A DNA stretch of 64,000 nucleotides from Sellimonas caecigallum (GTDB lineage Bacteria > Bacillota > Clostridia > Lachnospirales > Lachnospiraceae). A program made the translations under genes and the position numbers. The notes beneath the pieces are model-generated. The model had not been told where the DNA came from. It made no database searches and saw only the letters and a list, made by a program, of their open reading frames with translations. The stretch is from assembly GCF_019754295.1 (NCBI RefSeq), contig NZ_VIRV01000005.1, positions 62,001-126,000 on the forward strand, read 5' to 3'. Positions 1-64,000 of this stretch are shown here, piece by piece (the first letter of the stretch is position 1; each line of letters starts with the position of its first letter).

Positions 1-85
1 TAAACATAAATTTCCTTCTTCCTTCTGTATAATAAATTTATCCAATATGATATAACTAACACTTTTTCTTGTCAACTATATGAAA

Positions 86-124
86 AGGACACCTTTCTAA
101 AATTTCTTTTAGAAAAAGTGTCCT
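86..124 (-). terminator. Rho-independent terminator of lysS
   Basis: A long inverted repeat (outer arms AGGACAC and GTGTCCT, inner A/T arms) lies 50 bases past the lysS stop. Read on the minus strand it is followed by TTTTC. Its position and orientation fit the 3' end of the lysS transcript. Bases 1-85 are AT-rich and no gene is visible in them. Confidence 0.7.
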
Positions 125-173
125 CATAATATCTTCTATTTACTTAAACTGGATTGACTGCTGTCTTTGCTTT

Positions 174-2102
174 CTAGTACAGCTTCGCACCTGCCGGAAT
201 GCGGTCATCTACCATCAGAAGGTTCAGGCCTTCATGTCCGTCTTCTTCATGGACTGCTGAGATCAGCATTCCGCAGGAATCAATCCCCATCATCTTTCTC
301 GGCGGAAGGTTCACGATAGCGATTGCCGTCTTTCCGATGAGTTCTTCCGGTTCATAATACTCATGGATTCCGCTCAGGATCACACGGTCTGTGCCTGATC
401 CGTCATCCAGAACAAACTTCAGAAGTTTCTTGCTTTTTGGCACTGCCTCACACTCTTTGATCTTCACTGCACGGTAGTCTGATTTCGCAAATGTCTCAAA
501 ATCTACCATTTCTTCAAAAAGAGGTTCGATCTTTACTTTGGAAAAGTCAATTTTTTCTGCCTTCACTTCTTCTGTCTTGTCAGCCTGCACTGTTTTCTTC
601 GGCGCCGGGGAACCGCCCAGAGTCTTCATTGTCGGGAAGAGCAGTACGTCTCTGATGGCTGCGGAATCTGTAAGCAGCATGCACATTCTGTCGATTCCAA
701 ATCCGATTCCACCTGTCGGCGGCATTCCGATCTCCAGCGCATTGAGGAAGTCTTCGTCTGTCGTGTTGGCTTCTTCGTCTCCCTGTGCAAGAAGTTCTTC
801 CTGCGCTTTGAAACGTTCTCTCTGATCGATCGGGTCGTTCAGCTCTGAGTAAGCGTTCGCCATTTCCCATCCGTTCATAAAGAATTCGAAACGCTCTGTA
901 TATTCCGGATTTTCCGGTTTTTTCTTTGTGAGCGGAGAAATCTCAATCGGATGATCCATGACAAATGTAGGCTGGATCAGATGTTCTTCCACGTATTCTT
1001 CAAAGAAGAGGCTTAAGATATCGCCTTTCTTATGTCTTTCTTCAAATTCGATTCCCTTTTCTTTTGCCAATGCTTTTGCTTCTTCAGTCGTTTTGATCTC
1101 ATTGAAATCAACGCCTGCGTATTTCTTAACTGCGTCTACCATAGTAATACGTTCAAACGGCTTTCCGAGATCCATCTCTACTCCGTTGTATGTGATCTTT
1201 GTCGTACCGAGCACGTCCTGCGCAACATGGCGGTAAAGATTTTCTGTAAGATCCATCATGCCGTGATAATCCGTATATGCCTGATAGAGTTCCATCAAGG
1301 TAAATTCCGGATTGTGGCGCGTATCAAGCCCTTCGTTTCGGAACACACGTCCAATCTCATATACACGTTCCATTCCGCCTACGATGAGACGTTTCAGATA
1401 CAATTCCAGAGAAATGCGGAGCTTAAAATCTTCGTCCAGCGCATTGAAATGTGTTTCGAACGGTCTGGCTGCTGCTCCACCTGCATTGGCAACAAGCATC
1501 GGTGTCTCCACTTCCATAAATCCCTGTCCATCCAGATATTTACGGATGCTGCTCAAGATCTTTGATCTCTTGATGAATGTATCTTTTACTTCTCTGTTCA
1601 TGATAAGATCGACATATCTTTGTCTGTATCTTGTATCTGTATCAGTAAGTCCATGGAATTTTTCCGGGAGAATCTGAAGGCTCTTGGAGAGAAGCTGCAC
1701 CTTCTCGGCGTGGATGGAGATTTCCCCTGTCTTTGTCTTGAACACAAAACCTTTGATACCTACGATATCGCCGATATCAAACTTTTTGAAATCTTTGTAA
1801 TCCTCTTCTCCGATACTGTCTCTTGCAACATAAGACTGGATATTTCCCTCCAGGTCCTGAACATTACAGAAAGAAGCTTTTCCCATAACACGTTTCTGCA
1901 TGATACGTCCTGCTATCGATACCTGTTTATTTTCCAGCTCCTCAAAATTGTCCTTGATCTCCTGGCTGTGATGTGTCACATCGTATTTTGTGATAAGGAA
2001 CGGATCAGCTCCTCTTGCCTGAAGATCAGCCAGTTTTTCACGGCGTACCTTTCTCAAATGGTTAATGTCCTGCTCCTGTACATTCTTCTGCTGTTCTGCC
2101 AC
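174..2102 (-). CDS. lysS: Lysine--tRNA ligase (class II) with C-terminal tRNA-binding domain
   Basis: Charges tRNA-Lys with lysine using ATP in the cytoplasm. An N-terminal OB-fold anticodon-binding domain (about residues 50-160) is followed by the class II core with motif 2 around RVFRNEG and motif 3 around [13 protein letters not shown]. Residues from about 535 to the end form an extra domain resembling the Trbp111/MetRS C-terminal tRNA-binding fold ([13 protein letters not shown], later [15 protein letters not shown]), so the protein is about 140 residues longer than a usual bacterial LysRS. The GTG at 2102 is chosen because AAAGGAG lies 7 bases upstream; an ATG at 2123 is also in frame. 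greA lies upstream and may share the transcript. Confidence 0.96.
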
Positions 2103-2188
2103 TTCTTTCACTCCTTTTCGCATTCAATCCTTCTATACATATGAATTTATATATACTGTAAGAAAAAGTTTGTCCGGATCATTCATTC

Positions 2189-2671
2189 TTAAATCGAACG
2201 TTCGATCTTCAATACTTTGTATTTGATTTCTCCTGCCGGTGTCTCCACTGTAACAACATCTCCGACTTTTTTACCCATCAGTGCCTGTCCGACCGGTGAT
2301 TCATTGGAAATCTTTCCCTGCAGGCTGTTCGCTTCTGTGGACCCTACGATTTTAAATTCGATCTCTTCATCAAATTCATCATCGTGTACAAGAACTGTAC
2401 ATCCGATATTGATCTTTTCGAGATCCACTTCTTCTTCTACAACTACTTCTACATTTTTCAGAATTTTTTCCAGCTCGTCGATACGCGCTTCGATATCTCT
2501 CTGCTCATCTTTCGCTGCATCATATTCTGCATTTTCAGACAGGTCACCCTGCTCTCTGGCTTCTTTGATCTTTCCTGCCACTTCTTTTCGTTTTACAACC
2601 TTCAGATTTTCCAGCTCGTCTTCCAGCGCTTTTAAGCCGGCATACGTCAAAATCGTTTTCTTTTCTTCCAT
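2189..2671 (-). CDS. greA: Transcription elongation factor GreA
   Basis: Rescues backtracked RNA polymerase by stimulating cleavage of the transcript 3' end. About 160 residues, the usual GreA length. The N-terminal coiled coil ([19 protein letters not shown], then [16 protein letters not shown] with the acidic tip) and the C-terminal FKBP-like domain ([25 protein letters not shown]) are both present. GTG and ATG starts are adjacent (2674 and 2671); the ATG sits 8 bases after GGAAGG and is preferred. It lies between dusB and lysS on the same strand. Confidence 0.97.
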
Positions 2672-2803
2672 CACAATTACCTTCCTTACAAATGGATATA
2701 GGCAGCTTTTAGCTGCAAAATTTCATAAAATATTCTACTTCCGTAATTTCAATATTATACATAACCATCTCCGGCATGTCAAGATTTACGCAGGATTCTG
2801 CCG

Positions 2804-3772
2804 CTATTCATGCAGTTTTTCAAAGAGCAGTTTTTCAAGCTCTTCGTAGCTTTCCACTTGGTTGATCTCCGCTCTCAATCTCGCTGAGTTCGGGAAGCCT
2901 GCAGTATACCACGCCACATGTTTTCTCATTTCGCGAATCGCTGTATAGTCGCCTTTGCATTCCATCTGGAGTTTTGCATGGCGCAGCATCATCTCTCTTA
3001 CTTCTGTCACAGATGGCCTGGCAAGTTTCTCCCCTGTCTCTTCATAGTGGATCAGCTCCTGAAAAATCCACGGATTCCCCTGCACCGCACGTCCTACCAT
3101 GATTCCGTCGCACCCGGTTTCGCTTACCATTCGCTCTGCATCTTCCCCGGAAGAGACATCTCCGTTTCCGATGACCGGTATAGACACAGCTTCTTTAACT
3201 TGCCTTATAATATCCCAGTCTGCCTTGCCGGAATAGTATTGTTCTCTTGTCCTGCCGTGTACGGCCACCGCCGCCGCACCTGCGTCTTCGATGATCCTGG
3301 CGATTTCCACCGCATTGACGCTGTCATCATCAAATCCCTTCCGTATCTTGACTGTCACCGGTTTTTCTATCGCTTTCGCCACCTTAGATACGATTTCATG
3401 GACAAGGGCTGGATTTCGCATCAGCGCGGATCCCTCGCCATTCTTCACAATTTTAGGCACCGGGCAGCCCATATTGATGTCCAAAATTGCAAACGGCAGT
3501 TCTTCTATCTGCTTTGCGATCTCACTCATGATATCCGGATCCGATCCGAAAAGCTGGAGTGACACCGGGCGCTCTTTTGGATGAATTTCGAGAAGACTTT
3601 TCGTATTCCTGTTTTTATATAAAATCGCTTTGGCGCTTACCATCTCCATGCATAAAAGACCTGCGCCCTGCTCCTTACAGAGCAGACGAAAAGGAAGATC
3701 CGTCACTCCCGCCATCGGCGCCAGAATATAACGGTTCTCCAGTTCCACATTTCCGATTTTCAGTTTTTTCAT
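2804..3772 (-). CDS. dusB: tRNA-dihydrouridine synthase (DusB type)
   Basis: FMN-dependent reduction of uridine to dihydrouridine in the tRNA D-loop. A TIM-barrel Dus protein of 322 residues with the family signatures APMAGVTDLPFR near the N-terminus, QLFGSDP, NMGCPVPKIVKNGEGSAL carrying the catalytic Cys, VHGRTREQYYSG and GNGDV. The C-terminal helical tRNA-binding part is complete. Twelve bases separate it from the DUF6145-like gene upstream, so the two are probably co-transcribed. Exact Dus subclass is inferred from overall similarity. Confidence 0.93.
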   Translation of the reverse strand: MKKLKIGNVELENRYILAPMAGVTDLPFRLLCKEQGAGLLCMEMVSAKAILYKNRNTKSLLEIHPKERPVSLQLFGSDPDIMSEIAKQIEELPFAILDINMGCPVPKIVKNGEGSALMRNPALVHEIVSKVAKAIEKPVTVKIRKGFDDDSVNAVEIARIIEDAGAAAVAVHGRTREQYYSGKADWDIIRQVKEAVSIPVIGNGDVSSGEDAERMVSETGCDGIMVGRAVQGNPWIFQELIHYEETGEKLARPSVTEVREMMLRHAKLQMECKGDYTAIREMRKHVAWYTAGFPNSARLRAEINQVESYEELEKLLFEKLHE

Positions 3773-3784
3773 CGCGTACTTCCC

Positions 3785-4135
3785 CTACTCTTGTTTTTCA
3801 TCCAGGTCTTCGCCAAGGAAAAATACCTTGTAGTAAAGCTGAAGGGATTCCAGCAAATCTGCCTTCGTCCTCTGAAGCTCTTTGATCTTTAACGCGCTCC
3901 CGATATCGTCAAACATGGCGTCCCCCTCCTTGGAAGTTACCTCAAAGCAAAGAGAACCATCCTCTTCATATACAAGTGTGAGGATACCGCCCACATCGTG
4001 TACATAAAGCACACACATAATCTTGAGCTCATCTTTGATATGATCCGGCAGATTGTCAAAATCCGGATTTAAATAATACTTTTCTTCATATGAGTTTGCG
4101 CCACACAATACAATTTTCTCTTCGTACATATCCAT
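3785..4135 (-). CDS. DUF6145-like protein of unknown function
   Basis: A 116-residue acidic cytoplasmic protein without signal peptide or membrane segment. I associate it with DUF6145, a Lachnospiraceae family found between dusB and birA, on the basis of gene order and sequence feel rather than a search. The N-terminal half has a compact beta-rich pattern (KIMCVLYVHDVGGILTLVY); the C-terminal part is a charged helix (SALKIKELQRTKADLLESLQ) that could mediate dimerisation. Function unknown; the neighbours suggest only a housekeeping operon. Confidence 0.8.
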   Translation of the reverse strand: MDMYEEKIVLCGANSYEEKYYLNPDFDNLPDHIKDELKIMCVLYVHDVGGILTLVYEEDGSLCFEVTSKEGDAMFDDIGSALKIKELQRTKADLLESLQLYYKVFFLGEDLDEKQE

Positions 4136-4173
4136 CTCCTCTATTTTCTATTCTTACATTCTTTAGATTATTC

Positions 4174-4968
4174 TCAAATATATCCATAAACTCCTCGAAC
4201 GGAAACTTCTCCGGAATCCACCTCCCGAAGATCTCCTCCGTCGGTCTTTATGATCAAAGCTCCTGTCTTTGAAATACCGAGCGCTGTTCCTTTCCATTCA
4301 TGCCCCGGCTCCAGAACACAGACAGTCTCTCCCCTGTTCACAAGAGCAGCTTCGTACTCGTCTTTTATGAAAGCAAGCGACTGCTCTTTACAGAATTGTA
4401 TGTAAAGTTGTTCAAATTCTTCAAGGACACGACACACCAGTGTTTCCCTGGGCACGGCCTGTCCCGTCTCCAGCCAAATGGAAGTCGCCTTCTCTGCAAG
4501 CTCCTCCGGAAACTCTCTCTGGTTACAGTTGATACCAACTCCGATCAGCACATAGTCCACCGCTCCCTGTACGACACTCATTTCTGTAAGAATACCGCAG
4601 ATCTTTCGGCCCCCAATCACGAGGTCATTCGGCCACTTGATTCCAACCTCCACATGGCAGACTCTGCGTACTGCACGGGTTACAGCACATGCCATCAAAA
4701 GCGTCAGCATCGGAGCCCTGTCCGGCAGAAAATCCGGCCGCAAAAGCACTGTCATATAAATATTCTCCCCCGGCAAAGACAACCACGAACGCCCCCGTCT
4801 CCCACGCCCTGCGGTCTGCTGCTCCGCCAAAACGACCAAGCCCTCGCCGGCCCCACTCCTGGCAGCTTCCTTAACCCGCATATTTGTCGAATCTGTCTCC
4901 TCATATACAACCAACTCACGGCCAAACCTGTCTGAACAAAGCAAAAGAGAAATCAGTCCCCTCTTCAT
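4174..4968 (-). CDS. birA: Biotin--[acetyl-CoA-carboxylase] ligase
   Basis: Activates biotin with ATP to biotinyl-AMP and attaches it to the lysine of biotin carboxyl carrier proteins. Family motifs are ETDSTN, the biotinyl-AMP loop AGRGRRGRSW, KWPNDL with the catalytic Lys, and GIGINCN; the C-terminal SH3-like domain follows. The N-terminal winged helix of BirA repressors is absent, so this is a monofunctional ligase and not expected to bind DNA. ATG at 4968 is chosen; GTG at 4971 is equally well placed behind GGAGG, and a TTG at 4986 overlaps that ribosome site. Confidence 0.93.
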   Translation of the reverse strand: MKRGLISLLLCSDRFGRELVVYEETDSTNMRVKEAARSGAGEGLVVLAEQQTAGRGRRGRSWLSLPGENIYMTVLLRPDFLPDRAPMLTLLMACAVTRAVRRVCHVEVGIKWPNDLVIGGRKICGILTEMSVVQGAVDYVLIGVGINCNQREFPEELAEKATSIWLETGQAVPRETLVCRVLEEFEQLYIQFCKEQSLAFIKDEYEAALVNRGETVCVLEPGHEWKGTALGISKTGALIIKTDGGDLREVDSGEVSVRGVYGYI

Positions 4969-5030
4969 CACACAAAACGCCTCCAATCAACCACTGTGTG
5001 ATATTATAGCATACTATGTTGAAAAATAAA

Positions 5031-5068
5031 ACGGGGACGTGTTCCGACAAGTCGGAACACGTCCCCGT
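5031..5068 (-). terminator. Perfect 18-bp palindromic hairpin, terminator-like
   Basis: ACGGGGACGTGTTCCGAC and its exact complement are separated by two bases. On the minus strand it is followed by TTTTATTTTT, so it should terminate the patatin/carbamoyltransferase transcript ending at 5166. The very GC-rich perfect dyad differs from the ordinary hairpins nearby and may belong to a dispersed palindromic repeat family. Confidence 0.75.
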
Positions 5069-5165
5069 ACCTTTCGGTTGCGTTTCTTATGCAACTTTTT
5101 TATTTCTGTCGTTTTCTTTCTATTTTGATTTTTTCTTGTTTTTCATCTTGTGATCAATTTTTTCT

Positions 5166-7205
5166 TTATTCTTCCCCGAGTGTTGCGACCATAACAGCTT
5201 TTATCGTATGTAATCTGTTTTCAGCTTCGTCGAAGACAACCGATGCTTTGCTTTCGAATACATCTTCTGTTACTTCATATCCTTTTACTGCCGGGAGGCA
5301 ATGCATAAATATAGTGTTTTCTTTTTTGGTTTTTTCCATGAGTTTTCTGTTTACCTGGTATTTGTGCAGGATTGCTTTTCTTTCGGCCGTTTTTTCTTCT
5401 TCTCCCATGGAGATCCATACATCTGTATAGATAATATCTGCGCCTTCTACATCGTCCGTATTATCGCTGATGGTTATGGCTGCTCCTGATTCTTGTGCGT
5501 ATTTCTGACATGCGTTGACGAGTGAGCGCATCGGCCAGAGTTCTTTTGGTGCAATCAGTGTAAAGTCAATTCCAACTTTTACGCACCCTATCATAAGGCT
5601 GTTTGCCATATTATTTCTTCCGTCTCCGATGTATACAAATTTCAGGCCTTCAAAATATTCGAATTTTTCCTGGATCGTGAGCAGGTCTGCCAGGACTTGT
5701 GTCGGATGGTAGTCATCGGTCAGCCCGTTCCAGACAGGTACGCCGCTGTATTCTGCCAGTGCCTCTACGTGTGAATGGCGAAATCCGCGGAATTCGATGC
5801 CGTCGAACATTCTTCCTAATACTCTTGCCGTATCTTCGATACTTTCTTTATGGCCGAGCTGTATCTCATTTCCGCTCAGATAAGTGGGAAATGCTCCTTC
5901 ATCGTTGGCTGCGACAGTAAAAGCGCACCGTGTTCTTGTAGATGGTTTTTCAAATATCAGTGCTATATTTTTCCCTTCCAGCGCATGCCCTTTGATTCCC
6001 TGTTTCTTTTTCGCTTTCAGCTTTGCAGCGAGATTAACCAGATATCGGATTTCATCCGGTGTATAATCTTTCAATGTTAAAAAGCTTCTTCCTTTTAAAT
6101 TCATGTCCAAATCCTCCCTGATTTCTGCCAGCACACGAAGAAAACGCGGTATTGCTACTTTACCTTCCAGTTCCGCATATTTTTTCAGCACCAGTTCCAG
6201 CAGTTTCCTTTCTTTATAAATTTGATATTTAGGTATATGAAAATATTTTGCACCGGCTTCCAGCATGGAGAGATACAGAAGTTCATCGTCTGCCCCTAGT
6301 GGGAGTTTCAGCACAAACTTAATTTCCCGTTTTTCCTTTTCGCTGATCCCTTTCATCCGCTCTGCATACGCTTCTTTCGGATAGGAGCTGTCGATATAAT
6401 AAATGAGGCCTTTAAGTCCGTAGATCATCCGTTTCGCATCGTAATATCCGATCTTTAGATTCTGCCGGCTCCTTTTTCCGTGAAATTCCAGAATGCTTCC
6501 GAGATTGACCCTCGGGGCGATCTCACATATTTTCGTGTTTTCATCCAGCTTTACTTTTGGTTCTCTCCCAGGCCCATATATTCGGACTGTGATGATATCT
6601 TTGTATCCTCGATTTATCAACGAGTTGAGGGGTACATTATTGATAACGCCTCCGTCCAGATACGTTTTTCCATGCAGAGGTTCATTTTTAAACCCAAGCA
6701 GATATGCGCTTGCCAGAAGAAAATCTTCCAAAAGTCCTTCCGGAATATCGTCCAATGTAAGATCCAGTTCTTTCATATCAGAAAGCGAAAAGGTAAGAAG
6801 TGAGAAGTCGATCCCTGCATTTCGGATTTTCTCTTCATCGATGACTTCGTGGATCAGATTTCTAAGCGGGGTAATATCAATCCCGCCCTCCTTTACTTTT
6901 GCCCATACTTCTCTGAAAAGTTCTTTGACAGGCGTCTCTTTCTGAAACAGCCTTTCCATCCAATCATCATCAACATCCATGATTCTTGAAAATGTCATTT
7001 TTTCCCAGATGCGCTCTGCCTGATCAACGCTTCCCATGCAGATCAGAGCTCCGTTCAAAGCTCCTACCGATGTACCTGCCACTGCCTTGATCTTAATACC
7101 GGCTTCAGCCATCGCTTTCCACGCTCCAATCTGGTACGCGCCTCTTGCGCCGCCTCCGTCCAATACGAGTCCATATTCCTTTGATAAATCGATTACAGGC
7201 TTCAT
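5166..7205 (-). CDS. argF: Patatin-like phospholipase fused in frame to ornithine carbamoyltransferase
   Basis: One 679-codon frame holds two complete enzymes. Residues 1-367 are a patatin-like acyl hydrolase: oxyanion motif [10 protein letters not shown], nucleophile GTSVG (Ser46) and DGG (Asp184). Residues 368-679 are a full-length 312-residue ornithine carbamoyltransferase: STRTR (carbamoyl phosphate site), HPTQ, SMGEE (ornithine loop) and HCLP, which makes citrulline in the arginine pathway. The patatin start has AAGGAG seven bases upstream. The carbamoyltransferase part also has a strong ribosome site of its own at the junction, so a free 312-residue enzyme (5166-6104) is likely made. 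I see no frameshift or decayed motif in either half. Whether the long product accumulates cannot be told from sequence. Confidence 0.93.
6102..6118 (-). promoter_or_regulatory. argF: Internal ribosome-binding site and ATG for ornithine carbamoyltransferase
   Basis: Inside the long frame, GGGAGGA (6112-6118) precedes an ATG (6104-6102) by 7 bases. The ATG begins [11 protein letters not shown], the normal N-terminus of an ornithine carbamoyltransferase. This would allow the enzyme to be translated alone from the same mRNA. Confidence 0.75.
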
Positions 7206-7390
7206 GTCTTCACTCCTTATGCATTATATTACTCTTTTTTGCATAAAATTACAATCCATTTTTCTTGTTTTTTACAAAAAAGATCTTCGTCTGTGTTCAA
7301 CAAGCTATACTCTCTGAGTTTTCTCGGTTTTGTCTTATCACACATGTTAATCGCTATAGATTCAGTATACACCGAATTCTCACATAATGT

Positions 7391-7424
7391 AAAGGGAGCA
7401 CTTACCATGTAAAGTGCTCCCTTT
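7391..7424 (-). terminator. Terminator hairpin downstream of the SleB-like hydrolase
   Basis: A perfect 13-bp dyad (AAAGGGAGCACTT with its complement) with an 8-base loop, 45 bases past the stop at 7469. The flanking T-runs are short on both strands, so it may act bidirectionally or weakly. The rest of 7206-7468 shows no gene. Confidence 0.6.
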
Positions 7425-7468
7425 CTCTTTCTGAATAATTATACAATTTATATATTCTTTCTAACCCC

Positions 7469-8179
7469 TTAGTGGAACCAATGTGCCCCAATTTTGATTC
7501 CTGTATTATTTCCATCCCCGAAATGAAGTGCATTTCCAACCGGGCTTACTCCGGCAAGCGCTTCGCGTGCAGCCTGATAACAAGACGCCGGAATGTTTCC
7601 GGATGCAAGGACTCTGTCAAGCTTTCCTGTCATGGCTGGTCCAAACTGTCCTCTCTGATAAATAACTCCTCTGATAGAACTTGCATATCCGGCATTCAAT
7701 CGGTTCATAACCACAGCTCCCACTGCAACCTGCCCCTGGTACGGCTGGTTTCCTGCCTCACAATAAATCAGTGCTGCAAGAAGATTTTCATCTCCTGCCT
7801 GAGCTGCTTGGGCAGCTTTTTGAGCCTTCGCAGCTTCCGCGGCTTTTCTTGCTTCTTCGGCCTTTCTCGCCTCTTCGGCTTTTCTTGCCTCCTCAGCTTT
7901 TCTTGCCTCCTCAGCTTTTCGAATCTCTTCTGCTTTCTTTACTGCTTCATTTCTTTTCGTCTTTATCTGTTCCGTATATCCGGAAACTGTCTGGGATAAC
8001 GCCTGTACATTCTCAGCCGCTGCTGCTTCCACAACAGCTCCTTGAGGCGCTTCTGCTATAAGTCCTCCGTCTGCGGCAATAACCTGTACATTCACACTTG
8101 CCGTGAGAACTACCGCAGAAAGAATTCCTGCCAGCATTCCTTTCTCAAAATGTCTTTTATGACCAAAATTGGGTTTCAT
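7469..8179 (-). CDS. Secreted cell-wall hydrolase, SleB/Hydrolase_2 family
   Basis: A 236-residue exported protein. A signal peptide (basic start, hydrophobic GMLAGILSAVVLTASVNV, cleavage after VIAA) is followed by an alanine-rich region and a coiled coil of repeated KAEEAR units (about residues 78-115). The C-terminal domain from about residue 130 is SleB-like (NLLAALIYCEAGNQPYQGQ with the catalytic Glu, GAVVMNRL, FGPAMTGKL), expected to cleave peptidoglycan glycan strands. Start at 8179 is fixed by AAGGAGG 7 bases upstream; the frame extends to 8266 without a ribosome site. The call as cortex-lytic versus vegetative remodelling enzyme is open. Confidence 0.9.
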   Translation of the reverse strand: MKPNFGHKRHFEKGMLAGILSAVVLTASVNVQVIAADGGLIAEAPQGAVVEAAAAENVQALSQTVSGYTEQIKTKRNEAVKKAEEIRKAEEARKAEEARKAEEARKAEEARKAAEAAKAQKAAQAAQAGDENLLAALIYCEAGNQPYQGQVAVGAVVMNRLNAGYASSIRGVIYQRGQFGPAMTGKLDRVLASGNIPASCYQAAREALAGVSPVGNALHFGDGNNTGIKIGAHWFH

Positions 8180-8594
8180 ATAATCCTCCTTCTTACCTGA
8201 TACAGTTATGTCTATGTAACACTCTGCTCTCTTCGCCATCTTTTGTATGTAATAAATAATACGCATTTTAGTTTTATTTTATTACAAATATTACAAATTT
8301 GTTACATAACCTTGCAACGAGGATTATCTTAGCAAAATTTCATTGTCTTGTCAACTTTTCTTCTTATTTACGTCATTTTTACCAGTTATTTGTCATATTT
8401 TATATCTATTTTTATTCGTAATGCACATTTCATATTTTCAGACAACTTCTCTTATTACTATGTTTTTTCTTTCTCGCACCTGTTTTTTTCAAAAATACTA
8501 GACTACGCTTTGTCACACTAACGTAATATTTCCATCACATTTTAACAAAATGTCTAAAGCCTCTTCGCCGCTTTCAGAAAAAGTTTTTCCCGCA
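8180..8594. other. Non-coding AT-rich gap
   Basis: About 415 bases without a credible gene on either strand. It presumably holds the promoter and leader of the SleB-like gene, but I could not pick a convincing -35/-10 pair, and I found no riboswitch core such as the c-di-AMP ydaO motif that often precedes such genes. Confidence 0.5.
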
Positions 8595-8628
8595 TAAAAA
8601 AACCGCCACTGCCTTTCGCAGTGACGGC
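8595..8628 (-). terminator. Terminator of the rpsF-ssb-rpsR operon
   Basis: Inverted repeat CCG.CACTGC / GCAGTG.CGG with one internal mismatch and a 5-base loop. Read on the minus strand it is followed by seven T residues, 25 bases after the rpsR stop. A classic intrinsic terminator. Confidence 0.88.
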
Positions 8629-8652
8629 TTATATCTCCGCATTTTGGAATGA

Positions 8653-8916
8653 TTATTCCTGAACGTACGGCATCAGGGCAATATGTCTTGCTCTCTTGAT
8701 TGCTACTGTCAGAGCTCTCTGATGCTTTGCACAGTTTCCTGTGATTCTTCTCGGAAGGATCTTTCCTCTTTCAGAAACGTATTTTCTTAATTTTGCAACG
8801 TCCTTGTAATCAATTTCGTTGTTTTCTTTACCACAGAATACGCATACTTTTTTTCTTCTGCGGCTCGGTCTTCTTCTCATCTGAGAATCAGCTTTGTTTG
8901 TTTTATCGTAAGCCAT
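8653..8916 (-). CDS. rpsR: 30S ribosomal protein S18
   Basis: An 87-residue basic S18 with the conserved core [24 protein letters not shown] and KHQR. It has CVFCG near the N-terminus and a later C-A-K-H, consistent with the zinc-binding form of S18. ATG at 8916 sits 8 bases after GGAGG; the in-frame TTG at 8931 is rejected because it precedes that site. Last gene of the rpsF-ssb-rpsR operon, 17 bases after ssb. Confidence 0.97.
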
Positions 8917-8933
8917 CGTTCTTACCTCCAATA

Positions 8934-9389
8934 CTAATTAAATGGTAATTCCTCATCAATTCCGTCCGGGATATTCATAAACCCGTCTCCTGCATCCATA
9001 CTCGGAGCCTGTGGAGCTGACGAAACCGGGCTTGCCTGATAATGGCTCTGATTTGCTTCACTCACGCTCTTGCTTTCAGCAAATTCCTGCTCTTCTACGA
9101 CAACTTCTGTCGTATAGACTTTTACGCCATCTTTATTCGTATAACTACCTGTCTGAATGCGACCACAGATTGTGATGCGCATTCCCTGACGGAAATACTT
9201 TTCCGCAAACTCAGCTGTTCTTCCAAAAGATACACAACTTATAAAGTCTGCTGTCTGCTCTCCGTCACGTCTGAATCTCCTGTCTACCGCAAGGGTGTAC
9301 CGCGCAATAGCCAGCGGATTTTCTCCACCTTGAGAATATCTCACTTCAGGATCTCTTGTCAGGCGCCCCATTAAAATTACTTTATTCAT
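8934..9389 (-). CDS. ssb: Single-stranded DNA-binding protein
   Basis: A 151-residue SSB. The OB-fold covers about residues 1-105 ([46 protein letters not shown]). A low-complexity linker leads to the acidic tip DEELPFN that recruits replication and repair partners. It lies between rpsF and rpsR in the universal Firmicutes arrangement, so this is the chromosomal housekeeping copy. Confidence 0.97.
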
Positions 9390-9408
9390 AAATTTCCTCT
9401 TTTCTTCT

Positions 9409-9696
9409 TTATGCTTCCTGTTTCACGCATAAATATCTGATCACGTTGTCCATGATGCGAATTCTTTCTTCGATTTCGCCTGGAGTTGTTGTATCAGATT
9501 CGAAGTGGATGAAATAATAGTATCCTTCTTTCATCTTCTGAATTTCATAAGCAAGTCTCTTCTTGCCCCATTCATCAACGTCAGTAACATTTCCACCGAA
9601 ACGTGTAACTAATGCTTTTACCTTTTCGATCACTTCTGCTCTGGCGTCGTCTTCGATTTTTGCATTGACAACAACAGCTAATTCATATTTGTTCAT
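9409..9696 (-). CDS. rpsF: 30S ribosomal protein S6
   Basis: A 95-residue S6 with the typical start MNKYELAVVVNAKIEDDAR, the DVDEWGKKRLAYEIQKMKEGYY motif and the C-terminal DNVIRYLCVK strand. First gene of the rpsF-ssb-rpsR operon, with AAGGAGG ahead of the ATG. The protein pairs with S18 on the 30S platform. Confidence 0.97.
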   Translation of the reverse strand: MNKYELAVVVNAKIEDDARAEVIEKVKALVTRFGGNVTDVDEWGKKRLAYEIQKMKEGYYYFIHFESDTTTPGEIEERIRIMDNVIRYLCVKQEA

Positions 9697-9699
9697 GTC

Positions 9700-9776
9700 G
9701 TTTGCACCTCCTTATGGTCTTTTGGCTCCCGGTCCTGCTTAACGCCGGGGACAAGGATTATTATAATATATCACAA
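9700..9776 (-). promoter_or_regulatory. Candidate S6:S18 autoregulatory leader of rpsF
   Basis: The roughly 80-base untranslated leader between the predicted transcription start and rpsF contains a GC-rich hairpin (CCCGG ... CCGGG, with GTCC ... GGAC as alternative pairing). Leaders of rpsF in many Firmicutes bind the S6:S18 complex through a bulged CCG and repress translation. The position fits; the precise motif was not verified. Confidence 0.45.
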
Positions 9777-9782
9777 TTTGAT

Positions 9783-9811
9783 ATTATATCATGATTTCTC
9801 CGGTGTTTCAA
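9783..9811 (-). promoter_or_regulatory. Sigma-A promoter of rpsF-ssb-rpsR
   Basis: TTGAAA (9811-9806), a 17-base spacer and a perfect TATAAT (9788-9783) on the minus strand. The promoter overlaps the last codons and stop of the DUF951 gene and would start transcription near 9776, about 80 bases before rpsF. Confidence 0.85.
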
Positions 9812-9998
9812 GCTTTTTTTGAATTTCTTTTGTATTTTTTTCTACAAGCTTCCTGGCAATCATGATCTGGTGCCCACACCCTTTACATTTCAACCGGAAA
9901 TCCGCTCCAACCCGAAGAATTTCCCATTCATAACTTCCGCAGGGATGCTTTTTTTTCATCTTTATGGTATCCCCAACCTCAAAATTTACATCCATCAT
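9789..9998 (-). CDS. DUF951 domain-containing protein
   Basis: A 69-residue protein with the DUF951 pattern: FEVGDTIKMKKKHPCGSYEWEILRVGADFRLKCKGCGHQIMI. HPCG and CKGC could form a small zinc site. It is commonly found next to rpsF in Firmicutes; its role is unknown though nucleic-acid binding is plausible. The rpsF promoter is embedded in its 3' end. Confidence 0.92.
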   Translation of the reverse strand: MMDVNFEVGDTIKMKKKHPCGSYEWEILRVGADFRLKCKGCGHQIMIARKLVEKNTKEIQKKLETPEKS

Positions 9999-10011
9999 TT
10001 TTTCTTCCTCT

Positions 10012-11346
10012 TTAATTTTGCTGTTCTTCGGCCTTGTATGCCTGCACGATCAAGCGGTCTTCGTTATTGGCCTTTGTACAGGTAGATAACGTCACAACCT
10101 GAGCGTCATCCGGCACTTCCACTTTTGTATCATAGAAAGAATGGTCTTTTCCAAACTGTACAAAACTCTGAAACTCCGAAGTATCCGCAAAGGTGGTCTT
10201 ATAAGCTTCCGAAGTATCTTTGACCTCCCCAACGGCAAAGATCTGATATTTTATCTCCTTCCCATCCGGTGTATAGAGATAAAAATATGGATATTTTTCA
10301 TAAAAGCTCTGTTCCTTATACTCTTCCAGCTTCCCGAACATAGACTCGCTGTTCATGCGGTGCCCGTAAATAACGCTGTTTTTGTCACTTAGATCTTTAT
10401 TGTTATATACATTCAGGAATATCGCACCATATGTATTCGGATACCCGGAAATCGTCTTGTCCAGATATTCCTGGTTATCTTTCCCCTGTACGACCGGATA
10501 ATTGATGATGGACGGCTCATCAAAGCGAATCCATGCAATGATATCCTCGTTTATTTTCCACAATTCTTCAAAATCAACCGTATACTTTGGAGTTTCTTCT
10601 GCATCACTTGCATTGTCATCGTTATTCGGCTTGATTCCTACCTTGATCAACTGATCGTACTCCTGATCTCCTTTGTGATATCCGTAGTAAATGGAAAACA
10701 GTTTATATCCGGATACGCAGAACACAATAATAGCAAGGAGTAAAATCAGAATACTTACAATCCCAAATCGTTTCTTTTCTTGGCGCTTTCTTCTCTTCAT
10801 TTTCTTCCCTTTTTTCGCCTTTACTGACTTTTCTTCTATGTTCTGCTGGGAAACCTGCCTTTCTTGTGCACGTCCCGTTTTCTGCGGATGCTTCGCTCTT
10901 TCTTCCTGTGGTCGGCTCGGTCCTGTTTCCCGCGTACGTCTTGGTCTTTCTCCCTGCGGTCGTTTTTTCTTTGTCACTTCTGCGTGCCTTGCTCCCTGGG
11001 AGTGTTTTACTCCCTCCGTTTCCAGTTTTTTCCTATTTCCTTCCTCTGGGCGGGGCCTGCTCTTTCTTTCTTGTGCCGCACGTTCTCTGTGCTTCTTCGC
11101 TTCTTCTGCACGCTCTCTGCGCTTCTTCGCTTCTTCTGCACGTTCTCTGCGCTTCTTTGCTTCTTCTGCACGCTCTCTGCGCTTCTTTGCTTCTTCTACA
11201 CGTTCTCTGTGCTTCTTAATCTGTCCCCCGGCCGGCTCCGGTCTTTTCTGCTGGTCCGGCCGGGTTCGAGGTTTTCTCTCTTTTCCGGCTTGCCGTATCT
11301 CTTCGTCTCTGACACGCCGCCTCTTCTCTATTTGTTTTGTTTCCAT
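10012..11346 (-). CDS. srtB: Class B sortase with long repetitive N-terminal region
   Basis: A 444-residue membrane-anchored transpeptidase. A basic cytoplasmic region (residues 1 to about 190) carries near-identical RERAEEAKKR units and Arg/Lys-rich sequence. One membrane segment follows (about 194-213), then the extracellular sortase B domain with catalytic His in YGHRM (about 329), Cys in LSTCT (about 423) and Arg in EDRL (about 431). Sortases cleave a sorting motif (NPQTN-like for class B) and join the protein to the wall; no substrate is seen nearby. The ATG at 11346 has AGGAG 7 bases upstream; the open frame runs on to 11487 without support. The cytoplasmic repeats are unusual for a sortase. 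Confidence 0.9.
   Translation of the reverse strand: METKQIEKRRRVRDEEIRQAGKERKPRTRPDQQKRPEPAGGQIKKHRERVEEAKKRRERAEEAKKRRERAEEAKKRRERAEEAKKHRERAAQERKSRPRPEEGNRKKLETEGVKHSQGARHAEVTKKKRPQGERPRRTRETGPSRPQEERAKHPQKTGRAQERQVSQQNIEEKSVKAKKGKKMKRRKRQEKKRFGIVSILILLLAIIVFCVSGYKLFSIYYGYHKGDQEYDQLIKVGIKPNNDDNASDAEETPKYTVDFEELWKINEDIIAWIRFDEPSIINYPVVQGKDNQEYLDKTISGYPNTYGAIFLNVYNNKDLSDKNSVIYGHRMNSESMFGKLEEYKEQSFYEKYPYFYLYTPDGKEIKYQIFAVGEVKDTSEAYKTTFADTSEFQSFVQFGKDHSFYDTKVEVPDDAQVVTLSTCTKANNEDRLIVQAYKAEEQQN
11081..11218 (-). repeat. Tandem 30-bp repeat in the sortase N-terminus
   Basis: About 4.6 copies of a 30-bp unit with only a few substitutions, each encoding one decapeptide of the RERAEEAKKR type. The period is a multiple of three, so copy changes alter length but keep the frame. 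Confidence 0.85.
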
Positions 11347-11443
11347 TTTGCTCTCCTGAAACTTTTCTCTTAGTATAAGTAGTAAGTATAAGTATAACTC
11401 ATTTCTTCGGTAAGCAAAAGGAAAATCTCTATAAAAAGTAAAG

Positions 11444-12430
11444 CTAGTTCCAGTGTGTTCCGATTCCAGCTTCCACTGCCTTGTCATAAATTGCTTTTGC
11501 AGCGATCAGATCCTGAGTAGCCACGCCGACCGTCTCAAACACGATGATTTCTTCGTCGTTTTCACGTCCCACAATCTTTCCTCTTATGACATCTCCCAGG
11601 TCGCCGGTAAAATCTTCTTTTGTGATTGTTCCGTCGCCTAATGGAATCAGAATGTCTCCGGATTCGGAAAGAACCGCCTCCTCAGAGTCAAAGTAGATCT
11701 TGGAAGCACGGGTAAGGATGACCGGATCCATTTCCTGCATATGAGGCTGGTAAGCTCCCACACAGCTTACAGTTGCTCCTTTTTTGACTTTCGCTCCGTC
11801 AAAAACCGGTTTCGAAGAAGGTGTTACCGTGATCAAAAGATCTGCATTGTCAATAGCCTCGTCTGAGGATTTTGCAGCCACAATTTTTGCTCCGTATTCT
11901 TTCAGCTCCTCCTGCATCCTCGCTGCAAATTCCTGGGTTCTTTCATAATTCAGGTCATACACCCGCACTTCTTCCAGATTTCTCACTGCAAGCATCGCTT
12001 CCAGCTGTGTCGCAGCTTGTCCGCCTGTCCCGATGAGAGCCCCGATCCGACAGTCTTTCTTAGCCAGCAGATCGAAAGCTGCACCGGATGCCGCGCCTGT
12101 ACGCAGCTGTGTCACATATGTTCCGTCCATGACAGATTGAACCAATCCATTTGTTCCATCGATGAGAAGCACCTGAGCAGGGGAAGATGGAATTCCATTG
12201 TCAATGTTGTGTGGAAAAATATTGACAATTTTCAGTGATGCCGCATCCATCTCTTCAACGTACGCCGGCATAAACAAAAAGCTTCCATCATACTTCGGCG
12301 CCTGTATATTCGTCCGGATCGGAGAATCGCATTTCCCTTCCACTACAAGCTGAAATGCTTTTTTGTCCGCTTCAATGGCGTCCTTCATCGTAAACACTTT
12401 TTTGATATCTTCTTTTGACAATAATAACAT
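11444..12430 (-). CDS. Ornithine cyclodeaminase / mu-crystallin family protein
   Basis: A 328-residue NAD(P)-dependent enzyme. The N-terminal half matches the family substrate domain (MLLLSKEDIKKVFTM, LIDGTNGLVQSVMDGTYVTQLRTGAASG); the Rossmann part has GALIGTGGQAATQLEA. Members either convert ornithine to proline or reduce imines such as delta1-pyrroline-2-carboxylate; the sequence alone does not decide. ATG at 12430 follows AGGAGG by 7 bases. It lies 48 bases after the IlvD-like gene on the same strand, so the two likely form an operon controlled by the divergent LysR gene, which suggests linked amino-acid metabolism. Confidence 0.88.
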   Translation of the reverse strand: MLLLSKEDIKKVFTMKDAIEADKKAFQLVVEGKCDSPIRTNIQAPKYDGSFLFMPAYVEEMDAASLKIVNIFPHNIDNGIPSSPAQVLLIDGTNGLVQSVMDGTYVTQLRTGAASGAAFDLLAKKDCRIGALIGTGGQAATQLEAMLAVRNLEEVRVYDLNYERTQEFAARMQEELKEYGAKIVAAKSSDEAIDNADLLITVTPSSKPVFDGAKVKKGATVSCVGAYQPHMQEMDPVILTRASKIYFDSEEAVLSESGDILIPLGDGTITKEDFTGDLGDVIRGKIVGRENDEEIIVFETVGVATQDLIAAKAIYDKAVEAGIGTHWN

Positions 12431-12477
12431 GTTGTTTCCTCCTGTTCTGCATCTATGCACTTGAACTGTTTTCTATT

Positions 12478-14145
12478 TTAATGAAATTTTGCGTCGAGAT
12501 CCCAAGGCTGCATTGCTCCGCCTTCTTCAGCCGGGCGGCACATTCTTGCAAAAATATTCAGACAGCCTTTTTCTTCTTTCAGCGGAGGACATACCCAATT
12601 TTCTCTTCTTTTTTCCAGTTCTTCATCTGATACGAGAAGATTGACTTCCCCGTTTGGAATATCGATAACGATTTCATCTCCATCCTTCACAAGGGCGATT
12701 GTTCCCCCATCGTACGCCTCCGGAGATACATGTCCGATGATGGCACCGTAGTTAAATCCGGAAAATCTCGCATCTGAGATCAAGCCCACACTCTTGTGAA
12801 GACCAAGACCGATCAGTGCGTCGATGCTGAGCATCAGCTCTTTCATTCCCGGAGCACCTTTGCATCCTTCATAACGAATAACAATGATATCTCCCGGCAC
12901 GATCTTTCCGGATGAAATAGCCTCGAAAGCCGCTCTGTCGCCATCAAATACTTTTGCTTTGCCCTTCATATATTTCACTTCGTCATAGACAGCTGTCGGA
13001 CGCACAATAGCACCGTTCGGGGAAAGATTCCCTCTTAAGATCTTAAGTCCCGGTTCCTCAAAGAGCGGACGTTCCAGCGAATGGATAACTTTGTTTTCCT
13101 GCGGTTTTACTTTGGAAAGGAGCTCTTTCCATGTAGAACCGTACATGGTCGGCACATCTGTAAAAAGCTTGCTCTCCAGCATCTTCATGACATTCATGAC
13201 GCCGCCTGCATAGTGGAAATCCACTACGGTGTACGGACCGCTTGGCACTACCGCGTTGATACAGTGAATCTCTTTTGCGTATTTTTCAAAATCATTCAAT
13301 GTAAGTTTGATACCAAGTTCATATGCGTAGGATAGGATGTGGAGCACAGCATTGGTAGAACCTGCCACCGCCATGTCAAACATGATAGCATTCATGAGCA
13401 CTTCTTTTGTGATAAGTTCAGACGGTTTTCTTCCTTCTTTCACAAGGCGCACAGCATACTTACCTGCTTCTCTGGCTCTTCTAAGCTTCGCATTGTCTGA
13501 TGCTGGGATCGTGGATGTGCCAGGCAGAACAAGATTCAGCACTTCCCCGAGCATCTGCATGGTATTTGCAGTTCCCATAGACGGACATGCTCCAAAGGAT
13601 GGGCAGACACTGTCTTCCATTTCCATAAGTTCCTCTTCTCCTACACCAGAAAATCTGGCAGAGTCAAGATCAGCCTCCACTACTGTCTTCCCACAGTACT
13701 GTCCTGGCTGCATGGATCCTCCTGTCACAATCATGGACGGAATGTCAAGGCGCATAGCAGCAAGGTAGCATCCGGCAATAATATTGTCGCAGGATGCGAT
13801 CATGACAAGCCCGTCGAAATTATGTACACGTGTGACAAATTCCACAGACATGGCCACAATGTCACGGCCTACCTGTTCGTATTTGAGCTCTTCTGCTCCG
13901 TTTGCGATATTTCCGCATGTAGCCGGAATTCCGAATTCCACCGGCACTCCTCCTGCAGCCCAGATTCCTTCTTTTACCGCTTCTGCTATCTGTCTTAAAT
14001 GTGCAGATCCAGGTGATCCGGACATATAAGAGTTCGGCACACCGATATGTGGTTTTTTACGGATATCTTCATCGGAGTATCCGGCTGCTTTCATCATTAC
14101 TCTTCTGTGCGCCGCCTCGGCGCCGTTCCAATATTCTGTTCCCAT
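12478..14145 (-). CDS. IlvD/Edd family dehydratase, divergent active site
   Basis: A 555-residue member of the dihydroxy-acid / sugar-acid dehydratase family, normally an iron-sulfur and Mg-dependent enzyme. Two cluster cysteines are visible (C119 in SCDN, C187 in GACPSMGTANTM), as are AGSTNAVLH and SDARFSG with the catalytic Ser. The usual VDDG metal motif reads ATCG (C77) and CDK reads CDN (N121), so two Mg-ligand positions differ from classical IlvD. It is therefore probably not the biosynthetic IlvD. ATG at 14145 follows AGGAGGG. It is probably co-transcribed with the reductase at 11444-12430 and regulated by the divergent LysR. Substrate unknown. Confidence 0.88.
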   Translation of the reverse strand: MGTEYWNGAEAAHRRVMMKAAGYSDEDIRKKPHIGVPNSYMSGSPGSAHLRQIAEAVKEGIWAAGGVPVEFGIPATCGNIANGAEELKYEQVGRDIVAMSVEFVTRVHNFDGLVMIASCDNIIAGCYLAAMRLDIPSMIVTGGSMQPGQYCGKTVVEADLDSARFSGVGEEELMEMEDSVCPSFGACPSMGTANTMQMLGEVLNLVLPGTSTIPASDNAKLRRAREAGKYAVRLVKEGRKPSELITKEVLMNAIMFDMAVAGSTNAVLHILSYAYELGIKLTLNDFEKYAKEIHCINAVVPSGPYTVVDFHYAGGVMNVMKMLESKLFTDVPTMYGSTWKELLSKVKPQENKVIHSLERPLFEEPGLKILRGNLSPNGAIVRPTAVYDEVKYMKGKAKVFDGDRAAFEAISSGKIVPGDIIVIRYEGCKGAPGMKELMLSIDALIGLGLHKSVGLISDARFSGFNYGAIIGHVSPEAYDGGTIALVKDGDEIVIDIPNGEVNLLVSDEELEKRRENWVCPPLKEEKGCLNIFARMCRPAEEGGAMQPWDLDAKFH

Positions 14146-14305
14146 GTTAGAACCCTCCTGTTTTTGATATTTTCCGGAGATCTCTTTTCTCCAGCTTCTT
14201 GACATTATTTTAGCATATATGTTTATAATAGGATGCAATTTTGAATTACAAAAGCAATATTTCCTAATGACATCCTTCAATTTTTCTAATGGCAGGTGCA
14301 ACTAT

Positions 14306-15181
14306 ATGAATAAATACGAAACCATTTTAAGTGTATTTGAAACTCGCAGCATTTCCCGGACTGCTGCTCTGTTCAATTATACACAGTCTGCAGTCAGTCA
14401 GACAATCAAAAATTTCGAAAGAGAGCTTGGCATTGAGCTCTTCTCCCGTTCCAAAAACGGTATGGAGCCAAAGCCTTATACAGCCGAAATACTGGATTCT
14501 CTGCGCATTATCTGCCGGGAAGAGAAGCGCATCTCAAACATTGCCTCCTCCCTTGCCGGACTGGAAAGCGGTTATGTGCGCATCGGCGCTGTCCAAAGCA
14601 TTTCATACTACTGGCTTCCGGATATCATGAAGGCTTTTTCCGACCGGTACCCAAACATCCGCTTTGAGCTCTCCGTGGACGGATTCAGTCCGCTGAGACA
14701 ACTGCTGAAAGAAAACCGTCTCGACTGTATTTTCGTCTCGGAATATTCCGTTCCGGATATGCCGTTCCTCCCTCTCGGGAAAGATGAACTGATGCTTGTG
14801 ACTCCAAAAGATCATCCATTTGTCTCTTCCCGGTCTATTCAGCTTACCGACCTGAACAACGAGGACTTTATCTTATCCGCAGATGGTCTGGAATATGAGA
14901 CCGGGAAACTCTTCCAGGAGCATCACATCGTACCTCGGATACGTTATAAGCTCAACGACGATCTTGCTGTCCTGAAAATGGTCGAAAAAGGATTTGGCAT
15001 CACGATTCTTCCAAGACTTCTTGTGGATCACGCCTCCTTTGATATCGCCTCCCTTCCTCTCCCAGACAAATACTACCGCACACTTGGTATGGCATTTCCT
15101 CCGGGTATCCTCCCGGATCACGCAGTTCAGACGTTTCGAATGTTTGCCAAAAAATGGACGGAGCAAAACAATTTTATATAA
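14306..15181 (+). CDS. LysR family transcriptional regulator
   Basis: A 291-residue LysR regulator: N-terminal winged helix (residues 1-60, FETRSISRTAALFNYTQSAV), then a periplasmic-binding-like effector domain (YVRIGAVQSISYYWLPDIM, DELMLVTPKDHPF, VEKGFGITILPRLLV). Divergent from the IlvD-like gene with 160 bases between the starts, the typical arrangement for LysR control of a neighbouring operon. ATG at 14306 is preferred as the normal LysR N-terminus; the frame is open from 14219. Confidence 0.92.
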   Translation: MNKYETILSVFETRSISRTAALFNYTQSAVSQTIKNFERELGIELFSRSKNGMEPKPYTAEILDSLRIICREEKRISNIASSLAGLESGYVRIGAVQSISYYWLPDIMKAFSDRYPNIRFELSVDGFSPLRQLLKENRLDCIFVSEYSVPDMPFLPLGKDELMLVTPKDHPFVSSRSIQLTDLNNEDFILSADGLEYETGKLFQEHHIVPRIRYKLNDDLAVLKMVEKGFGITILPRLLVDHASFDIASLPLPDKYYRTLGMAFPPGILPDHAVQTFRMFAKKWTEQNNFI

Positions 15182-15263
15182 TTTTTATAATCCTTTTATT
15201 GATTCCTCAAAAAAATAAGGTAAAATATATTACACATAGAATCAATAAAGGCAGGTTTTTTAC

Positions 15264-15662
15264 ATGAAAGACAAATTTATGCGGTTTATGTACGGACGGT
15301 ATGGAGTGGATTCTTTCTCCAAATTTCTTGTGATCGCAGGCATCATCCTTCTTGCGCTGTCCGGCTTCTTCGAGTACGGATGGATTTTATATCTTCTTTC
15401 CCTCGTTTTGCTTGCATATTCCTATTTCCGCATATTTTCCAAAAATCATTCCAGAAGATATGCCGAGAACCAGACATGGCTTAAGTATACATCCCGCTTT
15501 CGGCGCGCTTTCGGAAATCTCCGATACCGCGTGCGACACATGAAATCGTACCATATCTACAAGTGTCCGTCCTGCAGCCAAAAGATCCGTATCCCTCGCG
15601 GGAAAGGGCGTATCGAGATCCGCTGTCCGAAATGCGGCACGAAATTTATTAAAAACAGCTGA
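15264..15662 (+). CDS. Small membrane protein with C-terminal zinc ribbon
   Basis: 132 residues. Two hydrophobic segments (about residues 20-37 and 40-57) are followed by a basic stretch and a C-terminal zinc ribbon with CPSC and CPKC (about residues 99-126). Likely membrane-anchored with a cytoplasmic zinc ribbon. Similar small proteins are widespread in Lachnospiraceae without known function. Confidence 0.8.
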   Translation: MKDKFMRFMYGRYGVDSFSKFLVIAGIILLALSGFFEYGWILYLLSLVLLAYSYFRIFSKNHSRRYAENQTWLKYTSRFRRAFGNLRYRVRHMKSYHIYKCPSCSQKIRIPRGKGRIEIRCPKCGTKFIKNS

Positions 15663-15709
15663 TCCCAACGGTCAGCTGCATATCTTTAGCGGAAAGGAGG
15701 ATGCAGACC

Positions 15710-16237
15710 ATGCTGGATTACATGGTATTATACCAGAGCAATACGGGGAATACAAAAAAGCTTGCAACAGCTATTTTTTCCGCCCTCCCTGGTATGTCCA
15801 AAGATTTAAGAAGCATTGACGAGCTCTCTGATCTGCCGGAAGCCCGGACCTATTTTATCGGTTTTTGTGTACATCGGGGGACTTGCAGCCTGGAAGTCGG
15901 GAATCTCCTCTCTTCGATCTCATTAAAAAACGTTGCCCTGTTTGGCACATGCGGCGCAGCAAACCAGGACAATTATTATCAAAATATCGAAAACAGCGCC
16001 CGCATCTGGCTGGAAGACGACAATCACTATCTGGGCGGATTTTTCTGTCAGGGAAAGATGCCGCAGATGGTACGGCAGAAATACGAGTCTATGCTGACCG
16101 GAGATGAAAAGCATGATTATCATCTGAAAATGCAGATGTTGAATTTTGACGAGGCGATGATTCATCCTACCAAAGCTGACTTATCACACGCAGAACAGTT
16201 TGTGAAAGAATGTCTCACAAAAGAATTGCCAAAATAA
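15710..16237 (+). CDS. Flavodoxin family protein (BilS-like)
   Basis: A 175-residue flavodoxin-like protein with the FMN phosphate loop YQSNTGNTKKLA at the N-terminus and a second flavin-side region GTCGAANQD. It resembles the flavodoxin family annotated BilS, the electron-carrier-like partner of bilirubin reductase, but no bilR is adjacent, so the name is not assigned. ATG at 15710 is chosen because AGGAGG lies 9 bases upstream; the ATG at 15701 touches that site. Followed by a strong terminator. Confidence 0.78.
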   Translation: MLDYMVLYQSNTGNTKKLATAIFSALPGMSKDLRSIDELSDLPEARTYFIGFCVHRGTCSLEVGNLLSSISLKNVALFGTCGAANQDNYYQNIENSARIWLEDDNHYLGGFFCQGKMPQMVRQKYESMLTGDEKHDYHLKMQMLNFDEAMIHPTKADLSHAEQFVKECLTKELPK

Positions 16238-16243
16238 ACCCTC

Positions 16244-16292
16244 AAAGGGGCAGCAGCTTCAACGATCTAAATCGAGAAGCTGCTGCCCCTTT
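16244..16292. terminator. Bidirectional terminator between flavodoxin and aldo/keto reductase
   Basis: A perfect 17-bp dyad (AAAGGGGCAGCAGCTTC and complement) with a 15-base loop that itself can pair GAT/ATC. It sits between convergent genes, 7 bases after the flavodoxin stop and 23 bases from the reductase stop, and has A/T ends on both sides. Confidence 0.85.
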
Positions 16293-16314
16293 CTATAATC
16301 AGTCGAAAGGCTCT

Positions 16315-17307
16315 TTACCCTTCACTGATCTCATCAATCTTTTTCAGTTCTTCTTCCGTAAACGGCGATCCGCCCAGCATCTTTACATTTTCTTCGATCT
16401 GAGAAGGCTTGGACGCTCCGATCAGGACGCTTGTTACCGCACTGTCTTTTACAACCCAATTCAGAGCCATCTGTGCCAATGTCTGTCCTCTTTGTTCTGC
16501 CAGATCCTTGAGCGCACAGATCTTTTTCATCCTTGCATCCGTCAGCGCCTCTTCTTTCAGGAAACGCCCGTCTGTCCGGATCCTGCTGTCTTCCGGGATC
16601 CCGTGCAGATAACGGTCTGTGAGCATTCCCTGAGCCAAGGGACTGAACGCAATGATGCCTTTTCCAAACCTCTCTGCGGACATTTTCAGACCGTTTTTCT
16701 CAATAGTCCGGTCGAATATAGAATACCGGTTCTGGTTGATCACAAATGGACAATGCAGCTCGCTCAAGATGCTTGCCGCTTTCTCCATAGTCTCTCCGTT
16801 ATAGTTCGAGAGCCCGACATACAGTGCTTTCCCGCTCTGTACAATAGAAGCGAGCGCTCCCATCGATTCCTCCAGAGGGGTTTCTGAGTCCATACAGTGG
16901 TGGTAGAAAATATCCACGTAAGGGATTCCCATCCGCATCAGACTCTGATCCAGACTGGCAATCAGATATTTTCTGCTGCCGCCTTTCCCGTATGGGCCAT
17001 CCCACATATCATATCCTGCCTTCGAGCTGATGATGAGTTCGTCTCTATGACTCATCAGATCTTTTTTCAGGATCCGCCCAAAGTTTTCCTCCGCGCTTCC
17101 GGCTTCCGGACCGTAATTGTTTGCCAGGTCAAAATGGGTAATTCCATTGTCAAAAGCGGTAAAACACAGTTCCTTCATATTGTCGTAGGATGCATTGCTC
17201 CCGAAATTGTGCCAGAGCCCCAGTGAGACAGCAGGAAGCTTCAGACCGCTCTTACCGCATTTTCTGTATGACATTGTCTCATATCTGCCTTTTTTTGCTG
17301 TGTACAT
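16315..17307 (-). CDS. Aldo/keto reductase (YghZ / glyceraldehyde-3-phosphate reductase-like)
   Basis: A 330-residue NADPH-dependent TIM-barrel reductase. The catalytic tetrad is visible: Asp in FDLANNYG, Tyr in the same motif, Lys in ISSKAGYDMW, His in YHHCMD. GLSNY and the C-terminal SVLIGASKPSQIEENV bind NADPH. The MWDGPYGKGGSRKYL stretch is characteristic of the YghZ/Gpr group. The true substrate is not inferable. Confidence 0.93.
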   Translation of the reverse strand: MYTAKKGRYETMSYRKCGKSGLKLPAVSLGLWHNFGSNASYDNMKELCFTAFDNGITHFDLANNYGPEAGSAEENFGRILKKDLMSHRDELIISSKAGYDMWDGPYGKGGSRKYLIASLDQSLMRMGIPYVDIFYHHCMDSETPLEESMGALASIVQSGKALYVGLSNYNGETMEKAASILSELHCPFVINQNRYSIFDRTIEKNGLKMSAERFGKGIIAFSPLAQGMLTDRYLHGIPEDSRIRTDGRFLKEEALTDARMKKICALKDLAEQRGQTLAQMALNWVVKDSAVTSVLIGASKPSQIEENVKMLGGSPFTEEELKKIDEISEG

Positions 17308-17335
17308 TTGAAATCCATCCTTTCACATTGTTGTT

Positions 17336-18259
17336 CTACTGCAGCCTTTTCCGCCGGTACACTTCCTGCATAAAGCCTTTTTTATCTTTTACAGACACCA
17401 TCACATTATCGCCTGACAATGTATAGATATAAATCCTGTCAAGAGACATGGCCAGAGAAGAAAGCGGATTGTGTGTCTCCTTTAATAATATGATGTTTTC
17501 ATATGCGATCCGTTTTTTAAAAAGTCCGAAAAAGATGACCATCTCTTTGTCTTTCAGAAGGATACGGTTTCGGAAATACATTGGTACTAAAAATATGTCG
17601 ATCAAAATCAACGTGATCGCCATGAACACGATCTCCCCTTGTTCTGCTTCTGTAGCAGCTGCCACAAGCATCGCACCGTTGATGAAAAGCAGGACTGCCC
17701 ACATCCAGACAGCGATCTTTCCCTGGAATGTCAAATCTCCTGTTTCGACAGCATACCCGCCGCTTTCACAGGTGCTTTTCTCCAGTTTTTTTGCCTCCCC
17801 GGCTATCTGCCCGGCGTTACTCCTGGCTTTCACACATACATAGATGATCACTGCCGCTGTCGCGCCAAGAAAAACGATCAGAAAACCTTTTCCAAGCCTT
17901 CCCCAGTAAGTCCCGGCAAATGTAATCCATCCAATCCCGCCGGCTACAACCGGTCCCATAGATGACAGCGCATCCCTGCCCGTCATATCGGAAAATCCGG
18001 TCCTCTCACTATCCTTTATCGCCTTGTGCAGCGCTGCATGCTCGACCGCTGAAATAAAAATCTGGACACCTGTCATAATCCATAGCATCCACTTTCCTCC
18101 CCACTCATCCGGCTCTCCAAAGAACCCGTAATGGTGGGGAATGATATCCGGAAGATTCGGATACTCTATCATCACATACAGCAATGTGGCCAGATTAATG
18201 CCCCACATGAGTCCAACCGATACTTTCTCCTTCGTCCGATAGCTTCTAAAGATTGACAT
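17336..18259 (-). CDS. DUF1648 membrane protein with bacterial PH-like C-terminus
   Basis: About 307 residues. The N-terminal part contains a DUF1648 signature (LPDIIPHHYGFFGEPDEWG) within the first membrane segments; four further hydrophobic helices follow. The C-terminal 100 residues (KEMVIFFGLFKKRIAYENI, SLDRIYIYTLSGDNVMVSV) match a bacterial PH-like domain. ATG at 18259 is 8 bases after GGGAGG. It directly follows the permease gene and may act with it; function unknown. Confidence 0.85.
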   Translation of the reverse strand: MSIFRSYRTKEKVSVGLMWGINLATLLYVMIEYPNLPDIIPHHYGFFGEPDEWGGKWMLWIMTGVQIFISAVEHAALHKAIKDSERTGFSDMTGRDALSSMGPVVAGGIGWITFAGTYWGRLGKGFLIVFLGATAAVIIYVCVKARSNAGQIAGEAKKLEKSTCESGGYAVETGDLTFQGKIAVWMWAVLLFINGAMLVAAATEAEQGEIVFMAITLILIDIFLVPMYFRNRILLKDKEMVIFFGLFKKRIAYENIILLKETHNPLSSLAMSLDRIYIYTLSGDNVMVSVKDKKGFMQEVYRRKRLQ

Positions 18260-18296
18260 CCCATCCACCTCCCAGCATGATTCCGCAGTTTTTACA

Positions 18297-20924
18297 TTAT
18301 TGCCGTTCTGTCTCCTTCAAAATCCGTTTTTCCATGAGGTAAAGCCAGCCTTCCCATATCAGCACATACACTGCAAGGAAAAGAAAGCCTGCTCCAAAAA
18401 AGGCCAAGGTCTCCATTCCATTATAGTATCTTACCGCACACATGGTCGCCCACATGATCACAGAGATCACTCCTGCCACAAAGATGGAAATGCGAAAATT
18501 CATCTGTACCTGGCTTCGAACCAGCTTTCTCCTCTCTTTTCCTTTCATCCCGACTCTCTGGAGGAACAGATCCTGCCATATGATCTCTTCCATCTCGCTC
18601 TCTGTCTTGATATATGCCTGCAGAAGTCCGAATGAAAGCAGAATGACGATAGTCAGGATACTTACAATCTGATTTTCCAGGCGAACCGGTTCGATGTCCC
18701 CTACGTAAGACCTTGCCCCATACAGCGGGCCTGCCGTCGCATCCCAGGATGTATCCATCGGATACTTCTCTTTGAGAAATCCCAGCTCCTCCATCATGCT
18801 GTCATACTCTTCCTCCGGAACATCCCATACAAAAAGGGTTGTCTGGCCTTCCGTCATGTTCTTTCCGTGTTCCTCCAGATATGCATCCCACTGGGCATCC
18901 TGAGTTTCCATACGAAGCTCCATATTTTTGCTGTTCCATTCCATGATCTCAGAATACACTTCATCAAACCATTCGTCTGACAAGACGACGAGATTTTCCT
19001 GCTGTCCTTCAAAGAAGACTCCGGTTAAAATGTCTTTCTCCTCACTCACGACCTTTTTCGACGGAAATACATCGTTGCGCTCCGTATTGTCGTAGTGATT
19101 AAGCGGCTGGCCAAATCTCATGCGGTAAGCAAGCCTGCTTCCGCTTGTCTCTATCATTTTCGGAGACATCGCCACATCTTCCTGGTAGACAATATGCATC
19201 TCTTTTCCTTTCAGATCCAGATCTTTCGCTTTTTTCCCAAGCTCTTTTTTCATCTCTTTGTATGTCGATTCCGAGATGGCCACATTTTGTCCCTGGGGCC
19301 AGAGTACGGAAGTCAATGATTGTGCCGACTGCATCGATTCCGAAGCGTACCGTGCTGTGATCCTTACCATGGGGTATGATCTTCCGTTCGCGTGATGACG
19401 GGCTGCGATATCCTGGATTTCCTCCACATCCTGCTCATATCCCATACATACAATGTCATACGGGTAGAGCTTTTCCGGCGCCGGCGCGATGGCAGTCGCC
19501 AAAAATGAACTTCCCACTATCACAAAAACACAAAAATGGACAGCCGAAAAAATAAAGGTGTTCCAGCGGTTTCTCCGAAACCGGTAATAAATATTTTTAT
19601 TTCTCAGCAGATTTTTCTGGTAGGCACCAGGCTTTTTTCTCTGCCTTCTCATATACAGAAGCATTCCTGCCGAGAGCAGCAAAAACATACTCAGCAAAAT
19701 GGCAAGATAGCTGCCCGGATTGTCCGTCCATGCCCGTATCGCAAAGATTCCTCTTCCAGTATCGAAAAAAAGGAGCCCAAAGATTACGGATCCAAGTACC
19801 TTTTCCGGTATCGGCTCTGGTTTCTTCTCTGCGTAAAATACGGTCGAACTCCCCATATCCAGAATGTTTTCCTGGTTGAACATGGTGGCTAACAGCACGA
19901 TCAGGAGAAAAGCCGCTGACCCAATCCCCAATATTTCCACGGAGAAAACTCCCGGCACCTGGATTCCCTTTGTCATATCCCGGAAACAGTACCGTATCAG
20001 CATGTAGAGTGCGGATCCCCCGACCATTCCGGCCACATACGCCACAAGCAGGCTCATGATGTACTCCGCCGCAAAAATCAGGTAGATTGTTCTTGTACGG
20101 ATACCAAGCACGAGAAACGCTCTGTAATTTTCCTTCCGTGTCTTCGTGTAATTGGAAATAGTATAATACATCAATATGAGGCAGAGGAACATGATCATCC
20201 ATCCGAATTCTGCTGCCATCGTCAAAAGGATTTTCCCTGTGGACATCCCTGTCCCGTACTTCAACGGCACAGATATCTGGCCCAGGCCGATGATCAGGAC
20301 CAGATATATCCCACACATGATTCCTCCAAAAATCAGAAGACCTCCGCTTCGGAAATTGCTCCGGAAGTTTTCCCAGATAAGCCCTTTTAGTTCTTTTGGA
20401 TATTTCCCCGGAAAGTAAAGCGCCTTTTTACGTCTGAGCTTCTCTTCCCTTTCCCGTTTCTGGATTTCTCTGTAAGAATCCATCTGCTCTTTCCACTCAT
20501 CAAGAAACCGGAAGCCTATATATTCCAGAAGAGGAATCACACATATACACACAACTGTAAAGTATCCTGCTCTCTCTTGTTCCGGAAGGCTCTGTGCAGG
20601 GATCAGCGCTGTGTACATTGCAAGCATCGCCATAGCTCTTCCGGCGATGTTAAGCCATCGCTTTTCTTTGTCAAACAAAGCAAGAATTCCGCGGGCACAA
20701 TACACGACACTCCCTAAAAGCATCAGTGCATGACAAAACATCAGCATCGGCCCGGCCGTCGACTCAAGCCAGAATCCATAGTAATCTCCCGATCCGATGG
20801 CCCTTGCAAATGCACCTAACGCAAAATAGCGTTCTCCGCCAATCGACGGAAGTTTCCAAAAGAGCGTGACGGCAGGTACAAGAAAACAACAGACAACCTG
20901 CCATATTTTTGCCGCCTTTTTCAT
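18297..20924 (-). CDS. Large FtsX/MacB-like permease
   Basis: An 875-residue polytopic membrane protein. About ten hydrophobic segments fall in two groups around a roughly 300-residue extracytoplasmic region (about residues 480-770). The architecture and the cytoplasmic loop YTKTRKENYRAFLVLGIRTRTIYL, and its C-terminal counterpart LFLQRVGMKGKERRKL, resemble FtsX-type ABC permeases of the antimicrobial-peptide resistance group. No ATPase gene is adjacent, which is odd. The 17-base gap to the aldolase suggests a shared transcript. Confidence 0.75.
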   Translation of the reverse strand: MKKAAKIWQVVCCFLVPAVTLFWKLPSIGGERYFALGAFARAIGSGDYYGFWLESTAGPMLMFCHALMLLGSVVYCARGILALFDKEKRWLNIAGRAMAMLAMYTALIPAQSLPEQERAGYFTVVCICVIPLLEYIGFRFLDEWKEQMDSYREIQKREREEKLRRKKALYFPGKYPKELKGLIWENFRSNFRSGGLLIFGGIMCGIYLVLIIGLGQISVPLKYGTGMSTGKILLTMAAEFGWMIMFLCLILMYYTISNYTKTRKENYRAFLVLGIRTRTIYLIFAAEYIMSLLVAYVAGMVGGSALYMLIRYCFRDMTKGIQVPGVFSVEILGIGSAAFLLIVLLATMFNQENILDMGSSTVFYAEKKPEPIPEKVLGSVIFGLLFFDTGRGIFAIRAWTDNPGSYLAILLSMFLLLSAGMLLYMRRQRKKPGAYQKNLLRNKNIYYRFRRNRWNTFIFSAVHFCVFVIVGSSFLATAIAPAPEKLYPYDIVCMGYEQDVEEIQDIAARHHANGRSYPMVRITARYASESMQSAQSLTSVLWPQGQNVAISESTYKEMKKELGKKAKDLDLKGKEMHIVYQEDVAMSPKMIETSGSRLAYRMRFGQPLNHYDNTERNDVFPSKKVVSEEKDILTGVFFEGQQENLVVLSDEWFDEVYSEIMEWNSKNMELRMETQDAQWDAYLEEHGKNMTEGQTTLFVWDVPEEEYDSMMEELGFLKEKYPMDTSWDATAGPLYGARSYVGDIEPVRLENQIVSILTIVILLSFGLLQAYIKTESEMEEIIWQDLFLQRVGMKGKERRKLVRSQVQMNFRISIFVAGVISVIMWATMCAVRYYNGMETLAFFGAGFLFLAVYVLIWEGWLYLMEKRILKETERQ

Positions 20925-20941
20925 GTCAAATTTCCCCTCCC

Positions 20942-21967
20942 TCAGAAAACATCCAACAATTTATCCACATTCTCTTCTTTCGTTGCCCAGGAAGTGCAAA
21001 TCCGGATTACCATATGATTCTCATCCAGTCTCTTCTCATAGTTTACACCGAAGTTTTTTTCTATCTCCTGGAGCTTTTCATTGTCCACGATGACAAACTG
21101 CTGGTTTGTGATACTGTCGATGTAAAAGTGGTATCCTTTTTCCTTGAGACCGTTTTTGAGCTTCATTGCCAGACGGTCCGCATGTCTTCCCATTTCCACA
21201 TAGAGATTCCCCTCAAAGAGGGTATCAAACTGTACTCCCAGCAGCCGCCCTTTTGCCAGCATACCGCCTTTCTGCTTGATCATGTAACGGAAATCTTCCT
21301 TGATTTCCCGCCTCTTTATGACTACGCATTCTCCAAAGAGCGCCCCTGATTTCGTCCCTCCGATGTAGAACACATCCGTAAGAGCTGCAATGTCTGCCAG
21401 TGTAACATCCATCCCTTCTGCCGCGAGACCGTATGCAAGCCTTGCACCGTCCAGGAAAAGATACATCCCGCACGCGTCACATACAGCCCTGAGATCTGTC
21501 AGTTCCTGCTTCGTGTACAGTGTCCCAAGTTCCGTCGGATGGGAAATGTAGACAAGTTTCGGCTGCACGATATGTTCGTGCGCTCCGTCCGCCCAATGCT
21601 CTTTCCACATTTCCTGCACCTGGGATGCCTTGATCTTTCCGTCTGTCCCTTCAAGAGCCAGCACCTTATGTCCTGTCGCCTCCACAGCCCCGGTCTCATG
21701 TACGTTGATATGTCCTGTCTGTACACAGACCGCCCCCTGATGCGGGCGCAGAGCTGCGGAGATAACTGTCATGTTCGCCTGCGTCCCTCCCACAAGGAAA
21801 TGGACATCCGCATCCGGCGCCTGGCAGGCTTTTCGTACCTTCTCCCTGGCCGCCTCACAGTAGGGGTCTTCTCCATATCCCACCGTCTGCTCCATATTGG
21901 TCTGAAGGAGCCTTTCCATCACTTTCGGATGCGCTCCTTCCGCATAATCGTTATTAAACAAAATCAT
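20942..21967 (-). CDS. Low-specificity threonine aldolase family protein
   Basis: A 341-residue PLP-dependent fold-type I enzyme of the beta-eliminating lyase / threonine aldolase family, which splits threonine into glycine and acetaldehyde. Visible signatures: NNDYAEGAHPKV, GYGEDPYC, FLVGGTQANMTVI, HINVHETGA, LDGARLAYGL with the PLP Asp, and GGTKSGALFGE with the Schiff-base Lys. ATG at 21967 follows GGGAGG by 8 bases. Length and motifs look intact. Confidence 0.93.
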   Translation of the reverse strand: MILFNNDYAEGAHPKVMERLLQTNMEQTVGYGEDPYCEAAREKVRKACQAPDADVHFLVGGTQANMTVISAALRPHQGAVCVQTGHINVHETGAVEATGHKVLALEGTDGKIKASQVQEMWKEHWADGAHEHIVQPKLVYISHPTELGTLYTKQELTDLRAVCDACGMYLFLDGARLAYGLAAEGMDVTLADIAALTDVFYIGGTKSGALFGECVVIKRREIKEDFRYMIKQKGGMLAKGRLLGVQFDTLFEGNLYVEMGRHADRLAMKLKNGLKEKGYHFYIDSITNQQFVIVDNEKLQEIEKNFGVNYEKRLDENHMVIRICTSWATKEENVDKLLDVF

Positions 21968-22000
21968 CCTCTCTTCCTCCCATCTCATCTTGACTTTTCT

Positions 22001-22693
22001 CTATAAAAACTCTGCGAACACGGATGCAGCGACAACAGTAAGAAGACCCGCCACAGCTATAGCCAGACTGCTCATGGCTCCTTCCACATCTCCCATCTCC
22101 ATCGCCTTTGATGTGCCCATCGCGTGAGCGGATGTGCCAAGGGCAAGTCCTTTTGCCACCGGTTCCGTGATACGAAAAATCATATATACAAACTCGGCCG
22201 TAATTCCCCCTACGATTCCAGTAATGATGATAACCGCCACCGTAATCGTGACAATGCCGCCCATCTCCTCGGAAACTCCCATCCCGATAGCTGTCGTGAT
22301 AGATTTCGGGAGAAGCGTGACATACTGCTCATGGGTCAGTCCAAACAGCTTTGACAACAGCAGAATACTGATCATACTGGCCATCACTCCGGCAATGATC
22401 CCGCTCATAACCGCGGCAAAATGTTTCTTCAAAAGAGACAGCTGCTCATAGAGCGGCACTGCCAGCGCCACTGTGGCAGGCGTGAGAAAATAACTGATAT
22501 ATTTCGCACTTTCATTATACTTCTCATATTCGATCCCCGCAACTGCCAGCACTCCAATAATGATCGTCGTTGCGATCAAAAGAGGATTTAGTATCGCCAG
22601 TTTAAACTTCCGTTTGACGATCAGTCCTGCTTCATAGGCAAGGAGGCTCAAAGCAGGTCCGAAAAACAGAGACCCTGAAATCAATTCTTTCAT
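22001..22693 (-). CDS. lrgB: LrgB/CidB family membrane protein
   Basis: 230 residues with about six membrane segments and the LrgB signatures FGPALSLLAYEAGL, YFLTPATVALAVPLYEQ, LLPKSITTAIGMGVSEEMGG and ALGTSAHAMGTSKAMEMG. It pairs with LrgA immediately upstream (4-base gap). Such pairs affect autolysis and, in other bacteria, pyruvate or glycolate transport; which applies here is unknown. Confidence 0.94.
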   Translation of the reverse strand: MKELISGSLFFGPALSLLAYEAGLIVKRKFKLAILNPLLIATTIIIGVLAVAGIEYEKYNESAKYISYFLTPATVALAVPLYEQLSLLKKHFAAVMSGIIAGVMASMISILLLSKLFGLTHEQYVTLLPKSITTAIGMGVSEEMGGIVTITVAVIIITGIVGGITAEFVYMIFRITEPVAKGLALGTSAHAMGTSKAMEMGDVEGAMSSLAIAVAGLLTVVAASVFAEFL

Positions 22694-22697
22694 GTTT

Positions 22698-23057
22698 TTA
22701 TTTCCTTCTCCTTCGCTTTCTTCTTATCATAGTCTGCGTTACCACACCTGTGGCTGCCATGACGATCACAGTCGTGGTAACTGTGATAACGGCCACCGGT
22801 CCGCAGATCGGCCGGAGCGCTCCCCACGCGGTCATCAGCCCGACCGCCGCCGGAATAAACATAACCGGCATAGTCTCGATCAGCACCGATGATGCATCTT
22901 TTACCTGATGCAGTTTCAGAATTCCTGTTTTTAACGCTGCCACCATGATCACAAGCCCGTATACGCTGGCCGGAATCGGCAGCGGAATGACCATCTTCAG
23001 TATTTCTCCCAAAAATGATATGAACAAAATGATCATCAGCTGTTTCAAAATTCTCAT
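22698..23057 (-). CDS. lrgA: CidA/LrgA family holin-like protein
   Basis: 119 residues with four hydrophobic helices. The hallmark IPLPIPASVYGLVIM in helix 1-2 and the MPVMFIPAAVGLM segment identify CidA/LrgA. The C-terminus is strongly basic (IRRKRRRRK). Forms a two-gene unit with lrgB, 4 bases apart. No LytSR regulator is nearby. Confidence 0.93.
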   Translation of the reverse strand: MRILKQLMIILFISFLGEILKMVIPLPIPASVYGLVIMVAALKTGILKLHQVKDASSVLIETMPVMFIPAAVGLMTAWGALRPICGPVAVITVTTTVIVMAATGVVTQTMIRRKRRRRK

Positions 23058-23110
23058 TTCTTCCTGTTCCTCTCATAATCTCTTATTAATATATAAATGA
23101 CGTCGGCAGA

Positions 23111-24214
23111 CTACCCGATAAGATATGCCACCAGCATATCTACCATCTTATCATAACTCTCCACCCCATCCTTCTGCCCGTTCGTCTTCAGATAGGCGTC
23201 GTTGATCTTATTTGACACTTCCTGGATCTTCCCTTCATAGCGGTCCCAGAATTCGTTTCCCGCCTGCAGATCCGCCTTTGCCCCATCTGGCAGCGCGGCG
23301 TAAAGCTGCTCGTATGTATCGGGATCATAATCCCAAAGCATGTTTGTCGCGTAAACCCACCCTGACAGCGCGGCACTGTACTGAAATCCCGGTATATCCG
23401 AGCTATCGCACGCAAGCCAGGCGATAAAGTTTGCCTCCTGCTCCTGCATAAACCCTTTCAGGTGTGAAAGCTCATGGCACATCGTAAATGGAATACTGTA
23501 CTCCGTGATGGCATTGTTGTAATTTGCCTCCACAGTAAACGGTGAGTACACTCCTGTCAGTCCTTGCCACGAAAGGAAATCCGGAAATAACAGTCCTTTC
23601 GGCTCCGGATAATATCCTTTGAAATCTGGGTACGTCTCCCCAAGATGCTGCATGGCCCTTACCGCATTCTTCTTCTCAGATGTCTCGAAAATCATCCTGC
23701 CATCCTCATCCCTTGCAATGTCTGGCTCTGTCTTCTGCACTTCCTCCGTCAAAATCCGGCATACTTCTGCCAGCTCCTCCACTGTGTACTTTCTCGTCTG
23801 TATACCGCTTTTCTCGGAGAACGAAGCACTCCTATAATTGATCCCGCAGTTTACCACATAGAGAAAAAGAAGGAGTGAGACGATCCAGAGCAGTACTTTT
23901 GCCGTCTTCTTACTCCTCTGTCGTGTCCAGGCCCTGTGAAAAACCGATAAAACAATATAGATCAGTCCAAACACAAGAATCAGCACGAGCATATACAGAC
24001 CGATCTCCGCCACCGATACCGGTATCATGCCAAAAAGCCTTCCCATAGCCCCTGATACAACCGGGTAAATATGCTCTGTATACCAGTTTGCAAATCCTTC
24101 CATATAGATCGATGCGGCCATAAGTAATACCGATATGCCAAGCAGACATATCGGTATCAGGAGGCTTTTATTCCATTTTCTTCCTTTTCTTCTCTTTCTG
24201 GTCTTCTTCGTCAT
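23111..24214 (-). CDS. DUF3810 domain-containing membrane protein with HExxH motif
   Basis: 367 residues. After a very basic N-terminus come three membrane segments (about residues 18-36, 65-88, 104-122), then a large soluble domain. MCHELSHLKGF carries an HExxH zinc-protease motif, and AEANFIAWLAC-type sequence follows with a likely third ligand Glu. DUF3810 proteins have this layout; peptidase activity is inferred. The start codon lies inside the 3' end of the riboflavin kinase gene (47-base overlap) with GGAG 6 bases upstream, suggesting translational coupling. Confidence 0.88.
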   Translation of the reverse strand: MTKKTRKRRKGRKWNKSLLIPICLLGISVLLMAASIYMEGFANWYTEHIYPVVSGAMGRLFGMIPVSVAEIGLYMLVLILVFGLIYIVLSVFHRAWTRQRSKKTAKVLLWIVSLLLFLYVVNCGINYRSASFSEKSGIQTRKYTVEELAEVCRILTEEVQKTEPDIARDEDGRMIFETSEKKNAVRAMQHLGETYPDFKGYYPEPKGLLFPDFLSWQGLTGVYSPFTVEANYNNAITEYSIPFTMCHELSHLKGFMQEQEANFIAWLACDSSDIPGFQYSAALSGWVYATNMLWDYDPDTYEQLYAALPDGAKADLQAGNEFWDRYEGKIQEVSNKINDAYLKTNGQKDGVESYDKMVDMLVAYLIG

Positions 24215-24596
24215 CTGTATCTCCTTCCGAAAGAAAATATGCCCTCGTCCGGCAAATATCTTCTTCCACCTGCTGTCTTACTTCCTCCAATGAGGCGAAT
24301 TTCTTCACGCCCCGGAGGAACAGATGGAACTCCACTTCCATCTCTTTTCCGTACAAATCCATATCCAACTCCGGTATATACGTCTCTACTGTAATGTGGG
24401 AGTCATCGTCCACGGAAGGCCTCGTCCCTACATTCGTCACTCCGATATAGCTTACCTGGTCTACTGTTGCTATAACTCCGTAGACTCCTTGCTTTGGAAG
24501 TCCCTGTTCAGATCCATAGTCCAGATTTGCAGTCGGCATTCCGACCTTCCTTCCATTCCCTTTTCCGTGAATGATTTTTCCTCTTAGTTTGTACAA
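24168..24596 (-). CDS. Stand-alone riboflavin kinase
   Basis: 142 residues matching only the C-terminal kinase domain of bifunctional RibF: GKIIHGKGNGRKVGMPTANL, GVYGVIATVD, NVGTRPSVDDD, VETYIPELDMDLYGKEMEVEF. It phosphorylates riboflavin to FMN. The FAD synthetase domain is absent, and a charged tail (DTDDEEDQKEKKRKKME) follows. A TTG start lies 7 bases after GGAGG; no ATG is better placed. It overlaps DUF3810 downstream. A full RibF is probably elsewhere in the genome. Confidence 0.9.
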   Translation of the reverse strand: MYKLRGKIIHGKGNGRKVGMPTANLDYGSEQGLPKQGVYGVIATVDQVSYIGVTNVGTRPSVDDDSHITVETYIPELDMDLYGKEMEVEFHLFLRGVKKFASLEEVRQQVEEDICRTRAYFLSEGDTDDEEDQKEKKRKKME

Positions 24597-24676
24597 TCCT
24601 CTTCCTCCACTATCTTTCGCTAAGGAATATTATGACATTTTTTTCTTTTTCAATCAAGACCATCTTTCTTCCAATT

Positions 24677-25330
24677 CTATTTTACGATTGCCGGATCAAA
24701 CGCTTGTCTCCACGTCTCCTCATTTCCGAACGCCTGCAGATTAACTTTTACCGTTCTGTCTGCAAACCGGATTTCGAAACAGTCATCCTCATCCAGATCC
24801 ATCTCTTCTCCAGACCTTGTCAAGATCGTGTCCTCATCCACATACGTGTATCCCACATATGCATTTTTCTGCAGCGGTCTGTTAAGCGGATTGTCCCACT
24901 GTGCCTGGATATCTGCCTCGAATTCCTTATTATCGTAAAATGCACCGCTCAAATGCACCTTCTCATTTTTCGGTATGATCTTAAGAGTTACGACCTCTCC
25001 ATTCTTTTCATACTCAAATGTCACATCCCCAGAATCTACAAGCCATGTTTTCTCAAAGTGATACATCCATCCGCCGAACACAAGAACACAAACTGCCGCC
25101 GTAATACCCACCGCTTTCCATATCCTTCTTTTCCACTTCCGAAATGGCCGGATCTCTTTTTTATTCCGGGCTACGATCTCCGGCGCAGTAATCTCACGCT
25201 TCATCTCCTCATAGTATGACCGGCACTCCGAACAGCTCTCCAGATGCTCCCGGATCAGTTCATTGCTGGCTTCGCTCGTCAGCCCATCGATATAACTTGG
25301 CAATAAATCTTTTATGATATCACACTTCAT
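24677..25330 (-). CDS. Anti-sigma factor with zinc-finger domain
   Basis: 217 residues. The N-terminal anti-sigma zinc finger (CDIIKDLLPSYIDGLTSE, HLESCSECRSYY, residues 1-45) is cytoplasmic. One membrane helix (about 72-88) is followed by an extracytoplasmic domain of about 125 residues that may sense a signal. It overlaps the ECF sigma gene by ATGA, so the two are translationally coupled; it should hold that sigma factor inactive. Confidence 0.9.
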   Translation of the reverse strand: MKCDIIKDLLPSYIDGLTSEASNELIREHLESCSECRSYYEEMKREITAPEIVARNKKEIRPFRKWKRRIWKAVGITAAVCVLVFGGWMYHFEKTWLVDSGDVTFEYEKNGEVVTLKIIPKNEKVHLSGAFYDNKEFEADIQAQWDNPLNRPLQKNAYVGYTYVDEDTILTRSGEEMDLDEDDCFEIRFADRTVKVNLQAFGNEETWRQAFDPAIVK

Positions 25331-25809
25331 GATTCTTCCCTTCCTTTCACAAGTTTCTGCTTTGCACGATAAAATGTTACTCTGGCCCAGTTTTCCTGTT
25401 TTCCAAAAATCTCTCCAATTTCCCGGAATGAAAATTCCCCCGTGATCCGGAGCAGCACAACCTCTTTTGACGTCTCGTCGAGAAGATGCACTTTCCGGAA
25501 CAGTTCCATTTTTTCTTCCCTTATGACGATCTCCCTCTCGACTCCTTCTGTCGGCTGTCCAACATCCTCATCAAGCGGAAGCGTTCCCTTCTTCTTCCTT
25601 TTCTCAATCTCCCGGTACCACAGGTGCTTTGCGATCTGACAGAGCCATGTGGAAACTTTGCACGTCCCGTCATACCGCCCGGATGACCGGATTGCCTGAT
25701 AAAAAGTCTCCTGAGTAAGCTCCCTTGCCGTCTCCTCCTCATGGCAAAGTGTCATCAGGAATCGAAAAACTGTCTCGGCATGCTTCCGGTATACCTCATC
25801 CATATTCAT
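25327..25809 (-). CDS. ECF (sigma-70 family) RNA polymerase sigma factor
   Basis: About 160 residues with region 2 (FRFLMTLCHEEETARELTQETFYQAI, then TWLCQIAKHLWYRE) and region 4 helix-turn-helix (VVLLRITGEFSFREIGEIFGKQENWARVTFYRAKQKL). Regions 1 and 3 are missing, as in ECF factors. ATG at 25809 follows GGAGG. It forms a pair with the overlapping anti-sigma gene. Target promoters cannot be told from this window. Confidence 0.93.
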   Translation of the reverse strand: MNMDEVYRKHAETVFRFLMTLCHEEETARELTQETFYQAIRSSGRYDGTCKVSTWLCQIAKHLWYREIEKRKKKGTLPLDEDVGQPTEGVEREIVIREEKMELFRKVHLLDETSKEVVLLRITGEFSFREIGEIFGKQENWARVTFYRAKQKLVKGREES

Positions 25810-25913
25810 CTCTTGCTCACCTCCTGTACCCATCTATCCGATTTCGCATTCTTTCGTTACAGATCTTTATAGAAATTTTTTAAATTTTTTATTTTGCAAA
25901 GGTGTCTCTTGGA

Positions 25914-26372
25914 TCAAAATAAATAGATCTCTTTCTCAAGCACTTCCACCAGTATAAAACCTGCTGCCAGAAACGGCCCCAGCGGAAACGTGTTCTTTCC
26001 CCTTTTTCTGCCTTTTTTCCCTGCCATGAGAGCCAACGCATAGAAGGCGCTGAACATCAGACCATATATAAATCCATTCAGACACGCTCTCCATCCCATA
26101 AAGCACCCGGCGGCCGCTGCCAGCTTGATATCGCCTCCTCCAAACGCGCCATTTGTCCATACAGTGATCAAAAACAGCGGGAGGCTTACCGCAAATATTC
26201 CCGCCGCTGCGCCCACAATACCGTCCGGATCCATCAGACTCCGAGCCATGCCAAGGGTAAAAACCGCAGCCGCATATCGATCGGGAATCCTCTTCTCCTT
26301 CCAATCCTTCCACGACAAAAAAAGCAGGATCACAAAAAATCCGACTTTTAACAGAATATCACAAAACTCCAT
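25914..26372 (-). CDS. Prepilin peptidase (A24 family, catalytic domain only)
   Basis: About 152 residues with five to six membrane helices. It has the two catalytic aspartates of type IV prepilin peptidases: SWKDWKEKRIPD at the first loop and FGGGDIKLAAAAG at the second. The N-terminal methyltransferase domain of PilD-type enzymes is missing, as in many Gram-positive forms. No pilin gene is adjacent. ATG at 26372 is preferred because GAGGAAAG precedes it; 26384 has no ribosome site. Confidence 0.87.
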   Translation of the reverse strand: MEFCDILLKVGFFVILLFLSWKDWKEKRIPDRYAAAVFTLGMARSLMDPDGIVGAAAGIFAVSLPLFLITVWTNGAFGGGDIKLAAAAGCFMGWRACLNGFIYGLMFSAFYALALMAGKKGRKRGKNTFPLGPFLAAGFILVEVLEKEIYLF

Positions 26373-26493
26373 ATCTTTCCTCATTTATACTTTTATTTAC
26401 TTGAATATCATGACGTCAGTGTACTGGAACTCGTACTTCGAACGAAAACATGAAATGATGCAGACGGTTTCGAAAACCGATTGAAATTAAAAT

Positions 26494-26543
26494 TGCCTGG
26501 TTCTTATTTTATATGCTCTTACACATAAAAACAAGACCAGGCA
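26494..26543 (-). terminator. Terminator of the MalY-type gene
   Basis: TGCCTGGT(t)CTT and its complement form a long stem with A/T-rich inner arms and one bulge. It starts 16 bases after the stop at 26559 and is followed on the minus strand by ATTTTAATTT. The remaining gap 26373-26493 shows no gene. Confidence 0.65.
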
Positions 26544-26558
26544 GTAAAATTGATGTAA

Positions 26559-27713
26559 CTATATTGCTGCGATGCTCTTTTTCAATCTCCTCAATCCATC
26601 TTCCAACCGTGCTCTTGGACAGGCCAGATTCATTCTGAGGAATCCATCGCCGTTTCTGTATTCTCTTCCGTCGGAGACGTAAAGTCCGCTGTCTTCTCGG
26701 ATGAATTGACACAATTGTGATAAATCTGTCTGAAGCTTCCGGCAATCCAGCCATAAAAGATAGGTAGCTTCTGCTTCTACTGGAGAGACATAAGGAATTT
26801 GCTCTTTTATAAACTCCTCCGCAAACTCTCGATTCTTCCAAAGATACGTTCTTAGTTCATCCAGCCATGCCCCTCCGTGGCCAAAAGCTGCTGCCGGTGC
26901 GATAGCCGCAAATACGTTTGGCTCTGCCACCTCATCGGTATTCAGTCCTCTGTTTACCCGGTGTCTTAGTACCGGATCCGGGATGATGACTGCCGCTGTC
27001 TGGATTCCCGCCAGATTAAAAGCTTTTGTCGGCGCCACGCAGGTAATGCTGATATCCCGGCAAGTCTCCGATACCGACGCAAACGGAGTATATTTCCGCC
27101 CTGGTTTTGTGATATCACAATGAATTTCATCGGACAATACAAGGACATGATATCTGCTGCACAATTCGCCGATCTTCCTGAGTTCTTCACTGCCCCAGAT
27201 TTTTCCTACGGGGTTTTGCGGGTTGCATAAAATAAGCATAGAAGTCTGGGGATCAGCCAATTTCTCTTCCAGATCCGCAAAATCTATATCATATACTCCG
27301 CCTTTATACTGTAATCTGCTCTCCAGAACATTTCTTCCATTGTTCAAGATCGAGTTGAAGAAAATATTATAAACAGGTGTCATGACTACGATCTTCTCCC
27401 CTACAGTAGTCATTTTCCGAACAATGCTTGATATGGCCGGGACCACACCGGTACAAAAGAGGAGCCAGTCTTTTTGTAATTCAAATCCGTGACGCTCTTT
27501 CCACCAGTTCTGATAAGCCTGATACCATTCATCCGTGATCAATGTGTACCCGAACACTCCATGCTCTGCTCTTTTTATTATGGCTTCCGTGACTGCCGGT
27601 GCGGTCTGGAAATCCATATCCGCCACCCACATCGGAAGCTCTCCTTCCGGCACATCCCATTTCATACTCCCTGTGTTTCTTCGGTTTATTTCCCTGTCAA
27701 ATATACTATCCAT
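26559..27713 (-). CDS. MalY/PatB family aminotransferase (cystathionine beta-lyase type)
   Basis: A 384-residue fold-type I PLP enzyme. Signatures of the MalY/PatB group are FDREINRRNTGSMKWD near the start, PMWVADMDFQTAP, ILCNPQNPVGKIW, LSDEIHCDI with the PLP-binding Asp, and the PLP Lys in APTKAFNLAGIQ. These enzymes usually cleave cystathionine or cysteine. Strong GGAGGAG upstream of the ATG. Stands as a single gene with its own terminator. Confidence 0.94.
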   Translation of the reverse strand: MDSIFDREINRRNTGSMKWDVPEGELPMWVADMDFQTAPAVTEAIIKRAEHGVFGYTLITDEWYQAYQNWWKERHGFELQKDWLLFCTGVVPAISSIVRKMTTVGEKIVVMTPVYNIFFNSILNNGRNVLESRLQYKGGVYDIDFADLEEKLADPQTSMLILCNPQNPVGKIWGSEELRKIGELCSRYHVLVLSDEIHCDITKPGRKYTPFASVSETCRDISITCVAPTKAFNLAGIQTAAVIIPDPVLRHRVNRGLNTDEVAEPNVFAAIAPAAAFGHGGAWLDELRTYLWKNREFAEEFIKEQIPYVSPVEAEATYLLWLDCRKLQTDLSQLCQFIREDSGLYVSDGREYRNGDGFLRMNLACPRARLEDGLRRLKKSIAAI

Positions 27714-27769
27714 GATCTTTCTCTCCTCCCGTTATGCCATGCCAAATAACATCGCAGCCATCCCTTCTG

Positions 27770-28651
27770 CTATGCACACATATGCTCCAGCTCACGGCCA
27801 ATTTCCGGACATATGATCTTTGTGTCCTGCGGGTTGATCTTATCTTTCTCCATAATGAGTTCCCCGATCGCTCCAGCCCGGATAACCCCGCTTGTCGGGT
27901 TCATCACACTGTCAACCTTTCCGCGGATATCCACATCCACCGTAGAATATTCAAATGCCAGAGTCGTGTTCAGCAACGTACAGTTTTTCATGACAAGGTT
28001 CTCGATGTAACACATTCCCTGAAGGCTTTCGATCGTACAGTTTACAAGTGTCAGATTTTTTGCATTCCATCCAAGATACTCTCCTGAAATAAAAGAATCA
28101 TATACCGTCACATTTTCACTGTTCCAGAATGCGTCTTTTGACAGCATCTTTGCATTGTGGATTTCTACATTTTTTGCTCCGTCAAAAGAATAATTTCCCA
28201 CCAGCTGAAAATCATTGATTTTCATGTTCTGGCTGTTCATGGCAAAGTAGTCTCCTTTTGCCATCACATGTTCCATCTCCACGCCATCACAGCTCCAAAG
28301 AGTTTCGGCCGCATTCGGAAGAGACACATTGCTAAGTGTAAGTTCATGGCACCTGCGGAAATTCTTTGGCGCTTCGATTACCGCATTTTTCACTGTCAGA
28401 TGATCCGTATACCATACTCCCGCACGCGCCATCTCAAACCAGGTGCAGTCTTCTGCCACAATATTTTTGCTGTACCAGAGCGGATATTTCCACTTGAACA
28501 TGCTGTTCTTCAGCTCTATGTCACTGCATTCTTTAAGGGGAGACTCTCCGTCTGCAAAAATGGTTTCGTTGATTCTTAAGTTGTTTTCATGGAACAGCGG
28601 GCGCTCCCCTGTTAAATATGCCTGATTGACTTCTTTCATTTCTTTCTTCAT
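27770..28651 (-). CDS. DUF3737 family protein, predicted right-handed beta-helix
   Basis: 293 residues with many short repeated strands such as KNVEIHNAKML, ENVTVYDSFIS and KNLTLVNCTI, as expected for a right-handed beta-helix. The whole protein matches what I know of DUF3737. No signal peptide; function unknown, although the fold often binds or cuts polysaccharide. ATG behind AGGAGG. First of a block with an O-acetyltransferase and an FMN reductase on the same strand. Confidence 0.88.
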   Translation of the reverse strand: MKKEMKEVNQAYLTGERPLFHENNLRINETIFADGESPLKECSDIELKNSMFKWKYPLWYSKNIVAEDCTWFEMARAGVWYTDHLTVKNAVIEAPKNFRRCHELTLSNVSLPNAAETLWSCDGVEMEHVMAKGDYFAMNSQNMKINDFQLVGNYSFDGAKNVEIHNAKMLSKDAFWNSENVTVYDSFISGEYLGWNAKNLTLVNCTIESLQGMCYIENLVMKNCTLLNTTLAFEYSTVDVDIRGKVDSVMNPTSGVIRAGAIGELIMEKDKINPQDTKIICPEIGRELEHMCA

Positions 28652-28699
28652 AGTATGACATCCTCCTATCCGTCCATATATGTGAAAACCTGTTTTTTC

Positions 28700-29287
28700 T
28701 TAATGGTCAGTTTCTTTGCAGTCCTGAACTGTCTTGATCACTTTCGCAGGCACTCCTGCCACCACTGTATCTGCCGGAACATCTTTTGTGACCACTGCCC
28801 CCGCCGCGATAACGGCGCCGTCGCCAATAGAAACGCCTTGTGTTATTGTTGCGTTGGAGCCTATCCACACATTTTTCCCAATGAAGATCGGTTTCGGGAT
28901 CATATCCGCCCGGCATTCCGGACATAAATCATGGTTCAAGGTCGCCAGCACGACACTGTGTCCGATCATCGTCCCATCCCCGATATAGATTCCTCCCTGA
29001 TCCTGGAAGTGACATCCGGAATTGATAAATACCTTCCTGCCTACGTGGATATTTTTTCCGCAGTCAGTATAAAATGGCGGAAACATTCCAAAAGTCTCAT
29101 CTATTTCCCGCCCGGTAAGTTCTGAAAATATTTTCCTGATCTCGTGGGGCTCATGATACCCCTGATTCAGACGTGCGGTAAGTTTCATTGCCTCATTGGA
29201 AAGCCTGGTCATCTCTTTGTGTGTCTCTGAACCCGCCTTTACTTTTTCTTGCGTATTCATAGCTTTAATAAACTGTTCTGTATTCAT
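28700..29287 (-). CDS. Sugar O-acetyltransferase (maltose/galactoside acetyltransferase type)
   Basis: A 195-residue left-handed beta-helix acetyltransferase with hexapeptide repeats. It has an N-terminal Mac domain (about residues 18-70), catalytic His in ATLNHDL, and the hexapeptides [33 protein letters not shown] written here as its C-terminal core. It transfers acetyl from acetyl-CoA to a sugar hydroxyl. Starts 3 bases after the FMN reductase stop, so probably translated from the same mRNA. Confidence 0.93.
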
Positions 29288-29289
29288 TT

Positions 29290-29829
29290 TTATACCTGTC
29301 TTCCCATTTCATAAGCCTCTTTTACCGCCGCATGATCCTCCGCTGTTCCCGGTGCATCTACGCCCCCGGCAAACACAGTTCCTGCAAGCTCTGCCTTCTC
29401 ATAACAGTCAATAAATCCCTGAAGCCCTTTCAGCGCGCCATCCATGGCATGGGTGTCATCCTCTGCGGCTGTTGCCAGAAGGTAGACTTTCCGGTACGCA
29501 TAGTCCGCAGTAAAAAGCGGATTTGCCCGGTCGATCAGCGTTTTCATCTGGCCGCTCATCTCATAGTAATAAATTGGCGTTGCAAATACAAGTACATCTG
29601 CATGGGACATCTTTTCCAGAATCTCCTCGGCATCATCATGTATCACGCAGTTTCCTGTTTTCTGACATGCAAGACATCCACGGCAGAATGCAAGCGTTTT
29701 GTTTTTGAGACTTACCTTCTCCGCCTCATGTCCTGCACTTTGTGCGCCATCCAGAAAAGCATCTGCCAATATTTCAGAATTACTGTTGTTTCTTAAACTT
29801 GTAGAAATTACCAATACTCGTTTCTTCAT
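29290..29829 (-). CDS. Flavodoxin-fold NAD(P)H-dependent FMN reductase
   Basis: 179 residues of the NADPH-dependent FMN reductase / iron-sulfur flavoprotein type. [19 protein letters not shown] is the flavin phosphate loop; [19 protein letters not shown] is the Cys-rich region typical of this group; [20 protein letters not shown] completes the flavin site. Likely a quinone, azo or flavin reductase. It lies in a block divergent from a LysR gene. Confidence 0.9.
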
Positions 29830-29935
29830 TTTTTATCATCCCTTTTTTATTTTAGTTTAAAACCGCCGCACAAAAACAGCAAATACTTATATATGATAGA
29901 AATACATAGGTAAAACTTATGCGGTTTTCCATGGT

Positions 29936-30640
29936 TTAAATGACATTGCCCCCTGATTTTGACCGTCTTTTTCCTGTCTTGGACAACAAAATCGCCAAAT
30001 AGTGCCCAAGGCACGCCCACATCCCCATCATAGCGATGTATTCTGCCAGAAATAATACAAGAGGCTGACTCATATCAAAAAACACAAACATATTCCGTAA
30101 GAACAGATACGAAGCAATATCCTGTTTTACAAATACATAAATTCCAAACACGCTTACCGACAGTGCCAGTATGCGCGCTGCATTGGTCCGAATCGCCGAC
30201 GTCTTTTTGATTCCCGTCATTTTTCTCATCATTCCCATGATCATGCCCCAATGCAGGCCTATATGAATATTCATCAAAATAAATCCCCAGTAGGCAGACA
30301 GCATATGAAGCGTTCTGGCAAAGCCCATCCCTCCCGATATCGGCAGGAACGCAAATACAGTCCTTGACATCATGATTCCACTTATCATAGAACCGATCAT
30401 GGATAAGAGCAGCAAAAAATCTACTGTCGTCTGTACGATCCTCACTCCCGTAATCCTGCCTTTTGTCAGATTCCTGTGCCAGTTCCAATTCAGCAGATGA
30501 TGAAGGACAAAAAGCAGGAACATCGCTAAACCAAGCCATTCATGGACTTCCTCCCCTACCAGCATATAAGCCATCAGCAAAAGAAGCAGTACTGCCATAA
30601 CAAGATCCACTGTCATTTTTATGAGCATTTTGGGCTTCAT
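29936..30640 (-). CDS. DUF4405 membrane protein, cytochrome-b-like
   Basis: 234 residues with about six membrane segments. Conserved histidines lie in membrane helices (HEWLGLAMFLLFVLHHLLNW, RTLHMLSAYWGFILMNIHIGLHWG), the pattern of DUF4405 proteins related to haem-binding cytochrome b. Could pass electrons across the membrane, in keeping with flavoprotein neighbours. GGAGG lies 9 bases before the ATG. The divergent LysR gene starts 170 bases away. Confidence 0.88.
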   Translation of the reverse strand: MKPKMLIKMTVDLVMAVLLLLLMAYMLVGEEVHEWLGLAMFLLFVLHHLLNWNWHRNLTKGRITGVRIVQTTVDFLLLLSMIGSMISGIMMSRTVFAFLPISGGMGFARTLHMLSAYWGFILMNIHIGLHWGMIMGMMRKMTGIKKTSAIRTNAARILALSVSVFGIYVFVKQDIASYLFLRNMFVFFDMSQPLVLFLAEYIAMMGMWACLGHYLAILLSKTGKRRSKSGGNVI

Positions 30641-30810
30641 CGTCTCATTCCTCCGCTTTCTGTATTTTTTTCTATATTTTCAGTGTATCGATCTCATCCT
30701 GAAATGTCTAATACTTATATTGGATTTTAATAAATGCTCTTTAAGCATTTCTTTCTTGACCGTCTTTTCTTTCCCGTGCTACACTGAAAGAATCATGAGG
30801 AGGTATCAAT

Positions 30811-31695
30811 ATGGAGATTCGTGTACTAAAATATTTTCTGATGGTCGCGCGTGAGGAAAACATTACCCATGCCGCTGAACTGCTCCACATCACACAGCCT
30901 ACTCTTTCCAGACAGCTGATCCAGCTTGAAGAGGAATTAGGCGTAAAACTGTTCCAGAGAAGCAAACACCGCATCATCCTTACCGAGGCCGGAATGCTTC
31001 TGCGCCGTCGTGCAGAAGAGATTGTTTCGCTGTCCGAAAAAACGGTGGAAGACATGCATCACAAGACAAGTCAGCTTACAGGCAAGATCTCTATTGGGAG
31101 CGGCGAACTCAAAAGCTCACAGTTTCTTGCGGAACTGATCACATCTTTTCATAAAGAACATCCCCAGGTACAGTTCGAAATTTACAGCGGAAATGCGGAT
31201 AATATCAAAGAACGGATCGATCGAGGCCTCCTGGACATGGGGCTTCTGGTAGAGCCGGTAGACATTTTAAAATATAATTTTGTCCGAACACCGTTTAAAG
31301 AATGCTGGGGAGTCCTCGTAAACGAAGATTCTGATCTTGCTGAAAAGAAAGAAGTGACGGCCCAGGAACTGGTCCGCTTTCCCGTGATCATGACACAGCG
31401 TGAAATTGTAAGAAACGAGCTTTTAAACTGGTTTGGAGACTATTCCGAGCAGCTTCAGAATATCGCGTCTGGGAATCTTCTCTACAATCTCGCCGCTCTT
31501 GCCAGATGCCGCCTTGGCAGCGTCATTACCTTGGAGATGAACTGCTCCTATGACGGTCTGCGGTTTATTCCTTTTAATCCAAGACTTGAATCAGGAACGG
31601 TTCTTGTCTGGAAAAAGGCTCAGGTATTCTCCCGCGCCAGCAATGCATTCATTGACTATACCCGCCAGTATCTTTCAACTCTTCGCAATGATTGA
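30811..31695 (+). CDS. LysR family transcriptional regulator
   Basis: A 294-residue LysR protein. The winged helix (MEIRVLKYFLMVAREENITHAAELLHITQPTLSRQ within residues 1-40) is textbook; the effector domain follows (ISIGSGELKSSQFLAELI, LLDMGLLVEPVDI). GAGGAGG precedes the ATG. Divergent from the DUF4405 / FMN reductase / acetyltransferase block and upstream of the MerR and cupin genes, so either side could be its target. Confidence 0.93.
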   Translation: MEIRVLKYFLMVAREENITHAAELLHITQPTLSRQLIQLEEELGVKLFQRSKHRIILTEAGMLLRRRAEEIVSLSEKTVEDMHHKTSQLTGKISIGSGELKSSQFLAELITSFHKEHPQVQFEIYSGNADNIKERIDRGLLDMGLLVEPVDILKYNFVRTPFKECWGVLVNEDSDLAEKKEVTAQELVRFPVIMTQREIVRNELLNWFGDYSEQLQNIASGNLLYNLAALARCRLGSVITLEMNCSYDGLRFIPFNPRLESGTVLVWKKAQVFSRASNAFIDYTRQYLSTLRND

Positions 31696-31857
31696 GCAAA
31701 ACAAAAATACCTTTCAGGCATTTATTGAAATTGAATATAAGCATTAGACATAGATTCATATACCGACTACAATAGAATTGTTCAAAAAAATACTCATTTT
31801 GTACGGTATCTCCTATATCGCCGAACAGAAAACCGGCATGCAGAGAGGAGGGAACAA

Positions 31858-32223
31858 ATGACGATCGACGAGGCAAGCGAGCGTTACAACATACCTCTTG
31901 AAATTCTTCACGAGTATGAGCGCTGGGGACTGTGCGGAGCAGTCAAAAAAGTGATGGGTTCCTGGCAGTACGACGATACAGATTTGGAGCGCCTGAGTCT
32001 GATCATGACACTCCACGAGATCGGTTTTGAAATCTCAGAAATAGAGACATATATGAAATTACTGCTGGAGAATGAAAGCAGCAAAGATCAGCGCCTTCAG
32101 ATGCTGGAGCTGAAACGGCAGAATCTTCTGGACGAGATCCATTTCCGCGAGAAACAACTGACCCATCTGGATTATCTCCGCTATAGTATTCGTAAAAACA
32201 AAAAAGAAAATCAGATTGTTTAA
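31858..32223 (+). CDS. MerR family transcriptional regulator
   Basis: 121 residues. The N-terminal winged helix (MTIDEASERYNIPLEILHEYERWGLC, then DLERLSLIMTLHEIGFEISEIETYMKL) is MerR-like; the C-terminal helix (about residues 75-115) is a dimerisation coiled coil. No cysteine metal site or large effector domain is seen. It is 12 bases upstream of the cupin gene and likely co-transcribed with it. Confidence 0.88.
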   Translation: MTIDEASERYNIPLEILHEYERWGLCGAVKKVMGSWQYDDTDLERLSLIMTLHEIGFEISEIETYMKLLLENESSKDQRLQMLELKRQNLLDEIHFREKQLTHLDYLRYSIRKNKKENQIV

Positions 32224-32235
32224 GGAGAGATTACT

Positions 32236-32673
32236 ATGAAGATTCAGGACAAAGAAACATTCGACAAGGCAAACGTATTTGGTCTCGGGCAGGAAAATTC
32301 TGCTTTTGCCCAATATTTTATCGGGAACTCTTATTTAAATCCACTCACAAAGCCGGGAGAAAGCACCATTGCTCTGGCTAATGTCACATTTGAACCGGGA
32401 TGCCGTAACAATTGGCATATCCATCACGCCAAAACAGGCGGTGGACAGATCCTCATCTGCACAGCCGGAAGCGGCTGGTATCAGGAAGAGGGAAAGCTCG
32501 CTGTAAGTCTGGAACCGGGAACTGTTATTGTAATTCCACCGGAAGTAAAACACTGGCATGGCGCGAAGGCTGACAGCTGGTTTTCTCACATCGCTTTCGA
32601 AGTTCCGGGCACAGAGACAAACAACGAATGGCTGGAAGAAGTAGATGACGAAGCTTATTCAAAATTGCAGTAA
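32236..32673 (+). CDS. Cupin domain protein
   Basis: A 145-residue single cupin. Motif 1 is seen as WHIHHAKTGGGQILICTAGSG and motif 2 as PGTVIVIPPEVKHWHGA; the three His and one Glu/Gln-type positions suggest a metal site. Such cupins accompany carboxymuconolactone-decarboxylase-like and flavodoxin genes in Firmicutes redox clusters. TAAGGAG precedes the ATG and a strong terminator follows. Confidence 0.9.
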   Translation: MKIQDKETFDKANVFGLGQENSAFAQYFIGNSYLNPLTKPGESTIALANVTFEPGCRNNWHIHHAKTGGGQILICTAGSGWYQEEGKLAVSLEPGTVIVIPPEVKHWHGAKADSWFSHIAFEVPGTETNNEWLEEVDDEAYSKLQ

Positions 32674-32689
32674 AAAATAATGATCATTA

Positions 32690-32733
32690 AAAGGGAGCAC
32701 AGTCATATCATTATCCTTGACTGTGCTCCCTTT
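32690..32733. terminator. Terminator between the convergent cupin and flavodoxin genes
   Basis: A perfect 16-bp dyad beginning AAAGGGAGCACAGTCA with a 12-base loop, 16 bases after the cupin stop. It shares the AAAGGGAGCAC arm with the hairpin at 7391, so both may use a common terminator type of this genome. Confidence 0.8.
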
Positions 32734-32771
32734 CCTCATTCATTTTGACTCTTTATTACACTGATGTCCTC

Positions 32772-33848
32772 TTACTCTGCCAGTGAAAGAGAAACCGTTA
32801 CATCCCCTTCTCCAAGAATTGCCCGTAGCTCTTCTTCGTTAACGTCATTGATCTTTCCAAGACGTGTGAAATTCCATGAATTCGGAGCGTAATAAATGAC
32901 AAAGGAATTCCCCTGATATAAGATCAAGTCCCCTGCTTCTGTCGTGATCTGTTCATCGTTGGTCGGGAGACTCTGTCCCAGACTTCCCACTTTCTCCATA
33001 TTTTCATAGTCCTGCATATTAAGCGTTACCGGTCCGTCGGCCAACATCTCCTTCAGTGCCTGAGCAGAAGAATTGTCCTCCAGTGTTGCTGTCAAAGTTG
33101 CATCGCCGATCTGAAGATTGAGTGTATCTCCATCTTCCTGGGAATCCGCTTTGTATCCCAACTCCTGTACCCACCGTACGATCTCTTCCCTGGAAGATGC
33201 CGCATCCTCCTCATAGCAGTCAAAAATTTGATCTGAAATCTCGGCATCCGGCACCGTATCTGTTATGATCTCCACGCTGTCGGCAAGTCCTCCTGTTCCG
33301 TGAGAGCAAAATAAGTAAATCTGTTTTCCCGCAAAATCATTTTCCTCAAGGAAAGATAGCAATGCCATAGGGACCCCGTACCACCAGTTAGGATATCCCA
33401 GAAAAACTGTATCGTACTGATCCAGATTTTCTACATTTTCCACAAGTTCCGGTCTTTCATCCTCCGCCCGCTCATCGTTGGCACGTTCCAAACATTCATC
33501 CCAATCACTTGGGTACGGATCCGCCACACGGATAGAAAAAAGATCGCCTCCTGTCTCCTCCTGGACCCAGCCCGCCAGCTGCTGGACATTCCCAGGTGGG
33601 ATCACACTTGGAGATGTCGTTGCATCCACATCCTCCTCAAGTATTGCATTGTCCGCCCATGAAAAATATGCAATGAGAACTTTCCTCTGTGTTTCTGCTG
33701 TATTTTGGCTTTCGTTTCCATTTTCTGTATCTTCCTGCATCTGAACAGGACGACTTTCATCCGTTGATTCTTCTGTTCGTCCACTGCAACCTGCCAAAGA
33801 TACTATAAGCGCTGATGCAAGCAGTGTCGCCATCCATCGTTTCTTCAT
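32772..33848 (-). CDS. Lipoprotein with flavodoxin and cyclophilin-like domains
   Basis: About 358 residues. A lipoprotein signal peptide ends in the lipobox LAGC (Cys near residue 21). A flavodoxin domain follows (KVLIAYFSWADNAI, then FLGYPNWWYGVPMALLSFLEE, LFCSHGTGGLADSV). The C-terminal 120 residues form a cyclophilin-like fold (TLNLQIGDATLTATLEDNSS, ILYQGNSFVIYYAPNSWNFTRLGKI). An extracytoplasmic flavodoxin lipoprotein suggests electron transfer or reduction outside the membrane. ATG at 33848 is 7 bases after AGGAGG. Confidence 0.88.
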   Translation of the reverse strand: MKKRWMATLLASALIVSLAGCSGRTEESTDESRPVQMQEDTENGNESQNTAETQRKVLIAYFSWADNAILEEDVDATTSPSVIPPGNVQQLAGWVQEETGGDLFSIRVADPYPSDWDECLERANDERAEDERPELVENVENLDQYDTVFLGYPNWWYGVPMALLSFLEENDFAGKQIYLFCSHGTGGLADSVEIITDTVPDAEISDQIFDCYEEDAASSREEIVRWVQELGYKADSQEDGDTLNLQIGDATLTATLEDNSSAQALKEMLADGPVTLNMQDYENMEKVGSLGQSLPTNDEQITTEAGDLILYQGNSFVIYYAPNSWNFTRLGKINDVNEEELRAILGEGDVTVSLSLAE

Positions 33849-34018
33849 CATCTCTCCTCCTTCTCCTGATAATCTCTGCAGTTTGATAAATCAGACTGCT
33901 TCAGCTTCATTATTTGACTTTCATATTGTACCTTCATTATAAAAAACACCTTTTGAAATGTCTAATACCTCTGAAACATATCAAAAAATGCCTATTTAGT
34001 ATTTTTATGATTCCCAAA

Positions 34019-34063
34019 ACAGGGGCGCAGTCAATGTATCTGTATCACTGGCTTCGCCCCTGT
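34019..34063 (-). terminator. Hairpin next to the prophage edge
   Basis: ACAGGGGCG and CGCCCCTGT with a 27-base interior that includes CAGT/ACTG pairing. On the minus strand TTTT follows. It lies in the gap 33849-34111, which otherwise holds AT-rich upstream sequence of the lipoprotein gene and no gene. Confidence 0.5.
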
Positions 34064-34111
34064 CTGTATTGCCTTATTTGACTGATGACATATTGCATCA
34101 GAATCACAAAA

Positions 34112-34139
34112 AAACTCAGAAACTTTCGCTTCTGAGTTT
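34112..34139 (-). terminator. Terminator of the disrupted tRNA gene
   Basis: AAACTCAGAA and TTCTGAGTTT with an 8-base loop, followed on the minus strand by a run of T residues. It begins 6 bases after the tRNA 3' end and would be that gene's intrinsic terminator. Confidence 0.88.
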
Positions 34140-34144
34140 AGAAG

Positions 34145-34170
34145 AGGCGCAGACCGGATTTGAACCGGAT
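34145..34170 (-). other. 3' fragment of a tRNA gene; prophage attachment-site junction
   Basis: On the minus strand the sequence has a T-arm (CCGG, TTCAAAT loop, CCGG) and the acceptor 3' strand CTGCGCC with discriminator T, but no CCA. Upstream bases cannot fold a D-arm, anticodon arm or a matching GGCGCAG, so only the 3' end remains. Phages integrated into tRNA 3' ends leave such a fragment at one junction. Everything at higher coordinates is phage-like, so this is inferred as the left attachment site; the other copy lies beyond the window. Confidence 0.75.
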
Positions 34171-34290
34171 TCTTTCGTATTAATATAGTATTACCATTAC
34201 TATACATATGCGAACACCCTTATAAATACGCAATTTCTTGATTTCATGCTACTACGTAAAGACAATCATTTATACTAAAAAACAAAGCTA

Positions 34291-34313
34291 TGCAACACGA
34301 ATTGCAACACGAA
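34291..34313. repeat. Tandem direct repeat near the attachment site
   Basis: Two copies of TGCAACACGAA at 12-base spacing, about 120 bases inside the prophage. Its position suits integrase arm-type sites. The surrounding 34171-34328 is AT-rich and no gene is seen in it. Confidence 0.5.
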
Positions 34314-34328
34314 GATGATACAATATTT

Positions 34329-34351
34329 CCCCTCCGGAGTTACCGGAGGGG
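34329..34351 (-). terminator. Hairpin at the 3' end of the left-end regulator gene
   Basis: CCCCTCCGG and CCGGAGGGG with a 5-base loop that contains the stop codon of the Cro/CI-like gene. There is no T-run after it on the minus strand, so it may stabilise the 3' end rather than terminate efficiently. Confidence 0.55.
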
Positions 34352-34552
34352 ATCAACGTCTAACAAATCCTCTATATTACAGTTTAGGGCTTTCGAAAGC
34401 TTGTACAGCGTCTCTCCAGAGGCTTTGTTGATGTTCCTTTCTCCTTGCTCGTATTTTTGTATCATCCGTACATTAACGTTTGTTAGATTTGCGAGACCAC
34501 ATTGTGTGATACCTCTATTTGTTCTGATTTTTTTGAGCTTGTTTTCACTCAT
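34340..34552 (-). CDS. Small XRE (Cro/CI-like) helix-turn-helix protein
   Basis: A 70-residue protein that is essentially one HTH_3 domain: LKKIRTNRGITQCGLANLTNVNVRMIQKYEQGERNI with helix 2-helix 3 in the middle and TLYKLSKALNCNIEDLLD at the end. GAGGT precedes the ATG. Last gene of the left-end operon, downstream of the lysis genes rather than in the usual repressor position near the integrase. It could bind the dyads in the tandem promoters at 35427-35526 (inference). Confidence 0.85.
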   Translation of the reverse strand: MSENKLKKIRTNRGITQCGLANLTNVNVRMIQKYEQGERNINKASGETLYKLSKALNCNIEDLLDVDPLR

Positions 34553-34616
34553 ATTTTCTACCTCATTTGTTTTTATCTATCCAATATTTTACTTATTTTG
34601 TCTATCATTTCCGTAA

Positions 34617-34802
34617 TTAATTATTTTCTTCTGCTACAACTTCCCAATCTGCCGGGCAAGAACCGTTTTCAGTTCCATCTGTCAAGAAATCTCCGTCTTT
34701 CATTTCTGCAATTCTTTCTGCGGAAATTCCTGTGATCTTCTCTACTTCTTCCGGTGTATTAACTACGATTTGATTGCTTTCTGGATTGATGATGTATAAC
34801 AT
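34617..34802 (-). CDS. Small acidic protein of unknown function
   Basis: 61 residues starting MLYIINPESNQIVVNTPEEV with a helical stretch VEKITGISAERIAEM. Acidic, no membrane segment. A clear ribosome site (GAGAGG) precedes the ATG. I do not recognise a family. Part of the left-end operon of small genes. Confidence 0.6.
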   Translation of the reverse strand: MLYIINPESNQIVVNTPEEVEKITGISAERIAEMKDGDFLTDGTENGSCPADWEVVAEENN

Positions 34803-34858
34803 TTTGTTTTCCTCTCTTTCTCCCCGTATTTCCGATAGGTCAGATTTATTAATGATCC

Positions 34859-35044
34859 TTATTTCCAGAACGTATCATGAAAACTTTTAAAATCTTCGTC
34901 CGCTTTGTTCCTTGTGTAAGTTCTTTTTCTCTTATCTGTCTTGCGTCTCATAGGTAATCCGTGCATTTTTCTGTCGTTGTTTGTGTAACAAACTTTCGGA
35001 TATTCCTTTCTCCAATCATCTAATACATTAAAATAACCTGTCAT
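34859..35044 (-). CDS. Small basic protein of unknown function
   Basis: 61 residues, strongly basic in the middle (MRRKTDKRKRTYTRNKAD), aromatic at both ends. A nucleic-acid-binding role is possible but not shown. GGAG and GAGG precede the ATG. Left-end operon of the prophage. Confidence 0.55.
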   Translation of the reverse strand: MTGYFNVLDDWRKEYPKVCYTNNDRKMHGLPMRRKTDKRKRTYTRNKADEDFKSFHDTFWK

Positions 35045-35093
35045 AGTGTCCTCACTTTCTCCCCGCTTTACCCGGCGGGGACGGGTAATGTAC

Positions 35094-35393
35094 TTATTTT
35101 TTTAAAATTTCATTTTTTACTTTCATGCTAAGTTCGGTTGCACTGACCCTAAAAGCACTTGTAAGCATGGAATAGTATTCCCTACCGTGTAAGTTGTTTA
35201 AATTTTTCATTGCGTCGATAATGTCTCCGGCGTATGCTTCGGAAAAAAGCTTGTTATATTTGTTTAAAATCAGATCTCGGATAATATCCTGTTTTTCTTT
35301 TTCCGGGATCATTGCGATAAGGCTTTCCATTTCTTCATTAAATCTTTCTACAAGTTCCTCTGCCCATTTGATTTGCTTTTCAGTTCCTCTCAT
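35094..35393 (-). CDS. Phage protein of unknown function, helical
   Basis: 99 residues, predicted mostly helical. The start RGTEKQIKWAEELVERF resembles short phage and plasmid proteins that begin with GTxKQIxWAxxL; function unknown. GGAGG precedes the ATG by 7 bases. First gene after the tandem promoters, so it heads the left-end operon. Confidence 0.65.
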   Translation of the reverse strand: MRGTEKQIKWAEELVERFNEEMESLIAMIPEKEKQDIIRDLILNKYNKLFSEAYAGDIIDAMKNLNNLHGREYYSMLTSAFRVSATELSMKVKNEILKK

Positions 35394-35426
35394 TTTGTTT
35401 TCCTCCGTCCTTTATCTTATGTCTAT

Positions 35427-35455
35427 ATTATACACCTGTAGGGGTATGATGTCTA
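35427..35455 (-). promoter_or_regulatory. Promoter P1 of the left-end operon, with operator-like dyad
   Basis: TAGACA (35455-35450), 17-base spacer, TATAAT (35432-35427). The spacer contains ATACC-N6-GGTGT, almost the same dyad as in P2. A second palindrome, GTCTATT-N5-AATAGAC (35451-35469), overlaps the -35 box. Confidence 0.7.
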
Positions 35456-35497
35456 TTGACATAATAGACAAAAATTGGATGTGTTTTTCGGTTATTT

Positions 35498-35526
35498 TAT
35501 ATACCTATAGGGGTATAATAAGACAA
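35498..35526 (-). promoter_or_regulatory. Promoter P2 of the left-end operon, with operator-like dyad
   Basis: TTGTCT (35526-35521), 17-base spacer, TATATA (35503-35498). The spacer and -10 hold the perfect dyad TATACC-N6-GGTATA. P1 and P2 share about 20 of 22 positions over this element, 71 bases apart, suggesting two binding sites of one regulator. Confidence 0.6.
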
Positions 35527-35533
35527 AAAGAAA

Positions 35534-35555
35534 AGGGGTAGGAAATCCCGCCCCT
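35534..35555 (-). terminator. Terminator of the late (lysis) operon
   Basis: AGGGG and CCCCT arms with a partly paired interior, 6 bases after the endolysin stop, followed on the minus strand by TTTTCTTTTT. It separates late transcription from the left-end operon. Confidence 0.7.
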
Positions 35556-35560
35556 CTGTC

Positions 35561-36361
35561 TTACGGCAGCTTATTGACCGGTTTCAGGTCGATAACCTGC
35601 TTCAACCTCATGTACCACGGCGCACTCGATGTCCAATTGTAAAACGGCATGTCATGTCCGTTATTGTCTTTGTAAATTTCCTGCAAAATCCTCATCTGAT
35701 CCGAATTCGTAAGTGCTACAATCCGATTCCCGTCAAAGTAGTATACCGTTGCGTTACCGTCAACTTTAAACATACATTTCATTTCTGATTCTTCCTTTCT
35801 TTCTGATATGTCTTCTTTGATTTCTTTATTCAGGATCCCTTCTACAATCGCCTTGGCACATTTCTTCGCATTCCAGTGATCCGCATCGTCTTTATCATCC
35901 ACAAAGCAGCACTCCACAAGAAGTGCCGGGGAGTTTGTATTTGCAAGCACGTAGAGATCTGTATCATATTTTGTTCCCCTGTTCCGGATACCAAGCTCCC
36001 TTGCGATATTGGCACAGATGCGGTCGGAAATCGCCTTCGTCCTTGTATCATAATTCCAGACTTCTGTCCCGCCGGTGCTCTTATCCCCTTTGTAGTCGTT
36101 TCGGCCGCTGTTGAGATGGATGGATATGTCAAGCGCCACGCTGTGCTGGTTGCATTTTGCAACAATCTTCTGCAAACATCCATCTTTTGTAGTATTGACT
36201 TCACAAGTACAATCATAAACCGTGTGTCCTTCGGCCCGGAGAAGCCGGATGACCTCGTCTTTCACGATCCGATCTTCAACGGATTCCTTCAGGATGCCCA
36301 CGGCTCCGGAAGCCCCTTTCCCCTGTGGGCAATGCCCTGCATGTACGTTGTAGACTGCCAT
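35561..36361 (-). CDS. Phage endolysin, N-acetylmuramoyl-L-alanine amidase (Amidase_3)
   Basis: 266 residues. The N-terminal domain (1 to about 180) is a zinc amidase: His in VHAGHCPQG, Glu in LKESVED, His in ISIHLNSGR and Glu in LLVECCFVDD. It cuts the bond between muramic acid and the stem peptide. After a charged linker (KEDISERKEESE) the last 73 residues (MKCMFKVDGNATVYYFDG onward) look like a separate wall-binding domain. An internal ribosome site precedes that domain. Immediately downstream of the holin (2-base gap). Confidence 0.92.
   Translation of the reverse strand: MAVYNVHAGHCPQGKGASGAVGILKESVEDRIVKDEVIRLLRAEGHTVYDCTCEVNTTKDGCLQKIVAKCNQHSVALDISIHLNSGRNDYKGDKSTGGTEVWNYDTRTKAISDRICANIARELGIRNRGTKYDTDLYVLANTNSPALLVECCFVDDKDDADHWNAKKCAKAIVEGILNKEIKEDISERKEESEMKCMFKVDGNATVYYFDGNRIVALTNSDQMRILQEIYKDNNGHDMPFYNWTSSAPWYMRLKQVIDLKPVNKLP
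35780..35797 (-). promoter_or_regulatory. Internal ribosome-binding site inside the endolysin gene
   Basis: AAGGAAG (35797-35791) lies 8 bases before an in-frame ATG (35782) that starts the C-terminal domain. Some clostridial and enterococcal phage endolysins make a free wall-binding domain this way; the layout here fits the same mechanism. Confidence 0.6.
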
Positions 36362-36363
36362 GA

Positions 36364-36837
36364 TTACTCCTCCTTGTCTTTATTTTCCTGATTCACTACT
36401 TTATCCGCGACCTCCAGCCCTTTCACAAGGATTGTCGGCACATTGTATCCTGCTTCCACAAAATTCTCCAGAATGGATCGAATCTCATTGATAATCAAAG
36501 AAGCCAGGACGAACCAGCCAAGAAGAGTCGTCACGCCTAAATCAATTCCAATCGCCTTCCCAATCTCAATAAAAACAGCGGATGCTCCAAACGCAACCAT
36601 GATCATCAGCCAGTATCCCAGCTTTTTCAAAACGCCTTTCCATCCGGCCATCGAGTTTTCTCTTCCTGCCATTCGGCTTTTCATCCAGCCAGTCATCCAA
36701 TCTGCCACGTTGAGCAGCAAGAATGCCACAAAAAGAATCCAGTGTTCTCCTAAAACATAAGAAAGGATAGCCACAATTGTTCCTACCACTACATTGTATG
36801 CATCAATAAATGTTTCCGCAAAATTCATTTTTTTCAT
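36364..36837 (-). CDS. Phage holin (toxin secretion / phage lysis holin family)
   Basis: 157 residues. Hydrophobic helices at about 12-48, 73-98 and 103-125 with the family motifs LLNVADWMTGWMKSR and GWKGVLKKLGYWLMI, the phage_holin_4 pattern. It forms membrane lesions that release the endolysin. ATG at 36837 follows GGAAAG; the open frame extends upstream to 37050 but those residues are not holin-like. Next to endolysin as expected. Confidence 0.9.
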   Translation of the reverse strand: MKKMNFAETFIDAYNVVVGTIVAILSYVLGEHWILFVAFLLLNVADWMTGWMKSRMAGRENSMAGWKGVLKKLGYWLMIMVAFGASAVFIEIGKAIGIDLGVTTLLGWFVLASLIINEIRSILENFVEAGYNVPTILVKGLEVADKVVNQENKDKEE

Positions 36838-36881
36838 ATCCTCACTTTCCTTTCCAGTATAGTAATCTATGCACAAAAATA

Positions 36882-36898
36882 AGACCGGTTCACGGTCT
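36882..36898 (-). terminator. Hairpin between the tail region and the lysis genes
   Basis: AGACCG and CGGTCT with a 5-base loop, followed on the minus strand by TATTTTTG. It lies 25 bases after the exported protein gene and before the holin, so it may reduce lysis-gene expression in the late transcript. Confidence 0.6.
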
Positions 36899-36922
36899 CG
36901 CTCTAATCTCCATATATGCCTT

Positions 36923-37426
36923 TTATCCCAAATGTAACTGATTGTGACTGATTTCCTCCGGTTCACTCCAGTCGGACACGTTTCCATCCTTATCCACCGA
37001 CCGTACACTAACCGTTCCGCCAGCAATACATTTTGCCAAAAACTCGTCATCTTTGCCGTATCTCAAAAGGCCGGCAACCGTCTCCCTGTAAGTCTTGCTT
37101 GTACCATCTTTTTTGGTTACGACCACATCATAGTGGTCTGCACCCTCTACCTCAGTCCAACTTGCTCTCAAGTGATCAGGCAGAAAGCTGTATACGCCAT
37201 TGTGGCGGTAGGATGCGTCTGTAATCTCCGGCGTTTCCAACTTCTGAGCGGTTTCTGGCTGCGTCTCCTGTGTACGGTGCGACCAGTTAAACCACTGCGC
37301 CCATGTACTACGCCACCCAAACCAGCTGTGTGGTCTGTCTGCTGCCTTTGTGGTAAGTGGAGTAGCTGCTACTAATACCACCGCCAATGCTGCGGCAATG
37401 ATTCCTTTTCTCTTCTTTCTTTTCAT
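36923..37426 (-). CDS. Exported phage protein with fibronectin-III-like domain
   Basis: 167 residues. A signal peptide (MKRKKRKGIIAAALAVVLVA, cleavage after TKAA) is followed by a Trp-rich stretch (SWFGWRSTWAQWFNW) and a domain resembling fibronectin type III (LRASWTEVEGADHYDVVVTK, VSVRSVDKDGNVSDWSEPEE). A secreted protein between tail and lysis genes could alter the lysogen surface or assist lysis. AGGAGG sits 7 bases before the ATG. Confidence 0.7.
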   Translation of the reverse strand: MKRKKRKGIIAAALAVVLVAATPLTTKAADRPHSWFGWRSTWAQWFNWSHRTQETQPETAQKLETPEITDASYRHNGVYSFLPDHLRASWTEVEGADHYDVVVTKKDGTSKTYRETVAGLLRYGKDDEFLAKCIAGGTVSVRSVDKDGNVSDWSEPEEISHNQLHLG

Positions 37427-37436
37427 AATGTTCCTC

Positions 37437-38101
37437 CTATTCTGCGTCTTCCCACGCCTGCGGGTATTCGTCCGGGCTGAAATTGGTGTCTTGCACACAC
37501 TTCTGGATAGACCTGTCCGTCCATATCATGTATTCCCCGGACTTGTACATGTCATGTGCCCCGGTTGGAGCTTCCCACGGCAGAGCGTATTCCGCTTTCC
37601 GGCTATGCCAAGGCTTCCAACAAGTCGGTGTGTCTATCGTCCAGTCCTGCTGTACAGTGCCGTCATAAGACAAGATACACTCTTTCGGATATCCTGTTTC
37701 CGGGTGTGTGGCAATCTCTCCGACATCGTGTTGCTTATTTTGTACATAGGTCGGTATCAACGCCATGCACTGAATACCCAGCGTCTTGTCTTCGCTCTCT
37801 GCAATTTGTGCCAGTACCGCCTGCGTCTGGATTTCCTGTATAGCCGATGTTGGGTCTGGCTGGGCTGGTTTGATTTCCCAGGACTGTACAATTTTGTCTT
37901 CCTGCTCCTGCCATGTAGGCGCTGCCTGTTGTGTCTGCGTGGATACTGTAGGAGCTTCGGTTGTCTCCACATCTTTGTAGCCCTGTGACCGGAGAGTTTC
38001 ATCCGGTGGGTTGAAGATTGTCCTACCGTCTACAATGATTTTTCTCGGAGCATATGAGAGGGCCCCGTTTTTCAATTTTGCTAAAATTTTAATACACCTC
38101 A

Positions 38102-38102
<1 letters not shown>
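37437..38102 (-). CDS. Phage tail-tip protein with chitin-binding-like C-terminus
   Basis: 221 residues. The N-terminus (LSYAPRKIIVDGRTIFNPPDETLRSQGY) is the short conserved segment seen in many baseplate-associated phage proteins. The middle is Gln/Ala/Thr-rich. The C-terminus (EAPTGAHDMYKSGEYMIWTDRS, FSPDEYPQAWE) resembles carbohydrate-binding modules of the CBM5/12 type, suggesting glycan binding. The start is a GTG overlapping the upstream stop without a clear ribosome site, so it is probably translationally coupled. Confidence 0.7.
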
Positions 38103-39307
<1,205 letters not shown>

Positions 39308-39308
39308 C

Positions 39309-40718
39309 CTACGTCTCACCGACAGCCACCCCCTTGATATAAGCCACGCCTTCCAAAATACTGACCTCGTATTTCATATTGGCTTCAATACTGTACGCAT
39401 CAGACAGCACGTCATTCAGTGTGAGCGTTGTGGCTGTGGCTCCAGAAGTGAAGAAGAAATGGTACTCATTCGCAATATTGGAATTGCTCGGAGTCGCCAG
39501 TGTCACAGTGAGGCTCGCCATTTCCGGAAATATATACAGCTTATTTGGATCAAGGGTAACGGTTGTATCGGTGTTCTGCATTTCTTGACGAAGAATGTCT
39601 GCGGAACCGCCGGTACTTTCCGGATATGTTGGCACAAACAGTTGCCCTGTTTCTGGGTCTACCGCTACAGGTACGTCTTCATCTGTTTTTGATATCGCTT
39701 TTCCGCCTCCGAGCTGTGTGTTTGACATGATTGGGAGAGTATAGCCTCCGCCGCCAGCATCTTCTCCGGGATCGCCCTTTTCTCCTTTCGGGATCCCCAG
39801 ATTAAGCACTGGATTCTCTGCCGTCCCGGTCATGCTTGCTGTTGCCTGCTGCCCGGGTTCAAGCGTCTGCACTGTTCCGATCTGGATGTTAGGTGTTGCT
39901 CCTTTTTCTCCCTTCGGTCCCTGAGGACCTTGCTCGCCAGTATCTCCTTTCGGTCCCTGCGCTCCGTCCTTCCCCGCAGGTCCGACGGGACCCTGCGGTC
40001 CGGTTTCGCCTGCTGGACCCTGCGGTCCGGTTTCTCCGGTATCTCCTTTGTCACCCTTTTCTCCTTTCAGGGCTGACAGCTGCACCAAATCTGTCCATGA
40101 TTCGTCTCCCTTATACCGCCACTGGATTGCTGTCCCGTTGTTCTGTATTTCGATTTCACGCCCATCTTTTCCAGGTGTTCCTCCTCCACCGCCGCCGGCT
40201 TTCAGCTCGTCAATCGACGCCCAGATCTGTGCCAGCGCGTCGGGATTGCTCTCTGCGACCATCTGTGTGCTTTTCAGTCCGACAAGGCAAGTACAGTCTG
40301 TATTGATCGTTGTATTCCACCGATTCTTGTCCGGGTCTTCGGATTCGTCCCCTGGTTTAATCGCTCCAAAAGCAATCTGGATGCTGCCTTTATACTTTGT
40401 GACATTTTCTTCTAGTAACCACGAGAAAGTAATATCATCTCCGTCAATCTCCATGTCTCCAATATGGTATGCGTCCGGATCGCCGTTTGCATTTTGGTAA
40501 TTGATAAAGAGCTGATATCCCTGAGATAAATCCTGATTGTCTCCTACAATCTTCGGACACCGGAAGTACAATCTTTCGACTCTTTTATCGTTCTCTACAC
40601 CCAGCATCTGATATTCCGGAGGGATTGTAATCAATCTGGTCTCTGGATCGATCGTACAGTACGTGCCATCTTCCGAAATCGGTTCTTCCATTGTGGCAAG
40701 TAGTTCTTCTGCTGTCAT
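39309..40718 (-). CDS. Baseplate upper protein (BppU-like) with collagen-like repeats
   Basis: 469 residues. The N-terminal 150 ([35 protein letters not shown]) are a BppU-like domain that docks on the baseplate. A glycine-rich hinge is followed by Gly-X-Y triplets (about residues 215-275) that should form a trimeric collagen-like shaft. The C-terminal 100 residues are beta-rich and probably the tip. AGGAGG is 6 bases before the ATG. Works with the neighbouring tail-tip proteins in host recognition. Confidence 0.85.
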
Positions 40719-40732
40719 GTTATCCCTCCTTA

Positions 40733-41038
40733 TCAATCCTGTCTTATAAGTGTTTTATTGGTTTTGATCAAGAACCCCTGTTTCATCCCGGTGCATTGCA
40801 CATAAAAACGACTATGCATCAATACCTCTGGAGGTATCTCACACATACCATGTCTCAGCATCACTGCATACTCCTTTCCGTTCGCCCAAAAGGAGGCCGC
40901 AATCTTGCAGCCATTCCACTCGGAGGAAAAATTAAACTGTGCGCTGAGATATCCAACACTGCCACGGACAAGGCCAGAAAAATCCCCATCTTTCTGCATC
41001 GTCTGGCCTTCGACTTTAAATTTCAGTATTCGTTTCAT
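40733..41038 (-). CDS. Small phage tail protein of unknown function
   Basis: 101 residues, beta-rich (VGYLSAQFNFSSEWNGCKIAASFW, MCEIPPEVLMHSRFYVQCTG). I know similar proteins between tail-tip and baseplate genes in Clostridia phages but no function. The start overlaps the end of the tail-tip gene by 23 bases and has GGAGG upstream. Confidence 0.7.
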   Translation of the reverse strand: MKRILKFKVEGQTMQKDGDFSGLVRGSVGYLSAQFNFSSEWNGCKIAASFWANGKEYAVMLRHGMCEIPPEVLMHSRFYVQCTGMKQGFLIKTNKTLIRQD

Positions 41039-44000
41039 TCGTTTCTGCCTCCTGTGGATTTGTCGTCTTGGTATACAAGAGCGTCACATAACACGCCGTA
41101 AAATTGGCATTTGTTCCGGCCTGCACGATCAGCTGGGTCTTAGTAAGGATCCAGCTTACCTGCTCATTGATCAGTTTTGCGACGCGCGGAAACGGAGCGA
41201 TCATGCCGTTGCTGGCCATTAAAAAGCTACCGGCCGGATCCACCCAGATCACATTTACGTTCTGGATTCCGTGATTGATGGTCTTGTCCGCTCCGGATAT
41301 CGCTCCTACATTGATGGTTTTCTTGTACAGCCTGCTGCCGAACCACATTTTGTTAGTCATTTCTTCCTCTCCGGAATAACTGATAGCATCATTAAGATTG
41401 CTGATCTGCAGCTTGGTATCATCCGGCAAGTTGCCAAACACCCTACCCATATTTCGGCCATTGTAGTACAGCGTCTTGTTGATATCCACGCCGTCGGAAT
41501 AGATATTCATGATTTCATCGCCATGACTATCAATGATGTGAAATGCATATGCAAGCGCAAGCTCCAGCGATGTGCGGGAGGATAATCCGCCAATGTGTGA
41601 TCCCCTCAGGCTTCCGGCAAATGTCTCAACTTCGTTAGTATAGTCGTAAAAATCAATCTGGTTTTCTAGGATTTCTATTGCTTTCTTATCGTCCACCTTG
41701 TTTGTGATCTTTCCGGATATGACTTCCCCTAATACTGCTGTGATAGCTGATAACGTCTCCGCCTCGATGTTGCGGGCAGAAAAATAGTACATCTGCCACT
41801 CTGATCCATCCCATTGATAGATGGCGTTCTGCACGTATCCTCCGGATGTCCCGGTGTTGCGCCACAACATCCCCACAAATGGTTTTTCCGGCTCCGAATC
41901 CGAGCTGTATGTCCCAGGTATTTCTTTTGAGTTATATGTAACTGGCAATGTCATCTCCTGGTATTTCCCGGAAAATGCATCTGTATCCATATCATATTGC
42001 CTGTAAGCTGAGATTTTTACAAACTCCGCATCCTTGTTTGCGTTGGATGTTATAAGCGTTTTTAGGTTTGACGATGACGTCCATTCCCAAAATACAGCCC
42101 ATTCTCCGTTTACATATTGCTCTGCCTGCGCATAGGCGGATATTTGCTCTCTTTCCTTTCCGCCTTCCTGGGAATAGAAAGTAAAGTCCACCCTGTCCGG
42201 CTCAAATCCATCTGCGGATCTTTTTAAGTTCGGCACGGTAGATTCAATAATGTAGGATACGCCGTCTGCCCCTGGAAGACCATCTTGCCCATCATTTCCA
42301 GGCTGCCCATCTGCACCCTTTATCTTGCTCCACGCGTAATCAGACGGATCATTACTGTCCGCCTGAATATAATCTGTATACTGTCCGATGTAGTCGCGAT
42401 CGCTGTCCGTTGTCGAAAAATCCGTTCGTCCATCTGCACTATTGGCGTAAGCAATATGCAGGTAAGGCGTTTTTCCATCTGCCCCGTTTTTCCCAGGGAT
42501 ACCATCTTCCCCGTTTGCTCCGTCTGCACCTTTGATTTTGCTCCATCTGTAGTCATCTGGATTTTGACTATCAATGATGTTGTCGTCCACATACATTCCA
42601 ATATAACTTCTATTGGAATCAGAAACCGAAAAATCTGTATGTCCATCTGTGCTGTTGGAATAAGCAATATGGGTATAGCTGCTCTTTCCATCCGCCCCCG
42701 GATTACCAGGCAAGCCTTGCTCGCCTTTTTCTCCTTGCAATCCTTGCAATCCTTGTGGGCCGCGTTCTCCTTGAATTTTTGACCAGGTATAATCCTCTGG
42801 TCTATTGCTGTCCATTTCTGTAAAGTCCGTATACTGTCCAAACCAACTTCCCGGATCTTCCCCGTTGTTTCCAGTAAAAGTAAATCCTCCATCATTAGAG
42901 TATTTTACATGTATATAAGATGTACGTCCGTCTTCCCCTGGTTTTCCAGGAGTCCCTTGTGGTCCCTGAATGCTTCCAACGTTTTCCCAATTTGACCCAT
43001 TCCACACGTAGAGATCTCCCGAAACTATGTATGCATCCCCTAGATTGCCAGTAGGATGCTCCTGATTCAGCTCTTCTTCTGTTTCATAGCTTCCAAGGAT
43101 CCTAACCGATGTTCCGTCTTCCCCGTCTTTTCCGTCCTCGCCCTTTTGGCTTACACTGTATGCCGTAGTCTTACTGCCATCGGAATAGGTAGTTTCCGTC
43201 CTGGTCCATAAAAATTTTCCGGCCGGCAGCTCCGGGATGTCTAAGGACCATTCCCCTGTCGGCGGCTCTGTGCCGGAATCTCCAACCTGGTAAGACACCA
43301 CAGATCCCTTAACGGATACAATCTGATCTCTGATTTGCTCCATGATCTTGCTGATATCGTCGGCCGGATTGGCCGTCAAAATCTTATAATTGGCCAGTAC
43401 ACCCGTATCCTGTCCCTTGACAGAGTAGTGGTTCGTCACACTCTGGATCCGCGCAGATAAGTAGACCTTTTCCGCGAACCGGTTATCCGCAATCTGGATC
43501 GTGTCCCCGATATCTGCTCTGAGATCGTACAGGTTTGCTTCATAGGATACCTTCTTGTCACAACGGCTCTTTAATTCGGTAAGGCCGCGGTTAAACAACT
43601 CCTGTGCATTGTCGGTATCATACTCAAACGTGCCGTTGATATAGCCGTCAAACTCTCCCTGCCCTTCGTAGTTCCACGCCCTAAATCGGGACCATTTTTT
43701 TCGGGCCTCCCGGCTGTAAATTCGGACGTCTCCTTTCGGAGTAAAGAAATCCCCGTCATCATACTCGACGGTAGAGATATCCGTCCGGACTCCATCTACC
43801 TCTTTTCCGTAGCATCGTACACAGGTTATGAGATCCTCGATACTTCCTGACTTGCTCAGTGAGATCAGGTTAATCCCGTCCACAAAGCGCTGCTGCGTCT
43901 TGTCTTCTCCAAGTGTCTTATAGATGTTGATTTCCTGTTTTGTGACCTTGCCACCTTTCATCTCGATGGCAAACTCGCACTCCGCGTCAAAGGCATTACA

Positions 44001-44480
44001 TACGTCCCCGATTCGGGTAAGCTGGCTGTCCGTGGTACCCTCATACTTTGTGGAACGCTGGTATCCGGCCACCTCATTGACGCCGATCTCCCAGCCAGAG
44101 TCCAGCAAAACCGGAGCCAGTGTATCAGCGATGGTCTTTGGATTGCCTGTGTAGTCCCACGGCACCGCCGTCTCATTGATAAGGTCAATCCCAATATCTT
44201 CGCAGTGGACATCCCAGGATTCATCCCCTTCCACGGCCATGATCGTATAGAGCCGGTCTTTTCCGTACTTGTCCCGGAAAGCGATATAATTCCCTTCCGT
44301 GATATACACCGCGTCCGGATGTCTCGGATCCACGGAAAAATCGTATGTTCCGATAGCGCAGTCGTTTGTGATCGCAATGGTCTGCCCGCCGCTGCTGTCA
44401 TCAATAGGCAGGGACTTGATCAGATCTGTGGACGCGGTACACAGCACATGCATGTCCCGTCCGATGATATACCATATCAT
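41016..44480 (-). CDS. Phage tail-tip protein (Tal-like) with repeated collagen-like modules
   Basis: 1154 residues. The N-terminal 370 form the tail-hub domain of the prophage endopeptidase-tail (Tal/gp44-like) family: MIWYIIGRDMHVLC, VHCEDIGIDLINETAVPW, YEANLYDLRADIGDTIQIAD. The middle (about 420-780) has at least three copies of a module of about 65-70 residues (YTHIAYSNSTDGHTDF ... YRWSKIKGADG) joined by collagen-like Gly-X-Y stretches. The C-terminal part resembles other tail fibre ends. Probably binds the host and triggers DNA release. Confidence 0.88.
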   Translation of the reverse strand: MIWYIIGRDMHVLCTASTDLIKSLPIDDSSGGQTIAITNDCAIGTYDFSVDPRHPDAVYITEGNYIAFRDKYGKDRLYTIMAVEGDESWDVHCEDIGIDLINETAVPWDYTGNPKTIADTLAPVLLDSGWEIGVNEVAGYQRSTKYEGTTDSQLTRIGDVCNAFDAECEFAIEMKGGKVTKQEINIYKTLGEDKTQQRFVDGINLISLSKSGSIEDLITCVRCYGKEVDGVRTDISTVEYDDGDFFTPKGDVRIYSREARKKWSRFRAWNYEGQGEFDGYINGTFEYDTDNAQELFNRGLTELKSRCDKKVSYEANLYDLRADIGDTIQIADNRFAEKVYLSARIQSVTNHYSVKGQDTGVLANYKILTANPADDISKIMEQIRDQIVSVKGSVVSYQVGDSGTEPPTGEWSLDIPELPAGKFLWTRTETTYSDGSKTTAYSVSQKGEDGKDGEDGTSVRILGSYETEEELNQEHPTGNLGDAYIVSGDLYVWNGSNWENVGSIQGPQGTPGKPGEDGRTSYIHVKYSNDGGFTFTGNNGEDPGSWFGQYTDFTEMDSNRPEDYTWSKIQGERGPQGLQGLQGEKGEQGLPGNPGADGKSSYTHIAYSNSTDGHTDFSVSDSNRSYIGMYVDDNIIDSQNPDDYRWSKIKGADGANGEDGIPGKNGADGKTPYLHIAYANSADGRTDFSTTDSDRDYIGQYTDYIQADSNDPSDYAWSKIKGADGQPGNDGQDGLPGADGVSYIIESTVPNLKRSADGFEPDRVDFTFYSQEGGKEREQISAYAQAEQYVNGEWAVFWEWTSSSNLKTLITSNANKDAEFVKISAYRQYDMDTDAFSGKYQEMTLPVTYNSKEIPGTYSSDSEPEKPFVGMLWRNTGTSGGYVQNAIYQWDGSEWQMYYFSARNIEAETLSAITAVLGEVISGKITNKVDDKKAIEILENQIDFYDYTNEVETFAGSLRGSHIGGLSSRTSLELALAYAFHIIDSHGDEIMNIYSDGVDINKTLYYNGRNMGRVFGNLPDDTKLQISNLNDAISYSGEEEMTNKMWFGSRLYKKTINVGAISGADKTINHGIQNVNVIWVDPAGSFLMASNGMIAPFPRVAKLINEQVSWILTKTQLIVQAGTNANFTACYVTLLYTKTTNPQEAETNETNTEI

Positions 44481-45944
44481 TTATATCCACCTCTCTCTGT
44501 ATTTGATGGTAACATCCGGGATTTGGGCAAAGTCGGATGTTAAAATTCCAATCGTGTGCTGCCCTGGCGGCAGCATCAGTGTCTTGCTCCCCATATCTAC
44601 CACATCAGTGTTGTACACGCCATTAATGTACAGCTTGCCAGTCTCTCCTTCCATCTCCAGCTCGTCTCCTGCAGAAAAGTAATTTGGAATATCCTCCCAT
44701 TTATCTACATTGTGCCGGACAATATTGATCGCCCGGAAAAAGTTATTCCGCATTGCCACTCGCTCTCCGTATTGAGCTGCATACCATGTAATCTTGGCCA
44801 ACTTTGCACCCGGAAGTTCTGCCTCGAAGCTCTTGTTGATGTCGGCATAAGAAAACCGCACCGTAATCGTGGCGCCGATCTTCTCTACTACAACACAAGG
44901 GCCATTGTCTCCACGGCCCGTAACGTAAAAATCATCTGTGTTTTTCACTGTCCACATGCGCTGCTGCCCAATATACACAGCCATATCAGAGCTGTTTTTG
45001 TTTGGATTATTATCCTCAAAAACTACAGACACAATAATATTGTCGTCCTCATCCGAAAAGGTCACGCTCTGATGCCCTACGCCCGCCTCCGGAGAGGAAG
45101 CGCCGTCTGCGTTAAAGTCAAATCGCCAGGTTGCGCGCCAATTGGTCGGCAACCCTCCAGACATGGATGCCAGATCCTTAGAGATAGATGCGCCGTGCCA
45201 ACTGTCCCCGGCTGCATAAGTGGATACATAAGCATAACCCTCATTTTCAGATTCTTGGTTGTACTTGATGGTTCCGACCTGATCTCGTTTTGGAGTGACC
45301 GGAGGCGTAACGCCAACATTTTGCCGCCAGCCACGATCGACGTTAAAATGATCATCAAAAAGCTGTATGGACTCATCGTATGTTTCTCCGTCTACCTCTT
45401 CGGTATGTCCAATTTGATAGTAACGGTCTCCCAGTACAAGTGCAAAATAGCCGTTATCAGATTTCATAATGACATCAAAAGAGATGGGAACTGCTTCCGT
45501 CCCGTTATTTTCTACCGTAATTGTTTTTGATCCATTATTCTGAGCTGTAACTTCTGCGATAGAGTACGCCACTCCTTCTGGCACTAACCACTCGATTACT
45601 CCGCTTCCGTAGTACAAAACTTCTTCCATATCCAGAGATCCGGTCGGGATCGCATAGTATACTTTGGATGGCGTGCATCCAAAAACAAGGGGTTTTGGTT
45701 CATCCACATTCAGGATTTTCATAAGCGCATCATATTTTTCTTCGATAGATTCCCCGCTTATTTCAAATGGCATCGGAATTATTTTTGATTTATATGTAGT
45801 ATACTGAAAAATGCTTCCTCGCCTATCTCCTCCAAGGTCAAGTAAAGTGGGTTCCCATTCTGCCCCCACTCTTGGAGTAAATCCGGATAGCACTTTGATA
45901 TACGTGTTCAATTCTTGATCATTAAACTTTACAGACAGGCTCAC
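44481..45944 (-). CDS. Distal tail protein (Dit / siphovirus tail component)
   Basis: 487 residues. The N-terminal region (LNTYIKVLSGFTPRVGAEWEPTL, IIPMPFEISGESIEEKYDAL, LVFGCTPSKVYYAIPTGSLD) is the Dit ring domain that joins tail tube and tip. The long C-terminal extension contains a beta-sandwich (about residues 225-420) similar to carbohydrate-binding insertions of evolved Dit proteins. GTG start behind AGAGG, overlapping the tape-measure stop by 4 bases. Confidence 0.87.
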   Translation of the reverse strand: MSLSVKFNDQELNTYIKVLSGFTPRVGAEWEPTLLDLGGDRRGSIFQYTTYKSKIIPMPFEISGESIEEKYDALMKILNVDEPKPLVFGCTPSKVYYAIPTGSLDMEEVLYYGSGVIEWLVPEGVAYSIAEVTAQNNGSKTITVENNGTEAVPISFDVIMKSDNGYFALVLGDRYYQIGHTEEVDGETYDESIQLFDDHFNVDRGWRQNVGVTPPVTPKRDQVGTIKYNQESENEGYAYVSTYAAGDSWHGASISKDLASMSGGLPTNWRATWRFDFNADGASSPEAGVGHQSVTFSDEDDNIIVSVVFEDNNPNKNSSDMAVYIGQQRMWTVKNTDDFYVTGRGDNGPCVVVEKIGATITVRFSYADINKSFEAELPGAKLAKITWYAAQYGERVAMRNNFFRAINIVRHNVDKWEDIPNYFSAGDELEMEGETGKLYINGVYNTDVVDMGSKTLMLPPGQHTIGILTSDFAQIPDVTIKYRERWI

Positions 45945-48196
45945 TTCTTGATTCCTCTCTTTCTGCTGTTTAGTCGTTCCAGCCTCTCTTGCTCTTCCGT
46001 CATAGGCTTCGCCATCACTTTCGCGATTCTTTTCCCGTCAATGTTAAATGTTGCTACCACCGGTCTATTTGATGCTTTTGCCACTTTCAGGATAGCTTCT
46101 CTTAGACCGCTTATTTCGTCATCATATCGATATGTCCCGCCTCCTGCCAGCGCAAATGTTCCGGTTACTGGAGCCGCAGTGATTTTTACACTTGCGGTTT
46201 TCAGCGTCTGCACAGATCTTTTCATTTCGTTCGACATATCATCTGTTGGGACATTCTCGACAAACCCTACCCCAACACCTTGAGCAAGATATTTTCCAAC
46301 CTCATCACGCATCAATTTGGATGGGGAATTGATACCAAAGAAAGAACAAATGGAATCTACTACACTGCTTGCAAATCCACCTATTTTATCGATGATCCAT
46401 CCTGTCATATCGGAAATGCCGTTCCAAAGTCCCTGAACGATATTTTTCCCAATAGACAACATTTTTCCAGGTATTGATGAAATTGTATTCACAATCCCAG
46501 AGACGAGGCCAGAAGCTGCACTCTTTACTATGCCTATCCCACTTCGAAGTGCATTTCCTAAATCAGAAACAGCGCTTTTCCCTATATTCAGCAAAATAGA
46601 TGGTAGATTCTGAATCGCTCCTTTTATCGCATTCAGAATATCCTTACCTTTTTGCTTTACAAAGTCTTTCATAGCGCCTATCCCATCGCCAAGACCTTTT
46701 ATAATATTTCTACCGAGATTTACCCACTGGAACGCCATCAGTGTATCAACAATGGCTGAGATGATCTTCGGGATATTTGCAATAATTGTTGGTATTGCCT
46801 GTATAATTCCGGCAACCAACTGCCCGATCAGCTCGACGCCCTTCATTAGGATAGCTGGGAAATTGTCATTGATAATATTGGCAAACGTCGATATAATCTC
46901 AGGAACACGCGTTACAAGAATAGGAATTGCTGATACGATTCCTTCTGCTAGTTTACTGAGCAGCTCGAAGCCCTTCTGAACCATAATCGGAGCTGCTGCC
47001 GCCAACTGCTCGCCAATACCCTGTATAAAATCCAGGATTTTCGGCAATGCCTCCGGGATTGCCTGCGCAAATCCGGTTACAATATTGTTCAGCAATTCGT
47101 ATCCCTGCTGCAACAGTCCTGGTGCTGCCGAACTTATCTGCGTATACAGCTCTTGTATCAGTTTAATAGCGAATAGACCAATCTGCGGCAAAACCTGAAG
47201 CATTCCCATCAAAAGAGACTGCAATATCTGACCGCCTGCCGTAACGATTTGCGGAATATTGGCATTAAGACTAGTCAAAATAGAAGTTATGATCTGTGAC
47301 GCCATTGTAATCACGTTTGGGAGTCCCTGTGCAATGCCTGTCAAAAGGTTTGCTAGTACTTGACTTCCCGCCTGAATCAATCCGTCTACGCCCTGCGTCT
47401 GGAACGCCTTTGCCATCTGATTGATTGAGTCAATCGCAGCTGGAAGCAACGTATTTACCATGCTGTCTGATATTGGCTGCACCACTTCTCCAAGAAGCTG
47501 CTGGGCATTATCCTTTAACGTAGATATCATGCCGCTAACAGTCTGTGACTGTTTCTGCATGGACTGGTAATACTTTCCACCTTCAGAAGTAGCACGCTGC
47601 ATAGAAGCTGTAATCTCATCAACAGACAGTGTTCCTTCGCTGATTCGGTCGTACAGAGATGCCATGGATTCTCCTGTTGATTCACTGATCTCCTGCAGTG
47701 GATTGAATCCCGCTTCAATCATCTGCTTGACATCTTCCAGCTGTACCTTTCCAGCAGAAGACATCTGCCCGTATGCCATAGCAATACGTGACATCTTATC
47801 AGCCGATCCCTGAGAAATGTCCCCCAGCATCATCATTTTATCCATAGCCTCATCCGCTGTGAGGCCATAGTTCATCAGTAGCTGGGTTGTATCAGCCAGT
47901 TCTGGGAGTTCAAATGGAGTTTCCGCTCCGACCTTTTTCAATCGGTCAATTACCTCGGCGGCCTTTTCTGCAGAACCAGTCATAACCTCGAATGAGGTCT
48001 GATATGTCTCTATCGATGCATTGTATTTTAAACCAGCAACTGCACCGGCTCCTAATGCAGCCGTAACCGTTCCGATTGCACCAGCCAAAACAGACAGTCC
48101 GCCTTTTGCTAAACTTCCGAGTTTCGTTATTCCGCTGTTAAAACCTTTTTCCGATATTTCTGTGTCAAATTTTAATGAGCCATCATAGCCCGCCAT
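45941..48196 (-). CDS. Phage tail tape measure protein
   Basis: 751 residues. The N-terminus has the TMP signature (ASIETYQTSFEVMTGSAEKAAEVI, GAETPFELPELADTTQLLMNYGL, VQLEDVKQMIEAGFNPLQ). The centre is hydrophobic, repetitive helical sequence; the C-terminus has GINSPSKLMRDEVGKYLAQGVGVGF, typical of gut phages. By the usual 1.5 angstrom per residue the tail would be roughly 110 nm (inference). ATG at 48196 has AGGAAG 8 bases upstream. Confidence 0.94.
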   Translation of the reverse strand: MAGYDGSLKFDTEISEKGFNSGITKLGSLAKGGLSVLAGAIGTVTAALGAGAVAGLKYNASIETYQTSFEVMTGSAEKAAEVIDRLKKVGAETPFELPELADTTQLLMNYGLTADEAMDKMMMLGDISQGSADKMSRIAMAYGQMSSAGKVQLEDVKQMIEAGFNPLQEISESTGESMASLYDRISEGTLSVDEITASMQRATSEGGKYYQSMQKQSQTVSGMISTLKDNAQQLLGEVVQPISDSMVNTLLPAAIDSINQMAKAFQTQGVDGLIQAGSQVLANLLTGIAQGLPNVITMASQIITSILTSLNANIPQIVTAGGQILQSLLMGMLQVLPQIGLFAIKLIQELYTQISSAAPGLLQQGYELLNNIVTGFAQAIPEALPKILDFIQGIGEQLAAAAPIMVQKGFELLSKLAEGIVSAIPILVTRVPEIISTFANIINDNFPAILMKGVELIGQLVAGIIQAIPTIIANIPKIISAIVDTLMAFQWVNLGRNIIKGLGDGIGAMKDFVKQKGKDILNAIKGAIQNLPSILLNIGKSAVSDLGNALRSGIGIVKSAASGLVSGIVNTISSIPGKMLSIGKNIVQGLWNGISDMTGWIIDKIGGFASSVVDSICSFFGINSPSKLMRDEVGKYLAQGVGVGFVENVPTDDMSNEMKRSVQTLKTASVKITAAPVTGTFALAGGGTYRYDDEISGLREAILKVAKASNRPVVATFNIDGKRIAKVMAKPMTEEQERLERLNSRKRGIKK

Positions 48197-48251
48197 ACTA
48201 TCCACTTCCTTTCGTAGATAGCGCAGGCTCTTCGGCTCACTTTAAAGCGCT

Positions 48252-48404
48252 TTATATTCTGATTTCAATTTCTTTTTTACATGTACGGCATTTGATGTAT
48301 AATCCTTTTGCCTTTGCAGTATTGTCATACACTACAATTTTTGTATGGCAATACGGGCAGTAGTACCATTTCCTCTCCAAAGGTGGTTTCTTCAGTTTTT
48401 CCAA
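48252..48404 (-). CDS. Small zinc-ribbon protein in the tail operon
   Basis: A 50-residue gene with a TTG start 7 bases after AAGGAGG. The sequence has paired CPYC and CRTC 19 residues apart, giving a complete zinc ribbon, followed by KKEIEIRI. Size and layout resemble phage Com-type or KTR-type zinc ribbons. It lies between the tape measure and the Gp15 chaperone, where a translation regulator or assembly factor would be plausible. No other frame fills this gap. Confidence 0.75.
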   Translation of the reverse strand: MEKLKKPPLERKWYYCPYCHTKIVVYDNTAKAKGLYIKCRTCKKEIEIRI

Positions 48405-48416
48405 GGCGCCACCTCC

Positions 48417-49004
48417 TTACGCAAATGCATTCCCGATCTCATAATCGGTCAACTCCTCGGCTGGAAGCTGAATAGATCGTTGAATTTTTGATATCCGTTT
48501 TCTTTCCTCTTTATCCTTGATATCGGATAAATTGATTCCGCGGTACATGATCCTCTGCTTGATCTCTGTGTCCTCCGATAGGCCGTCAAACAGCATCCGG
48601 AATTTCCACCAGTGCAGATAATTCACTGTCTCAAGATCGATATCATAATCCCTCAGGAATCCAGAAAGAATATAGGGATAATCAATCTCATAGGAAAATA
48701 GATTTTTCTTCCCTGCCCCTTCCTGCTCTTCTACCCCTTCTTCTTCCTCTTCACTATTCGGATCCCTTTCTTTTTCTTTCATGTCCATAGTGACGAAACC
48801 GGTTAAAGCATGAATAGCTTCCGAGTCAATAGAAATATCAGCAAGAAAGTATTCCTTAAGAATCATAATTCTTTGGGTGTCATTCAGTTCCTTGCATTTC
48901 AGCATATCCAAAAGCCGGATATACTCCCGGAAATCCGTAATAATATCAATCTCTTCGCCATGGACTTTTACTGAGTCCGGAAATGCCTCATAAAATAAGT
49001 TCAT
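48417..49004 (-). CDS. Phage Gp15 family protein (tail assembly chaperone)
   Basis: 195 residues of the bacteriophage Gp15 family: DITTDFREYIRLLDML-type start, YPYILSGFLRDYDIDL, LHWWKFRMLFDGL, ELTDYEIGNAFA at the end. An acidic run (SEEEEEGVEEQEG) is in the middle. In this position, just before the tape measure, it is the second tail chaperone and partner of the gene at 49009. ATG at 49004 preferred over TTG at 49007. Confidence 0.88.
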   Translation of the reverse strand: MNLFYEAFPDSVKVHGEEIDIITDFREYIRLLDMLKCKELNDTQRIMILKEYFLADISIDSEAIHALTGFVTMDMKEKERDPNSEEEEEGVEEQEGAGKKNLFSYEIDYPYILSGFLRDYDIDLETVNYLHWWKFRMLFDGLSEDTEIKQRIMYRGINLSDIKDKEERKRISKIQRSIQLPAEELTDYEIGNAFA

Positions 49005-49008
49005 CAAA

Positions 49009-49380
49009 TCACTTCTTTCCAGCCGCTCTCCGCTGCGCTCTGTTTGGCCTGAACTTATTCATCATTGCATTTTTTCTTTTATTGGATTCCATAACATTTT
49101 TCTGGCACTCCGCAATAAAAGAGGTATAACATTCTTCGCAATTCCGGACATTCATTTTTTCTCCTAAAAGTTTCTCTCCTGTGCCTGGGCCAAATATTTC
49201 ATTAAAAAGCCTGTAAAACATTCCGCAATATTCTCGTGCAATCTCCGATTTTTTCCCTGTTTTCATCAGCTCGTTTTCTTTTACTTCCATATTGGCAAAC
49301 GCATTTTCATATTTTTCGAGGAAATCAACATCATCCATATCGATTTCCAGCTCCACATCATTCCATTCCCAAAGGCTCAT
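49009..49380 (-). CDS. Phage tail assembly chaperone-like protein (DUF6673-like)
   Basis: 123 residues. Acidic N-terminus (WNDVELEIDMDDVDFLEKYENAF), then NECEEC-type cysteines and a basic end (NKFRPNRAQRRAAGKK). It occupies the first chaperone position between tail tube and Gp15 in this phage type. The DUF number is from memory. GGAG is upstream of the ATG; the gene ends 4 bases before Gp15. Confidence 0.75.
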   Translation of the reverse strand: MSLWEWNDVELEIDMDDVDFLEKYENAFANMEVKENELMKTGKKSEIAREYCGMFYRLFNEIFGPGTGEKLLGEKMNVRNCEECYTSFIAECQKNVMESNKRKNAMMNKFRPNRAQRRAAGKK

Positions 49381-49400
49381 AGGCTCATCTCCTTTTCTTT

Positions 49401-49919
49401 TTAAGCTTCCGGAATTGCACCCTTTGTATAAGTTGCTGTCTTCCAGTTATCCTCCGAGGTAGCATATCCCTCCTCAATCTCAGACACAGATTTAAACGTG
49501 CCAGAATAGATCATCGCATCTGTTCCGTCTCCATCTGTATCAGGAATGACCGCATAAGTACGTTTTGTTGCCAGGCATCGATTCTGCTCATCCTCAGTAA
49601 AAAGTTCCACTCTCACAATATCTACATGAGCATCATCCCCCAGAAGCTCCTTATCGTGAATCTCGGACAACCTGTCATGAACTGGCGTGTTTGTATGCCT
49701 GTCATAAGCAAACTCAATAGACGGTGCATAACCAACCACATCCGAGCGTTCCGCATCCTCATCCACATACTGTCTGGAATACTCTTTTGGATTCTTGCTG
49801 CTTGTCATAGTCGTGAATCCTGTCATTCGTTCCAGCTTCGGAGTGCTGCCAGTTTTATCCGCATCCATGAAAGCTACTACCTGAGAACGTCTTACAATTT
49901 TCGGTTTTGTATCTGCCAT
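49401..49919 (-). CDS. Phage major tail tube protein
   Basis: 172 residues, beta-rich. Features seen in tail tube proteins of Clostridia siphophages: an N-terminal QVVAFMDADKTGSTPKLERM, EYSRQYVDEDAE, and the mid-part FAYDRHTNTPVHDRLSEIHDKEL. Position between connector genes and tail chaperones supports the call. Confidence 0.85.
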   Translation of the reverse strand: MADTKPKIVRRSQVVAFMDADKTGSTPKLERMTGFTTMTSSKNPKEYSRQYVDEDAERSDVVGYAPSIEFAYDRHTNTPVHDRLSEIHDKELLGDDAHVDIVRVELFTEDEQNRCLATKRTYAVIPDTDGDGTDAMIYSGTFKSVSEIEEGYATSEDNWKTATYTKGAIPEA

Positions 49920-49922
49920 GAT

Positions 49923-50342
49923 TTATACCTCCTGTACATAAATCAAGCGGCATTCTATACGATATTTGGCATTGATTTCATTTATATCGTATAGATAGCC
50001 GCTGTTTAAAGTTTCCATCAAAACAGGGATCTTCCCATCGTCTAAATCCGGGAAATTCCCCATAAAGCTTTGTTCTTCCAGCCATTCATCAAAAGCCTGG
50101 AAGAACCCACTGTTTTCGATGTTGATCCGGGCATCCTGGTCATATTCCTCTTGGCTGGTAAATGCAAACTGGAATTGCTTCTTTGCTCCTCCGTCCGTGT
50201 ATCGCTGTACAATCGGATCGCACGGAAGCGGATCAATGGAATATCCCATCTCTTCCCCGATGTAATCTACATTCACGCGCCCATCCTGAAGGAAAGGACA
50301 TGTCAGGATAAATTTCCGGATACTGTCAATGAGATTTGACAT
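49923..50342 (-). CDS. Tail terminator / minor capsid-type protein
   Basis: 139 residues. This family (CPFLQDGRVNVDYIGEEMGYSIDPLPCDPIVQRY, FDEWLEEQS) sits between the gp10-like connector and the tail tube, where the tail terminator is normally found. Homologues are sometimes mislabelled as chloramphenicol resistance proteins; nothing here supports that. Overlaps the upstream gene by 17 bases. Confidence 0.78.
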   Translation of the reverse strand: MSNLIDSIRKFILTCPFLQDGRVNVDYIGEEMGYSIDPLPCDPIVQRYTDGGAKKQFQFAFTSQEEYDQDARINIENSGFFQAFDEWLEEQSFMGNFPDLDDGKIPVLMETLNSGYLYDINEINAKYRIECRLIYVQEV

Positions 50343-50715
50343 ACTTCGCTGCTCCTTTCAAAATCGAATCCTTGTGCCTGTTCTTCATTCTCTCGAACCA
50401 GTAGGATTTCTCTTTATGCTCGTAATACTGCCGGCGGGCATATGGCGCGATCTGGTTGATCTCTCCGCTACCGATCACAGTGCCGAGCGTAGCTGACTTG
50501 ATCAGTGCTCCAGTCCGGCGCGGGGTCTCCGGGTTCATCCGGCGGATGCATTCAGAGTCAACAAACGCCTGGGCATTTTCAAATCCCTTTTCCATGCTCG
50601 GCTCAAATCCCGGATTCCATTCCAGCCTTGCTGTCACTTTTCCCCCTTTGGATGCCTGAGTATAGATTGTCCCTCTTGGAGTTTTTATCACAAATTTCTT
50701 TTTTGACTTTGCCAT
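50326..50715 (-). CDS. Minor capsid / HK97 gp10-like head-tail protein
   Basis: 129 basic residues. RLEWNPGFEPSMEKGFENAQAFVDSECIRRMNPETPRRTGALIKSA and later APYARRQYYEHKEK match the minor_capsid_2 / gp10-like group that closes the head-tail joint. One-base overlap with the gene upstream shows co-translation. Confidence 0.82.
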   Translation of the reverse strand: MAKSKKKFVIKTPRGTIYTQASKGGKVTARLEWNPGFEPSMEKGFENAQAFVDSECIRRMNPETPRRTGALIKSATLGTVIGSGEINQIAPYARRQYYEHKEKSYWFERMKNRHKDSILKGAAKYVKSH

Positions 50716-51050
50716 TACGCTCCCACCACCTTGATGTGCGGATTCCCGCCAAAAGTATTGTAGTTTACGGATGTGACACGGGTCTTCTCCAGGCCGCCAA
50801 GATCCTTTACTGTCTCCATTGCCACATCACAGTTTCCTTTTACGATATAATCATCCTTTTTCAAAGCAATGCTCGTGTCCGGAATTCGGATCGTAAAGAC
50901 ATCTGCCTGTTTCAATCCTTCTGTAGTGATAGACGCTTTCTCATTCTTATACCACCACGCTTCCGGGACATAGACCCGGTTCCAGGTATCAAGCCTGGAT
51001 TCCGGATCATATTTTCGGTTATAGATCGTGATGTCAGTGTTCGTCAACAT
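50715..51050 (-). CDS. Head-tail adaptor (DUF6751-like)
   Basis: 111 residues: MLTNTDITIYNRKYDPESRLDTW at the start, then FTIRIPDTSIALKKDDYIVKG. I recognise this as the DUF6751-type protein of Lachnospiraceae phages, in the second connector position. DUF number from memory; head-closure role inferred from order. Confidence 0.8.
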   Translation of the reverse strand: MLTNTDITIYNRKYDPESRLDTWNRVYVPEAWWYKNEKASITTEGLKQADVFTIRIPDTSIALKKDDYIVKGNCDVAMETVKDLGGLEKTRVTSVNYNTFGGNPHIKVVGA

Positions 51051-51400
51051 TCCGCATCAACTCCTGCATATAACAGTCCTGTATTTCCAAGATAAACCCG
51101 CGCCACATCGTAAAGCGTACTGCCAAGAGACTTTTCTGCATCGTATGACACGGAATATCCATCTGTATTCTCGGATACCTTCCCATTTCTCCGCTCATCT
51201 GCATACAGAATTTCTGTCATCTCACATACTGCGCATTTTGCCCTGTCACACCAGCTTTCTCCTTCCCAGTCATCAGAAAGGCGGTCAAAAGTATAGCTGT
51301 TCAACCGCTGTTCTGCTTTCTGCGAAATTCTCAGCCAGTCTTTTTCTAAAATCTTAGTTCCACCATAAATCTCTGTATAATACTCATATTCAACTTTCAT
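51044..51400 (-). CDS. Phage head-tail connector (gp6-like)
   Basis: 118 residues, mostly helical: LEKDWLRISQKAEQRLNSYTF, WCDRAKCAVCEMTEILYADER, TLYDVARVYLGNTGLLY. This is the pattern and position of the HK97 gp6 / DNA-packaging connector that attaches to the portal ring. Overlaps the DUF6751-like gene by 7 bases. Confidence 0.8.
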   Translation of the reverse strand: MKVEYEYYTEIYGGTKILEKDWLRISQKAEQRLNSYTFDRLSDDWEGESWCDRAKCAVCEMTEILYADERRNGKVSENTDGYSVSYDAEKSLGSTLYDVARVYLGNTGLLYAGVDAEC

Positions 51401-51411
51401 ATTTTGTCTCC

Positions 51412-51654
51412 TTATGAGCTTGCCATAATTCCTGCAGCTTTCAAAGCATCCAACAGAGCTTTAAATTCTGCCTTCGTTACTTGCTCTCCTGCCGCCTCCG
51501 GAACAACGGCAGATTGCTTAACTATTCCAGGCTTTGTGGTTGTTGCAGTTTCAGGAATACCATTATTAGCCGCCTCAACTCCAATCTCAAGATTATTCAT
51601 CTTTTCTTTTGTAATTACATCATCGTCTTTCCGGTTAGTCTTTGAGTAAGCCAT
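51412..51654 (-). CDS. Head fibre-like protein
   Basis: 80 residues ending with EQVTKAEFKALLDALKAAGIM, the C-terminal pattern of head-fibre (phi29 gp8.5-type) proteins in Firmicutes phages; ETATTTKPGIVKQSA precedes it. It probably decorates the capsid. ATG at 51654 has GGAGG 7 bases upstream. The 82 bases between it and the capsid gene contain a weak GC hairpin. Confidence 0.72.
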   Translation of the reverse strand: MAYSKTNRKDDDVITKEKMNNLEIGVEAANNGIPETATTTKPGIVKQSAVVPEAAGEQVTKAEFKALLDALKAAGIMASS

Positions 51655-51736
51655 ATCCACACCTCCTACTCTGCTTTTCCTATTTTTGCCTTACCGATTT
51701 TCCCGCTTCCAATCAAGGCCAAATCGTCAGCGGGAG

Positions 51737-52597
51737 TTATTCCCCCGCTACTGTATGTACATAGATGCCATCCTTCTTGTTGTCCTTGCACTCAGCGATA
51801 CCTACTGTCCGGTATCCAAATTTCCATGCATCAGCATCCTGATTCTGTTCCGGTGTGATGATTTTAGATACTGTATGTTTCTGATACTGGATGGCAGCCT
51901 GCTTATCCACGATCAGGAAATTTATATCCAGGCCAGCAGAATTCTTAGCATATCCTCCGGCTCCGCTCGCTGCCAGATCGATCTTGTTGTAAAATCTTCC
52001 CTGCGGTACTTTGATGATTCCTGCGAATCCTTCAATGGCTTTTCTGGAAGATGTCGTATCCAGATCTTCGATCATTCCATACACTGTAGGATTAATAAAC
52101 AGATAGCAGGTCGCAAGATTTGCTTCTGCATTTTCAATTTTTCCACGTGCTGCACGAAGCGCTGCCAACGCCGTCTTCCCATCAGATAAGTTTGCCTTCA
52201 CTGTGGTCACACCGGAGATCTGTGCATAGGAAGCAAGTCTCCAAGCATCCAACTCCGGAACTACCTTTGTACGCAGGAACTCCCCAGACAAACGGCCAAA
52301 AGCAATACCTGCAGATTCAATGTTGTCCATTGCATCTACAGTAAACATACGACCTCTGTCGTAGGTACATTTCTTTGTTTCATATTCCAGGGTTACATCG
52401 CCCGCTACATATCCTGTCTGTTTATTGTAGTCTGCAAGTCCCTGCATTGAAATTTTCGGAATCAAAATTTCATTTGCGTTGGCTCCCTCCTGTACAAGTT
52501 CATTTGGGCCGTCCAGAACGGCCGTAAGTGACGCCAGTTTATACACTTCATCCAGAAGTGTAGAATACTGTTTTCTCAGTGCGATTGTATTTGCCAT
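51737..52597 (-). CDS. Phage major capsid protein
   Basis: 286 residues. N-terminus MANTIALRKQYSTLLDEVYKLASLTAVLD with the signature LIPKISMQGLADYN, DRGRMFTVDAMDNIES and FLRTKVVPELDAWRLAS, an HK97-fold capsid as in many Clostridia siphophages. Follows the scaffold gene by 7 bases. No N-terminal delta domain is present, in line with a separate scaffold protein. Confidence 0.92.
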   Translation of the reverse strand: MANTIALRKQYSTLLDEVYKLASLTAVLDGPNELVQEGANANEILIPKISMQGLADYNKQTGYVAGDVTLEYETKKCTYDRGRMFTVDAMDNIESAGIAFGRLSGEFLRTKVVPELDAWRLASYAQISGVTTVKANLSDGKTALAALRAARGKIENAEANLATCYLFINPTVYGMIEDLDTTSSRKAIEGFAGIIKVPQGRFYNKIDLAASGAGGYAKNSAGLDINFLIVDKQAAIQYQKHTVSKIITPEQNQDADAWKFGYRTVGIAECKDNKKDGIYVHTVAGE

Positions 52598-52603
52598 AAT
52601 TCT

Positions 52604-53170
52604 TTATTCTCCTTTCTTTGCTGCCGGAAGACCCATCGCGGCTCTGATCGACGCCAGACTTCCCATGTCATTACCATTGCCGCCTTTATCGTTTGTCGGT
52701 CCAACAGGATTAAAGAACGGTTCATCTGCTCCAAAGAGATAAGAATCCGATTCTTTTGCTGCATCCAGTGCTTTCTTGATATCAGCACTCTGATCTTTCG
52801 ACTCTTTCAATGTATCAAGATCCAGCAGTGCCATAACTGCCTTTTCGTTGCGCCCTCCCGCTGCTTTAATTGCTTCCTTCAATGTGTTCTGGAAGATACG
52901 GTCAGCTTCTTTTGCTGCGTATTCCGAATCCTTATCCTTCAGATCCTGCTGGAGCTTTGTGATCGTGGCCTGCATTTCTTCTGGCTTCATATCTTTGAGC
53001 TTATTCAGTTCTGCAGTCGCTGTATCAAGCTGAGATTTGTAATTGTCTCTTTCGCCTTCCACAGTTTTTACCTTTGCTTTTTCTGCCTCAATGTCTGCGC
53101 CATTCCAGCCCATGATCTTATCAACAGCTTCTTTTTCCAATCCAAGGTCTTCCAAATCTTTTCTTTTCAT
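52604..53170 (-). CDS. Phage scaffolding protein (GP20-type)
   Basis: 188 residues, almost wholly helical coiled coil: VKTVEGERDNYKSQLDTATAELNKL, EEMQATITKLQQDLKDKDSEY, then a flexible C-terminal end. Matches the phage minor structural GP20 scaffold family. It shapes the procapsid and leaves before DNA packaging. Directly upstream of the major capsid gene. Confidence 0.92.
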   Translation of the reverse strand: MKRKDLEDLGLEKEAVDKIMGWNGADIEAEKAKVKTVEGERDNYKSQLDTATAELNKLKDMKPEEMQATITKLQQDLKDKDSEYAAKEADRIFQNTLKEAIKAAGGRNEKAVMALLDLDTLKESKDQSADIKKALDAAKESDSYLFGADEPFFNPVGPTNDKGGNGNDMGSLASIRAAMGLPAAKKGE

Positions 53171-53271
53171 AGTTGCATTTCCTTCCTTTCATCTACGCTT
53201 TTTACGAGGTTGCTCCTCTGATTTCCAGTAAGTCCAGACTGTTTTACGCCTGATCTGCCGGCATAAAAATA

Positions 53272-53291
53272 AGACGCATAACCCTGCGCCT
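53272..53291 (-). terminator. Hairpin between the minor-capsid block and the scaffold/capsid block
   Basis: AGGCGCA and TGCGTCT with a 6-base loop, followed on the minus strand by TATTTTTATG, 16 bases after the small gene at 53308. It may lower packaging-gene transcript relative to capsid if capsid has its own promoter. The gap 53171-53307 has no gene. Confidence 0.6.
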
Positions 53292-53307
53292 CAAGGGAGA
53301 TGTTGGA

Positions 53308-53514
53308 TCACCGCCTCTCTACTGATAACCGCTTGCCATCAAATGATATCGTGTCGCCGATTCTCGCAATCTGATCACCCACCTTCACTCCTTTCAATTT
53401 TTCTGCGCCATCAATCTGATGGTACACATATTTTATGCTGGTATAATTAATGCGGGCAACCAGCCAATCAGGAGCCAGCATGTCCGCATCCTCGGTTACA
53501 ATATATTTTTCCAT
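53308..53514 (-). CDS. Small phage protein of unknown function
   Basis: About 68 residues, beta-rich (YIVTEDADMLAPDWLVARIN, VKVGDQIARIGDTISFDGKRL). No known family. The ATG at 53514 has only a weak AAAGAAAG ribosome site; a TTG at 53529 is in frame. It follows the candidate immunity gene by 58 bases. Confidence 0.5.
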   Translation of the reverse strand: MEKYIVTEDADMLAPDWLVARINYTSIKYVYHQIDGAEKLKGVKVGDQIARIGDTISFDGKRLSVERR

Positions 53515-53572
53515 CTTTCTTTTACTCAAAAATGAGTATAAAAATACCGCTCACTCATACGAATGAACGGTA

Positions 53573-53839
53573 CTAAACAACTGCTTTTAATGCCTTCTCA
53601 TATTCGACCCTTAATTGCCTTTTGAATTCTTCGATCTCTTCCGGTGTCATCCCCGGCTCTGCTGATGCACAGATATCGGGAGTTTCATTTGCAAGAATCT
53701 CCGTTGCCCTTGGTTGCTCTTCGTGCATTGCGTCATAGTCATCCACCAATGTATCTTCCAGAATAATAGAAAATTCATAGATATCATCAGGAGTATTTTC
53801 CAAAAAATCTTTGATATAATTCATTGTTTTCTCAAACAT
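53573..53839 (-). CDS. Small acidic protein overlapping the MuF gene, candidate immunity protein
   Basis: 88 residues with about 23 acidic and 8 basic residues (DFLENTPDDIYEFSIILEDT, EEIEEFKRQLRVEYEKAL). The ATG lies 8 bases inside the 3' end of the MuF gene behind AAGGAGG, so it is coupled to it. Small acidic proteins directly after a toxin-like C-terminus commonly act as immunity proteins, but no family is recognised and a structural role remains possible. Confidence 0.6.
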   Translation of the reverse strand: MFEKTMNYIKDFLENTPDDIYEFSIILEDTLVDDYDAMHEEQPRATEILANETPDICASAEPGMTPEEIEEFKRQLRVEYEKALKAVV

Positions 53840-55502
53840 TCTTCCATTCCTCCTTTGGATTTTTACGTCTTACAATAGAAATTATGTCGTCAGTTTCCTT
53901 ATTTTTTACAACAACTAATTGCCTTTCTGGATCGAAGAAAACCAATTTCTTTTCTCCTTCTGAATAATTCGGCCGACCACGTAACATGTCAATAATGTCT
54001 TTCTCTTCTATCTCCGGGTATCCAGATTTATTCAATCTCGGCAGCCGGCTCAGTGCATGAACAGACATATATATGCTCTTATTTGCAAATCTGTCATATG
54101 CATCTTTTGACTTCTGTTTAAAGTCATCCAACCATGTCTTTTTATTAATCTCCGAATAAGTGTCAACCTTTTTCTTCAGAATATCGAACTCTTTAGGATT
54201 ATTGTACTTCATTTGACGGAAATCCGCAAGGCTTCCAACGCTGTCTCCGATAATGCTCTTATACCTGTCATACTGATTGGAGTCTCTTGTGGCGTTCCTG
54301 ATCATATCGGAAGAATACTTGGCATTTTGCTTTGGCGTGTTTGTCGCAATTCTTCCTCGCCTATCATAATAAATACGCTCACGTTCTTCTTTCAGTCCCA
54401 TCTTACGGCTGAATCTTGAATACTCATTGAGCTGCCCTTGGTATTTTGCCCTGGCAAGCATTACATCATCCGGATCTGCATTACCGGCCTTCAGAAGCTG
54501 CACTTTCTCCCGCTGCGCCCGCATCGCCGTCTCCATCTGGCGCTGTCTCTGCTTTGCTTCATAGACCGTATACTGTTTCCCACGGAACTCTTTCGGAGTA
54601 TTCTCTTCCCTGTTCTTTCTCTCCAACCATTCATCCGTCCAGTTTCTCTCGGATATGCCCGGTATAAAGGGATAGCGCTCATGATAACAGTTTGCACCTT
54701 CCAGTCCAGTCACGGTGCCTAAGCCGCAGACTGTCACAAGCTGCTCTTTGCTCCACACTCTCCCCTGCCAGACTGCGTGAGTCGGCCGGGCTCCCGCATG
54801 CCACGCCACTTCGTAATATTCTGTTCCAAGCTTCTCGGCATTCATGTCCGATATCTTTCCGGTTAGTTGGGTAATCCCCGTCATGACCGCTCTTCTGGCT
54901 GCCACATCTATCCGATTCGCTCTACCTGAAGCATAATCAATCTGCCGCAACCCACTGTTTGCCAGCTGGGACGCTACACGCCGGATCACACTGTTGTAAT
55001 CAAATGCACCGGATACAATATCCATGCAGGCCGCATCCAGGTATTTCTGATAGACTGCTGCAAGAGGAGTAAGCACCGGTTTTCCGCCTCCATAGTCCAG
55101 ATAAAAGCCAAGGCTCTGTGTAATATTCTGCAAATCTGCATCTGTCTGCTGAATCAGAGCGTTGGTAATCTGCTGCAGTTCTTCGTTTTCCTCATAAGGG
55201 ATAAATTCCGCATTGATCTGCTCATAGATGTCTTTGTTCCGCACATATTCCCAGTCAATGACCTTATCATACAGTTCAAACATCTTCGGATATGAGGCAT
55301 TCAGTGCTTCTTTCAGCATCTTCTCAATATCTTCGGAAGAATTTCCAAGAATCCGCAGTCGATTGATCTGCCAGTCAGCTGTACTGGTAATTTCTCCGGC
55401 CTTCTTGATCCGGCGCACGATGTCTTCCATGATCCTCATCTCAAGGTCAGAATAGTTCTTCTCGATCTGCCGGGAGAGCTTTTCTTTATATTCCTGGTTC
55501 AT
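53832..55502 (-). CDS. Phage minor capsid protein (MuF-like) with toxin-like C-terminal domain
   Basis: 556 residues. Residues 1 to about 290 are the Phage_min_cap2 / MuF-type capsid part, with GANCYHERYPFIPGISERNW closing the domain. A charged coiled-coil linker follows. The last 80 residues (IYMSVHALSRLPRLNKSG at about 477, then EEKDIIDMLRGRP, LVFFDPERQLVVVKN, DDIISIVRRKNP) look like a small BECR-fold RNase-type domain with conserved His482, Arg486 and Arg489. Temperate Firmicutes phages are known to carry polymorphic toxins fused to MuF. Nuclease activity is inference. An acidic gene overlaps the stop. Confidence 0.85.
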   Translation of the reverse strand: MNQEYKEKLSRQIEKNYSDLEMRIMEDIVRRIKKAGEITSTADWQINRLRILGNSSEDIEKMLKEALNASYPKMFELYDKVIDWEYVRNKDIYEQINAEFIPYEENEELQQITNALIQQTDADLQNITQSLGFYLDYGGGKPVLTPLAAVYQKYLDAACMDIVSGAFDYNSVIRRVASQLANSGLRQIDYASGRANRIDVAARRAVMTGITQLTGKISDMNAEKLGTEYYEVAWHAGARPTHAVWQGRVWSKEQLVTVCGLGTVTGLEGANCYHERYPFIPGISERNWTDEWLERKNREENTPKEFRGKQYTVYEAKQRQRQMETAMRAQREKVQLLKAGNADPDDVMLARAKYQGQLNEYSRFSRKMGLKEERERIYYDRRGRIATNTPKQNAKYSSDMIRNATRDSNQYDRYKSIIGDSVGSLADFRQMKYNNPKEFDILKKKVDTYSEINKKTWLDDFKQKSKDAYDRFANKSIYMSVHALSRLPRLNKSGYPEIEEKDIIDMLRGRPNYSEGEKKLVFFDPERQLVVVKNKETDDIISIVRRKNPKEEWKNV

Positions 55503-55506
55503 GGCA

Positions 55507-56859
55507 TCACTCCATTATCTGATTCTGCTCCGGAAGGTTCTTCATCGCGGTTGTTTCATCCTCGTTGTACCACTTCATCCGGTATTCCAGATGGGACATC
55601 ACGCCCATGCTGACATCCTGACGATCCTGCTGACGCTCCGTCTCCTCATCGGTAAGAATCGAGTCATTGAAGTTACACATAAATTCATAACCAGAAGTGT
55701 AAAGACCATTATAAAAGGCAAGCCCAGCAACAAAGTCTTCTAGACAGTCCTTCAATTTCGACTGTATAGCTCCAACACGGTTAAATTTACGCGCCTTTGA
55801 TGTCTTTACCTCCGCAGCGGTCTTTTCCACTTGTTGGACATCTGACAGATCCCCATAGGCAAGCCCCACATTAAACTCGATCTCCCGAAGGTATTTTTCC
55901 AGTCCTCGATTATATGCTTCATCACGCATCTCCGGAGAATATTCTTTCAAAAGTTCAACGTCTTTCCCAGCATCAAGATTCAGTCCTCGATATAACCGGC
56001 GGTTCAGCTTTGGCATTCCCATGCATCTCGTCTTTTTATCCTGATTCAGTGCCCTGTTGTCCACATGGATGACACGTTCGCCAGACTCATATTCCCAGTC
56101 CAGCCTTGCCCCCTGAGTATCTGCTTTCTGAATCAGCTCACGTGCTGATTCAAACACGGATACCCCACAGGCAGATCCATCGATCCGGTTCTTGATCGGA
56201 TTCCGGTAGTAACCAAAGTCCATCTGCTGCATTCCGGGATAAGTAACTGGTCCTGGATTGATCTCGGCCCATTCTTCTACTTCTTTCAAATTGCACAGCT
56301 GGCCAATATCAGACGGATCCTGTGAATGGTAGCATTTATTTGCGATTGTCAGATTCCCATTTACAAAATAATGCCGTTCAAACCTTGTATAATAATCATT
56401 TTCTCCAATCCTTTTGACTGTAAGAAACCCGATGTCAGTCGGTTTTCCATCGTCATCAAAGGAAATCGGAATAAATTTATCTGCTGTAATAAATTCTGAC
56501 TTTTCCGAACCGATCGGCTTTAACACAAAGGATCCGAGTCCAAGTCCTTCCTGCAGGTTCTCATTCAAGCCGATAACCGCTTTCTGATACACCTTATCCA
56601 AGCGGTCTACACTGATGCTGGACTCCATTTCAATCAAGACCGCATCAGCAAACTCTCGGCAGATCCCGTCTTCAATCTTCAACGATTTGACATAATCGGT
56701 GGTCCAGTCCGCCTGTCCATTCATCATATTTTTCCAGTCGTTGATCGCATCGATCATTTTGTCGGAAAGTGTAATGTCTTTGCCGACAATATTCTTTAAT
56801 GTCGTATATCCAAACATCCTCATTACTCCTCTCCAAAATCTTTTGAAACCATCAAACAT
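55507..56859 (-). CDS. Phage portal protein (A118/SPP1-like)
   Basis: About 450 residues. Portal signatures: NDWKNMMNGQADWTTDYVKSL near the start, GLGSFVLKPIG, EYSPEMRDEAYNRGLEKYLREIEFNVGLAYGDLSDVQQVEKTA in the core written here in part only. It forms the dodecameric vertex through which DNA enters. ATG at 56859 is preferred (6 bases after GGAGG). Overlaps terL by 8 bases and precedes the minor capsid gene by 4. Confidence 0.93.
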   Translation of the reverse strand: MFDGFKRFWRGVMRMFGYTTLKNIVGKDITLSDKMIDAINDWKNMMNGQADWTTDYVKSLKIEDGICREFADAVLIEMESSISVDRLDKVYQKAVIGLNENLQEGLGLGSFVLKPIGSEKSEFITADKFIPISFDDDGKPTDIGFLTVKRIGENDYYTRFERHYFVNGNLTIANKCYHSQDPSDIGQLCNLKEVEEWAEINPGPVTYPGMQQMDFGYYRNPIKNRIDGSACGVSVFESARELIQKADTQGARLDWEYESGERVIHVDNRALNQDKKTRCMGMPKLNRRLYRGLNLDAGKDVELLKEYSPEMRDEAYNRGLEKYLREIEFNVGLAYGDLSDVQQVEKTAAEVKTSKARKFNRVGAIQSKLKDCLEDFVAGLAFYNGLYTSGYEFMCNFNDSILTDEETERQQDRQDVSMGVMSHLEYRMKWYNEDETTAMKNLPEQNQIME

Positions 56860-58177
56860 CATCCACCTCCTGGATCAGATATTTCATGTCACGTTCAATC
56901 GTGTATTCAAAAGCGTCCAGACTATCGATGTCAGTGCTGCCATCGTCCAGACGCTCATCCTTCTCCTTTTCCTTGTCCCAGACTGCGTCCGTAAACGCTG
57001 CCTGGAGCGAACTACAGTCCTCTGTCATCCAGAAACGCCCTGCTCCCATCAATCGGGTAGTGCAGCGGATCCGGTCGTTGATTGCTCTCTTCTTTGCCGG
57101 CTTCACTGCGATCCATGGATAACGCTTTTCTACTGCATTCCGGATTGAATTCCCTAGAACCGTCTCCGCATTATCCCAGAAAACAGATTCCGCATTGCAA
57201 TACTCCACATAATCTCCATGCTTTGTAAACACCGCATATTTCTCGATGACCTCTTCGATAAAATCGCAGAATAGCTTGTCCAGCATATTGCTGTCGATAT
57301 CCTCTGATTCATCTTCGGCCTTAATCCGCCTAGATGCCAGCGCTATTACATCACGGTAATCGTCTGTATATCCACGGGCTACAAAAGCATGCCCGGATTT
57401 ATTGCCGCCAAAATCAATGGCAAGTTCAATCGAAACAACGTCTTCTTTTCGGAACTGTTTTTTCTCAGTAGCCTGGTCGATCTGATCCACGATCTCACAC
57501 CGGAACACCTCCGGATTATCAGCAAACCTCTTATAGATCGCTCCTTCGGCCCGCTTCCACAGCCCCAGAATCAGCCGATCGTAATAGATCGTTCCTTCGT
57601 ATTCTTTGCACAGCTGTTTCACAAACTCCGGATCCAGATATGGATTGTCGAAAATGGTATACTGCTGTAGGTAAATATCCAGATCAGGATTATCCAGAAA
57701 CTCTTTCAGCCAGTGGGTCGGATGCTCCGGGTTGCAGCTACCGTCAAAACAACTGTACGGCTTATCCAGTCGAGACTTGAGCATCTGGAACACTTCTTTG
57801 TTCCACTTCGCTATCTCATCTCCGTAACAGTATTTGATGGATGATCCCTGAATCTTTGCTACCTGACTGATCTTTTCGGCACCCAGGCAGTAGACTTCTT
57901 CTCCGCAGATATGCGATATATTCCGGTTGTTGATCGTTCCGATCAGTTTATCCGTGTACAGCTCGCGCATCGGCTGCAATACATTTCGCTCGATAGATTC
58001 TTTTGATACTCCAAGGATTACATTCAGTCCAGGCTTGCCCTTTACGGCACGGATCCGGAAGGGAATCATGTAAGCGGTATCCACAAAGGACTTCCCGGAT
58101 CGAACGGCGCCGGACTTAATGTTCCAGCGGTGTGTGGCATTCAGGATATATTCATTCTGCTTGCTGCTTAACTGCAT
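56852..58177 (-). CDS. terL: Terminase large subunit (PBSX family)
   Basis: About 441 residues. The ATPase part has the Walker A-like GAVRSGKSFVDT and a Walker B region CYGDEIAKWNK; the nuclease part has IELAIDFGGNKSGH and a later ESVFWDNAETVLGN with acidic residues. It cuts and pumps phage DNA into the procapsid. ATG at 58177 or GTG at 58183; overlaps terS. Confidence 0.94.
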   Translation of the reverse strand: MQLSSKQNEYILNATHRWNIKSGAVRSGKSFVDTAYMIPFRIRAVKGKPGLNVILGVSKESIERNVLQPMRELYTDKLIGTINNRNISHICGEEVYCLGAEKISQVAKIQGSSIKYCYGDEIAKWNKEVFQMLKSRLDKPYSCFDGSCNPEHPTHWLKEFLDNPDLDIYLQQYTIFDNPYLDPEFVKQLCKEYEGTIYYDRLILGLWKRAEGAIYKRFADNPEVFRCEIVDQIDQATEKKQFRKEDVVSIELAIDFGGNKSGHAFVARGYTDDYRDVIALASRRIKAEDESEDIDSNMLDKLFCDFIEEVIEKYAVFTKHGDYVEYCNAESVFWDNAETVLGNSIRNAVEKRYPWIAVKPAKKRAINDRIRCTTRLMGAGRFWMTEDCSSLQAAFTDAVWDKEKEKDERLDDGSTDIDSLDAFEYTIERDMKYLIQEVDDV

Positions 58178-58607
58178 TGTCACGCATCTCCTTCAGTATG
58201 CTGTCCAGCTTATCCAACGCTTCATCCGTTTCATTCTCTCCGGTAACAGCCTGCTTCCTTGCTTTCTTAAGTTCCGTATCCGCCTCGCGGTTCCGGATAT
58301 CCTCATCTGGCTTGTCGCTCTGTCCGGCATATTTCGCAATTGCTTCATACGCCTTCACATTACCGGCCAGTCCTTCCTTGATCATGGCCATATTTAAAGC
58401 CGATTCCAAAGTACACTCCACTCCGAGTGCCTCTAAAATCGGCTTCCATTCTTCACTATCTATTTCCGCGGTCAGCAACATGTTCAGCGTCTTCCGGAAG
58501 TCTGCTTTCCGGCGTCGTGCCGCTCCACTTGCTTTTCCTCCATTTCTTCCACGCTCTCTTGCTTCGCTCTTGGTTCGCACTGGTTTTAAGTTCTGTTCAT
58601 TTGCCAC
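58152..58607 (-). CDS. terS: Terminase small subunit-like protein
   Basis: 151 residues. The N-terminus is basic (RTKSEARERGRNGGKASGAARRRKADF), the middle helical, and the C-terminus acidic coiled coil (EALDKLDSILKEMRDNAVKQQ). Proteins of this type precede terL in Clostridia phages and are annotated as terminase small subunit or KGG-motif protein; recognition of the packaging site is inferred. GTG start with AGGTGGTGAC upstream. Confidence 0.78.
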   Translation of the reverse strand: MANEQNLKPVRTKSEARERGRNGGKASGAARRRKADFRKTLNMLLTAEIDSEEWKPILEALGVECTLESALNMAMIKEGLAGNVKAYEAIAKYAGQSDKPDEDIRNREADTELKKARKQAVTGENETDEALDKLDSILKEMRDNAVKQQAE

Positions 58608-58648
58608 GTCACCACCTTCAATTCTGGTGTTTTATTGTATAAGAAAAA

Positions 58649-58672
58649 CGCCCCACACTTCCGTGCAGGACG
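58649..58672 (-). terminator. Terminator upstream of terS
   Basis: GTCCTGCAC and GTGTGGGGC pair over nine positions (three G-U) plus a closing C-G, with a 4-base loop, followed on the minus strand by TTTTT. It lies between the RinA-like gene and terS. A second small hairpin, CGAGCC/GGCTCG, lies at 58706-58721. Confidence 0.72.
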
Positions 58673-58754
58673 CCTTTTGAAATATCATGAAAGGGAAAAG
58701 TTGTCCGAGCCATCCGGCTCGTAAGGGGAAATACTTTCACTTCTTTCAGCATAT

Positions 58755-58796
58755 ACTATAGCATTTTAAAAAGTAACATGTGTAACATTCGTAACA
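58755..58796 (-). promoter_or_regulatory. Candidate activator-dependent late promoter with three TGTTAC repeats
   Basis: TATAGT (58760-58755) is preceded on the minus strand by three direct TGTTAC repeats at exact 9-base spacing (58773, 58782 and 58791 on the plus strand as GTAACA). No good -35 box is present, as expected when an activator replaces it. The RinA-like gene ends 5 bases upstream. Confidence 0.55.
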
Positions 58797-58800
58797 AACA

Positions 58801-59223
58801 TTAACTTTCTTTCATAAATCTCTGAAATTCCATCTTCACACTGCCTGCCGTACACTTCCGCCCCATCCGTACCGCCACCTCTTCCCAGCTCAGGCCACTG
58901 AAGATCTTATACCGGATGATCCGCTGCATTCTCTTCGGTATCGTATTCAGCCAAGCTTCTACCTCCAGTTTCACAGCCTCGCAGTCCTGCTTGCGCTTTT
59001 CCAGGAGTTGCTCCTCCATACGCAGCTGTGTATCCTCACGGTATGTAAAGACCGTCCCCTGGATTTTGAAGTGCTGCTGGTTGTATGGAAATTCCGGATT
59101 GCTCCCCGCTACATTTGTCTGAATGATAGTTTCCCTTTTCTTTCGGAGCCGCTGGATGTCTTTCTCTGTCTCTTTAATAAGCTCGCATGCATCTATGTAG
59201 TCTTCAAGAATCTTCTTGTCCAT
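58801..59223 (-). CDS. RinA-like late transcriptional activator
   Basis: About 140 residues: an N-terminal coiled coil (LEDYIDACELIKETEKDIQRLRKKRETI) and a C-terminal sigma-region-4-like helix-turn-helix (LNTIPKRMQRIIRYKIFSGLSWEEVAVRMGRKCTAGSVKMEFQRFM). This layout matches RinA/ArpU-type activators of late genes. It lies directly upstream of the terminase operon, where RinA acts. ATG at 59223 preferred; overlaps the next gene upstream. Confidence 0.85.
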   Translation of the reverse strand: MDKKILEDYIDACELIKETEKDIQRLRKKRETIIQTNVAGSNPEFPYNQQHFKIQGTVFTYREDTQLRMEEQLLEKRKQDCEAVKLEVEAWLNTIPKRMQRIIRYKIFSGLSWEEVAVRMGRKCTAGSVKMEFQRFMKES

Positions 59224-59395
59224 CGGCATCCACTCCTATCTTGAATTTCTGCGCTATGTATTGCGCTACATCCATTGTCGGATACGGCCGGCGCTGGAAG
59301 CTCTTCCTGGCATCTTCCCGCACATCCGTCTCCAGGCAGTCATAATGTGCAAGGACGTCCTGCTTTTTCTCACGATCTGTTCGTTTGTGTCTCAT
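59204..59395 (-). CDS. Small phage protein of unknown function
   Basis: 63 residues; starts RHKRTDREKKQDVLAHYDCLETDVREDAR, then PTMDVAQYIAQKFKIG. Charged, no membrane segment. A ribosome site (AAGGCGGGG) precedes the ATG and the gene overlaps its neighbours at both ends, as in a tight early operon. Confidence 0.6.
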   Translation of the reverse strand: MRHKRTDREKKQDVLAHYDCLETDVREDARKSFQRRPYPTMDVAQYIAQKFKIGVDADGQEDS

Positions 59396-59652
59396 TCAAC
59401 CCCGCCTTTCTCGACAATCTCTGATATATTTTCATCGCCCTCAACACAATATTTTTCAAAAAGATAATTTTCCAATTCTTCAATTACTTTTTCCTTATCA
59501 AAGGCTGTCGGCATTTCCTCAATTTCCATACATACAGATACCGCTATATCGGTCGCAACTATTTCTTCCACGGTCTGTTCTCTTCCGCATGGGTCTTTTG
59601 GCATCCATTTTCCTATCCGTTTTATCAGTTCATCTGCATCAATTAGTCTCAT
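59392..59652 (-). CDS. Phage protein of unknown function (MRLIDADEL family)
   Basis: 86 residues starting MRLIDADELIKRIGKW, a common small protein of gut Firmicutes phages, followed by an acidic helical region. AGGAGGG is 6 bases before the ATG at 59652. No function is known to me. Confidence 0.7.
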   Translation of the reverse strand: MRLIDADELIKRIGKWMPKDPCGREQTVEEIVATDIAVSVCMEIEEMPTAFDKEKVIEELENYLFEKYCVEGDENISEIVEKGGVE

Positions 59653-59842
59653 TTTCCGCCCTCCTGTTCCATGCTTCTGCGGCTTCTTCTGGGGTATCAA
59701 AATATGGCGTTTCAACACCGCATGAACTGCATTGTATCCAGTCATTACTCTGTTTGAACTCTTCCCTGTATTGTTCTCCTAGTACAAATTCCGCCACCCC
59801 TCCACAAAACGGACACAGCTTTAATTTAATCTCACTCATCAT
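59639..59842 (-). CDS. Lar family restriction alleviation-like protein
   Basis: 67 residues with the Lar pattern: KLCPFCGGVAEF, WIQCSSCGVETPYFDTPEEAAEAWNRRA. The four cysteines form a zinc ribbon. The original Lar of the Rac prophage modulates type I restriction; in most phages the role is unproven. Overlaps the gene downstream by 14 bases. Confidence 0.85.
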   Translation of the reverse strand: MMSEIKLKLCPFCGGVAEFVLGEQYREEFKQSNDWIQCSSCGVETPYFDTPEEAAEAWNRRAENETN

Positions 59843-59845
59843 TTA

Positions 59846-60016
59846 TCACTCCATTTCATCTGAAACCCATTCTTTCGTCTTTCTGTCATAATGACTATTT
59901 GACCGGCACATATGACCCGTGCGATCCACGACAAGCGGACAGTCATTACAGTGTACATATCCGTCCTTGTCTCTTGCACTGTATTTTTTGCATATACCCT
60001 TTTCTTTTTGAGTCAT
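59846..60016 (-). CDS. Small Cys-rich phage protein
   Basis: 56 residues with AAAGGAG 6 bases before the ATG and stop at 59846. It has C-x14-C-x2-C-x10-C spacing (GICKKYS, HCNDCPL, MCRSN), suggesting one zinc site. It fills the gap between Lar and DUF551 genes and overlaps the latter by 4 bases (ATGA-type coupling), which supports it as real. Confidence 0.7.
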   Translation of the reverse strand: MTQKEKGICKKYSARDKDGYVHCNDCPLVVDRTGHMCRSNSHYDRKTKEWVSDEME

Positions 60017-60426
60017 TTCATGCTCCTTTCTGCTTGGTACGGCTCTGGAAGAGGACGCCAGGCGATTACTCTGCCGTTTGGTATTCCGTTGATCGTCTCA
60101 AATACAACATCCTCTTCATCTTCCAGCCACATCACATCCAGATATGTCAACGTAACATTTAAGTGTCTGTCGTATTTCTCCCACTGGACTAATACCGACT
60201 TTTTCTCTTCCGGCAGCCGTTCCTCCACCGGAATCCAGCCGTCATTCATGTGCTTGCGGATAATATCTTCCACAAATAGTTTTCCTTGCTGATAGGCTTC
60301 AAGACTCTTTCCATAACCGTATCGGTATACATCATCATTCGTCCCGGCTATGATTTTTAGTCGAGTTCCGATGTGCCTGTCAAATTCAGCATTTATCTCT
60401 TCCATAATCTTCTCTAATTCCTGCAT
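60013..60426 (-). CDS. DUF551 domain-containing protein
   Basis: 137 residues. The C-terminal part NDGWIPVEERLPEEKKSVLVQW, later NGRVIAWRPLPEPY, is the DUF551 domain common in phages. The N-terminal 70 residues are helical and acidic. Function unknown. AGGAGG precedes the ATG. Confidence 0.85.
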   Translation of the reverse strand: MQELEKIMEEINAEFDRHIGTRLKIIAGTNDDVYRYGYGKSLEAYQQGKLFVEDIIRKHMNDGWIPVEERLPEEKKSVLVQWEKYDRHLNVTLTYLDVMWLEDEEDVVFETINGIPNGRVIAWRPLPEPYQAERSMK

Positions 60427-60436
60427 GTTAGTCCTC

Positions 60437-60619
60437 CTACGTCAGTTCCTTAATCCTCGAATATACCACCGCAGATAATCTTTCCACGGCAAAGTTAAGC
60501 TGGCGCACAATCTCTTCGACAGCATTCGATACAGAAATTCTGTTTATATTCCCCTGCAGCATATCAAGAATCTGTCTCTTTTCATCGTTTGTGAATGGTC
60601 TGTCTAACAACTTTGCCAT
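60437..60619 (-). CDS. Small phage protein of unknown function
   Basis: 60 residues, helical (FTNDEKRQILDMLQGNINRI, EEIVRQLNFAVERLSAVV). ATG at 60619 is 7 bases after GGGAGG. No family recognised; part of the early operon. Confidence 0.6.
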   Translation of the reverse strand: MAKLLDRPFTNDEKRQILDMLQGNINRISVSNAVEEIVRQLNFAVERLSAVVYSRIKELT

Positions 60620-60621
60620 CG

Positions 60622-60933
60622 TCATTCCTCCCATCGAATCCTCTGGCCACAGTTTAAACAGAACTTATGGCTCTCAAAATCATCGCTCGCATATATCGAA
60701 TTCCCACAGGATGGACATACAAAGAATCCGTAATTGTCTTCGATGTCAATAGGTGCTTTCGCTGTATCCCGCTCCTTCAGTTCCCGGATCTGCTCCGGAG
60801 TGAGACCGGTGTCCTCGTACTCCTGAAGTTCTTCCAGAAATTCCTTCAGCTCTTCATGCTCCTTACGGCAATCACAGTTATCCATTTTCTTTATAATCTC
60901 ATCGCAATGCTCTATTGCTTCTTTAACTTCCAT
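60622..60933 (-). CDS. Phage protein with C-terminal zinc ribbon
   Basis: 103 residues. Acidic helical N-terminus (EHCDEIIKKMDNCDCRKEHEELKEFLEELQEYEDTGLTPEQI seen in part) includes the EYEDTGLTPEQIREL segment common in gut phages; the C-terminus has FVCPSCGNSIY and FCLNCGQRI, a zinc ribbon. Function unknown. Confidence 0.7.
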   Translation of the reverse strand: MEVKEAIEHCDEIIKKMDNCDCRKEHEELKEFLEELQEYEDTGLTPEQIRELKERDTAKAPIDIEDNYGFFVCPSCGNSIYASDDFESHKFCLNCGQRIRWEE

Positions 60934-61286
60934 CTCCGCTCTCCTTTCGTTTGTTCTGGTTGTTTATCCTCCCTGATCTCAATATCCAGTTCTCTCAGTA
61001 CATTGATTCCGGTGTCGCTTTCGATCTCCATGTTGAGAAGCTTAAAGTACTCTTCATCTTCCGTCACATACCCCAGCTGCTTTTTCAGGAATTCCACATA
61101 CTCCTGGATCCTCTTTTTCCCGTACCCATGTTTTCTCATCATGAAATCCACGGAGATTAATGCCAGACAGGAAAAACACTTTAAATCTTCCTGTTGCTGC
61201 ATCTTCTTGTATTCCGGATTTGTTGTTACTTCTTTTACCAGCTTTTCTACCTCGTGTCTTCTATGTGCTTTTTTTATCCAGTTCAT
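60912..61286 (-). CDS. Phage protein of unknown function, helical
   Basis: 124 residues, basic at both ends and acidic in the middle: HRRHEVEKLVKEVTTNPEY, MMRKHGYGKKRIQEYVEFLKKQ. TTAGGAGGG precedes the ATG. No family recognised. Overlaps the zinc-ribbon gene by 22 bases. Confidence 0.65.
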   Translation of the reverse strand: MNWIKKAHRRHEVEKLVKEVTTNPEYKKMQQQEDLKCFSCLALISVDFMMRKHGYGKKRIQEYVEFLKKQLGYVTEDEEYFKLLNMEIESDTGINVLRELDIEIREDKQPEQTKGERRWKLKKQ

Positions 61287-61316
61287 ATTCCCTCCTAAAT
61301 TCGCTTTACGGCAAAT

Positions 61317-61535
61317 TCAATCTTTCTCTGATTTTTTAAAATCCCTTATACTGTTAATAACTGGGATCCATGTTATAATTAAGTTCTGGCAGAAATTCAA
61401 CATAAGCGGATTGCTCCTGTATTTTTTTACAATTTTTTGAACATCTGTGTTATACTTATTCATATCATGATTTAATGAAAAATCTTTATAAGCTTTCCAA
61501 ATAGAGTTTTGTATATCTTGTATTTGTTCGTGCAT
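61317..61535 (-). CDS. Small phage protein of unknown function
   Basis: 72 residues, helical (IQDIQNSIWKAYKDFSLNHD), with a moderately hydrophobic segment (LNFCQNLIITWIPVINSI) near the end. ATG at 61535 follows GGAGG by 5 bases. Function unknown. Confidence 0.55.
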   Translation of the reverse strand: MHEQIQDIQNSIWKAYKDFSLNHDMNKYNTDVQKIVKKYRSNPLMLNFCQNLIITWIPVINSIRDFKKSEKD

Positions 61536-61578
61536 ATTTCCCTCCAATGGAAACCAAAGTTTCCGAAAATTAATTTTT

Positions 61579-61761
61579 GTTACCGATTTGCGGAAACGTG
61601 CAAAACCCTTGTATTTCCTTGGTTTGCGTGTAATTTTGAGTGAACGTTACCGCGTTACCACACATTTTCTTATATAGTAGAGTGTAAATGTGTGAACATT
61701 TTATATTTTTGTTTTTCCTATATAGGGCGAAAAATCAATGGTAACCGCGGAAACCGGTAAC
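61579..61761. promoter_or_regulatory. Cluster of GTTACC sites in the replication-gene spacer
   Basis: Five GTTACC hexamers, in both orientations, lie at 61579, 61646, 61654, 61740 and 61756. A CACACATTT/AAATGTGTG dyad lies at about 61658-61694. The stretch 61536-61778 has no gene and is AT-rich around the sites. This could be an origin or repressor-binding region. Confidence 0.4.
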
Positions 61762-61778
61762 GACACTGTAAGAAAATC

Positions 61779-63635
61779 CTATTTAAACGGCAATTCTTCC
61801 TGTTCCTCTATCTTCTCAAATCCGTCTTTGTCTATATTTCCATTGAGCTTTATGTATACGCATCTTATAGGGCTTCCATTTACCTTTTTAACCTTATTAA
61901 GTCTTCCTCCCTGCGTCTGTATCAGACTGTTTTTATCCGCCCATGATAAAAACGACTTTTCCGAAAATCCACCCGATCGACACAGCTCTTTAAATGCTTG
62001 GTTGTAAATAATGGCATATCCATCTTCGATAACGCCCCATTTTTCACAATTGGATAATAGATCAAATCGTTGGCTGTTCATAGCAACTTTATCAAGGATA
62101 AACTGATAGCAGCGTTCATTATCAGAGAGCTCATTTCGGTCTATTAAAACACTTTTCGCATCATCCAATGAAATATACTGCCCGTCGTTAAAAATATGCT
62201 CTGTGGCAATTTTATCGGCTGTCAGGACAATAGAAAGCGATAAGCTTTGCTTCTGCATTTTGTCTGCATTAAACAGTTCCTTTTTAAACTCTGACTGTAT
62301 TTCTCTGATGCGATCTATCCCAAGTTCCCTAATTACTTCCACAAACTTTTTTCCAGCGAATCCATAGTTCTTCTTTACCGTATCTGCCGTTTTTTGCGGA
62401 TCATCGTACACTTTTTTACCACATTCGACTTCTAGGATTCTATTAATGGCACCACCTTGATTAACATAACTGCTTAAAGGTCGCTCGCCATTGCAGATCA
62501 TGACATTTTTCCATCGGTTTTCCCGGTTGATGCCAAGATCTTTGTTGGATCGGCTTTTCCCTTTTCCAGAGCACAGATCATAAACAATTCCTTCAAAATT
62601 ATCTCTGATCCTGGCCGATGTTTTACTTGTATCATCAAGAAACATTGGAAGATTATTCAACATATCGGCCTTTGCTTCCAATGCTACATCTGTGGTTTTA
62701 AAATCTCCTATATAGCTGCTTTCGTCCGGATTCGCCCACACAGATGCAGCAACCATCAGCGATACTGTTTTTCCACCTTCTGTTTCGCCCCACAAGTCCA
62801 CAAAAAATGGGAGCCCTCCCAGCGGATGCACAAGTACACTTGCAAATGATGCAGCAAGTAAGAATTTAACCTCGATTCTTCCGCTTTTCCTCAAATCTTT
62901 CACGTGATCCAGCCATAATTTATAACTTCCACGTTCAGAAACACTCTCAAACGTCTGCCGAAACCTCGAATCTCCGTCAAATATAATATCCGTATCGTAC
63001 GGGATGAATTCATTTTCTATCCACCCCAGCTTACTGGTTGAATATTGTACATCTATATAATCATCATTTCCGTTTTCCACATCTGCCAGATATTTCACTA
63101 ACAGCTTTGCGTTCTCAGATGTAACTGCAATTCCTCTTCCGGACAGCGCTACGATTTTACTTGCCGATGTGATCATAATTTTAGGAACAACAATCTCATT
63201 CCATCTCCCATTTCTTTTGTACGCAAGCTTAATCTGTTCTTCTCCTGTTTCAAGATTCTTTAGCCGTTCTATTGGGAGAATTGGATGGTAACATGCTACT
63301 TCTTCAATTCCGCCTGATGTCTGTGCATAAATCCCTGCGTCATTCGCAATCCAACCACCACAAAACATGTTGTCATATTCTCCAGAGAAATTTGTGTAAT
63401 TATCAAGGGAACAAACTGCTCTCGTCTCTTTTTCCTGTCGTTTCATTTCCCGATCTGCTTGATTATATCCTTTTAGCAGCTCATCAAAATCTGACTTAAC
63501 TCCGAGCACCCTCGCTCTTCTTCCCAGCTGTACTTTGCGCTTGGACCGTTCAATAGGATCTTCGATTTCAAACAATTCGATAAAAACTTCATCATCCAAA
63601 ATCGAATCAGCATCCAGTTCCTTCAACTCTTTCAA
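61779..63635 (-). CDS. DUF927 domain protein (phage helicase/primase-type ATPase)
   Basis: 618 residues. The DUF927 core includes VALSGRGIAVTSENAKLLVKYL, PLGGLPFFVDLWGETEGGKTVSLMVAASVW with the Walker A Gly-Gly-Lys-Thr, FLDDTSKTS with Walker B, and ENRWKNVMICNGERPLSSY. Such proteins replace a classical helicase in phages and plasmids and work with a CHC2 primase, here encoded just upstream with a 4-base overlap. TTG start behind GAGGTGG. Confidence 0.9.
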   Translation of the reverse strand: MKELKELDADSILDDEVFIELFEIEDPIERSKRKVQLGRRARVLGVKSDFDELLKGYNQADREMKRQEKETRAVCSLDNYTNFSGEYDNMFCGGWIANDAGIYAQTSGGIEEVACYHPILPIERLKNLETGEEQIKLAYKRNGRWNEIVVPKIMITSASKIVALSGRGIAVTSENAKLLVKYLADVENGNDDYIDVQYSTSKLGWIENEFIPYDTDIIFDGDSRFRQTFESVSERGSYKLWLDHVKDLRKSGRIEVKFLLAASFASVLVHPLGGLPFFVDLWGETEGGKTVSLMVAASVWANPDESSYIGDFKTTDVALEAKADMLNNLPMFLDDTSKTSARIRDNFEGIVYDLCSGKGKSRSNKDLGINRENRWKNVMICNGERPLSSYVNQGGAINRILEVECGKKVYDDPQKTADTVKKNYGFAGKKFVEVIRELGIDRIREIQSEFKKELFNADKMQKQSLSLSIVLTADKIATEHIFNDGQYISLDDAKSVLIDRNELSDNERCYQFILDKVAMNSQRFDLLSNCEKWGVIEDGYAIIYNQAFKELCRSGGFSEKSFLSWADKNSLIQTQGGRLNKVKKVNGSPIRCVYIKLNGNIDKDGFEKIEEQEELPFK

Positions 63636-64000
63636 GTTACCACCTCTTCTCCGTTTAATATCTCATGTATGTATAATTGATATTGCAATGCATTATAGCA
63701 ATCGCACCAAGTTTCCGAAAAAGGCTCTGAGCATCTTATATAATCCCGATAAATATCCATAAGCATACTGTTTAATTCTTTCTTTTTTCTAAGTTTTTCT
63801 TCAGCTTTTTTTCGCTCTTCTTGCTTCTTCTTTCTTCGATACACAGCCAACTTAGATTCAAACGTATTCTTTCCATATGTTCCGCCCAGACTTTCAAATG
63901 CTGTTTTAAAATCAACTTGATCCATAAGCTGCACAAAAGTAAAAATATCTCCAGATTTCCCGCACCCAAAGCAATAAAAACTGTCTTTGTAAATTTTTAA
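63632..64000 (-). CDS. CHC2 zinc-finger primase-like protein (5' end beyond window)
   Basis: The frame is open to the window edge, so the N-terminus is missing. The visible 122 residues begin LKIYKDSFYCFGCGKSGDIF, the second half of a DnaG-type CHC2 zinc finger, then DQVDFKTAFESLGGTYG and a Lys/Glu-rich helix (RRKKKQEERKKAEEKLRKKK). With the DUF927 ATPase it probably primes phage DNA replication. Partial; any start inside the window would lose the finger. Confidence 0.82.
   Translation of the reverse strand, partial: LKIYKDSFYCFGCGKSGDIFTFVQLMDQVDFKTAFESLGGTYGKNTFESKLAVYRRKKKQEERKKAEEKLRKKKELNSMLMDIYRDYIRCSEPFSETWCDCYNALQYQLYIHEILNGEEVVT

Follow-up and report, generated by a model that had tools for sequence, protein, structure and literature searches.

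Can a single bacterial reading frame encode a phospholipase joined to a central enzyme of amino-acid synthesis and also deliver the second enzyme in free form? This question is raised by a locus of Sellimonas caecigallum (Lachnospiraceae) within the stretch of 64,000 nucleotides that we analysed, hereafter the window, where a patatin-like gene continues without a stop into a gene for ornithine carbamoyltransferase (OTC). Fusion genes often join steps of one pathway; to our knowledge, no link between phospholipase and citrulline synthesis is known. A preliminary description of the locus offered two readings: either a recent loss of the patatin stop codon had created a dual-product gene, or the long protein is real.

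The fused reading frame and its setting

The fused gene occupies the minus strand, running from position 7205 down to 5166 as a single frame of 679 codons with no internal stops (Table 1). Pfam profiles placed the patatin domain (PF01734) at residues 13-196 (E 5.2e-30; 105.5 bits against a cut-off of 27.7) and the two OTC domains at residues 373-513 (OTCace_N, E 5.4e-49) and 519-674 (OTCace, E 1.4e-58). Additionally, the OTC half scored 437.5 bits against the NCBIfam equivalog model orni_carb_tr (TIGR00658; cut-off 280.85). GGGARG, GTSVG and DGG in the patatin half match the motifs that we take to define patatins (GGGxRG, GxSxG and DG(G/A)), and STRTR, HPTQ, HCLP and SMG in the OTC half are those that we take to define OTCs; both sets have catalytic meaning. 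Each motif is kept in 34/34 fusions (the patatin set as GGGxRG, GxSxG and DGG), with the SMG of two of them (L160 and L162) taken from the alignment where the motif script had matched elsewhere. At the joint, the gene reads AGGGAGGATTTGGAC ATG, coding REDLD-M, with the ATG at 6104-6102. The single frame, the above-cut-off Pfam and TIGR00658 scores and the bases read at the joint bear out the preliminary claims that a patatin and a complete OTC share one frame without a stop between them, with their motifs present, and that GGGAGGA and ATG mark the junction. The gene is a predicted patatin-like phospholipase joined in frame to a predicted ornithine carbamoyltransferase.

Table 1. Features of the patatin-OTC locus and its downstream neighbour, by position in the window
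Feature	Positions	Strand	Evidence
birA-like biotin-protein ligase gene without HTH domain, downstream of the fused gene	4174..4986	-	PF03099 and PF02237 above cut-off
Terminator-like hairpin between fused gene and birA, 17 pairs (11 G-C), T-rich tail	5031..5068	-	Pattern scan
Fused patatin-OTC reading frame, 679 aa	5166..7205	-	One open reading frame; 34 non-identical homologues
OTC moiety, residues 368-679; predicted complete enzyme if begun at M368	5166..6104	-	Profile, fold and copy-number search
Putative internal start codon ATG of free OTC (M368)	6102..6104	-	33 ATG and 1 GTG in 34 fusions
Patatin-like phospholipase moiety including its C-terminal region, residues 1-367	6105..7205	-	PF01734 at residues 13-196; match to PlpD (5fqu)
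Internal Shine-Dalgarno-like purine run AGGGAGGA in the last patatin codons	6112..6119	-	Purine conservation in 34/34

An AlphaFold2 monomer model of the fusion (mean pLDDT 85.8, pTM 0.56) predicts two domains with an uncertain joint (pLDDT 64 at residues 361-370) and gives no patatin-OTC interface. Among solved structures, the best sequence match of the patatin (query residues 1-361) was PlpD (PDB 5fqu, E 5.7e-12). The window patatin resembles bacterial patatin-like phospholipases of this kind in its PF01734 match above cut-off and in the three motifs conserved throughout the fusions, and differs from them in continuing in frame into OTC. It also has no counterpart of the outer-membrane barrel of PlpD. 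For the OTC half, 1vlv from Thermotoga maritima was among the best Foldseek matches (TM 0.94, target-normalised), and the 50 matches listed were all carbamoyltransferases, a capped list on which patatin matches do not appear for that reason. Its TIGR00658 score, its signature motifs and the fold match to 1vlv liken it to the anabolic OTC ArgF, from which it differs by the 367-residue phospholipase in front when the upstream start is used.

The fusion is the sole OTC match in the window's genome at E 1e-20, and a 27% match elsewhere in that genome is probably another carbamoyltransferase. argG and argJ scored over the cut-off in this genome, an argC-like semialdehyde dehydrogenase gene adjoins argG, and no match to arginine deiminase (arcA) was found there. 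Based on these genes and the absent deiminase match, we consider the OTC to be biosynthetic; a catabolic OTC was ruled out on the latter ground. Beyond the carriers of the scan of named genomes, 28 fusion genomes were searched for OTC copies at E 1e-20, and in 26 of them the fused copy was the sole match; because several of the 28 assemblies are incomplete, this may be wrong for some of them. A second, partial OTC match occurs in G129. The sole fusion with a GTG internal start (L042, in G271) belongs to a genome that has a full second, free OTC on contig C33; this is one case, from a 77%-complete assembly.

The birA-like ligase that follows the fused gene gave no HTH match in a profile search; in many relatives, as in the window, BirA comes after OTC. 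The scan that detected the hairpin between the two genes gave 8 terminator-like sites in 4000-7600 versus 2.6 expected. On the other side, SPFH (Band 7) and NfeD genes stand directly upstream of the patatin in many Lachnospiraceae (L035, L037, L039, L052, L054, L119-L126 and others). A same-strand SPFH gene precedes the patatin in at least 16 of 34 OTC fusions and at least 31 of 37 split neighbours, counts taken from flanks of different lengths. This arrangement suggests an older membrane-linked operon, and a membrane role of the patatin fits with it, though not in the window's genus, where no SPFH gene was found upstream of the patatin within the flanks of the three loci. The SPFH/NfeD operon was therefore rejected as part of the fusion system.

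Distribution and history of the fusion

Duplicate removal left 34 distinct patatin-OTC fusions, whose carriers span 18 genus groups (carriers of the named-genome scan lie outside this count). The preliminary description proposed looking for the 679-residue protein in relatives, and the same fusion was found at 83% identity in both other genomes searched in the window's genus. Across the family, this patatin was matched at E 1e-50 or better in 74 of 397 genomes. In the 70 of these that were examined (G197, G161, G305 and G206 fall outside), it is fused to OTC in 20 and to BirA in one; a separate OTC lies directly downstream in 34, BirA directly downstream in one, and neither by the criteria used in 14. 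The scan of named genomes covered 57 loci, of which 12 are fused, 4 have an adjacent OTC and 41 have no OTC nearby. Named carriers include uncultured Sellimonas, Faecalicatena contorta, Faecalicatena faecalis and Lachnoclostridium sp. An181. The uncultured Sellimonas sequence is identical to that of G002 in the window's genus. Within genus g147, which includes a genome matching Faecalimonas umbilicata, 8 of 10 genomes carry patatin-OTC, one patatin-BirA and one the split genes. In 37 non-identical split relatives, the two genes are neighbours, with gaps of -1 to 168 bases.

Because the fusion has 34 non-identical homologues, three of them in single-contig assemblies (G348, G110 and G257), and occurs in several named isolates, it is neither chance nor an assembly slip. 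One candidate for an independent second fusion, a listed 740-residue frame in G034, was rejected: the junction (L006, L150) holds separate genes, with a patatin of 391 residues and the OTC about 100 bases on. The locus survey skipped L001-L007, L011, L159 and L174 (most duplicate other loci, and L002 and L005 have no patatin match), together with loci lacking a patatin match in the sequence examined.

For phylogenetic analysis, 124 patatins were kept after dropping L169-L173 and L175 (repeat genomes), L109, L112, L113 and L116 (short or weak) and 8 duplicates. A first tree used 92 of these, leaving out 32 distant patatins without OTC, and placed the fusions in one clade of 38 (SH-aLRT 100) made up of 34 OTC fusions, one BirA fusion and three split members. 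The same clade was supported 100/100 on a more careful tree of 46 of the 124, the set that also served for the patatin topology tests. Of the 47 family members examined outside the clade, 33 carry OTC as a separate adjacent gene, indicating that patatin-OTC adjacency probably predates the fusion. The proposed recent loss of the patatin stop finds no support in view of the spread of this clade, which is old and reaches across 18 genus groups. Nor are the genes always separate in relatives, as the preliminary description had also considered; inside the clade this holds for three members of 38. As judged by sequence comparison, the patatin-OTC fusion gene is old and conserved.

A patatin topology test addressed whether the split members are ancestral or reverted: placing all fused members in a single clade was 17.8 log units worse, short of rejection (p 0.097). 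At the joint of L054 (G102), which is split, the sequence is GGGAGGATTAGAAGATG, against GGGAGGATTTGGACATG in the window. The two genes of this relative are already in register, and all that parts them is a single stop located two codons ahead of the ATG.

The fused OTCs are of two types, 309-312 residues (19 fusions) and 326-331 residues (15 fusions), which lie far apart on an OTC tree of 97 sequences. OTCs of 309-313 and of 326-332 residues are both seen at the patatin-adjacent place across Lachnospiraceae. Constraining all fused OTCs together was rejected (p 8.7e-27; topology test on 52 of the 97), as was holding the short-type fusions together versus the long-type on the patatin tree (p 2.5e-10). 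Since both groupings are rejected, either the OTC was swapped behind the same patatin or fusion took place more than once at the same joint. At the level of the family, the data suggest repeated in-place replacement of argF across Lachnospiraceae.

OTC is not the only partner. G148 (L051:1501-3384) gave no OTC match at E 1e-20; its patatin instead runs in frame into a biotin-protein ligase, so that Patatin, PF03099 and PF02237 share one frame of 627 residues. The ligase is a homologue of the window's downstream birA-like gene, and an SD-like AGGAAGGG stands before a GTG roughly where OTC begins in the relatives of this gene. On the tree, the sister of this patatin is L160, which carries an OTC fusion. 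G007 (L052:479-2571) likewise lacks an OTC match at E 1e-20, and its patatin ends in a stop codon that overlaps the ATG of an HTH-containing BirA. The simplest account is that OTC loss brought BirA next to the patatin.

The internal start and selection at the joint

Positions -15 to -8 from the OTC start are all purine in 34/34 fusions. The third base of codon -4 is likewise G in 34/34, compared with 16.1 expected from each gene's codon usage, and the residue at this codon varies (E in 13, K in 14, R in 6 and G in 1). The calculated anti-SD duplex energy at the internal start is -5.3 kcal/mol or lower in 34/34, with a mean of -7.7; the start of the patatin itself averages -8.7, and other in-frame ATGs average -3.1. 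A match of at least 4 bases to the SD reference is present at 34/34 internal starts versus about 37% of 699 other in-frame ATGs. In single genes the signal is weaker: the energy of the internal SD lies below the shuffle mean in 27/34 fusions and beats synonymous shuffles at p below 0.05 in just 6/34, and the internal start outranks every other in-frame ATG in just 9/34. The 34 sequences are related and so not independent, yet patatin dS values above 1 were obtained for 7 of the 10 pairs compared (undefined in one). Taken across the 34 fusions, this putative internal start and its SD appear to be conserved beyond the need of the protein.

Both halves show the substitution pattern of strong constraint, with dN/dS of 0.03-0.10 for the patatin in 9 of 10 pairs (the tenth is undefined) and 0.008-0.051 for the OTC in 10/10. 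In several pairs the linker evolves more quickly than either half, reaching a dN/dS of 0.75 over 20 codons, and in two pairs its value is 0. To ask whether selection keeps the fusion, we compared stop gains seen and expected over 8 pairs, which, after three values had been capped at 2, together hold 9.4 synonymous changes per site. In the last 7 codons outside the SD bases, 0 stop gains were seen and 6.05 expected; with the SD bases included the expectation is 12.7, although the SD itself constrains those bases. The zero is partly built in because both members of every pair were known fusions. When the three split members are counted as stop gains, P lies at 0.01-0.15 over the last 7 codons and at 0.0015-0.05 over the last 14, ranges that depend on the divergence given to the branches of these members. 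The evidence that selection keeps the fusion itself, beyond the internal start, is suggestive only.

Explanations for the fused gene

We favour the reading that this is an old dual-product gene whose two products, patatin-OTC and free OTC, might share a trimer, and put its probability at roughly 55%. Ribosomes from the patatin ATG would read through into OTC to give the 679-residue protein; provided that the patatin is translated, the open frame implies as much. A second set of ribosomes would start at M368 by means of the SD in the last patatin codons and make an ordinary 312-residue OTC for arginine biosynthesis, a product that we infer because the internal start is conserved at the nucleotide level. 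It is very likely that both products are made. The two readings first offered are thus not mutually exclusive, and both are probably true; the dual-product one gains from an internal start kept in 34/34 fusions, a support that comes from comparing sequences.

OTC works as a trimer, and for this reason the long form may join free OTC subunits to give mixed trimers with one or a few patatin heads. Such trimers would fix the amount or place of the lipase relative to the arginine enzyme. We hold this part of the reading tentatively, as a plausible idea at less than even odds. A fine-tuned patatin-OTC interface is disfavoured because OTC types have been exchanged and BirA substitutes for OTC in G148. 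The three split members of the clade and the fast linker in several pairs count against the dual-product explanation as a whole.

The alternative that survives best is one of expression coupling or drift, in which the patatin stop was lost and the gene behind it retained a start of its own. The fused protein would then be a by-product that is tolerated and has no joint function, its passenger being whatever lies downstream. The swapping of OTC types behind the same patatin, the fusion to BirA in a genome without an OTC match (G148), the often fast-changing linker and the close spacing of patatin and OTC in the 37 split relatives all agree with this account. It is harder to reconcile with the shortage of stops near the joint, which seem rarer than expected if harmless (suggestive, with the P of 0.01-0.15 in the last 7 codons), and with the split relatives, which evidently manage coupling without fusion. 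We regard it as a serious contender that is nevertheless rather unlikely.

The long bifunctional protein could instead be the sole product, with the internal ATG and SD as relics. The frame is indeed open, and aspartate carbamoyltransferase in CAD, a trimeric enzyme behind large N-terminal partner enzymes of the same pathway, tolerates a partner of this kind. The window gene resembles CAD in having a carbamoyltransferase with a large N-terminal partner and differs in that the CAD partners share its pathway. Relics would scarcely keep the G of codon -4 and the all-purine run in every fusion despite patatin dS above 1 in most pairs, making this explanation quite improbable. A shade less credible still is a long protein that is made and then cut at the linker into two ordinary enzymes. 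The low model confidence at residues 361-370 and the poor conservation of the joint would suit cleavage; by eye, the linker columns of the alignment contain no invariant cleavage-like motif, and internal initiation explains free OTC without cutting. Finally, an assembly artefact or a very recent mutation of a single strain, for which we found no supporting point, is refuted by the number of non-identical fusions and their presence in single-contig assemblies and named isolates.

A dual-product gene as favoured here would have relatives among known systems. The endolysin LysIME-EF1 uses an internal start so that one full-length protein assembles with three extra CBDs (PMC7098653), and the injectisome protein YscQ, also with an internal start, requires YscQC (PMC4295842). 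Both resemble the window gene in having an internal start within a larger gene, and in both the C-terminal part joins the full-length protein. They differ in that their free part is a binding or ring domain; the window gene would release a whole metabolic enzyme. In Rpn proteins with an intragenic antitoxin, a C-terminal part is likewise reported to be translated separately from the same gene (PMC10327210), following a toxin-antitoxin logic that nothing at the window locus suggests. The device is known from LysIME-EF1 and YscQ, and the phospholipase-OTC pairing was not met in the literature searched: among open-licence papers, none was found whose title concerns a patatin fused to OTC or argF.

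In its most far-reaching form, the favoured reading would have a clade of Lachnospiraceae make citrulline on mixed OTC trimers in which some subunits have phospholipase heads, so that the turnover of membrane lipids would be coupled to the synthesis of arginine. The patatin would then be a modular N-terminal head that was kept when a distant OTC type replaced the earlier one, and that joined BirA in the lineage from which OTC disappeared. We consider this extended picture speculative and, as a whole, doubtful.

In at least 18 genus groups, one frame holds a lipase together with a central enzyme of amino-acid metabolism, with the start signal of the second enzyme kept inside the first. For annotation, the fused gene is the only OTC match in 26 of the 28 genomes checked, and mislabelling it could hide arginine synthesis or a second product. 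The gene family offers a clean natural case, in culturable gut commensals, for how operon genes fuse while keeping a free product.
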